DNA of 33,969 bases from Alphaproteobacteria bacterium. GTDB taxonomy: Bacteria; Pseudomonadota; Alphaproteobacteria; Rs-D84. The DNA is taken from NCBI GenBank assembly GCA_016927395.1, contig JAFGMU010000004.1, positions 1-33,969 on the forward strand. The letters are read 5' to 3'. Made by a program: the position numbers and the translations under genes. This document shows positions 1 through 33,969 of this stretch, piece by piece. A model generated the notes under the pieces. The model was given only the letters and a program-made list of their open reading frames with translations, did not search any database and was not told where the DNA came from. The first letter of the stretch is position 1; each line of letters opens with the position of its first letter.

Positions 1-173
1 ACAGAAATAGGTTTCATCATTCCACCACATTCGCTGGCGCGATCACCAGGGTTAATATCAACATCGCGCGACCATAAACATTTTGGACAATGATTTGTAT
101 AACCTGTACCAAATACATCTGCGCCACAATGGGCGCAGGTAAAATTTTCAACTTTTTTTGAAAACTTCTTCAT
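1..173 (-). CDS. RNHCP-domain zinc-binding protein (C-terminus cut by window edge)
   Basis: The reverse strand reads MKKFSKKVENFTCAHCGADV, then GTGYTNHCPKCLWSRDVDIN, a PGDR segment and CGGMMKPIS, running off the window at base 1. This matches the RNHCP family: a CxxCG pair, a (R/T)NHCPxCL motif, an HVD/DVD-PGDR segment and a CxGxMxPI segment. The cysteines should bind zinc. The family function is not established. The start codon is six bases after the gapR stop, so the two genes should share a transcript. Only 57 codons are visible. The family identity rests on motif recall, not on a search. Confidence 0.8.
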   Translation of the reverse strand, partial: MKKFSKKVENFTCAHCGADVFGTGYTNHCPKCLWSRDVDINPGDRASECGGMMKPIS

Positions 174-179
174 TTTTTC

Positions 180-428
180 TTATATGCCCAGCGCGCTACG
201 ATACATTTTTGTAAGTTCATCTGCTTCGTCTAATTCATCTGGATCCATTTTACGCAGACGAATCATTTGACGAATATATTTTGGATCGAAACCGGCACTT
301 TTTGCCTCGGAATAAATTTCTTTAATATCTGCAGCAATATTTGCAGTATCATCATTTAATTTTTCAATTCTTTCAATAATTGACATTAATTGGCTGTTAT
401 CAATAGCCCCATGATTTGCGTTCTTCAT
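180..428 (-). CDS. gapR: GapR-family nucleoid-associated DNA-binding protein (DUF2312)
   Basis: An 82-residue, mostly helical protein. It has the family's long N-terminal coiled helix (residues 10-45, IIERIEKLNDDTANIAADIK) followed by the basic segment GFDPKYIRQMIRLRKMD. GapR in Caulobacter encircles overtwisted AT-rich DNA and stimulates topoisomerases; it is nearly universal in alphaproteobacteria. The open frame extends upstream to 503. The ATG at 428 is preferred because an AAGGGG Shine-Dalgarno lies about 8 bases before it, and because the longer version would run into the divergent pyk promoter. It is followed closely by the RNHCP gene. Confidence 0.88.
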   Translation of the reverse strand: MKNANHGAIDNSQLMSIIERIEKLNDDTANIAADIKEIYSEAKSAGFDPKYIRQMIRLRKMDPDELDEADELTKMYRSALGI

Positions 429-437
429 TAGCTTTCC

Positions 438-497
438 CCTTGTTTTTTGTCTTTTGTATGATATATTAAATGGCACGAAAATCAAGGAAAACAAAAA
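438..497. promoter_or_regulatory. Divergent promoter region gapR / pyk
   Basis: About 70 bases separate the two divergent starts. For pyk, TTGTTT (440-445) and TATATT (462-467) are spaced by 16 bases, and an AAGGA Shine-Dalgarno precedes the ATG at 498. On the reverse strand TTGATT and TATCAT are also spaced by 16 bases, directed at gapR. The two promoters overlap, so they may compete for polymerase. Boxes were read by eye only. Confidence 0.5.
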
Positions 498-1868
498 ATG
501 CAAAAGTTTACAAAAATAACATCGTCCATTGGGCCAAATAGTGAAAGTAAAGAAGTTTTATTGAAAATGATTAAAAAGGGTGTTGATGTTTGTCGTCTGA
601 ATTTTAGTCATGACACAGGTGAAGCACAGGGTGCAAAAATAGATTTAATTCGCGAAATTTCAAAAGAAGTTGGACGTCCAATTGCAGTCTTGGTGGATTT
701 GCAGGGTCCAAAACACAGAATTGGAAATTTTGAAACCGAAGATCATTATCCAATAAAATTTGGTCAAAAATTTGTTTTAGATAATGATTCAACACCTGGA
801 AATTCCCAGCGCGTTCAATTACCAGACACCGATGTTTTGAATTCATTAAAAGTTGGCGAACGTATTCTATTGAATGATGGTAAAATAGAATTAAAAGTTG
901 AAAAAGTTTCCGAAAATCATATTGAAACAATTGTTATTCGCGGTGATGAAATTTGGTCACGTCGCGGATTTAATTTGCCAGATACCGAAGTAGAAACATC
1001 AGTTTTAACACAAAAAGACCGTGAAGATTTGGAATACGCACTGACAAAAAATCCTGACTGGGTTGCGATATCATTTGTTCAAAAACCAGAAGATGTTGAA
1101 GAAGTTCGTGATTTCATAAGTGCCAGAACATCCCACCCTGTAAAGGTTTTGGCAAAGATTGAACGTCCAAATGCAATTGAAAAAATAACAGATATTATTT
1201 CTGTATCGGATGGAGTCATGATTGCACGTGGTGATATGGCGGTCGAAATTCCTTTTGAACAAGTTCCTGCAATTTCACGTAGAATAATTCGTGAATGCAG
1301 AAAAATGAATAAACCTGTGATAATGGCGACCCAGATGTTGGGTTCGATGGTTCATAGTGAATTCCCGTTGCGTGCAGAAATATCTGACGTTGCATCTGCA
1401 GCATATTTACGTGTTGATTCAACAATGACATCCGAAGAAACAACAATCGGCAATAATCCAGAAAAAGTTGTTGAAACGATGGCAAAAATATTAACTTTTG
1501 CAGACCAAGATGCAATTGATAATCCATACGATTGGTCGCGCGTCGAAAATATACCTGAAAACGATTGGTCACGTTCGGTTGCTTCGATGGCTTATTTGAA
1601 CAAAGCATCGGCAATTGTTGTATTTGCACGTGACGCTGTTGCAACAACACAAATATCTTGTCGTCGTCCTGATATTCCAATTATTGCAGTTTGTAATGAA
1701 GATGTAATTGCAAACCAATTGTGTTTGTCACGCGGTGTATTCCCAATTTGCGACAGTAAATTGTTTGGTCAGCGTGATGCTTTTAATGCTGCCCGCAGCT
1801 TTAACATATCCAGGGGGAAATTAGTCATAGTTGATGAAGAAAAAATAAGTCTTCGAGTGTTAGATTAA
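498..1868 (+). CDS. pyk: Pyruvate kinase
   Basis: 456 residues, close to the usual 470. It converts phosphoenolpyruvate plus ADP to pyruvate plus ATP in cytoplasmic glycolysis. Family landmarks are TKITSSIGP at the N-terminus, VCRLNFSHD, VLVDLQGPK, VLAKIERPNAIEKI (the catalytic KIE), ARGD, and KPVIMATQML. The C-terminal domain after about residue 340 is short but present. Some normally fixed positions differ: RGDLGVE is RGDMAVE (Ala at 248), and MLSGETA is MTSEETT (310-316). The catalytic Lys, Glu, Asp and Thr are retained, so activity is likely, but the metal and phosphate pocket may be altered. It has its own promoter and a strong terminator, so it is a single-gene unit. Confidence 0.93.
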   Translation: MQKFTKITSSIGPNSESKEVLLKMIKKGVDVCRLNFSHDTGEAQGAKIDLIREISKEVGRPIAVLVDLQGPKHRIGNFETEDHYPIKFGQKFVLDNDSTPGNSQRVQLPDTDVLNSLKVGERILLNDGKIELKVEKVSENHIETIVIRGDEIWSRRGFNLPDTEVETSVLTQKDREDLEYALTKNPDWVAISFVQKPEDVEEVRDFISARTSHPVKVLAKIERPNAIEKITDIISVSDGVMIARGDMAVEIPFEQVPAISRRIIRECRKMNKPVIMATQMLGSMVHSEFPLRAEISDVASAAYLRVDSTMTSEETTIGNNPEKVVETMAKILTFADQDAIDNPYDWSRVENIPENDWSRSVASMAYLNKASAIVVFARDAVATTQISCRRPDIPIIAVCNEDVIANQLCLSRGVFPICDSKLFGQRDAFNAARSFNISRGKLVIVDEEKISLRVLD

Positions 1869-1887
1869 ATTGTAACTGAACATATAT

Positions 1888-1917
1888 CCGCCCTTGACCA
1901 AATGGGCGGTTTTTTTG
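1888..1917 (+). terminator. Rho-independent terminator of pyk
   Basis: CCGCCC (1888-1893) and GGGCGG (1904-1909) pair around a 10-base loop and are followed by seven T residues. The loop sequence starts with TTGACC, which also serves as a candidate -35 box for dacA. Confidence 0.9.
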
Positions 1918-1923
1918 TATTAT
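1894..1923 (+). promoter_or_regulatory. dacA promoter nested in the pyk terminator; leaderless start
   Basis: TTGACC (1894-1899) lies in the loop of the pyk terminator. TATTAT (1918-1923) follows the T-run with an 18-base spacer. The predicted transcription start, 7-8 bases later, falls at or just before the dacA ATG at 1931. No Shine-Dalgarno is present. Confidence 0.55.
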
Positions 1924-1930
1924 CAGATCC

Positions 1931-3061
1931 ATGAGAATGAGATTAGCTTATATTTGTATAATTGGTCTTTTTATGACTTCTGAAATGGCAATTGGTGCCC
2001 AGTATAAGGCGGCATTGGTTGCAGATATGGATACTGGCCAAGTTCTGTACCAGGAAAATTCAAATCAATTAAATTACCCAGCCAGCTTGACCAAAATAAT
2101 GACTTTATATCTGACATTCGATGCGCTGGAACATGGTCGTTTGCACTTGGACGATTATTTAATTGTATCACAAAGTGCCGCAAATGCTTCGCCTGTAAAA
2201 CTGGGTCTATCAGCTGGCAGTAAAATAAAAGTCGAAGATGCAATAAAAGCCTTGGCTGTGCACAGCGCCAATGATGTAGCACGTGTTTTGGCCGAAAATC
2301 TGAAGGGCGGCAAAGAAGGTAACTTTGCATCACTGATGACAAATGTCGCGACACAAATAGGTTTATCACGTACAAACTTTGAAAACTCTTCTGGTTTACC
2401 TGATGACGATCAGTTGTCAACTGCACGTGATATTGCATTATTATCCATGGCGGTGTACAAACACTTTCCCCAGTATTGGAAATATTTTGGTATCAAATCG
2501 TGGAGTTATAACGGTAAAACATATAACAATGGAAACCGTTTGCTGGAATCATATCCAGGTTGTGATGGTATGAAAACAGGATTTACCAGCAAGTCAAAAT
2601 ATTCTTTGGTTGCAACAGCAAAGCGTGGTAATAAACGATTAATGAGTGTTGTTCTGGGTGCATCAAACAAAGATGTTCGTGCAGCAGTGTCCATAAAAAT
2701 GCTAGACAAGGGTTTTTCAATGGTAAAAATTGGTGCAGCACCAGTTGTTGTACAAACTGCCAGTTATGATGAAGACGAAGAAGAATTTGTAACCCAAACC
2801 CCTGCAATTGTACAAAAAACATGGGTTGCATCCGGGGTTAAATATGGAAATTCTGGTGTTCAGTTTGGTGCATTTGCATCACGCAGTGGGGCACAAAGTC
2901 AGCAGGCTCGTATAAAAGGTATTTTAGGTATTTCTACGAATATCGAACCAGCACCAAATGGAATGTTTCGTGTTCGTGCAAATGGATTATCAGATACTGC
3001 TGCTGGAAAATTAAAATCTGACGCTGCATCTGCAGGCATAGACAGTTATATTTTTCATTGA
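1931..3061 (+). CDS. dacA: D-alanyl-D-alanine carboxypeptidase (PBP5/6-type) with C-terminal SPOR domain
   Basis: 376 residues. An N-terminal signal peptide (residues 1-23, cleavage near AIGAQ) precedes a serine peptidase S11 domain with all three penicillin-binding motifs: SLTK (Ser52, Lys55), SAN (112-114) and KTG (215-217). The enzyme trims the terminal D-Ala from peptidoglycan pentapeptides in the periplasm. From about residue 300 to the end (VQFGAFASRSGAQ ... FRVRANGLSD) is a SPOR domain, which in other proteins binds glycan strands lacking stem peptides at the septum. This peptidase-SPOR fusion is typical of alphaproteobacteria. There is no Shine-Dalgarno before the start; an in-frame ATG also exists at 1937. 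Confidence 0.92.
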   Translation: MRMRLAYICIIGLFMTSEMAIGAQYKAALVADMDTGQVLYQENSNQLNYPASLTKIMTLYLTFDALEHGRLHLDDYLIVSQSAANASPVKLGLSAGSKIKVEDAIKALAVHSANDVARVLAENLKGGKEGNFASLMTNVATQIGLSRTNFENSSGLPDDDQLSTARDIALLSMAVYKHFPQYWKYFGIKSWSYNGKTYNNGNRLLESYPGCDGMKTGFTSKSKYSLVATAKRGNKRLMSVVLGASNKDVRAAVSIKMLDKGFSMVKIGAAPVVVQTASYDEDEEEFVTQTPAIVQKTWVASGVKYGNSGVQFGAFASRSGAQSQQARIKGILGISTNIEPAPNGMFRVRANGLSDTAAGKLKSDAASAGIDSYIFH

Positions 3062-3088
3062 TAAAATAATGGAAAACATACTTTTGAT

Positions 3089-3097
3089 TGCTATAAT
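3089..3097 (+). promoter_or_regulatory. Extended -10 promoter for recR
   Basis: TGCTATAAT at 3089-3097 is a perfect extended -10 element. No convincing -35 lies upstream. Transcription would begin near 3104, giving a leader of only about seven bases before the recR ATG at 3111. Confidence 0.5.
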
Positions 3098-3110
3098 GCA
3101 CGGTGTAAAA

Positions 3111-3710
3111 ATGAATTCAAAAATAGAAAAACTTATTAAACAATTTGCAAAATTACCGCGTGTTGGTGGACGGTCTGCGCAACGTATTGTTTTGTCTTTG
3201 TTACAGGATAAAACTGGACGTGCAAGTAATTTAGCTAATACATTAAACGATGTTGCACAATCTGTGTGTCCATGCCCGATCTGTGGTGTGTTGATGGATA
3301 ATGAAAATGGGTCTTGTGAATTTTGCCGTGATCGGTCGCGTGCAAATGGTCAACTGTGTATTGTTCGTGATTTAGGTGATGTGTGGACTTTGGAAAAATC
3401 TGGTATATTTCATGGTAGATATCATATTCTGGGTGGACAAATATCAGGTGTCAGTGGTGTAACACCAGATGATTTGAATATTAATTCTCTGCCAAAAAGA
3501 ATAAAAGAAGAAAATATAACAGAGATAATTTTTGCATTACCAAACACAGTCGAAGGTAAAACAACCCAACATTATGTTATGTCAGTTTTGGGAAATAATG
3601 ATAATATTATTTTTTCCGAATTAGCGTCCGGTGTTCCATTAGGTGGTGATTTAGATTATCTGGATGATGGAACATTATCACTGGCATTCGGGGGCAGAAA
3701 GAAAATATGA
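3111..3710 (+). CDS. recR: Recombination mediator RecR
   Basis: 199 residues from the ATG at 3111, matching the roughly 200 of the family. Longer starts at 3069 and 3096 would place the promoter -10 inside the gene. RecR acts with RecO (and RecF) to load RecA at gaps. Visible features are the N-terminal helix-hairpin-helix (KLPRVGGRSAQRIVLSLL), a C4 zinc finger (Cys55, Cys58, Cys69, Cys72) and a TOPRIM domain beginning LCIVRDLGDVWTLE, with GRYHILGG. It is not next to dnaX or ybaB here, which is the common arrangement. Its stop overlaps the start of rsmA (ATGA), so the two are translationally coupled. Confidence 0.93.
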   Translation: MNSKIEKLIKQFAKLPRVGGRSAQRIVLSLLQDKTGRASNLANTLNDVAQSVCPCPICGVLMDNENGSCEFCRDRSRANGQLCIVRDLGDVWTLEKSGIFHGRYHILGGQISGVSGVTPDDLNINSLPKRIKEENITEIIFALPNTVEGKTTQHYVMSVLGNNDNIIFSELASGVPLGGDLDYLDDGTLSLAFGGRKKI

Positions 3711-4540
3711 TTTCAAAAATAGATTCTTTGCCACCAATCAGCGAAATGATGCGTGAATCTGGGTTAGAGCCTAAAAAATCATTCGGACAAAATTTTTTAT
3801 TTGATTTGAATTTAACAAATAAAATTGCTCGAAGTGTTCCTGATATTGAAAATGCAACAGTTATCGAGGTTGGACCAGGCCCAGGTGGATTAACACGTTC
3901 ATTGCTGATAATGGGTGCAAAAAAAGTAATTGCGATTGAAAAAGATAGGGAAACCCAACCAATTTTAGAAAAAATTCAGTCAGTATCAGATGGTAAACTG
4001 GAGATAATTTTTGACGATGCGTTGCGGGTATTTAGTGAAAATAAATTATCAGGTTTAACAGCATCAATTTGTTCGAATCTGCCATATAATGTAGGAACTG
4101 AACTATTGATTCAGTGGTTACATTATGTTTCAAATCCAAACAGTCCCATAAAAATAAGTTCTATGACATTAATGTTTCAACGCGAAGTTGCAGAAAGAAT
4201 AGTAGCGAGCGTAGGTGATGAACAATACGGTCGTTTATCTGTTTTGGTCAGTCTGGTTTCAGATGCCAAAATACTATTCAATGTTCCAAATACTGCATTT
4301 GTACCGAAACCCAAAGTACAAAGTGCAATTGTTCAAATAATTCCAAATCAGAAAAAAATTTCTGCAATCAAAGAATTATCAAAAATAGAAGCCATTACTG
4401 CAAAATTATTTGGTCAGCGTCGAAAAATGATACGCGGAATCATAAAAGATTTTGATTGGGCCCAATTTGGCTTGCTGGGGACTGAACGTGCCGAAGAGTT
4501 ATCCCCGCAAAAATTTGCAGAAATTGCATTATTAATATAA
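3707..4540 (+). CDS. rsmA: 16S rRNA (adenine1518/1519-N6) dimethyltransferase
   Basis: 277 residues, usual size. It dimethylates two adenines in the 3' terminal helix 45 of 16S rRNA late in 30S assembly, using S-adenosylmethionine. Motifs are KKSFGQNFL near residue 23, the SAM loop EVGPGPGGLT (54-63), the acidic motif AIEKD (76-80) and the catalytic NLPYN (124-128). The C-terminal helical domain carries the typical FVPKPKVQSA stretch. The gene is also known as ksgA; its loss gives kasugamycin resistance. The start is fixed by the overlap with the recR stop. Confidence 0.95.
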   Translation: MISKIDSLPPISEMMRESGLEPKKSFGQNFLFDLNLTNKIARSVPDIENATVIEVGPGPGGLTRSLLIMGAKKVIAIEKDRETQPILEKIQSVSDGKLEIIFDDALRVFSENKLSGLTASICSNLPYNVGTELLIQWLHYVSNPNSPIKISSMTLMFQREVAERIVASVGDEQYGRLSVLVSLVSDAKILFNVPNTAFVPKPKVQSAIVQIIPNQKKISAIKELSKIEAITAKLFGQRRKMIRGIIKDFDWAQFGLLGTERAEELSPQKFAEIALLI

Positions 4541-4546
4541 TCGAAA

Positions 4547-4575
4547 TTGTTTTGTATTATTGATTCTGGTATAAT
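4547..4575 (+). promoter_or_regulatory. Promoter of the Kef-type antiporter gene
   Basis: TTGTTT (4547-4552) and a perfect TATAAT (4570-4575) with a 17-base spacer lie immediately downstream of rsmA. A GGAGAGAG ribosome binding site precedes the ATG at 4611. Confidence 0.65.
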
Positions 4576-4610
4576 TAAAGTCGTCAAAGTCCAGTACACG
4601 GAGAGAGAAA

Positions 4611-6317
4611 ATGACAACATCAATATTGATATTTTTTGGAATAGCGTTTGCGCTGGTATTTATACTGCGTTTGGCAAAAATTGGAACTTTGCTGGCGTTT
4701 CTTTTGGCAGGGGTTCTTTCTGGGCCATATGTTTTTGGGTTATTTCAATTGTCAGATATTTGGAATTTCTTGGGCGAAGTCGGAATAATGTTTTTATGGT
4801 TTACAATTGGTCTGGAACTGAATATGAAGCGTTTGTGGCAAATGAAGCGCACAATTTTTGGTTTTGGGGCCGCCCAAGTAATGATGGTTGTTGTTATGTT
4901 GTTTCCAATATTGTTCGGTTTGACTGAATGGACAATTATGGGAACAGTTATGGTATCTTTGTTGCTGGCTATGTCCAGCACATCAACAGACTTGCAAATC
5001 TTGGCAGAAAGAAACGAATTACAAACAGGGTTAGGACGACAAACTTTTTCAATCTTGTTATTCCAGGATTTGCTGTCGATACCGTTGATGGCTATGCTAC
5101 CTATTTTTGCAGGAAAATCTATTAACCTGGGCGCGAATGTTATTGATATTTTGGTTATGTCAGTTGGTTTGATTTTGGGTGTTTTGATTGTTGGTCGTTT
5201 GTTGATAAATCCCTTGATGCGTTTAGTAACAAAATTGAAATCAAAAGAAGCTTTTTTGCTGGCTATAATGTTAAACATAATTTTGTGGGCTGTTATTTTG
5301 CAATTTACGGGTTTGCCACCAGAATTAGGTGCTTTCTTGGCCGGTATGTTATTATCAGAAACTATTTATAGACACCAGGTAAAGGCAGAAATGTCACCAT
5401 ATGCAACACTGTTCCTGGCATTCTTTTTTATAGCATTGGGAATGGGGTTGGATTTGAAAATGCTTATGGCAAACTGGTGGATAGTCGCTCTTGGTGTTTT
5501 TGCATTGCTGATAATAAAATTCACAGCTATTTATATAGTTGCGCGTGTACGTAATGTAAGTTTTCGTGAATCTTTCTTGATTGCACTGATATTGGCCCAG
5601 GGGGGTGAATTCGGATTGTTAATCTTGCAAACAATGAAAACTAGTGGAATCGAAGCGATACCATTTATTCATGCAGAAATATTAACAGCTGTTATTATCG
5701 TATCAATTATGCTGACCCCGATATTGATGGCTGTTTATGATCGTGTGCAAAGATCTGGAAAATTGTTTTCCAGTATTAAATTGAAAAAGTTTAAAGAAAC
5801 AGTCGCCGAAGATGAAAAACCAGAAATAATAATTTGTGGATTTGGTCGTGTTGGTCAGATAATTGCACAAATGTTGCAATCAGAAAAAATACCTTATATT
5901 GCCATAGATATGAATGTTGATACGGTTATGTTTGGTCGTGAAAAAGGGTTTAATGTTTATTATGGCGACAGCAGTAATTCGGATTTTCTGACGGATTTGG
6001 GTTTAAGTTCACGCAGAACACGCGCAGTTGTAATTGCATTGGATAATGCCTGGGTTGCAAAAAGCACAGTTCGAGCTGTAAAAACAATCTCACCAAAAGT
6101 TAAAATATTTGCGCGTGCCAGAAATATGGAAGAATCCAAACTGTTGTTAAAAGAAGGTGTAAAAGAAGCATTGCCAGAAACCATAGAGTCATCTTTTATG
6201 CTGGGTGAAGGTTTGATGTCAAATATTGGTGTACCAGAAGAAGAAATCAAAAAAATTATTTCAGAAATACGTAAAAATAATTATCAAAAACTGGAAAGTA
6301 TTTCAGATAGAAAATAA
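4611..6317 (+). CDS. Kef-type CPA2 monovalent cation/proton antiporter with RCK (TrkA-N) domain
   Basis: 568 residues. About 12 hydrophobic segments fill residues 1-385, with the CPA2 hallmark regions FTIGLELNMKRLWQ and PPELGAFLAGMLLSE. A cytoplasmic Rossmann-type RCK N domain follows, opening with EIIICGFGRVGQ (GFGRVG from residue 410) and an acidic strand-2 end (YIAIDMN). Members exchange K+ or Na+ for H+ across the inner membrane; KefB/KefC are gated by glutathione adducts, but nothing here proves that gating. The start has a strong GGAGAG site. The gene stands alone between rsmA and lspA, with its own promoter and a trailing hairpin. Confidence 0.88.
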   Translation: MTTSILIFFGIAFALVFILRLAKIGTLLAFLLAGVLSGPYVFGLFQLSDIWNFLGEVGIMFLWFTIGLELNMKRLWQMKRTIFGFGAAQVMMVVVMLFPILFGLTEWTIMGTVMVSLLLAMSSTSTDLQILAERNELQTGLGRQTFSILLFQDLLSIPLMAMLPIFAGKSINLGANVIDILVMSVGLILGVLIVGRLLINPLMRLVTKLKSKEAFLLAIMLNIILWAVILQFTGLPPELGAFLAGMLLSETIYRHQVKAEMSPYATLFLAFFFIALGMGLDLKMLMANWWIVALGVFALLIIKFTAIYIVARVRNVSFRESFLIALILAQGGEFGLLILQTMKTSGIEAIPFIHAEILTAVIIVSIMLTPILMAVYDRVQRSGKLFSSIKLKKFKETVAEDEKPEIIICGFGRVGQIIAQMLQSEKIPYIAIDMNVDTVMFGREKGFNVYYGDSSNSDFLTDLGLSSRRTRAVVIALDNAWVAKSTVRAVKTISPKVKIFARARNMEESKLLLKEGVKEALPETIESSFMLGEGLMSNIGVPEEEIKKIISEIRKNNYQKLESISDRK

Positions 6318-6330
6318 ATGTTTCCAATTT

Positions 6331-6355
6331 CGTCCCCATTTGGGGACGATTATAT
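6331..6355 (+). terminator. Hairpin after the antiporter gene
   Basis: CGTCCCC (6331-6337) and GGGGACG (6342-6348) form a 7-bp stem with a 4-base loop. The following ATTATATTT is T-rich but broken, so termination is probably incomplete. Confidence 0.6.
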
Positions 6356-6384
6356 TTGCAATTGATTGTTCTAATTGCTATATT
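6356..6384 (+). promoter_or_regulatory. lspA promoter
   Basis: TTGCAA (6356-6361) and TATATT (6379-6384) are separated by 17 bases. A GAGGTG Shine-Dalgarno follows at about 6394, before the lspA ATG at 6404. Confidence 0.6.
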
Positions 6385-6403
6385 TCCCAGCATGAGGTGA
6401 TAC

Positions 6404-6919
6404 ATGAAAAATACGCTGAAAATATTAGCAATTCTAATGGGTGTTGTATTATTAGATCAAATTACCAAGGGTATTTTGATTTATATGATAACTGGTGGTG
6501 TACCGCTTTTTGAACCTGCATGGAAATTAATACCCGTTCCATACATGATTGCGCAATTTACCGACTTTTTTAATATTGTGTTTACTTGGAATCCAGGCGC
6601 ATCATTTTCTTTATTCAGATCAATTGGTGAAACTGCACCATTTTTGATTATCCTTATAACAGGTGCAATCATAGGATTTATTTCGTATTATCTTTTTAAA
6701 AAATCAGACAAAGCTGAAAAATTACCAATTGCTTTGATAGTTGGTGGCGCAATCGGAAATTTAATAGACAGAATAAGATTTGGCGCAGTTGTTGATTTTT
6801 TGGATTTTCATGTTGGCGGATGGCATTGGCCAGCATTTAACATTGCAGACACTTGTATTACCATAGGTGTCGGCTTATATATAATCAGTTGGATAATAAT
6901 AAGAATAAAGAGAAAATAA
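6404..6919 (+). CDS. lspA: Lipoprotein signal peptidase (signal peptidase II)
   Basis: 171 residues with four hydrophobic segments. This aspartic protease of the inner membrane cuts prolipoproteins before the lipidated cysteine. Motifs are an N-terminal LDQITKG (17-23), FTWNPGASFSLF (60-71), GGAIGNLIDR (114-123), and the catalytic aspartates Asp131 in VVDF and Asp149 in FNIAD. The TAA stop overlaps the ATG of yidC (TAATG), so the two membrane-biogenesis genes are co-translated. Confidence 0.95.
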   Translation: MKNTLKILAILMGVVLLDQITKGILIYMITGGVPLFEPAWKLIPVPYMIAQFTDFFNIVFTWNPGASFSLFRSIGETAPFLIILITGAIIGFISYYLFKKSDKAEKLPIALIVGGAIGNLIDRIRFGAVVDFLDFHVGGWHWPAFNIADTCITIGVGLYIISWIIIRIKRK

Positions 6920-8481
6920 TGGTAGAATATTTAGATAATGGTAAAAATTCAGGTTTTAATCAGTGGATTGCTGGACAAAATAAATCCGGTGCAAAAGCTT
7001 CAAAATTTTCTGGTTTTTTGTGGTGGACAGTCGTATTTGTTCTGGCTTGGTGGCTGTTTTCAATGTGGGTTGCACCTAAGAAGCATGAAGAAAAAAAATT
7101 AGTTGAAGATAATAATGTTGAAAATATATCAAATGTTCCTGTCACTAAAATAGCTGATGATAAAATATCAGCAAATGTTCAGGGACTTAGAATTTATGAT
7201 ATTGAATTAAAAAATTACAAACAAAATAAAAAAGATAATGCAAATGTAACGCTGTTATCAGGTGATAAACAGTTTGCCGAAATTGGTTTATCAGCAGGAA
7301 GTACAACCGCGCCAAGTTCCAGTACAGTATGGAAAAATAATAATTCTGAAATGACTTGGACCAACAGTGATAAAGTTTTATTCAAAAGAAAATTAGAAGT
7401 AAAAGATTATGTAATAACTGTAAAAGATGAAATAACAAATAACAGTTCTAAGAACATTTCTTTTGCACCATATGCAAAAATACTAAGCAAAGGTCAAGCT
7501 AAGTCTGTTGCTGTTGCAACTGGTGGTATGGCATACGTTAATTCTGGTATGGAACGCAATAGTTGGAACAGTTTGGATAAAAAATCTTATGCTTATCAGA
7601 CAACAAATGGTTTTATTGGTTTTGCAGATCAATATTGGGAAACGGTTGCCAGTATAGAAAGTCCAGATCAAACAATATTAATGAAAAAGTCTGATACACG
7701 TTATCAGGTTGATTCCAATGCCGCACCTGTGAATGTCGCAGCTGGAAAATCAGTAACAGTTCAAACAAAAATATTTGCAGGTCCACGCGATCCAAAAATT
7801 CTGTCAACAGCATCATCTTCGATACCTGGTATTGAAAAGACAATGGATTACGGTTGGTTTTGGTTTTTAGCACGTCCTATGTTATGGGCGCTGAATGCAT
7901 TGAATAATCTGGTTTTGAATTACGGATTGGCAATAGTTTTACTGACAATCATGCTAAGACTTGTTATGTGGCCGCTTACACGTAAATCTTATACTTCGAT
8001 GGCAGCTATGCAGAAAATGCAGCCAGAAATGCAGAAAATACAAAAACTGTATGCAAACGATAAAATGCGTCTGCAGATGGAAATGATGAAGCTGTATCAA
8101 ACACACAAAACTTCACCGATGTCGGGATGTTTACCGATGTTATTGCAGATTCCAATTTTCTTTGCTTTGTACAAAGCGTTGTTGATTTCTGTTCCAATGC
8201 GTCAGGCAGGATTTTTATGGATACATGATTTATCTTTGATGGATCCGTACTTTATATTACCAGTACTGATGGGTGTTACAATGTGGTGGCAGCAACATTT
8301 ACAGGGTACATCTAATAAATCCTCTGGTACTGACCCGATGGCACAAACACAAAAAGTTATGAAATGGATGCCAATTTTATTTACTTTTATGTTTGCTTGG
8401 ATGCCAGCAGGATTAGTATTGTATTGGACTGTTTCGAACGTGTTCGGAATAATTCAGATGTATATAATAAAAAGAAAATAA
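6919..8481 (+). CDS. yidC: Membrane protein insertase YidC
   Basis: 520 residues from the ATG overlapping the lspA stop. YidC inserts and folds inner-membrane proteins, alone or with SecYEG. The proteobacterial layout is visible: an N-terminal transmembrane segment (about residues 33-50, FLWWTVVFVLAWWLFSMW), a large periplasmic domain to about residue 320, then the five-TM insertase core with YGLAIVLLTIMLR, the amphipathic MQKMQPEMQKIQKLY helix, SGCLPMLLQIPIFFALYK and VLYWTVSNVFGI. The usual N-terminal start right at the first TM is preceded here by about 30 polar residues (MVEYLDNGKNSGFNQW). A frame upstream to 6853 exists but lies inside lspA. Confidence 0.94.
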   Translation: MVEYLDNGKNSGFNQWIAGQNKSGAKASKFSGFLWWTVVFVLAWWLFSMWVAPKKHEEKKLVEDNNVENISNVPVTKIADDKISANVQGLRIYDIELKNYKQNKKDNANVTLLSGDKQFAEIGLSAGSTTAPSSSTVWKNNNSEMTWTNSDKVLFKRKLEVKDYVITVKDEITNNSSKNISFAPYAKILSKGQAKSVAVATGGMAYVNSGMERNSWNSLDKKSYAYQTTNGFIGFADQYWETVASIESPDQTILMKKSDTRYQVDSNAAPVNVAAGKSVTVQTKIFAGPRDPKILSTASSSIPGIEKTMDYGWFWFLARPMLWALNALNNLVLNYGLAIVLLTIMLRLVMWPLTRKSYTSMAAMQKMQPEMQKIQKLYANDKMRLQMEMMKLYQTHKTSPMSGCLPMLLQIPIFFALYKALLISVPMRQAGFLWIHDLSLMDPYFILPVLMGVTMWWQQHLQGTSNKSSGTDPMAQTQKVMKWMPILFTFMFAWMPAGLVLYWTVSNVFGIIQMYIIKRK

Positions 8482-8488
8482 AAAATAA

Positions 8489-8520
8489 AATAAACTGCGC
8501 TGATGTGCAGTTTATTTTTT
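8489..8520. terminator. Bidirectional terminator between yidC and the convergent orphan
   Basis: AATAAACTGC (8489-8498) and GCAGTTTATT (8507-8516) form a 10-bp stem with an 8-base loop, with T-runs on the right and A-runs on the left. It can serve both yidC and the minus-strand gene whose stop codon (8512-8514) lies in the stem. Confidence 0.85.
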
Positions 8521-8862
8521 TGTTAATTGTTTATACAATTGGCCCGGTGTCCAGATAAATGGATTTTTTATTCCAATAATATGTTTAACAACAGCAACAC
8601 ATGATAAAGAATGTTTTATGGAACACAGGTGATGTTTTTGATTTGCTGTATTTGCGTTTGTTTTTATAAAAATCCATCCATTATGTTTTAATATATTCAA
8701 ATCGCGCTGGGTTAATGTAAATATATCCAGTGTTCGCAATGATGGGTTTAACATCAGATATTTATCATCATCGTATTTGAATATCACTGCACAATGACGA
8801 AATTTCCTGCAAAATATTTTTGGTAAAATTTTAGAAGTATTTTTAGAAAAAACAATTATCAT
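8512..8862 (-). CDS. Small orphan protein, possible permuted papain-fold (NlpC/P60-like) enzyme
   Basis: 116 residues from the ATG at 8862, which has an AAGGA site seven bases upstream; a TTG at 8868 is possible but unlikely. Visible pattern: FRHCAVIFKYDDDKYLMLNP with His23 heading a beta-rich region, and later LSCVAVVKHIIGI with Cys88 at the start of a helix, followed by a WTPGQLYKQL end. The His-then-Cys order is that of circularly permuted NlpC/P60 (LRAT-like) thiol enzymes. I have a weak recollection of alphaproteobacterial, partly phage-linked, proteins with the same FRHC...TCVEAVK...TPWQLY pattern. The function is unproven. It follows another minus-strand orphan behind a hairpin. Confidence 0.6.
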   Translation of the reverse strand: MIIVFSKNTSKILPKIFCRKFRHCAVIFKYDDDKYLMLNPSLRTLDIFTLTQRDLNILKHNGWIFIKTNANTANQKHHLCSIKHSLSCVAVVKHIIGIKNPFIWTPGQLYKQLTKK

Positions 8863-8880
8863 TTTCAATTCCTTTTAATT

Positions 8881-8915
8881 AAATAACAGTGCAATAATCT
8901 TTTGCACTGTTATTT
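8881..8915 (-). terminator. Long perfect hairpin between the two orphan genes
   Basis: A 14-bp perfect stem, AAATAACAGTGCAA (8881-8894) with its complement at 8902-8915 and a 7-base loop. On the minus strand it follows the stop of the 8926-9273 gene and is followed by a short T-rich tail. It may terminate that gene or stabilise transcript ends. Confidence 0.7.
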
Positions 8916-8925
8916 AAGTATATTT

Positions 8926-9273
8926 TCAATCTATCCATCCTTTTGATTTTGCAGCAGCTTCTATAATCTGCATTGCGGAATGCCAAATAGCAGCTTTATG
9001 ATTTTCAGCCCATATATGTTGGTGTGGCGAACGTCGTTTGTCGCCAAATTCTTTCATTACATCTAAATGTTCTGACGTTAAAGATCCCGAAAGATAAAGT
9101 TTTGTAATTAATGTTTCCACATCCAATAATTCACAAATTCTTTTAGTAGAATGATTATTTCTTATTGAAAAACCATTTCGAATTTGTTTTGAATATAAAA
9201 ACCAGAACCATAATTGTTCTGAATTGTGAAACTTTTCTGCTGTTAAAATAGGCTTTATTGTCTGTGGGGACAT
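8926..9273 (-). CDS. Conserved-looking hypothetical protein, helical
   Basis: 115 residues with a clear AAGGAGAGAG Shine-Dalgarno before the ATG at 9273. No family is assigned. Features that look constrained are SEQLWFWFLYSKQIRNG near the N-terminus, RICELLDVETLITKLYLSG in the middle, LTSEHLDVMKEFGDKRR and a C-terminal AIWHSAMQIIEAAAKSKGW. The pattern (WFW, a CE/ECE-like motif, LY, H.xV..xG, LW..AM..IE..xKG) reminds me of a small phage- or GTA-associated protein of alphaproteobacteria, but this is recollection without a search. It is predicted soluble, with no signal peptide. It is a neighbour of the 8512 orphan on the same strand. Confidence 0.65.
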   Translation of the reverse strand: MSPQTIKPILTAEKFHNSEQLWFWFLYSKQIRNGFSIRNNHSTKRICELLDVETLITKLYLSGSLTSEHLDVMKEFGDKRRSPHQHIWAENHKAAIWHSAMQIIEAAAKSKGWID

Positions 9274-9431
9274 TTATCTCTCTCCTTTTTTTATTTTTTA
9301 TATCGGTTTGAACCGACAAAGCTTTATAGATAAACAATAAGAATATGTAAAATATTACAACCAATGGTTGATTTGCGATTCGGATTTCCGATTCGCTCAG
9401 CATTTTTTATTTTTTTCACGAATCGTAAAAA
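9274..9431. other. Upstream region of the 115-residue orphan, AT-rich
   Basis: No convincing gene. On the minus strand a weak TTACAT / TATAAA pair (16-base spacer) may drive the orphan at 9273. A small palindrome TCGGTTTGAACCGA (9303-9316) lies in its leader. A repeated GATTCG element occurs at about 9376 and 9389. Confidence 0.4.
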
Positions 9432-9452
9432 AACAGCCGAACTTCGGCTGTT
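9432..9452 (-). terminator. Second terminator downstream of virB10
   Basis: AACAGCC and GGCTGTT with the inner GAACTTC form a hairpin. On the minus strand it is followed by a long T-run (9424-9431). It lies about 30 bases beyond the first terminator. Confidence 0.75.
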
Positions 9453-9478
9453 AATTTATTTGATTGTTATTTAAACGC

Positions 9479-9510
9479 AAAATAAAAACCGCATTTGCGG
9501 TTTTTATTTT
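9479..9510 (-). terminator. Terminator overlapping the virB10 stop
   Basis: A 15-bp perfect stem, AAAATAAAAACCGCA (9479-9493) with its complement at 9496-9510. The A/T flanks make it work in either direction. The virB10 stop codon (9504-9506) is inside the stem. Confidence 0.85.
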
Positions 9511-11837
9511 ATAGGTGGAAAACAATCACCGCCACCTGATGGGCAACAGTTGAATCCTTGGTCACCCATGTCTGTATAAGTTTCACCTGGGCAACATCCA
9601 TTCGTGTCTGGTGAAACACCATTGTCACATGTTATTACAGATGTTTCAGCCGTTGTTGGTTTTGTTTCTTCGAATGGATTCTTTATAGTTCCATCATCGT
9701 TATATTTCAAGCCCAAAACCTTTTCATTATATTCTTTTGACCCTTGTTGCATTTTTACAGTGTTTCCTTTATCGTCTTTTGTTGTCAGACTGGTCTGTTG
9801 TTGGTTTTGATAAACAGCATTTTGTTTCGCATTGTTTATAGCTTTGTATTGATTTGATTGGCAATAGAAAACAACTGTTCGATAATCTAAACCTGCATTC
9901 TGAATTGTAGATGCTGCAGCTGATACACTACCTTTGCCATCGCAATATTGATCCAGATTAAATGAACGAACCTGACCAACCAATGTTTCTGGTTCAGATT
10001 GACCAACAGTAAATTTTTTAACATTGCTGCTGGTTGAAGCATAGTTTTCATCATATGGCGATATTGCACATTTTTTACCATTTTCCTGACCACATGTAAC
10101 AATCAAGTCATTTGGTGAAAATACTGTGATACGTGTACCGGCTGCAACAGAAAATGGTGGTACAGTGTTATCAATCATATCGACTAATAATTTCTGAGCA
10201 ACATTATTCCATGCTTTAATAATTTCATTCTTTGCCAATTCACTGGAACGAACCTGACCAGTTTGTGTAACTGTATTGTTATCCAAATCAATCTGGTTAA
10301 CGAATTTGTCAGATATTGGTGCAATCATATTCACCGCCGCTGGTACAACTGCAGTTAGCATTGGCATAACAAACTGTTCAACATAATCTGTACTGCCACG
10401 TCCTGGAACACCTGTACGTCCCTGAGCATCAGCTGAGAATGGTTTATTTCCAGTAAAATTAAATTCTACACCATCTGGACGAACAAATCTGTACCATTCA
10501 ATATTTATACGACCAATTGATTTATATGGTCCTGGTAAATCAGAATCAGATACCGCACCCAACATCATAGTTCCAGCAGGTATTATAACAGTACGTCCAT
10601 TATCAGAATAAACATTACGATCAACGGTTGCTGTGACAGGTAAACGTGTTTCACCAGCAACTGCACGTATTTCAGAAACAATTGTTGCAGGTATTGGTTT
10701 ATATTGACGCAATACAAAAGTTCTGTCATATGGTCTGGACGATACAGTTGCTTCGCTTCCAAAAGAAGATGGTAACATACTGGTATCAGATGGTGGTGCA
10801 GAAGCAACGTGTGAAGATTTACCATAAGTTTGACCAATCAATTCAGCGGATGTCAGTTGTCTGGCTTTGTTAATTGATTGTGAGCTAATGGGGTTTGAAA
10901 GTTGTGGAATAACACCATTTGATATTGTTCCATATCCAATATGTTCAGCATCCGTTCCGATCTTTTTCGAAGGATCATTTATGTCAGTAATAATTCCATT
11001 GTCCGGATTATAATAACCAGTTGGTGCAACGCATGCAGTATCAGAAAAAGGATGAAATTTATAATTACCCTTTTCAGGTTTTATCCAACCAATTTGTTGT
11101 CCTGATGAATTATATCCAGGAAAAGAAAAATCAGAGCAAGCTTCTGCTTTTGTTTTTTCATTTTTTCTTTGTGGTTTTAAATCTTGTGCAGGTTCTTCAG
11201 CAGCAAATTGTTTTGTTGATTCTGGTTCAATATTTTTATCAGAACTGAAAACATCACTGGGTGCAATAGATTCTATTTCTTGTTTAATTGGTGGTTTTTG
11301 AACAGCAACAGATTCTGGTTTTGATAATTCTTGTTGTGATACTGCACCGATTGCAATTGTAATTTTTTCTGTACGGTTCATTTTTTCAGGCTGGTCTGCG
11401 CCACGCCAATCAATAAACAAAGATAGTGCTGTTGCATCCATTTCTGATTTTGGTGAATAATTCAAATTTATTGTGCATGAAATAGTTTGATTTATTTGTC
11501 CAATGTTTGTGCAAGTTGTTTTTGGTTTTGATAATCCCAAAATATCTTTTGATAAACGTATTGCATCAACCTTTACAGGGACATTTGAAGATATAATGAA
11601 TCGCTGACTTTTTATTTCACCTACTTTTGTGGTTGCCCAATCCAAAGAATCTGGATCAATATTCAAAGCCGCCTGAACAGTTTCATTCGTACCAACATTT
11701 GCCTGTTTTTTATCACCACGCATCAACAAAGTTAACAGTATAAGCACGACTATAAAAGCAGCAATCAATAACAACCATTGCACATGCTTAGGAGTGTTTT
11801 GTTTTAATTCTGAAAATTGTGCTTTTAGATTTGCCAT
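9504..11837 (-). CDS. virB10: Type IV secretion VirB10/TrbI-like channel protein with Ig-like insert and Cys-rich tail
   Basis: 777 residues, much longer than standard VirB10 (about 380-480). One transmembrane segment (about 20-40) follows a short cytosolic head. Residues 65-147 look like an Ig-fold ASH/MSP-type domain (VGEIKSQRFIISSNVPVKV, two Cys, a NLNYSPK segment, ALSLFIDWRG). A low-complexity linker follows (165-230), then a small Cys-containing part (234-300). The TrbI/VirB10 beta-barrel is at about 375-585, with RLPVTATVDRNVY, VIIPAGTMMLGAV, SIGRINIEWYRFVRPDG and a PFSVAAGTRITVF C-terminal strand. About 190 extra residues end with six cysteines (737, 748, 749, 764, 765, 772). VirB10 links inner and outer membranes in the T4SS core. 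DotG/IcmE is an alternative relative. The Shine-Dalgarno is weak (AAGG, 13 bases upstream). Confidence 0.85.
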   Translation of the reverse strand: MANLKAQFSELKQNTPKHVQWLLLIAAFIVVLILLTLLMRGDKKQANVGTNETVQAALNIDPDSLDWATTKVGEIKSQRFIISSNVPVKVDAIRLSKDILGLSKPKTTCTNIGQINQTISCTINLNYSPKSEMDATALSLFIDWRGADQPEKMNRTEKITIAIGAVSQQELSKPESVAVQKPPIKQEIESIAPSDVFSSDKNIEPESTKQFAAEEPAQDLKPQRKNEKTKAEACSDFSFPGYNSSGQQIGWIKPEKGNYKFHPFSDTACVAPTGYYNPDNGIITDINDPSKKIGTDAEHIGYGTISNGVIPQLSNPISSQSINKARQLTSAELIGQTYGKSSHVASAPPSDTSMLPSSFGSEATVSSRPYDRTFVLRQYKPIPATIVSEIRAVAGETRLPVTATVDRNVYSDNGRTVIIPAGTMMLGAVSDSDLPGPYKSIGRINIEWYRFVRPDGVEFNFTGNKPFSADAQGRTGVPGRGSTDYVEQFVMPMLTAVVPAAVNMIAPISDKFVNQIDLDNNTVTQTGQVRSSELAKNEIIKAWNNVAQKLLVDMIDNTVPPFSVAAGTRITVFSPNDLIVTCGQENGKKCAISPYDENYASTSSNVKKFTVGQSEPETLVGQVRSFNLDQYCDGKGSVSAAASTIQNAGLDYRTVVFYCQSNQYKAINNAKQNAVYQNQQQTSLTTKDDKGNTVKMQQGSKEYNEKVLGLKYNDDGTIKNPFEETKPTTAETSVITCDNGVSPDTNGCCPGETYTDMGDQGFNCCPSGGGDCFPPIK

Positions 11838-11859
11838 AGATGTTCAAAAACCTTATTTT

Positions 11860-11879
11860 CTGGGTGTTTTAACACCCAG
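11860..11879 (-). repeat. Intercistronic palindrome between virB9 and virB10
   Basis: CTGGGTGTTTTAACACCCAG is a perfect 9-bp-arm palindrome with a 2-base centre. There is no T-run after it on the minus strand, so it is probably an mRNA-processing or stabilising hairpin rather than a terminator. Confidence 0.7.
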
Positions 11880-11883
11880 ATAA

Positions 11884-13359
11884 TTATTGTACTCTTACTA
11901 CGTGACAGCTGGTGCCTGAAAACTTTAACATTTGATCACACAGCTTTTGTGCGTTGTCAATATCTGACATAGGACCAATACGCAAACGATACAAACGTGC
12001 AGTTGCAGAATCAGATCCTAAATCACCAACGCCTTGTTCATCAACCGCAAAGAATACCATATTTTTATAAGGTGTCAAAATACCTTTGCCATCTTCACCA
12101 CTGAACTTGGCTAATAGTCCAGTCCAATAATCATTCAATGCTTTGACCGAAGTATCTGATTTTAATTCAACCGCAACACCTGTCTGATTGCTGCTGATAA
12201 GCGGAATGTTTGTCTGTGGTAAATAACTGCCTGCTGTTGTTCTTTGTGTTGGCAACATGTTTACACCCTGGGTTTGTGACCCATAATATGATCCAGATGT
12301 AGCTGCAGTAATACCATAGTTTACAGTTGGTGCAACACCGTATCCATTGGAAGAAACAACTGTTGGTGTATTATTTAAATAAGCAACATTGTTCAAAGAT
12401 TGTGTCGAAGCCATACTTTGAGCAACATTTGATTCAGCCAAGGCCATAACACTTGCAGTGTCTGCAATTAAGAATGGTTTTTCACGTTTTTTAATACATA
12501 CAATTCGCTGACCCGAACGTAAAACCATATCTCCTACGGCTTCTACTATCATCAGTCTGCCATTTTCACCATCTGTGCGGAAACCAACAGGGCTTTCGCC
12601 ACCTTCAACCAACAATGATACAACAGGTCTTTGTGTCATAGCGATAACCTTGTCACCGAAATCTATGTATGTGAATATTCTATCACGCCATACACGTTCA
12701 GGTGCAATCACATAATCATCAGGATTTGGAACAAAAATATCCAAATCAAAACGGAACTCGGATGGGTCAATTTTCATTGATTTTATCCAACCATAGTCTT
12801 CCCCATCTACACCAACAACACTGCTGCCAGATGATACTTTTTTGAAAATAGAATTCATACCAGCAGTTTGAGAAGTTGAACCCGAAGCATTTGGTATTGT
12901 GCTGTTACCATCCAATACAACATCAACCTGTGAATATGTTATTTCACTGGAATTTGCAGGTTCGCTGCGAAGATAAAAAATATATTTATTTCCAGATTTT
13001 CCAGTAACAATCAAATTAGTGTCAGCACCCTGATTGCTGCCAGCCGGAGTTATGTACATAGAACGACCGTTTTTTTGTGGATCAAAATCAAACAAATCTT
13101 GATTTCCAACAACACCATCTTCTATTTGTTCACCCATTGGTAAATTCACCATTGTAACCATTCCGTTACGCAGCTTGATTGGTAAAACACTGCCTGAGAC
13201 CCAAGTTAATTGAGCATATCCAGGCTTAGTACTGCCGGATGCCATGTTTGCATTTGGATTATCCCAAGCTTCTTGGATTCCTTCGGCGAATACAGTTCCA
13301 GGTATAACCGCCAGACAAAAAACCAGCGAGCCCAACTTAAACAATTTCGAAAACATCAT
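11884..13359 (-). CDS. virB9: Type IV secretion VirB9/TrbG-like protein with C-terminal SPOR domain
   Basis: 491 residues, against about 290 for a plain VirB9. A signal peptide ends near residue 25 (PGTVFAEG). The VirB9 N-terminal domain is recognised by PIKLRNGMVTMVNLP and the conserved KYIFYLRSE end. The C-terminal VirB9 domain spans about 205-300 (PERVWRDRIFTYIDFGDK, PVVSLLVEGGESPVGFRTDG). After a linker rich in Asn, Thr and Gly, residues 400-491 form a SPOR-like domain (LYRLRIGPMSDIDNAQKLCDQ, then TSCHVVRVQ). VirB9 forms the periplasmic/outer-membrane ring with VirB7 and VirB10; no VirB7 lipoprotein is visible here. The SPOR domain would anchor the ring to peptidoglycan. A GGAAGGA site precedes the start; virB8 ends 23 bases upstream. 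Confidence 0.85.
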   Translation of the reverse strand: MMFSKLFKLGSLVFCLAVIPGTVFAEGIQEAWDNPNANMASGSTKPGYAQLTWVSGSVLPIKLRNGMVTMVNLPMGEQIEDGVVGNQDLFDFDPQKNGRSMYITPAGSNQGADTNLIVTGKSGNKYIFYLRSEPANSSEITYSQVDVVLDGNSTIPNASGSTSQTAGMNSIFKKVSSGSSVVGVDGEDYGWIKSMKIDPSEFRFDLDIFVPNPDDYVIAPERVWRDRIFTYIDFGDKVIAMTQRPVVSLLVEGGESPVGFRTDGENGRLMIVEAVGDMVLRSGQRIVCIKKREKPFLIADTASVMALAESNVAQSMASTQSLNNVAYLNNTPTVVSSNGYGVAPTVNYGITAATSGSYYGSQTQGVNMLPTQRTTAGSYLPQTNIPLISSNQTGVAVELKSDTSVKALNDYWTGLLAKFSGEDGKGILTPYKNMVFFAVDEQGVGDLGSDSATARLYRLRIGPMSDIDNAQKLCDQMLKFSGTSCHVVRVQ

Positions 13360-13382
13360 AACAAATCCTTCCTGTTTGATTT

Positions 13383-14030
13383 TTATTTAAAATCCAATGG
13401 ATCACCATTACCTGATTCAACCGAATATTGGGAAACACGAATTCCCAAAGGGTTATCAAGACGGTCGGTCCATTTTATTGTGTTTTCCAACTTCAATTTC
13501 AGTACGATTGTATAATCTTTTTTGGTGGTCTGTCCATCACTATTTGTGCAGAAATATCTAAAACTTACTGCATAAGTATTTTCTGTTCTGGGTGCAATAC
13601 CTGTAAATTCAACAGGACAGTGAAATTCAAAGTCTGGAACTTCGTTCATATATGCTGTCCACATAGAAGTTTTTGCAAATTCAGAATATACTTGGGGGGT
13701 GCTCCACATATAAACTGTACCATCTTCGCTGGCAGACCATTTCTTTTGCATAACACCAGCGTTTGGAATTATTTCATTACGTGCCTTGATATATTCTTTT
13801 ATAAAAGCTTGTTTATAAATTTCAATATTTTCTTCATCTGGTGTAAACGAAGATAATCTGATTTCCAAGTCATTTTTTGGTTGGGTCGTTAAAAAGAAAA
13901 CCTGAGTTTTATTCAGAGGATACATTTTTACCAATGTGACAACAAGCACAATAACAACAACCAATGCTGCTGAAAATACAAACGTCATCAACCTGGACAA
14001 CAAAACTGGCGGCTCTATGCTATCTGACAC
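13383..14030 (-). CDS. virB8: Type IV secretion VirB8-like inner-membrane protein (GTG start)
   Basis: 215 residues from a GTG at 14030. The open frame can be read from a TTG at 14084, but an AAGGAGAG Shine-Dalgarno sits about 10 bases before the GTG and no in-frame ATG lies upstream. A single transmembrane segment (LMTFVFSAALVVVIVLVVTL) is followed by a periplasmic NTF2-like domain with the VirB8 landmarks FIKEYIKARNEI, a W..PQVYSEFAK helix, YAVSFRYF and a final strand ending LDNPLGIRVSQY. VirB8 nucleates assembly of the secretion channel. It is the first gene of the virB8-virB9-virB10 operon. DotI/TraM-type proteins have the same fold, but the order argues for VirB8. Confidence 0.82.
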   Translation of the reverse strand: MSDSIEPPVLLSRLMTFVFSAALVVVIVLVVTLVKMYPLNKTQVFFLTTQPKNDLEIRLSSFTPDEENIEIYKQAFIKEYIKARNEIIPNAGVMQKKWSASEDGTVYMWSTPQVYSEFAKTSMWTAYMNEVPDFEFHCPVEFTGIAPRTENTYAVSFRYFCTNSDGQTTKKDYTIVLKLKLENTIKWTDRLDNPLGIRVSQYSVESGNGDPLDFK

Positions 14031-14340
14031 TGATCCATCTCTCCTTGTTCTGGAATTGTAGAAAAAAAACAGCCTGTGGTGCAAGCGAAAAATAGTTAAA
14101 AATAACGTATTAGTTGATATAAATTGAAGATACCAAACAGTTAATATTAAAAATCACCAATAATTCTCAAATTTTACTGTATTTTTCGCTTGCGATTAAT
14201 AAATTAAAGCTTTATAATACTTTCCGCTTGATTTTTAGTTATCTTGTGCTATCGTAGCGCGAGTTACTGATGCAAAAAGCGGTATTTTTGGCAGATTTTG
14301 CAGTTGTCGTGGCTGCCTATTTCTGTCGCTGATAACTATT
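14031..14340. promoter_or_regulatory. Divergent control region between virB8 and tRNA-Trp (310 bases, no gene)
   Basis: On the minus strand a TTGGTA / TAATAC pair (18-base spacer) within about 14105-14135 may drive virB8. On the plus strand there are two tandem promoters towards tRNA-Trp. P1 is TTGCGA (14190-14195) / TATAAT (14213-14218), spacer 17. P2 is TTGATT (14228-14233) / TATCGT (14250-14255), spacer 16, with a GC-rich discriminator (AGCGCG) typical of stable-RNA promoters. A 14-base inverted repeat lies on both sides of the virB8 promoter. Confidence 0.6.
14081..14193. repeat. 14-bp perfect inverted repeat bracketing the virB8 promoter
   Basis: GCAAGCGAAAAATA at 14081-14094 recurs inverted as TATTTTTCGCTTGC at 14180-14193, 85 bases apart. 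The right copy overlaps the -35 of P1 for tRNA-Trp; the left copy is in the presumed virB8 leader. It could be a pair of regulator sites with DNA looping. Confidence 0.7.
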
Positions 14341-14414
14341 AGGGGCATAGTTCAACGGTAGAATATCGGTCTCCAAAACCGCGGATGAGGGTTCGATTCC
14401 TTCTGCCCCTGCCA
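14341..14414 (+). tRNA. trnW: tRNA-Trp (anticodon CCA)
   Basis: A 74-base cloverleaf. Acceptor AGGGGCA pairs with TGCCCCT, then G73 and an encoded CCA. The anticodon loop CTCCAAA has CCA at 14373-14375. The T-loop is TTCGATT. The closing pair of the anticodon stem (U27, C43) does not pair, which is unusual. It heads the secE operon, an arrangement common in proteobacteria. Confidence 0.97.
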
Positions 14415-14509
14415 GATTTAACAAGTACACTGAAGGTGTATTTATTAAATCTGAAAATGTTGTTTTGAAATAAAACAAAGGCGAAAGTGCCTCGGAAATC
14501 GGGAAATTT

Positions 14510-14689
14510 ATGAAAAAATTGCTGGAATATATTAAATCTGTAAGAAGCGAATGGTTCAAAATTGTATGGCCATCGCGTGATACTGTTATTCGCACTACTA
14601 CTATGATTTTCATTTTTTCTGGTTTGGCAGCTCTGTTCTTCTTTTTGACGGACAGTGTATTAAACGCAATTGTTGGTTGGATTTTCTAG
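14510..14689 (+). CDS. secE: Preprotein translocase subunit SecE
   Basis: 59 residues: MKKLLEYIKSVRSEWFKIVW, then PSRDTVIRTT and one transmembrane helix (MIFIFSGLAALFFFLTDSVL). SecE clamps SecY in the inner-membrane SecYEG channel. The VRSEWFKIVWPSR amphipathic segment is diagnostic, and the short one-TM form is normal outside the enterics. The gene lies between tRNA-Trp and nusG, as expected. There is no good Shine-Dalgarno beyond a weak GGGAAA. Confidence 0.95.
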   Translation: MKKLLEYIKSVRSEWFKIVWPSRDTVIRTTTMIFIFSGLAALFFFLTDSVLNAIVGWIF

Positions 14690-14707
14690 GGCTAAAAAGG
14701 GACACGG

Positions 14708-15241
14708 ATGGAAGACAAAATGCAGTGGTTTGTCGTTAATGTTCACACCGGATGCGAAGACAAAGTCGCACGTGGTTTGCGTGAACAAATTGATAAACGT
14801 CGCTTGAACGCGTTGTTCGGAGAGATATTAGTACCAACACGTGAAGTTACAGAAATCAAATCTGGCAAACGCGTCAAAAGTGAAAAGAAATTCTTTCCTG
14901 GATATATTATTGTTCAGATGACAATGACGAATGAAACTTTCTCTTTGGTCAAGTTGATGCCCCAGGTTGTTATGTTCTTGGGTCAAAAAAACAAACCAAT
15001 CGCAGTAAGTGAAGACGAAGCCCGTCGTCTGCAAAAGCAGGTTGAAGAGGGCGGTGTTATTTCTGAAATCCAAGAATATGATATTGGTCAGGAAGTTCAT
15101 GTTGTTGACGGACCTTTTGCAAACTTCAACGGTGTTGTATCCGAAGTTGATAATTTGAAACAAAAGATGACTGTTAAAATTTTGGTGTTCGGCCGTGAAA
15201 CCAGCGTAGAGTTGGATTTCAGTCAGGTAGAAAAAGTTTAG
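14708..15241 (+). CDS. nusG: Transcription termination/antitermination factor NusG
   Basis: 177 residues, the usual length. The NGN domain (about 5-115) contains WFVVNVHTGCEDKVARGL, RKSEKKFFPGYIIVQM-like and VMFLGQKNKPIAV; the C-terminal KOW domain starts at IGQEVHVVDGPFANFNG. NusG binds RNA polymerase and links it to Rho or to the ribosome via S10. An AAAAAGGG site precedes the ATG at 14708; an in-frame ATG at 14720 is the other option. It lies 18 bases after secE. Confidence 0.97.
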   Translation: MEDKMQWFVVNVHTGCEDKVARGLREQIDKRRLNALFGEILVPTREVTEIKSGKRVKSEKKFFPGYIIVQMTMTNETFSLVKLMPQVVMFLGQKNKPIAVSEDEARRLQKQVEEGGVISEIQEYDIGQEVHVVDGPFANFNGVVSEVDNLKQKMTVKILVFGRETSVELDFSQVEKV

Positions 15242-15355
15242 TCGCAGTTAAACTGCGGCGCGGCGCGTTTGCGCCACCTGTGGAAGATGCGCCACATCGA
15301 ACCACAACACTAACCACGGTAAGAAAACTTACCACAATAAAAATGGAGTGACAAA
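15242..15355 (+). promoter_or_regulatory. Structured intercistronic leader upstream of rplK (possible L1 target)
   Basis: Three hairpins can be read: CGCAGTT/AACTGCG (15243-15257), GGCGC/GCGCC (15262-15275), and GGTAAG-AAAA-CTTACC (15318-15333) just before the GGAG site of rplK. In many bacteria r-protein L1 represses rplK-rplA by binding a leader hairpin; whether one of these is that site is inferred. Confidence 0.5.
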
Positions 15356-15787
15356 ATGGCAAAAAAAGAAGTCAAGGGAATGGTCAAATTGGTCGTCCCT
15401 GCAAAACAGGCTAACCCTTCGCCTCCTATTGGACCAGCATTGGGTGCCGCTGGCGTTAACATCGCCGAATTCTGCAAACAATTTAATGACAAAACATCTG
15501 ATAAAGAAGCAGGAATGCCAATTCCTTGTATTATCACAGTTTATACAGATCGCAGCTTTGAATTTATTATGAAGTTGCCACCGGTTTCATATTTTATAAA
15601 AAAAGCACTGAAACTGAAATCTGGCTCTAAAAAACCAGGACGTGATTTTGTTGGTTCAATCAATATGGATCAGATTAAAAAAATTGCAGAAGATAAAATG
15701 CCGGATTTAAATTGCTCTACCATTGAAGCTGCTTGCAATATCGTAGCAGGTCAATGCCGTTCTATGGGCGTAAAGGTGGAGGAATAA
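15356..15787 (+). CDS. rplK: 50S ribosomal protein L11
   Basis: 143 residues, matching E. coli's 142. L11 binds the GTPase-associated centre of 23S rRNA and is needed for (p)ppGpp synthesis on stalled ribosomes. Landmarks are [49 protein letters not shown] and the terminal [18 protein letters not shown] site lies seven bases upstream. Three bases separate its stop from rplA. Confidence 0.98.
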
Positions 15788-15790
15788 GAC

Positions 15791-16465
15791 ATGAAAGTTA
15801 CAAAAAGACAGAAAACCTGGGTCGAACTGGATACTGAAAAAGTTTACAATCTGAAAGATGCAATTGAAACTTTGCGCGGTTTTGCATCAAAAAAATTTGA
15901 TGAAAGTTTGGAAATCGCAGTAAAATTGGGTATTGATATAACCAAGGCTGATCAAAATATTCGCGGAATGTTGTCTTTGCCAAATGGTACAGGTAAAAAA
16001 GTTCGTGTAGCTGTTTTCACAAACGATAAGCAAGCTGATGCAAAAAAAGCAGGGGCCGATGTTGTTGGTGGCGACGAACTGATTGAAAAAGTTGCAGGTG
16101 GTCAAATTGATTTCGACCGCGTTATTGCAACCCCTGACATGATGCCAAAAATGTCCAAAGTCGCAAAAATTTTGGGACCAAAGGGATTGATGCCGAACCC
16201 AAAATTGGGAACTGTTACAAACAATGTTGCCGAAGCTGTTGCAACAGCCAAAGCTGGTCAGATTGAATATCGTCCTGAAAAGAATGGCATTGTTCATGCA
16301 GGCGTTGGTAAAATGTCGTTTACAACAGAAAAACTGATTGAAAATGCAACTGCATTGATTGAACAGTTGAAAAAAGTAAAACCTTCTTCTTCCAAGGGTC
16401 AATATATATTGGGTTGCAGCGTTGCAACAACCCAGGGACCTGGATTGAAAGTAGAAGTAAAGTAA
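15791..16465 (+). CDS. rplA: 50S ribosomal protein L1
   Basis: 224 residues, family-typical. L1 forms the mobile L1 stalk that releases deacylated tRNA from the E site, and represses its own operon. Landmarks are RGMLSLPNGTGK, ADVVGGDELIEKVAGGQIDFD, ATPDMMPKMSKVAKILGPKG, LMPNPKLGTVT and the final GPGLKVEV. A GGAGGAA site overlaps the end of rplK, indicating coupling. Confidence 0.98.
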   Translation: MKVTKRQKTWVELDTEKVYNLKDAIETLRGFASKKFDESLEIAVKLGIDITKADQNIRGMLSLPNGTGKKVRVAVFTNDKQADAKKAGADVVGGDELIEKVAGGQIDFDRVIATPDMMPKMSKVAKILGPKGLMPNPKLGTVTNNVAEAVATAKAGQIEYRPEKNGIVHAGVGKMSFTTEKLIENATALIEQLKKVKPSSSKGQYILGCSVATTQGPGLKVEVK

Positions 16466-16647
16466 AAAAAGATTTCTGTCCGAGACTGATGGTGTCTAAA
16501 AAACAGACTTAATTGCCATCATAGACAAAGATATAAAAATCTTTGGGGCAGGAAAAAGCCCCATTTTGCCAAAGCATCTGCGGCGGCGAATGGAAAATTG
16601 AACCCAGACACCATTATGGTGTCGGAAGCTTGAAGGAAAATGACAAA
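16466..16647 (+). promoter_or_regulatory. L10 (rplJ) leader RNA with alternative hairpins
   Basis: A 182-base leader between rplA and rplJ. It contains hairpins AAAGAT/ATCTTT (16527-16544), GGGGC/GCCCC (16545-16562) and GACACCA/TGGTGTC (16607-16623). ATGGTGTC also occurs at 16489-16496, so GACACCAT can pair either locally or with the 5' end. The position and internal-loop style match the L10(L12)4-binding autoregulatory leader known upstream of rplJ. Confidence 0.75.
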
Positions 16648-17127
16648 ATGAGACGCGAAGAAAAATCAGATCTGATTTCAGCGTTGCAGTCGTCATTGCG
16701 GGAAGCAAACGGTATTTTCGTTGTTGAAAATCACGGACTGACAGTGAAAGAAACAGAAGAATTGCGTAATCAATTGCGCGGTTTGGTTTCTATTTTCAAA
16801 GTCGTAAAAAATCGTCTGATGAAATTGGCATTGAAAGATACTGATTTTGAGCCTGTATCCGATTTGATGAAACGTCCAACTGCTGTTGCTGTTGCGACGG
16901 ACGCTTTGGCGGTTACAAAAGTTTTAGCAAAATTTGCCGAAACTCATCCTAACCTGACAATCGTTGGCGGAAAAATGGATGCAGAGCTGCTGAATGCAGA
17001 TGGCATTATGCAATTATCCAAGCTTCCATCATTGTTGGAAATTCGTGGTACAATCGCACGTATATTGGTAGAACCAGCGTCGCGCTTGGCACGTGTTTCA
17101 GCAGAGTATGGAAAAAAACAATCGTAA
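16648..17127 (+). CDS. rplJ: 50S ribosomal protein L10
   Basis: 159 residues from the ATG at 16648 (MRREEKSDLISALQSSL); the open frame continues upstream into the leader, but the family starts here and an AAGGA site lies 10-15 bases before. L10 anchors the L7/L12 dimers to the ribosome and, with them, represses this operon. Features are NGIFVVENHGLTVKETEELR, VSIFKVVKNRLMKLAL and a C-terminal helix (LLEIRGTIARILVEPASRLA) that carries L12. Confidence 0.96.
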   Translation: MRREEKSDLISALQSSLREANGIFVVENHGLTVKETEELRNQLRGLVSIFKVVKNRLMKLALKDTDFEPVSDLMKRPTAVAVATDALAVTKVLAKFAETHPNLTIVGGKMDAELLNADGIMQLSKLPSLLEIRGTIARILVEPASRLARVSAEYGKKQS

Positions 17128-17176
17128 AAGTTGATTTTATAATTTCGACTTTATAAAAAAATAACGGAGTACAAAA

Positions 17177-17542
17177 ATGGCAGATATTCAGAAAATTGTT
17201 GAAGAATTGTCAAAATTGAGCGTTTTGGAAGCAGTTGAATTGTCCAAAGCTTTGGAAGAAACATGGGGTGTTTCAGCCGCAGCAGCAGTTGCAGTAGCAG
17301 CTGGTCCAGCCGCAGCAGCAGCCGAAGAAAAAACAGAATTCAATGTTGTTTTGGCCGATGCAGGCGCAAACAAATTGGGTGTTATCAAAGCTGTTAAAGA
17401 CATCACTGGATTGGGATTGGGCGAAGCAAAAGCTTTGGTTGAATCCGCTCCAAAAGCAGTAAAAGAAGGCGTTGCAAAAGATGAAGCTGAAAAAATGAAA
17501 GCTACATTGGAAGCAGCAGGCGCCAAAGTAGAACTGAAATAA
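17177..17542 (+). CDS. rplL: 50S ribosomal protein L7/L12
   Basis: 121 residues. It has the N-terminal dimerisation helices ([19 protein letters not shown]), an Ala/Val-rich hinge (about 33-52) and the conserved C-terminal factor-binding domain ([40 protein letters not shown]). L7/L12 recruits the translational GTPases. A CGGAG site precedes the ATG. It is followed by a hairpin that separates it from rpoB. Confidence 0.98.
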
Positions 17543-17551
17543 TAGTTCAAA

Positions 17552-17594
17552 ACACAATGTCCAGAGTACAATTTTATTGTGCTCTGGTTTTGTG
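17552..17594 (+). terminator. rplL-rpoB intercistronic hairpin (attenuator or RNase III-type site)
   Basis: A long stem. The inner part is CCAGAG-ACAAT pairing with ATTGT-CTCTGG around a short loop; the outer part is ACACAA with TTGTGT. It is followed only by AAAAAAG, so there is no T-run. In E. coli the same gap holds an attenuator and an RNase III site; position and shape suggest a similar role. Confidence 0.7.
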
Positions 17595-17706
17595 TCAAAA
17601 AAGATAATTCCGTAATTGCCACGTAATTACAGAGTTATTAAATAAAAAATTGATTGCGTTACGCATTCTGCTAATTGCAATCTGATATGCGACGAAGGAG
17701 CACTGA

Positions 17707-20700
17707 ATGGCCGTTATCCAAAAATTTAGAAAATCTTTTGGTAGAAGTTTCTTGAAAACACCATTGCCGGATCTTGTTGAAATCCAATACAGTTCGTACA
17801 AGGATTTTTTGCAGGCGGAAATTGAACCCGAAAACCGTAAAAATATTGGTTTGCAGAATGTGTTCTCTTCTATGTTTCCGATAAAGGATTATGCAGGTAT
17901 CGCTGATTTAGAATTTGTCGAATACAAATTGGACAAACCTGTTTATAATGTAAAAGAATGCATGTTGCGCAACATGACATATTCCAGCAAGTTGAAATTA
18001 AGATTAAGATTGATTTTGTGGGATTTGGCCGAAGATGGTAAAAAAACTTTGCGCGATATCAAAGAACAAGAAATATTTATGGGCGAAGTTCCATTAATGA
18101 CAGAACGTGGAAGCTTTATCGCATCAGGTGTTGAACGTGTAATTGTATCACAGATGCATCGTGCCCAGGGTGTTGTATTTGGTACAACAAAAGAATCAAA
18201 AATTGCTGGAAACCCAACAACATATACAGCCAGAATTATTCCTGAACATGGTAGCTGGATTGATTTTGAAGAATTCAAAGGCGTAATTTACGTTCGTATT
18301 GACCGTCGTCGTAAAATACCTGCAACAGTATTGTTGCGTTGTTTGCCATCAGCCGCTGATGAAAAGAAATGGTTGGCAGATCCACGCAAATCAAATGTTC
18401 AAGGTATGTCTGATACTGAAATTTTATCATCTTTCTATAAAAAGATTTCATTATCATCAGATGGTAAAATGTGGGTTGGTGAAACATCGGTATTTGAAGG
18501 TATGGAAAAATATCGTTTGAATTACACCATGTTTAATCCAAAAGATAAAAAACCAATCGCTGAAAAAGGCGAGCGTTTAAACGCAAAGAAAATGGCAAAA
18601 ATCACTTCCAATAATTTTGGTGTTTTACCAGAATCTTTGATTGGGGAATATTTGTTTGATCCAATTATGAATGGCGAAGAACTTATGTTCGCAGCTGGTA
18701 CAGAAATAACAGAAGAAGTTTTGGCTGATTTGGAAAAAATGGGAACAAAAGAAATTTCCATTATTGCCATAGATAATGCAACAATTGGTGCACATGTCAG
18801 AAATACTTTGATTGCTGACAAGACCACAAATCGCGAAGAAGCATTGATTGAAGTTTATAATATTATTCGTCCAGGTGAACGTCCAACATTGGAAGCAGCT
18901 ACAAATCTGTTTATGCGTCAAGGATTTGATTCTTCATATTATGATTTGTCAGCTGTTGGTCGCTTTAAGATGAATAAACGTTTGAAAATAAATTCTGGTA
19001 AAAACCCAGAAGATGAACGTTTACTAACAAAATCAGATTTTATAACTGTACTGCGCACATTAGCAAACATTATAGATCACAAAGATGTTATTGATGATAT
19101 TGATAACTTGTCAAATCGTCGTGTTCGCACAGTTGGCGAATTGTTGGAACAAAATTTCCGCACTGGTTTGGTTCGTATTGAGCGCTTGGTTCGTGAAAGC
19201 TTGTCCAGTCCGAATATTGCAAATATGCAGCCACAAGATGTAATTAATGCAAAACCATTAATGTCTTTAATTTCTGAATTTTTGGGTACATCACAATTAT
19301 CACAGTTTATGGATGCACAAAACCCATTGGCAGAATTGGAACACAAACGTCTTGTTTCCGCATTGGGTCCTGGTGGATTGAATCGTGATCGCGCAGGTAT
19401 TGACGTTCGTGACGTTCATCCGACTCATTATGGTCGTTTGTGTCCAATTCATACACCAGAAGGTGCAAATATTGGACTGATTAATCATTTGGCGTCTTAT
19501 GCACGTGTTAACCCTTATGGATTTATCGAAACACCTTATTACGTTGTGAAAAATGGAAAGATAACAGAAGAAATTGTATATCTGACTGCTGACGAAGAAT
19601 TGGGACATAAAATTGCCCAGGGTAATACACCTACAACTGGAACAGGTGCATTGGCAGAAGAATTAGTCACAGCACGTGTTGATGGTGAATTTACAATGGT
19701 TCCAAAAGAAGAAATTGATTTAATTGACGTTGAGCCACGTCAGGTAGTATCAATTGCAACAGGTTTAATACCGTTCGTTGAAAATGACGACGCTAACCGT
19801 GCTTTGATGGGATCAAACATGCAACGCCAGGCAGTTCCTTTGTTACGCGTAGATGCACCATTGGTTGGTACTGGTATTGAACGCGAAGTTGCACGTGACA
19901 GCCGTTCAGGAAAAGTTGCAAAACACAGTGGTGTTGTTGAATCTGTTGACAGCAATCGTATCGTTGTAAAATGTATGAACAGCCGTAATGTTGTGACAGG
20001 TGTTGATATTTACAATATGGAAAAGTTTGAACGTTCAAACAGTGAAACATTGATTCATCAAAAACCATTGGTAAAAGTTGGTGACAGAATATCTGCCGGT
20101 GATATTATTGCTGACGGTTCTTCTATGAATTATGGTGAACTGGCTTTGGGTAAAAATGTATTGGTAGCATTTATGCCTTGGCGTGGATATAACTACGAAG
20201 ACTCTATTGTTATTTCCGAACGTATTTCACGTGACGACGTTTTCACATCTGTAAAAATCGTAGAAAAAGAATTCAAAGTTCGTGATACACAATTAGGTCC
20301 AGAAAGCTTTACACGCGACATTCCAAATGTCAGTGAAGAAGCTTTGAAAAACTTAGACGAATGCGGAATCATTTATGTTGGCGCACGTGTAAAACAGGGT
20401 GATATTTTGGTTGGACGTGTTTCGCCTAAATCTGAAACTTTGTTAACACCAGAAGAAGCATTGTTGCGTAATATCTTTGGTGAAAAAGCTTTGAATGTAA
20501 AAGATACATCATTGCGCGTTGGTGCAAATGAAGAAGGTACAGTAATCGGCGTTAATGTTTTGACACGTCATGGTGTTAAAAAAGACGAACGCACCCAAAT
20601 GATTGAATTGCAAAAAATCGAAAAGATAAATAAAGATCGCGACGAAGAAATTGCAATTATCGAAAAGGGATTTGCAGATCAGATTTATCAAATCGCAGAA

Positions 20701-21837
20701 GGTTCTGTAATTGATAATGGAACTGGCAGCTTGAAACCTTTTATTGGCAAGAAATTGACAAGCGAAGTTTTCGAAGGAATTCGACCATCTGATATGAAGA
20801 AAATTGTTATCCGTAACAAAGAAGCACAAATTAAAATTGATGAATTGCGTGAACAGCATGTAATCACTTTGAAACACTTGAACGAAAAAGCGGATGCTGA
20901 AATTGCAAAAGCAACAGAAAGCAATTCTTTGAATGCTGGTGTATTAAAAGAAGTAAAAGTTTACATCGCACACAAAATGAAATTACAGCCAGGTGATAAA
21001 ATGGCTGGTCGTCATGGAAACAAAGGTATTGTATCCAAAGTTGTTCCAATCGAAGATATGCCACACTTGGAAGATGGAACACCAGTTGATATTGTTTTGA
21101 ATCCATTGGGTGTGCCATCACGTATGAACATTGGTCAGATTTTGGAAACTCACCTTGGTATGGCGGCCCGTTCTTTGGGTCACCAGATTGGGGATGTTTT
21201 AGAAGAAGTAAAGGCCAAACGTGCTGTAACAGATGATTTGCGTAATGTTATGGGTAAAATATATGGCAAAGACATATCTGAAAAATTGGAAAAAATGACT
21301 GACACTGATGTTCGCAGCGAAGCATTGTTGTTGCGTGATGGTGTTCCAATGGCAACACCTACGTTTGATGGTGCCACACCAGAAGACATTCGCAAAATGC
21401 TAAAATTGGCAAAGCTGCCAGAAACCGGACAGTTTACTCTGTACGACGGTGTGACAGGTGAACCATTTGCACGTCCAGTTACAGTCGGTGTTATGTACAT
21501 GTTGAAATTGCATCACTTTGTTGATGAAAAGATACACGCCAGATCGGTTGGTAACTATTCTTTGGTTACACAACAACCATTATCAGGTAAGGCACATAAC
21601 GGTGGACAAAGATTGGGAGAAATGGAAGTTTGGGCATTAGAAGCACATGGCGCAGCACACTTGTTGCGTGAAATGCTGACAGTGAAATCAGACGATATTG
21701 CAGGAAGAAATAAAATGTATGAATCCATAATTTCTGGCAGCAATGACATCCAAACCGGAACACCAGAAGCATTTAACGTATTCGTACGCGAATTACGTGG
21801 ACTGGGATTGGCAATGACTCCTAAGAAAGTTGACTAA
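17707..21837 (+). CDS. rpoB: DNA-directed RNA polymerase beta subunit
   Basis: 1376 residues, normal for proteobacteria. It forms half of the catalytic cleft. Core landmarks are FLGTSQLSQFMD, ALGPGGLNRDRAG, VRDVHPTHYGR, LGKNVLVAFMPWRGYNYEDS, KLQPGDKMAGRHGNKG and the C-terminal GGQRLGEMEVWALEAHGAAH. In the rifampicin region several positions differ from E. coli: Leu549 stands where Arg529 is expected (HKRLVSAL), and Val follows. CPIETPEGPN is CPIHTPEGAN (His582). Key Asp516-, His526- and Ser531-equivalents are kept. An AAGGAG site precedes the start. rpoC follows after 38 bases. Confidence 0.98.
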   Translation: MAVIQKFRKSFGRSFLKTPLPDLVEIQYSSYKDFLQAEIEPENRKNIGLQNVFSSMFPIKDYAGIADLEFVEYKLDKPVYNVKECMLRNMTYSSKLKLRLRLILWDLAEDGKKTLRDIKEQEIFMGEVPLMTERGSFIASGVERVIVSQMHRAQGVVFGTTKESKIAGNPTTYTARIIPEHGSWIDFEEFKGVIYVRIDRRRKIPATVLLRCLPSAADEKKWLADPRKSNVQGMSDTEILSSFYKKISLSSDGKMWVGETSVFEGMEKYRLNYTMFNPKDKKPIAEKGERLNAKKMAKITSNNFGVLPESLIGEYLFDPIMNGEELMFAAGTEITEEVLADLEKMGTKEISIIAIDNATIGAHVRNTLIADKTTNREEALIEVYNIIRPGERPTLEAATNLFMRQGFDSSYYDLSAVGRFKMNKRLKINSGKNPEDERLLTKSDFITVLRTLANIIDHKDVIDDIDNLSNRRVRTVGELLEQNFRTGLVRIERLVRESLSSPNIANMQPQDVINAKPLMSLISEFLGTSQLSQFMDAQNPLAELEHKRLVSALGPGGLNRDRAGIDVRDVHPTHYGRLCPIHTPEGANIGLINHLASYARVNPYGFIETPYYVVKNGKITEEIVYLTADEELGHKIAQGNTPTTGTGALAEELVTARVDGEFTMVPKEEIDLIDVEPRQVVSIATGLIPFVENDDANRALMGSNMQRQAVPLLRVDAPLVGTGIEREVARDSRSGKVAKHSGVVESVDSNRIVVKCMNSRNVVTGVDIYNMEKFERSNSETLIHQKPLVKVGDRISAGDIIADGSSMNYGELALGKNVLVAFMPWRGYNYEDSIVISERISRDDVFTSVKIVEKEFKVRDTQLGPESFTRDIPNVSEEALKNLDECGIIYVGARVKQGDILVGRVSPKSETLLTPEEALLRNIFGEKALNVKDTSLRVGANEEGTVIGVNVLTRHGVKKDERTQMIELQKIEKINKDRDEEIAIIEKGFADQIYQIAEGSVIDNGTGSLKPFIGKKLTSEVFEGIRPSDMKKIVIRNKEAQIKIDELREQHVITLKHLNEKADAEIAKATESNSLNAGVLKEVKVYIAHKMKLQPGDKMAGRHGNKGIVSKVVPIEDMPHLEDGTPVDIVLNPLGVPSRMNIGQILETHLGMAARSLGHQIGDVLEEVKAKRAVTDDLRNVMGKIYGKDISEKLEKMTDTDVRSEALLLRDGVPMATPTFDGATPEDIRKMLKLAKLPETGQFTLYDGVTGEPFARPVTVGVMYMLKLHHFVDEKIHARSVGNYSLVTQQPLSGKAHNGGQRLGEMEVWALEAHGAAHLLREMLTVKSDDIAGRNKMYESIISGSNDIQTGTPEAFNVFVRELRGLGLAMTPKKVD

Positions 21838-21875
21838 ATCCGAAATCAGAAATCCGAAATAAAAAGGAAAGACGA

Positions 21876-24800
21876 ATGACCAATATGTTGCAGAAGATAT
21901 TTGGACAAATTGAAACCAAAGAACAATTCGACGCTTTGCGTATATCAATCGCATCGCCAGAAGAAATTCTTTCTTGGTCTCATGGCGAAGTAAAAAAACC
22001 AGAAACTATTAACTATCATTCATTAAAGCCAGAGGCCGAGGGTTTGTTTTGTCAGCAAATTTTTGGTCCAGTGAAGGATTATGAATGTGCGTGTGGTAAG
22101 TATAAACGTATAAAGTTCCGTGGTGTTGTTTGCGAACGTTGTGGTGTAGAAGTTGGCAGTGCGACAGTACGTCGTGAACGCATGGGTCATATTAAATTGG
22201 CTATGCCAGTATCACATACTTGGTTTATGCGCGAAGGTAAAATTGCAACACTGTTGAACAATTTACCACAGAAAAAGTTGGAACAGGTTATTTATTACGA
22301 TGCTTATATCGTAACAGAACCAGGGCTGACAAGTTTGAAATTGTATGATGTTATCAGCGAAGATGAATATCAGGCAGCTGTGGAAGAATTTGGTGTAGAT
22401 GCATTCCATGTTGGTATTGGTGCCGAAGGTGTTCGTAATATCATTTCAAATTTGGATATGGGTTATGAACGCACACGTTTGCGCACAGAATTGACTGAAA
22501 CAAAATCCGAGGCAAAACGCAAAGGTATTATCAAACAATTAAAATTGGTTGAATCATTTTTGGATTCAAAAACTGATCCAGCATGGATGATGCCAGATGT
22601 TCTGCCAGTTATTCCACCGGATATGCGTCCATTGGTTACACTGGATGCAGGCCACGTTGCTGCATCTGATTTGAACGATTTGTATCGTCGCGTTATTATT
22701 CGCAACAATCGTTTGAAAAAATTTATAGACATGCATGCACCTGAAATTATCGTACGTAATGAAAAACGTATGTTGCAGGAAGCAGTTGATTCACTGTTCG
22801 ATAATGGACACAAAGCACGTCCAATGGTTTCACAAAACCGTCGTCCACTTAAATCTTTGTCTGATTCATTGCGTGGTAAGTCTGGACGTTTCCGTATGAA
22901 CATGTTGGGTAAACGTGTTGATTATTCTGGTCGTTCTGTAATCGTATCTGGTCCAAGCTTGAAATTGCATCAGGTTGGTTTACCAAAAACAATGGCATTA
23001 GAATTGTTTAAACCATTCGTATTTGCACGTTTGTTGGCTGGTGATTATGCAAACACATTGAAAACTGCACGCAAAATGGTTGAAAACGGTGAAGAAATTG
23101 TATGGGAAATTTTGGAAAAGGTTATTTATGAACATCCAGTTTTGTTGAACCGCGCACCAACTTTGCACAGATTATCCATGTTGGCATTTGAACCAGTATT
23201 AATAGAAGGTAAGGCAATCCGTTTGCACCCATTGGTATGTAAGGGATTTAATGCGGACTTTGACGGTGACCAGATGTCTGTTCACGTTCCAATTTCATTG
23301 GAAGCACAATTAGAAGCCAGAACATTAATGTTGTCTTCAAACAATGTGTTGAACCCATCAAATGGCGATCCAATGATTGTTCCATCCCAAGACATGGTAT
23401 TGGGTATTTATTATATTTCACTGATAAATGGTGAACATACTGAAAAATCACCACGCTTTGTTAATATGGACGAAGTTCGTTTGGCATTGGATAACAAATC
23501 AATCACATTGCATACACCAATCAAAGCACGTGTAAATGGTAAAAGCTATGATACAACAGCTGGTCGTATGATTTTGGGTGAATTGTTACCTAAACGTGAA
23601 AATATGCCATTTGATTTGGTTAACAAAGTTATGCCAAAGAAAGAAATCGAAAGATTGTTAGCTGTTACATACGAACGTTGTGGCGATAAAGATATGATTT
23701 TACTTGCTGATAACCTGAAAAACACAGGTTTTGAACAAGCAGCAAGATCCGGAATTTCTATTGGATTCGAAGATGTTGTAATTCCAGAAGAAAAGAAAGA
23801 CATGATTGCCAAGGCTGAAAAAGCAGCAGAAGAAATCGAAGAACAATATCAAAATGGTTTAATTTCACACGGTGAAAGATATAATAAACTGGTTGATATG
23901 TGGCAGAAAACAACTGATAAAATTGGTGACTTGGCTTATGCTGCGTTAAGCAAAACAACAGGCGACAATTGGAATTCAATTTTGATGATGGCGCTTTCTG
24001 GTGCGCGTGGTTCCAAGGGTCAGATTCAGCAGGTTGCTGGTATGCGTGGTATGACAACAAAACCTGATGGATCAATTATCGAAGTTCCAATTATTTCGAA
24101 CTTTAAAGAAGGTTTAACCATGTCCGAATACTTTACGTCAACCCACGGTGCACGTAAAGGTTTGTCAGATACCGCTTTGAAAACTGCTGACGCTGGATAT
24201 TTGACACGTCGTTTAGTTGAATTGGCACAAAATACAGTTATTACAGAACATGACTGTGGTACAAAAGAATTTATCACAGTAAAACCTGTTTACCAAGGCA
24301 GCAATTTGGCTGTTGCACTGGGGGATTTGGTTTTGGGACGTACAGCTGCGCATGATATTGTAAATCCAATAACCAAAGAAGTTATCGTTGCAACAGGTGA
24401 TTTAGTAACCAAAGCCGCGGCAAAAAAGATTAATGAATCTGGATTACCAAGTGTTGATGTTCGCAGCGTTTTGACATGCCAATCTGATGGTTTGTGTGCA
24501 AAATGTTATGGTATGGATTTGTCTCGTTCATCATTGGTTCATGTTGGCGAAGCAGTGGGTGTTGTGGCAGGTCAATCAGTTGGTGAACCTGGAACTCAGT
24601 TGACATTGCGTACCTTCCACATTGGTGGTATTGCATCTGGTGGTGCAGAGAGTCACTTTATAGAAGTACCAGTTTCTGGTACGGTAAAACTGCATGGTGT
24701 TTGCACAATTAGAAACTCTGCAGGACGTGTTGTTGTATTAAGCCGCAACAGTGAAATATCTGTTGTAAATTCCAAGGGCGAAAAACAGTTCAGCCAGAAG

Positions 24801-25985
24801 TTACCTTATGCTTCTATGTTAGTTGTAAATGATGGCGACAAAGTTGAAAAAGGTTCTAAGGTTGCAGAATGGGATCCATACTCAAACACAATAATTGCTG
24901 AAAAAGATGGTGTCGTAACATTTAACGATTTGATTGAAAATCTATCCTTTGCAGAAGAAGTTGATTCCATGACAGGTATTATTTCCCGCAAAGTTATAAA
25001 TTGGAAAACATCTACTAAAAAAGCATTAAAACCTTCTGTAACATTGGTTGATGAAAAGGGCGAAATCATATCGTTGGGTGGTAAAAAAATCGCTGAATAC
25101 CTGTTGCCTATTTACTCTGTATTAAACGTTGCAAATGGTGATAAAGTTGTTGCGGGTGATATTATCGCACGCATACCAGTTCAGGCGAAACGTACAGGTG
25201 ACATTACAGGTGGTTTGCCACGTGTTAATGAATTATTAGAAGTTCGTCGTCCATCCAATCCAGCATTGTTGGCTGAAATTGATGGTACAATCGAATTGGA
25301 AGACGCCAAATCAAAAATCATTATCCGTATTGAACCAGATAATGGAACAGCACCTGTTGAATATGCTGTGCCAAAGGGAACAAACTTGTTAGTTCGCAGT
25401 GGTGATGTTGTTAAACGCGCTGAAAAACTGATTGACGGTGATCCTGTTCCACAAGATATTTTGCGTATCTTGGGTCAGAAAGCATTGGCGACATTTATGG
25501 TTGAACAGATTCAACAGGTTTATCGTTTGCAGGGCGTTGTCATCAATGATAAACATATTGAAATTCTGATTCGTGAAATGACACGCCGTGTTGAAATCAT
25601 AAACCCAGGTGACACAGGATTCTTGATGGGCCAGGTTGTTGATCGTGTTGATTTCGAAGAAGAAAATGACCGTGTTGCACGTGACGGTGGACGTGTTGCC
25701 GAAGCAAGCCAAGTATTGGTTGGTTTGACTCGTGCATCATTGACCAGTCGTTCGTTTATATCGAATGCATCGTTCCAACAGACAACAAAAGTATTGGTTG
25801 ATGCTGCTATTAACGGCGCAACCGATAAGTTGGTCGGAATTAATGAAAACTTGATTGTTGGAAGATTGATACCAATCGGAACCGGCAGCTATGTTCGTCG
25901 CGTACGTGAAATTGCAAAAGACGAAGAAAAAGCTGAAAAATTGGAACGCGAAGGCACCAGTCATCAACAATTATTGGATATCTAA
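21876..25985 (+). CDS. rpoC: DNA-directed RNA polymerase beta' subunit
   Basis: 1369 residues. The N-terminal zinc-binding site ([20 protein letters not shown]) and second zinc site ([12 protein letters not shown]) are intact. The catalytic magnesium motif is NADFDGDQ from about residue 459, followed by Met-Ser where most bacteria have Met-Ala. The trigger-loop/bridge region ([34 protein letters not shown]) is conserved. The usual C-terminal extension ends in [14 protein letters not shown]. An AAAAAGGAAAG site precedes the ATG. This is the last gene of the operon, and a terminator hairpin follows. Confidence 0.98.
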   Translation: [1369 protein letters not shown]

Positions 25986-25999
25986 TTATTTTGAATGGA

Positions 26000-26036
26000 A
26001 TGCTCGGTGTGACTTTTTGCGCACCGAGCATATGTT
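26000..26036 (+). terminator. Terminator of the rpoBC operon, overlapping the HAD-gene promoter
   Basis: ATGCTCGGTG (26000-26009) pairs perfectly with CACCGAGCAT (26022-26031), with a 12-base loop. The T-tail is weak. GTGACT (26009-26014), mostly in the loop, and TATGTT (26031-26036) are spaced by 16 bases and could be the -35 and -10 of the next gene, whose ATG lies seven bases after the -10. Confidence 0.7.
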
Positions 26037-26042
26037 TGTAAA

Positions 26043-26447
26043 ATGAAAGAAATACCTGCGATTTATTGTGATATTGATGGTGTGTTGAATAAAAAGTACG
26101 CCATTTCAGGCACAAATTATGATAGATTTGGTGAACCAAATGAAAATATGATTCAGGTTATAGAAACACTGGGTCATAAATTTACTATTGTTTTCATAAC
26201 AGGACGTTGGGCCATGGGTCAGGAAAATGTTGAAAAACATTTAAACGAATTGTTACCAAATATTAATAAAAAGATTTTTTGCAAATCGCATGATTACCTG
26301 GGAACAACAGCCGAATATAAAATCGGGGTAATAAAAGAATTAGAAAAACAGGGATATAAATTTTATCTTGGTCTGGATGACCACAGTGCAGTCATAGGTT
26401 TGATGCATAATCATGGAATGTTCGTAGCCCATGTTCTGTCGGATTGA
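26043..26447 (+). CDS. HAD-superfamily phosphatase-like protein
   Basis: 134 residues. HAD signatures are motif I YCDIDGVL (Asp10 nucleophile, Asp12), motif II FITGR (Thr53), a candidate motif III lysine (Lys93 in TAEYKIGVIKEL) and motif IV YLGLDDHSAV (Asp112, Asp113). There is no large cap domain, so it may act on a macromolecular or small phosphate substrate; the true substrate is unknown. A resemblance to polynucleotide-phosphatase or 5'-nucleotidase-type HADs is possible but not decisive. No Shine-Dalgarno precedes the ATG, which sits just after the terminator hairpin of rpoC. Confidence 0.8.
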   Translation: MKEIPAIYCDIDGVLNKKYAISGTNYDRFGEPNENMIQVIETLGHKFTIVFITGRWAMGQENVEKHLNELLPNINKKIFCKSHDYLGTTAEYKIGVIKELEKQGYKFYLGLDDHSAVIGLMHNHGMFVAHVLSD

Positions 26448-26455
26448 AATTTAAC

Positions 26456-26483
26456 TTGCAAAAAGATGTATTTCTAATAAAAT
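26456..26483 (+). promoter_or_regulatory. rpmF promoter
   Basis: TTGCAA (26456-26461) and TAAAAT (26478-26483) with a 16-base spacer lie downstream of the HAD gene. An AAAGGA ribosome binding site precedes the rpmF ATG. Confidence 0.5.
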
Positions 26484-26511
26484 ATAAAACTGTAAATAAA
26501 AGGATTATAAA

Positions 26512-26661
26512 ATGGCAGTGCCAAAAAGTAAAACTAGTAAAGCTCGTTCAAAACAACGTCGTGCACATGACGCTCTGTCTGTAATGCCAGTAGGCGTTTG
26601 CAAAAAATGTGGCGAAAAGAAACGCCCACATCATGTTTGTTTGGCTTGTGGAACAAAATAA
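26512..26661 (+). CDS. rpmF: 50S ribosomal protein L32
   Basis: 49 residues: MAVPKSKTSKARSKQRRAHD followed by a zinc ribbon with four cysteines (CKKCG and CLACG). L32 is a small 50S protein; rpmF is classically followed by plsX, as here. The length and the MAVPK start are diagnostic. Confidence 0.97.
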   Translation: MAVPKSKTSKARSKQRRAHDALSVMPVGVCKKCGEKKRPHHVCLACGTK

Positions 26662-26673
26662 TATAAAAATTAT

Positions 26674-26696
26674 AGGGCAGAATTTATTTTTGCCCT
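26674..26696 (+). terminator. Hairpin between rpmF and plsX
   Basis: AGGGCA (26674-26679) pairs with TGCCCT (26691-26696), with an AT-rich loop and a T-rich continuation. A TATGAT box (26697-26702) directly follows, and the plsX ATG comes nine bases later. It may be a partial terminator with a fresh promoter behind it. Confidence 0.5.
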
Positions 26697-26711
26697 TATG
26701 ATTTTATTAAT

Positions 26712-27788
26712 ATGTCTTCTGAAAAAAAAATCATTTCTATTGATGCTATGGGGGGCGATAAGGCCCCAGTTGCTGTTCTGGGCGGTATGAATCAATTTCT
26801 GTTTCAGAATGGTGAAAGTTCAGTATTCTTTCGTGTATTCGGTGATGAAAAATATCTGCGCAAGTTATTAATAAAATACCCACGCGTTGCAAGAAACTGT
26901 GAGATAATTCATTCATCTGAAAAAATTCAATCGGGTGCACGTGTTCGCGAAGTTATTCGAAGTGCACAAAATACTTCTATGTATATGGCAATAAAAGATG
27001 TTCGCGAGGGAAATTCAGCCGCTGTTGTCAGTGCTGGAAATACTGGTGTTTTGATGGCTTTGTCAAAGTTAGCATTAAAAACAATTGATGGAATTTCAAG
27101 ACCTGCGATAACAACTATGTTACCATCTGGTGGTGGCGATAAACGTGTTGCTATTTTGGATTTGGGTGCAAACGTTCAGTGTGATGAAGAAAACTTGTTC
27201 GATTTTGCATTGTTGGGAAGTGTATATGCCGAAGCTATTGGTAAAATGAAAAAACCAAAAGTTGGCATATTAAATATTGGTGAAGAAGATACCAAGGGTA
27301 ATGAAACCTTGCAGAATTTAAACAAACTGCTTATAAGTCACAAAGATGAATTACCATATGATTATATCGGATTTATCGAAGGTAATGATATCAGTGGTGG
27401 GAATGTACAAGTTGTTGTTACAGACGGATTTACTGGAAATATTGTTTTAAAAACAGTAGAAGGAACCGCAAAGTTGATAAAACGTGTTGTTATGGAAAAT
27501 TTGAAAAAATCCATATTAGCAATTATTGGTGCATTTTTCTTGGTTCATGTTTTCAAAAGATTAAAAAATAAAATTGATCCCAGATCTTATGCTGGTGCAG
27601 TATTTTTGGGATTGAATGGATTTGCAATAAAAACACATGGAAACAGTGATGCTTTGGCATTTGCTAATTCTATTAAATACGCTGTTGATCTAAGTGATGC
27701 AGATTTTAATAAAAACATAGAAGAACGTATTGCAAATCTGGCGAAAATAAAAAAAGAGTTACGCGAGCCATCTGAAACAAAAGAATAA
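26712..27788 (+). CDS. plsX: Phosphate acyltransferase PlsX
   Basis: 358 residues, typical size. PlsX converts acyl-ACP to acyl-phosphate, feeding PlsY in phospholipid synthesis at the inner face of the membrane. Landmarks are ISIDAMGGDKAP at the N-terminus, AAVVSAGNTGVLMALS, LDLGANVQC, NIGEEDTKGNE, FIEGNDISGG and VVTDGFTGNIVLK. No Shine-Dalgarno is visible before the ATG, yet the motif begins at residue 7, so the start is right. fabH, the usual next gene, is 5.4 kb away. Confidence 0.96.
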   Translation: MSSEKKIISIDAMGGDKAPVAVLGGMNQFLFQNGESSVFFRVFGDEKYLRKLLIKYPRVARNCEIIHSSEKIQSGARVREVIRSAQNTSMYMAIKDVREGNSAAVVSAGNTGVLMALSKLALKTIDGISRPAITTMLPSGGGDKRVAILDLGANVQCDEENLFDFALLGSVYAEAIGKMKKPKVGILNIGEEDTKGNETLQNLNKLLISHKDELPYDYIGFIEGNDISGGNVQVVVTDGFTGNIVLKTVEGTAKLIKRVVMENLKKSILAIIGAFFLVHVFKRLKNKIDPRSYAGAVFLGLNGFAIKTHGNSDALAFANSIKYAVDLSDADFNKNIEERIANLAKIKKELREPSETKE

Positions 27789-27812
27789 AAAAACCGCAAT
27801 TTGCGGTTTTTT
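27788..27812. terminator. Bidirectional terminator after plsX
   Basis: AAAAAACCGCAA (27788-27799) and TTGCGGTTTTTT (27801-27812) form a strong A/T-flanked stem that works in both orientations. Confidence 0.88.
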
Positions 27813-27830
27813 ATTGCACATAAATAGAAA

Positions 27831-27881
27831 CATCGGTGGTTTCCCACCGATGCTTTCTCCCTTCCTTCCGGATTACCGGAA
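27831..27881. repeat. Two hairpins 3' of the minus-strand orphan
   Basis: CATCGGTGG pairs with CCACCGATG (27831-27852), and TTCCGG with CCGGAA (27866-27881), separated by a pyrimidine-rich spacer. They lie in the 3' region of the 27907-28242 gene and may belong to its transcript end. Confidence 0.6.
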
Positions 27882-27906
27882 ACTGGATAGCATAAGCATT
27901 TTTTAA

Positions 27907-28242
27907 TTATGCTGCCATTGCAACTTTTTCCATTTGTACAACTTTCTGAGAATCCATTATCTTTTTTGCTTCGGAAAAAACCATTTCTTTTACGCGCAAT
28001 GCCAAAGCTTTTGTTTCTAGAGTTTCGGCTGCAATATCAAAGAAATCTGTGCGAATTTGTAAAGATACATAAGCACCGACCAAGGATGCACGAGATAAAT
28101 CTTCAATAGAACGTGGAGTGTTATTTTGACCAATATGCAATTCATCGCTTAATGAAATGATTTGGCGGTCTTCGTTAACCCAAACAGTCGTGGTCAGAAC
28201 TTGGTTAAGTGCGACCATGATTTCTTTTATGTTTTTTTGCAT
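27907..28242 (-). CDS. Hypothetical protein, helical, function unknown
   Basis: 111 residues with a GGAG site eight bases before the ATG. No family recognised. An amphipathic N-terminal part (IKEIMVALNQVLTTTVWVNE) is followed by a short loop and a long helical segment (IAAETLETKALALRVKEMVF). There is no signal peptide or transmembrane segment. It is a single-gene unit between plsX (convergent) and mraZ (divergent). Confidence 0.6.
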   Translation of the reverse strand: MQKNIKEIMVALNQVLTTTVWVNEDRQIISLSDELHIGQNNTPRSIEDLSRASLVGAYVSLQIRTDFFDIAAETLETKALALRVKEMVFSEAKKIMDSQKVVQMEKVAMAA

Positions 28243-28271
28243 CCTTTTTCTCCGTTTTTTGTTTTTTATTA

Positions 28272-28304
28272 AAAATTTGAATCAAATTTTGTATTTACAA
28301 AATT
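28272..28304. repeat. Overlapping AT-rich palindromes
   Basis: A 19-base perfect palindrome (28272-28290, half-site AAAATTTGA) overlaps a second one (28285-28304, half-site AATTTTGTA). The TCAAATTTT half-site recurs at 28310-28318. They are located in the leader of the minus-strand orphan. Confidence 0.65.
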
Positions 28305-28515
28305 AAAAATCAAATTTTTATTTGTTTTTATTTTGGCTTAGAATTCTGGTTTTATTCAGAATTCCGGGCTTTTTTAACTTATCTTCCTTGTCTATACACG
28401 AATCATAGAACAAAACCGAATCGGTGGTCAAGTGAAAATTTATTTTATTTTAATTTTATTATAATTTTTATATTAAATACTTATAAAACCATAAAATACC
28501 ATAATTTAATTATAA

Positions 28516-28551
28516 ATTGTCATTGACAATCATAATGTCAGGTGCTAAATT
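28516..28551 (+). promoter_or_regulatory. mraZ promoter with palindrome over the -35
   Basis: TTGACA (28523-28528, consensus) and TGC-TAAATT (28546-28551) with a 17-base spacer. ATTGTCATTGACAAT (28516-28530) is a perfect 7-bp-arm palindrome centred on the -35, so a dimeric repressor there would block polymerase. Confidence 0.75.
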
Positions 28552-28604
28552 TACCATCGAACCGAAGGATGTTGGAAAAAAACTCGGTAGAACAGGGAAC
28601 ATAA

Positions 28605-29063
28605 ATGTCATTGTTTCTTTCATCTTATGAAAATCGCTTGGATACAAAAGGGCGTATTTCCGTTCCGGCATCCTTTCGTTCTTCTGTTGCCTCGGAAAAC
28701 TTTTCAGGTGTTGTTTTATATCGTTCTTTTACAAATAACTGTATCGAAGGTTTATCTATGTCCCGTATGGAAAAGCTGGCGTCTGCCACTGACCAGATGG
28801 GTGTTTTTGATACTGAGTTAGATGATTTATCTGCAATGTTGTTTGCAGATGCCAGACCATTACAATTTGATGTTACTGGTCGTATCGTTATTCCAGAAGA
28901 TTTGCTGTTGCATGCAGGAATCAAAGATACAGCAGTTTTTGTTGGTCGTGGTAACAGTTTTCAAATATGGAATCCGACCGCATTCAAAGAAATACAAAAT
29001 AAATCATTGGGTAATTTACGCAAACTGCGCCCCAACTTAAAAATAAAATCTGATGATAATTAA
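28605..29063 (+). CDS. mraZ: Transcriptional regulator / division-cluster protein MraZ
   Basis: 152 residues with two SpoVT-AbrB-like swapped-hairpin repeats: YENRLDTKGRISVPASFR near the N-terminus and LQFDVTGRIVIPEDLLLHAG in the second half. MraZ represses the division and cell-wall cluster in several bacteria by binding repeats upstream of itself. Here it is isolated: the following gene is convergent, and rsmH (mraW) and ftsI are absent. Both DTKGRI and DVTGRI DNA-contact motifs are intact. An AGGGA site precedes the ATG. Confidence 0.93.
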   Translation: MSLFLSSYENRLDTKGRISVPASFRSSVASENFSGVVLYRSFTNNCIEGLSMSRMEKLASATDQMGVFDTELDDLSAMLFADARPLQFDVTGRIVIPEDLLLHAGIKDTAVFVGRGNSFQIWNPTAFKEIQNKSLGNLRKLRPNLKIKSDDN

Positions 29064-29082
29064 ATTTTACAAGGATTAATAA

Positions 29083-29111
29083 AAAAAATCGCGCGATTTG
29101 CGCGATTTTTT
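29083..29111. terminator. Bidirectional terminator between mraZ and the secreted protein gene
   Basis: AAAAAATCGCGC (29083-29094) and GCGCGATTTTTT (29100-29111), a 12-bp perfect stem with a 5-base loop, suits both convergent genes. Confidence 0.9.
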
Positions 29112-29115
29112 AATT

Positions 29116-31269
29116 TTAAACTGGACATACTCCGGATACAGATGCTCCGACTTTATTACATGTACAGAACACGCCTGATGGATAGCTTGCTGAAACCACA
29201 GCATAAGTAGTTGTACTTCCTGTGCTTATAGCTGTTTTAGAGCTATCATAAGTGGAGTTTGAAGGACATACTGCACCGCCTGCCGATGCGATTATAGAGT
29301 TTTTATTTGCTGTGGCTGTCGCACCATATACAACACTGGAACAAGTAGTTATAACAGGGTTGCAAGCATTCGCAGCAGTTGCAGGAGATGCTGAATAGTT
29401 ATTTGTTGATAAGCAAGACGAAACATCAGAAATGCAACTTTCGGCATAATCAGATAATTTGTTATCTTCTGAAGACTTGATTTGTATAAGCGTACGTTGA
29501 AGATAGCTTTTTATTACCTCATTATTTTTTTTGTAATTACCAGTTGTTTTATCATAAGTATGATCTTGGCATTTGTTCAATACAGACATGCACATACCAT
29601 AATTAGCTCCATCACTATCATCATGATAACCAATTTTGTTTTCTAAATAATCAACCATACTGATTGGGTTTGCAGAAGCTGTGCCTAAATATTGATTTAT
29701 AAATGCATCAACTGTACCATTACCCCAAGCGTTGGATACTGATGGTGATGTGTAATTCCAGACATTATATAATCCAGTTGCGCTTGATGATGATGATGTT
29801 AATCCACCACCAGATAACCCTGGTTCACTGCCAACAACAACTTTGCCGTTAACAATATATTTACCAGATGGATCCAAGCAGTTTTCATAATCACTGCCGC
29901 ATACATAGTCATCTTGCATACAAGAATCCAAAGCGTTTATACATCCGCGTAAATCATAAGAATTCTTTTGCTGTGCTACGACTAATCTTGCCTTTTGTAA
30001 AACATTTTTTGCATTTCTGACAGTTGAAATCATTTGTGTATTCGCATCGGTCAGATTACGTTCATATGCGATACATTGTTTATCAATTTCCAAATCATAA
30101 GTGTTTGCAACAACCGTTGTATCAACACCCTGTGATTTGCAGGAATCTAAAACAGCTGATTTGCAACGCGCAGTTGCAGTTTTATAAAGTTCTGCCCCGC
30201 GTTGGTTGCTGATGCTGTTTGTCGATGTTCCCCCACCAAACAATGAATTCAAATCAAAAGAAGAATCAGTAAATGTAAAATCCAATAAGCTGGCCAAATC
30301 CAAACTTGTTCCTGTGTCGCTGGAAACAGAAGAACCGCTTTTTATGTCTAAAACAAGACTTTTTACTCTGTCTAAATCATTCTTTAACTGAGTGCTATCA
30401 GTTTTGCTTTGCATTTCAGATTCCGCTTCGGTCTGTGTGAACAAAGTGCTGATTTCATCTTTTGTCAAACCAATATATTGAATCTTCTGAGCAACATCCT
30501 GCAAATCTTCGGTTGCTTGCTTCAAAGCTTCTTCGGTTTTTGAATAATTTTTTATATTCGCAGAACAACTGCAACGTCCCTGATTATCATCCAAAACATT
30601 ACAAAAATTATCCATACATTGTGTGTATTGTGCTTTGCAGAAATCAGTTAACTGAGCAATCTGATCCATAGTATTTGTTGTATCTGCCACAGTCGTATTT
30701 GAAACTGCTGTTGTTCCACCAGTTGCTGCACGTATTGTTATAGGCGCCCGAGTTGTTGTGCTGGTCGGTCTGACACTGACGCGAGCAGTTGAATAGTAAA
30801 GTGGAGTATTAACTGTATCTGTCTGAGTCAAAGTAGTTGCGCGCGCAGAATTTGTAGTAGAACCACTGTTTCTACGAGAAGTAACATTTTGTGCACCTGA
30901 ACGCAACGAAGTAGTTGATGCATTATCACGTGCACGAACGGTTGTTCCTGTTGTTGTACGGCTGGAAATAGAACGTTGCGCGTTGTTACGTGAAGATACA
31001 TTAGTTATTGTTGCAGGCATCGCGCGGGTAGCATTACGTGAAACAGTTGTATTACGAGGACTTACCGATGTTGGAACAACTGGAATAACCTGTTGTTTAT
31101 CATCTGGCTGTACATCTTGTACCTGTGTTGTCGTATCGTCAACAGATGACTCATCAGTTTGCATTTCATCAGTATATTGTAACTGGTCATCATAATAATT
31201 TGCCGGCACTACTTCTGCAAAAGCGGGTAACACCAATAATCCAGATAGCACTGCAATAAATCTTTTCAT
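29116..31269 (-). CDS. Secreted Cys-rich protein with Thr/Ser/Arg-rich stalk, family unknown
   Basis: 717 residues from the ATG at 31269 (an upstream TTG at 31272 is less likely); an AAGGGA site precedes it. A clear signal peptide (residues 1-18, ending AFA) directs export. Residues 40-200 are low complexity and rich in Thr, Ser, Arg and Asn. Then come a cysteine module (Cys211, 218, 223, 233, 235), a predicted coiled coil (about 243-310), further paired cysteines (369, 377, 399, then 443, 450, 457, 464 in CINALDSCMQDDYVCGSDYE) and a C-terminal third with a Ser-rich linker and more cysteines. No catalytic motif is recognised. Disulfides imply a periplasmic or surface location. It could be an envelope adhesin or scaffold; that is a guess. 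Confidence 0.8.
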   Translation of the reverse strand: MKRFIAVLSGLLVLPAFAEVVPANYYDDQLQYTDEMQTDESSVDDTTTQVQDVQPDDKQQVIPVVPTSVSPRNTTVSRNATRAMPATITNVSSRNNAQRSISSRTTTGTTVRARDNASTTSLRSGAQNVTSRRNSGSTTNSARATTLTQTDTVNTPLYYSTARVSVRPTSTTTRAPITIRAATGGTTAVSNTTVADTTNTMDQIAQLTDFCKAQYTQCMDNFCNVLDDNQGRCSCSANIKNYSKTEEALKQATEDLQDVAQKIQYIGLTKDEISTLFTQTEAESEMQSKTDSTQLKNDLDRVKSLVLDIKSGSSVSSDTGTSLDLASLLDFTFTDSSFDLNSLFGGGTSTNSISNQRGAELYKTATARCKSAVLDSCKSQGVDTTVVANTYDLEIDKQCIAYERNLTDANTQMISTVRNAKNVLQKARLVVAQQKNSYDLRGCINALDSCMQDDYVCGSDYENCLDPSGKYIVNGKVVVGSEPGLSGGGLTSSSSSATGLYNVWNYTSPSVSNAWGNGTVDAFINQYLGTASANPISMVDYLENKIGYHDDSDGANYGMCMSVLNKCQDHTYDKTTGNYKKNNEVIKSYLQRTLIQIKSSEDNKLSDYAESCISDVSSCLSTNNYSASPATAANACNPVITTCSSVVYGATATANKNSIIASAGGAVCPSNSTYDSSKTAISTGSTTTYAVVSASYPSGVFCTCNKVGASVSGVCPV

Positions 31270-31296
31270 CAAGAAATCCCTTCTTCATTGTTTTAC

Positions 31297-31325
31297 ATTA
31301 TATCACAGACCGTAAACTTGGGCAA
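31297..31325 (-). promoter_or_regulatory. Promoter of the secreted Cys-rich protein gene
   Basis: On the minus strand TTGCCC (31320-31325) and a perfect TATAAT (31297-31302, preceded by TGA) are spaced by 17 bases. Confidence 0.65.
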
Positions 31326-31419
31326 TCAAAAAATTGGACAAAATTTTCAATTTAATAGTTTGTTTTTTACGGATTTTTAATGATAAAAAACAAATTCAAA
31401 TTTATACAAATATTGCAGC

Positions 31420-31447
31420 TTGCTATATTGAAATTATCAGGTAGAAT
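31420..31447 (+). promoter_or_regulatory. Promoter of the RGG-tailed protein gene
   Basis: TTGCTA (31420-31425) and TAGAAT (31442-31447) with a 16-base spacer. The ribosome site is AGGGAGG, about six bases before the ATG. Confidence 0.45.
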
Positions 31448-31489
31448 ACACAAACACGTATATCACGTGACCATGCCAGGGAGGCATAT

Positions 31490-31948
31490 ATGAAAAATAA
31501 CGAAGAAACAATAGATACTGCAGCAGAAGCGACAGTGGAAGAAACGGTAAAAAAAGCTGCTGGGAAAATAGTATCAGTAGAATTAACAGAAGAACAATAT
31601 GCTTTTTTAACTAGCTGGCAAAAAACACATGAAAATGAATTGGGAATAGAAATTCCAGTTGGTGCATTAGTACGCAAAGCAGTTGATGCTGCAATGAAAT
31701 CACAGAATAAGCCTGAACGTTCTGAACGTCGTGATGGTGATCGTGGCGGTGAAAGAAAAAGTTTTGGTGATCGCCCACCAAGATCCGACAGTCGTGGTGG
31801 TCGTGATGGTGGCAGACCAAGTTTTGGTAGTCGCGAAGGTGGTCGCCCATCTTTTGGAAGTCGTCCAAGTTTTGGTGGTTCTTCACGTGGACCAAAATTC
31901 GGTGGTTTTAACGACAAAAAAAATGTTGTCAGAAAATTTGATAAATAA
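31490..31948 (+). CDS. Ribbon-helix-helix-like protein with RGG/RPSFG-rich disordered tail
   Basis: 152 residues. Residues 1-23 are acidic. Residues 24-70 (GKIVSVELTEEQYAFLTSWQ and IPVGALVRKAVDAAM) read as a strand-helix-helix of the CopG/ribbon-helix-helix type, a DNA-binding dimer fold. From residue 75 the chain is disordered, with repeated GGRPSFGSR units (about 107-130) and many RGG/RDGG motifs, like the tails of RNA-binding proteins. Strong Shine-Dalgarno AGGGAGG. The combination suggests a nucleic-acid-binding protein, possibly able to self-associate; the function is unknown. The DNA underneath the tail is itself repetitive. Confidence 0.7.
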   Translation: MKNNEETIDTAAEATVEETVKKAAGKIVSVELTEEQYAFLTSWQKTHENELGIEIPVGALVRKAVDAAMKSQNKPERSERRDGDRGGERKSFGDRPPRSDSRGGRDGGRPSFGSREGGRPSFGSRPSFGGSSRGPKFGGFNDKKNVVRKFDK

Positions 31949-31962
31949 ATTATTGAATAAAG

Positions 31963-31988
31963 AAAATGGGGCGAGTTGCCCCATTTTT
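31963..31988. terminator. Bidirectional terminator between the RGG gene and the transporter
   Basis: AAAATGGGGC (31963-31972) and GCCCCATTTT (31978-31987), a 10-bp stem with a 5-base loop and T/A flanks, serves both convergent genes. Confidence 0.9.
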
Positions 31989-32883
31989 AATTTGTTTTAA
32001 CAACCATAATTATTCCAATTATTATTGCGCAAAAACAAATAAGTTTTTTAATAATATTTTTCTTGTCAGATTTTTCTTTGAATTTTATGCCGAATAATCG
32101 ACCAAGTAGAAAAGTATAAAACAAAACGAAAAATGGTTGCGATGAACTGATAGCCTTGTTTTGTATAACTGCAAGGTGTGATAAAGCGTACGCTCCTGCA
32201 ATGTTTCCAGCAAATGTGAAAATTTCATCAAAGAAGAAAAGATGAAATGTTTTTTTGAAATTTTTTATATTGGCAAAAATATCTTCGCGATTTTTTTTGA
32301 ATAAAATAAAACTTAAGGATATTAAAATAGAAACAATCGCCGAGTAAAATATAAACCCAACCCAATTAAATGAATTCAATGCTTGTTTTTCAACAATAGA
32401 ACTAATAGAGGTTAAAAATACAGTAAATAACATAATAAAAAAAGCAGAGTTTAACTTAATTTTTGTTTTACCTTCTAGATTTAATATTATATTGAAAATC
32501 AAAATTATTGCACACCCAATTAATTGGTTTATTGAAAATGTATTATTCAAAAAAATGTATGCAAATATTGGAATAAAAATATAACCTAATGAAAACATAG
32601 AGTTTATAATTGATGTATCAATTTTTCTCATCGCATGGTAATATGGAAAGAGATAAAAAATATTGATAAATCCATAAAGTAAAACATAAGGCAAAATTTT
32701 TAAATCAAAAGCAGGAATTTTGCCAAAAAGCAAATAAATAGGTAAAAATATTATACTTATCGAAGAAAAGAAAAATACTATTGTTGGAATACGATTAAAC
32801 TCATAATTTGATAAACGACTGTCTATTATTGTTGCAATCGCATAAAAAGCAGAAGCTAATAAAGCAATAAAAATAATAAACAT
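31987..32883 (-). CDS. EamA/DMT-family membrane transporter
   Basis: 298 residues with about ten hydrophobic helices in two repeats of five, the drug/metabolite transporter layout. Opening MFIIFIALLASAFYAIATII; an internal SIINSMFSLGYIFIPIFAYI matches the end of the first EamA repeat, and a late AYALSHLAVIQNKAISSSQP matches the second. The substrate cannot be told. The codon usage looks even more AT-rich than its neighbours, so recent transfer is possible. An AAAGG site precedes the ATG. It is co-oriented with tRNA-Arg upstream. Confidence 0.82.
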   Translation of the reverse strand: MFIIFIALLASAFYAIATIIDSRLSNYEFNRIPTIVFFFSSISIIFLPIYLLFGKIPAFDLKILPYVLLYGFINIFYLFPYYHAMRKIDTSIINSMFSLGYIFIPIFAYIFLNNTFSINQLIGCAIILIFNIILNLEGKTKIKLNSAFFIMLFTVFLTSISSIVEKQALNSFNWVGFIFYSAIVSILISLSFILFKKNREDIFANIKNFKKTFHLFFFDEIFTFAGNIAGAYALSHLAVIQNKAISSSQPFFVLFYTFLLGRLFGIKFKEKSDKKNIIKKLICFCAIIIGIIMVVKTN

Positions 32884-32920
32884 AAAACAGCCTTTGTGAT
32901 GTAACTTATTGAAATTACAT

Positions 32921-32996
32921 TGGTATCCCCAACAGGAATCGAACCTGTATCAAAGGTTTAGGAAACCCTTATTCTATCCGGTTGAACTATGGGGAC
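32921..32996 (-). tRNA. trnR: tRNA-Arg (anticodon CCT)
   Basis: A 76-base cloverleaf on the minus strand: acceptor GTCCCCA with TGGGGAT (G1-U72 wobble), loop TTCCTAA with CCT, T-loop TTCGATT, encoded CCA. It reads AGG codons. A likely promoter (TTTACA / TAAAAT, 17-base spacer) lies just upstream on the minus strand. Confidence 0.95.
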
Positions 32997-33058
32997 AACG
33001 ACGGGATTTTATATTGTAAAAACCAAGGTGTAAAGCAAAAATGTTTATTTTTTATAGG

Positions 33059-33106
33059 TTGAAACTGATACTTATTATACCTATAATGTGAAAGATGAGT
33101 ATCAGT
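33059..33106 (+). promoter_or_regulatory. fabH promoter with a 12-bp-arm inverted repeat flanking the -10
   Basis: TTGAAA (33059-33064) and TATAAT (33082-33087) with a 17-base spacer. ACTGATACTTAT (33064-33075) and ATGAGTATCAGT (33095-33106) are inverted copies with one mismatch, enclosing the -10. This is a typical operator geometry. Confidence 0.8.
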
Positions 33107-33154
33107 ATGGTAATTGGAAGGTATGGTATAAATTAACAATAATGGAGAAAAAAT

Positions 33155-33969
33155 ATGGGAAACAGACTGGTTGGTTACGGTTCGTATTTACCAGAGAAGA
33201 TTATGACCAACAAAGATTTTGAAAAAATTATGGATACCACCGAAGAATGGATTGTTCAACGTACAGGTATGCAAGAACGCCATTTTTCAAAAGACGATGA
33301 AACTGTTGCTGATATGGGTTTAATTGCGGCACAACGTGCGCTGGAAAATGCTAAGTTATCGATTGATGATATTGATATGATAATTGTTGCAACAACAACA
33401 GCAGAATTGGATTTTCCATCTGTTGCTGTTCAAATACAGGGTAAATTAGGTTCCAGTCACGATATTCCAGCATTTGATGTTCGTGGTGCTTGTAATGGTT
33501 ATATTTATGCTTTGCATGCGGCACGCGCTTTTTTCACAGCCGGTATGCACAAACGTATTATGGTAATTGGCGCAGAAAAAATGACTCGCTTTATCGACTG
33601 GGAAGATCGCAGCACAGCGGTTTTGTTTGGTGATGGTGCGGGTGCTTTGATTTTTGAACATTCAACATCCAGTTATTCTGGAATCATTGACACAGTTGTT
33701 ATGGCTGATGGAACAGGCTTTGATATGTTGTACGGAACATTGGATCACAAGATCAAAATGAATGGTCCTGAAACTTATAAAAAGGCTGTTACATTGATGC
33801 CTGCAGCAGCCGAATACATAATGGAACATGCGGGAATAACAGCAGATAAAGTTGATTGGATTATTCCGCATCAGGCAAATTTAAGAATTATCCAAAGCGG
33901 AGCAGAAAGACTGGGATTCCCGTTGGATAAAATCATTATAACTGTTGATAAGCATGCAAATACCAGTGG
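33155..33969 (+). CDS. fabH: Beta-ketoacyl-ACP synthase III (3' end cut by window)
   Basis: 271 codons visible of about 320. FabH condenses acetyl-CoA with malonyl-ACP to start fatty acid synthesis. The catalytic triad is present: Cys113 in VRGACNGY, His239 in IPHQAN, and Asn269 in KHANTS just before the window end. N-terminal YGSYLPEKIMTN, WIVQRTGMQERHF and VLFGDGAGALI are typical. A GGAG site precedes the ATG at 33155. It has its own promoter with a palindromic operator. It is separated from plsX by several unrelated genes. Confidence 0.96.
   Translation, partial: MGNRLVGYGSYLPEKIMTNKDFEKIMDTTEEWIVQRTGMQERHFSKDDETVADMGLIAAQRALENAKLSIDDIDMIIVATTTAELDFPSVAVQIQGKLGSSHDIPAFDVRGACNGYIYALHAARAFFTAGMHKRIMVIGAEKMTRFIDWEDRSTAVLFGDGAGALIFEHSTSSYSGIIDTVVMADGTGFDMLYGTLDHKIKMNGPETYKKAVTLMPAAAEYIMEHAGITADKVDWIIPHQANLRIIQSGAERLGFPLDKIIITVDKHANTS

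Follow-up and report, generated by a model that had tools for sequence, protein, structure and literature searches.

The gene at 29116-31269 of the window (the whole stretch of 33,969 nucleotides that was analysed) encodes P0001, a protein of 717 aa which, to judge from its sequence, is very probably exported and disulfide-paired. We suggest that it is a disulfide-stapled envelope or surface protein of a new family restricted to one order, most probably Rs-D84, a proposal that we place midway between likely and unlikely. Rs-D84 is an uncultured order from animal guts, thought to live off partner cells; for Rs-D84 and Candidatus Enterousia an obligate symbiont or parasite lifestyle with no respiration has been proposed, and hypothetical membrane proteins have been proposed to serve in transport or cell contact (PMC12306168). 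The P0001 family is unmentioned in that paper, and a literature search, which apart from it did not extend to full texts, gave nothing on a contact apparatus of Rs-D84 or on the family. Being close to universal in the order, the family can serve as its marker, and it is a concrete candidate for the partner-contact apparatus, with an architecture that can be tested. The features referred to below are as follows.

29116-31269, minus strand: P0001, a probably exported Cys-rich protein of 717 aa in an order-restricted family (ATG at 31269, stop at 29116-29118)
31216-31269, minus strand: putative signal peptide, residues 1-18 (by eye: KR, a hydrophobic core, and AFA before E)
31081-31215, minus strand: acidic spacer, residues 19-63 (9 Asp, 2 Glu, 0 Arg and 1 Lys in residues 20-63)
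30655-31080, minus strand: Arg/Ser/Thr stalk, residues 64-205, without Lys or Cys (composition count)
29977-30654, minus strand: core domain 1, residues 206-431, with the signature, helices and 8 invariant Cys at 211-399 (alignment; AF2 model of moderate confidence)
30565-30639, minus strand: signature C-x3-Y-x2-CMD-x-FC-x9-C-x-CS, residues 211-235 (invariant at the C, Y, M, D, F and S positions in 9 aligned own-genome copies)
29302-29976, minus strand: core domain 2, residues 432-656, with 10 invariant Cys as five C-x6-C pairs (alignment; confident predicted fold)
29119-29301, minus strand: C-terminal tail, residues 657-717, 4 Cys, lineage-specific (alignment and comparison of ortholog tails)
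29083-29111, no strand: terminator-like stem in the gap towards which P0001 and mraZ converge (sequence scan)
31297-31325, minus strand: promoter-like site upstream of P0001, TTGCCC-17-TATAAT with a TG ahead of its second hexamer (sequence scan)
28605-29063, plus strand: mraZ, separate from the P0001 protein (found in 25 of 44 ortholog loci)
9504-14084, minus strand: virB10, virB9 and virB8, possible partners of P0001 (Pfam matches; linkage and tail comparison)

The promoter-like site at 31325-31297 is weak evidence, as the region has 10 such sites against 9.8 in shuffles. P0001 has the convergent mraZ on one side and a divergent small Arg/Gly-rich ORF on the other. This ORF (31490-31945, plus strand, 152 aa) has a second half of Arg/Gly/Ser-rich low complexity with RPSFGSR repeats, and had no Pfam match at E 0.01.

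An earlier note on this DNA had described an exported protein that combines a signal peptide, a basic low-complexity Thr/Ser/Arg stalk and regularly spaced cysteine pairs, and that fits no recognised family, and this description is borne out. The signal peptide was read by eye as MKRFIAVLSGLLVLPAFA followed by EVV. No lipobox was seen in it and a lipoprotein was rejected on that reasoning. The stalk of 142 aa has 16 Arg and no Lys, with 55 Ser and Thr, 4 Asp and neither Glu nor Cys, compared with 9 Arg and 30 Lys in residues 206-717 (stalk against body, Fisher p = 7e-8). This bias is general, with means of 17.4 Arg and 1.9 Lys in the stalk region across 60 orthologs; among the ten copies in the same genome stalk Arg is never below Lys, being clearly above it in most and equal (3 and 3) in one. 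The spacing C-x6-C occurs 7 times in P0001 as against a mean of 0.9 in shuffles, with 7 reached in only 1 of 20,000. With its signal peptide, and with the invariant Cys residues and even Cys numbers discussed below, P0001 has the look of an exported protein made for an oxidising compartment.

With regard to novelty, P0001 has nothing over the curated cut-offs in Pfam or NCBIfam, eight of its own paralogs have nothing over the Pfam cut-offs, and a sequence search of PDB with P0001 gave no match. Up to E = 10 the only Pfam matches to P0001 are FTA4 and the Matrilin coiled coil (Matrilin_ccoil), and over 53 aligned members of the family three Pfam families weakly match one or two members, with a best E of 3.4e-4. 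The FTA4, Matrilin_ccoil and TNFR_ELAPOR1 matches, all below cut-off, and that of Laminin_II (2 of 53 members, best 5.9e-4) were taken as coiled-coil or Cys bias.

The genome itself has ten genes with a P0001-type core, which add up to about 7,700 aa and take 3% of an assembly of 779 kb. They are in the window and on contigs 37 (two), 20, 27 (two), 6 (cut by the contig end), 22 and 34 (two). Nine of them align over the core with 21 invariant columns, comprising the signature and then further Cys pairs, and were used as a profile, C37_700 being left out as its second half aligned poorly. Searching with the single sequence gave matches in 41 of 60 relatives, these being 36/36 in the same taxonomic family (own genome included), 5/18 in other families of the order and 0/6 in other orders. 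The profile, at E <= 0.01, picks up 141 of 142 genomes in the order, with 8 to 21 matches per genome in the same taxonomic family and 0 to 10 in the others, although one gene can yield more than one match. At E <= 0.001 only 5 of 385 genomes in a sample of the class match, all five within the order, and only 2 of 398 in a sample of the phylum, both in the same taxonomic family; there were no matches in the remaining 380 class and 396 phylum genomes sampled. Those relatives that bear names are Alphaproteobacteria assembled from metagenomes, and most of the names refer to gut or rumen. It is thus strongly supported, within the samples searched and on sequence grounds, that P0001 is a member of a new, order-restricted paralogous family. 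Given a family that is order-wide and partly syntenic, phage or mobile-element cargo was rejected by reasoning.

Copies vary in length: short ones of about 300-500 aa predominate among those read from f4 genomes, and long copies are also present in f3, f5 and f6. One relative of P0001 (L036:10001-14158, plus strand) has a giant tail, giving 1385 aa and 56 Cys; a match of this tail to the Listeria-Bacteroides repeat (Flg_new) was below cut-off and was rejected. In genome G039 (f5) a tandem array of three family members and two further Cys-rich ORFs (L156:8862-17326) is downstream of apparent ribosomal-protein genes.

For conservation we used an alignment of 53 sequences, comprising P0001, 51 orthologs and one own paralog (L080). 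The source was 61 candidates, with three (L036, L034, L004) set aside earlier; dropping L007, L015, L020 and L021, which do not have the pattern, left 57, and five candidates cut by contig ends (L017, L022, L049, L050, L065) were kept out. There are 66 invariant columns over the 53 sequences, and all 18 core Cys residues (211-643) are present in 52 of the 52 other rows. An even number of invariant core Cys implies complete pairing.

The numbers of Cys point the same way. Over the stretch that runs from the first Cys of the signature to the C-terminus, all 54 of the 54 complete orthologs, P0001 included, have an even number of mature Cys, in a range of 18 to 56, as do 46 of 51 complete paralogs, with five odd. 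This count took in 105 of 141 family ORFs, the others being incomplete, without the motif pattern, or duplicates. As the orthologs are related to each other, we assessed parity by counting change events on a tree of the core: the number of tail Cys changed at least 22 times with every state even, a figure that depends on one FastTree topology of 51 tips (the alignment minus L064 and the paralog L080). Among control ORFs of these loci that have at least 8 Cys, those not exported-looking are 54 even and 39 odd, and those exported-looking and outside the family 6 even and 9 odd, a division that rests on a crude signal-peptide pattern. P0001 has both the signal peptide, as read by eye, and the even Cys number by which candidate DsbA-type exported disulfide proteins are recognised. 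Even numbers of Cys in exported proteins are used as a sign of disulfide pairing in PMC7678975, which cites Dutton et al. 2008. Metal or haem binding by the Cys residues was rejected by reasoning, since parity and export favour disulfides.

The machinery for making disulfides was found only in part. A DsbA-like protein of the Thioredoxin_4 type is found in 48 of 54 genomes of the order; that of G010 matches PF01323, and those in the f1 loci read have, by eye, a CPYC motif and a hydrophobic N-terminus. DsbB was found in none of the 54, as against five of six other members of the class, and VKOR in none of the 54 as against one of the six. That DsbB has been lost is consistent with the absence of respiration reported for the order. 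We are left with a redox puzzle, in that the order has many disulfides and a DsbA, with no known partner oxidase.

The body of P0001 is helical, the AF2 model of residues 199-717 showing long helices, one of which spans residues 384-434. This model has a mean pLDDT of 76 and a pTM of 0.60, with weak stretches in domain 1, and Foldseek gave no match to it in PDB at E <= 0.001. VIA-align against PDB gave generic helical bundles. Its top row (Z 7.0, rmsd 7.2 over 149 residues, other rows lower) is PDB 4e40, a three-helix bundle of the trypanosome haptoglobin-haemoglobin receptor type, which resembles the helical N-terminal part of the body, but Z values in this range are common for unrelated helical bundles and Foldseek does not support the likeness at that threshold. 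Domain 2 alone (432-656), modelled from the 53 sequences, is much better, with pLDDT 92.3 and pTM 0.88. Its best matches in PDB are at E 1.1 by Foldseek and Z 2.3 by VIA, and in a viral library at E 2.8. The top Foldseek rows, for a Weissella toxin-like protease (probability 0.06-0.08, TM 0.14-0.16) were treated as noise. Domain 2 may be a new fold, as far as the predicted model can indicate.

The tail behaves quite differently from the core. In blocks of twenty residues mean identity to P0001 is 0.21 to 0.92 within the core, and above 0.4 in most blocks; in the three blocks starting at residue 659 it drops to 0.08, 0.09 and 0.15. The clearest case is L023, an ortholog in the same genus, which is 79% identical to P0001 in the core and 13% in the tail, where one shuffled tail gave 20%; the cores of L005 and L006, which belong to two other genera, are less similar (68 and 67% identical), but their tails are still visibly related (56 and 44%). 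The simplest account of these identities, as they are read from the sequences, is a replacement of the tail in the line leading to L023. Tails of the close species represented by L009, L010 and L011 are 0.83-1.00 identical, and the change seen in tails is therefore between lineages. The tails of P0001 orthologs have only weak matches to other proteins of the fetched loci, namely other family members and two other ORFs, so recycling of tails from a shared pool was not supported within these loci.

Lineage-specific tails that have been replaced, and expansion into many paralogs, are seen more typically in exposed proteins, and a frozen core with a variable tip is of a general kind known in lineage-expanded families of surface proteins. 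P0001 resembles such families in its ten own paralogs, invariant Cys scaffold and replaced tails; it differs in having no sequence in common with them and in tails that differ between species, and its exposure is something that we infer. We envisage that the signal peptide would send P0001 out of the cytoplasm, where a DsbA-like protein would form the disulfides of a two-domain helical core with its 18 invariant Cys fully paired. The long, nearly Cys-free, Arg-rich stalk that comes after the signal peptide region may tether the protein to anionic envelope polymers or span the periplasm, and the core may act as a rigid spacer. The tail would then be the exposed part touching the partner cell, and this contact would account for a changing tail on a frozen core. 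Whether P0001 is such a surface-exposed scaffold with a variable contact tip we regard as finely balanced.

One alternative, which we consider unlikely, is a cross-linked coat, in which an intermolecular disulfide lattice stiffens the envelope as OmcA and OmcB do in the Chlamydia elementary body. The ten family genes in one genome would suit a coat, as would the further Cys-rich, exported-looking ORFs near family copies, one of them with an OmpA domain, and Chlamydia offers a precedent. From what is given in the parts of PMC2229832 and PMC6752827 that we draw on, OmcB is, like P0001, an exported Cys-rich protein with a basic N-terminal region after the signal peptide, and Chlamydia shares with Rs-D84 a host-dependent lifestyle and the presence of DsbA. 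However P0001 has no Pfam match to the chlamydial Omc family, and its even parity and 18 invariant Cys suit closed intramolecular pairs better than free cross-linking Cys. The XBBXBX heparin-binding motif of OmcB, described in the portion of PMC2229832 used here, is absent from all 62 P0001-family stalks inspected, and C. trachomatis, by the section of PMC6752827 concerned, has the DsbB that was found in none of the 54 genomes of the order.

The earlier note had also seen in the cysteines an echo of the VirB10 tail, and had proposed a surface component of the same VirB envelope machinery. In favour of this, all five VirB10 proteins read from the taxonomic family of the window, which has the largest P0001-family sets, end in a conserved Cys-rich tail and have 14 to 16 Cys in total; the six read from sister families f2, f3 and f4 have 4 to 6 Cys and no such tail. 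In the window the tail (VirB10 at 9504-11837, minus strand) has the pattern C...GCC.GE.YTDMG..GFNCCP..GGDCFPP, and it may have arisen in a single evolutionary event. The exported look of the proposed component also stands, but its membership of the VirB machinery is conjectural: no VirB, Trb or Cag model in Pfam or NCBIfam matches P0001, and among the 23 ortholog loci no shorter than 18 kb only 5 have a gene of type IV secretion type, one of these five holding only VirB6-like ORFs unconfirmed by Pfam.

It seems quite improbable that P0001 serves a VirB type IV secretion system as accessory or substrate, exported by Sec, folded with disulfides and then either docked on the VirB10/9/8 channel or released through it. 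The genome has parts of such a system, with virB8, virB9 and virB10 of the window matching their Pfam models and a virB4 elsewhere, beside which is a weak, sub-threshold VirB3 match. In four of four hand-picked genomes a row of four tandem membrane-protein ORFs keeps synteny with the C37 pair of family genes, dnaQ and uvrD lying in between, and in L033 an ortholog is between the tandem membrane-protein operon and virB10-9-8. We take these ORFs to look like VirB6, but they have no Pfam match to VirB6/TrbL. Co-occurrence says little, as VirB10 (49 of 54 genomes) and the P0001 family (141 of 142) are both near-universal in the order. Five genomes have the family and no VirB10 match (G007, G022, G023, G029 and G045), of which only G023 is 99% complete and the others 56-82%, and G041 has VirB10 and no family match. 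Also against the link, G037 (f3) has several family matches with a VirB10 of only 4 Cys (its N-terminus cut). A link of P0001 to the VirB machinery is therefore possible but weak, the linkage being loose. A more far-reaching proposal, and a rather unlikely one, is that this respiration-free, partner-dependent order has a surface built of its own family of disulfide-locked proteins of new fold with exchangeable tips, that its DsbA has an acceptor which is neither DsbB nor VKOR, and that in one of its taxonomic families VirB10 has gained the Cys-rich tail by which the secretion channel joins this layer.

Two further observations concern the virB genes. VirB9 (11884-13359, minus strand, 491 aa) has a C-terminal SPOR-like stretch scoring 20.9 against the Pfam cut-off of 21 bits, which from its sequence may be a peptidoglycan contact. 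Two small ORFs (8512-9273, minus strand, 118 and 115 aa), with no Pfam match at E 0.01, are conserved beside virB10 in L033, L054, L060 and L170.

It is also distinctly improbable that P0001 is a periplasmic structural or stress protein, a scaffold for folding, redox buffering or association with peptidoglycan which stays below the surface. No anchor was found in P0001, which could thus stay periplasmic, and no outer-membrane route for it is known. The mraZ, mraW and lpx neighbours of family genes, and the copies beside hpf- and rubrerythrin-like genes in f4, would suit such a role. The replaced tails and paralog expansion, as noted above, argue for an exposed protein.

The neighbourhoods of family copies are varied, and the envelope-type genes near some of them, mraZ included, count in favour of an envelope or surface role. 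A divergent ORF of about 530 aa recurs in many of the 44 ortholog loci, in L033 as a phospholipase-D-type protein, and some loci have a GalE-like gene. Among other family copies, that of L155 has rseP, bamA, ompH and lpxD nearby, that of L154 is a few ORFs from bamA, and the own copies on contigs 22 (L085) and 20 (L081) are near lpxB-lpxA and mraW respectively. In the f4 loci L151, L155, L157 and L160 the copy adjoins the hpf- and rubrerythrin-like genes, as read by eye, with the domains confirmed in L151 only. About 4 kb from the family copy in L082 is a gene for an exported-looking protein of 574 aa (17955-19679, minus strand) with an OmpA domain (Pfam E 2.9e-14), in which glycine-rich hydrophobic stretches and a Cys-rich EGF-like stretch can be seen by eye.
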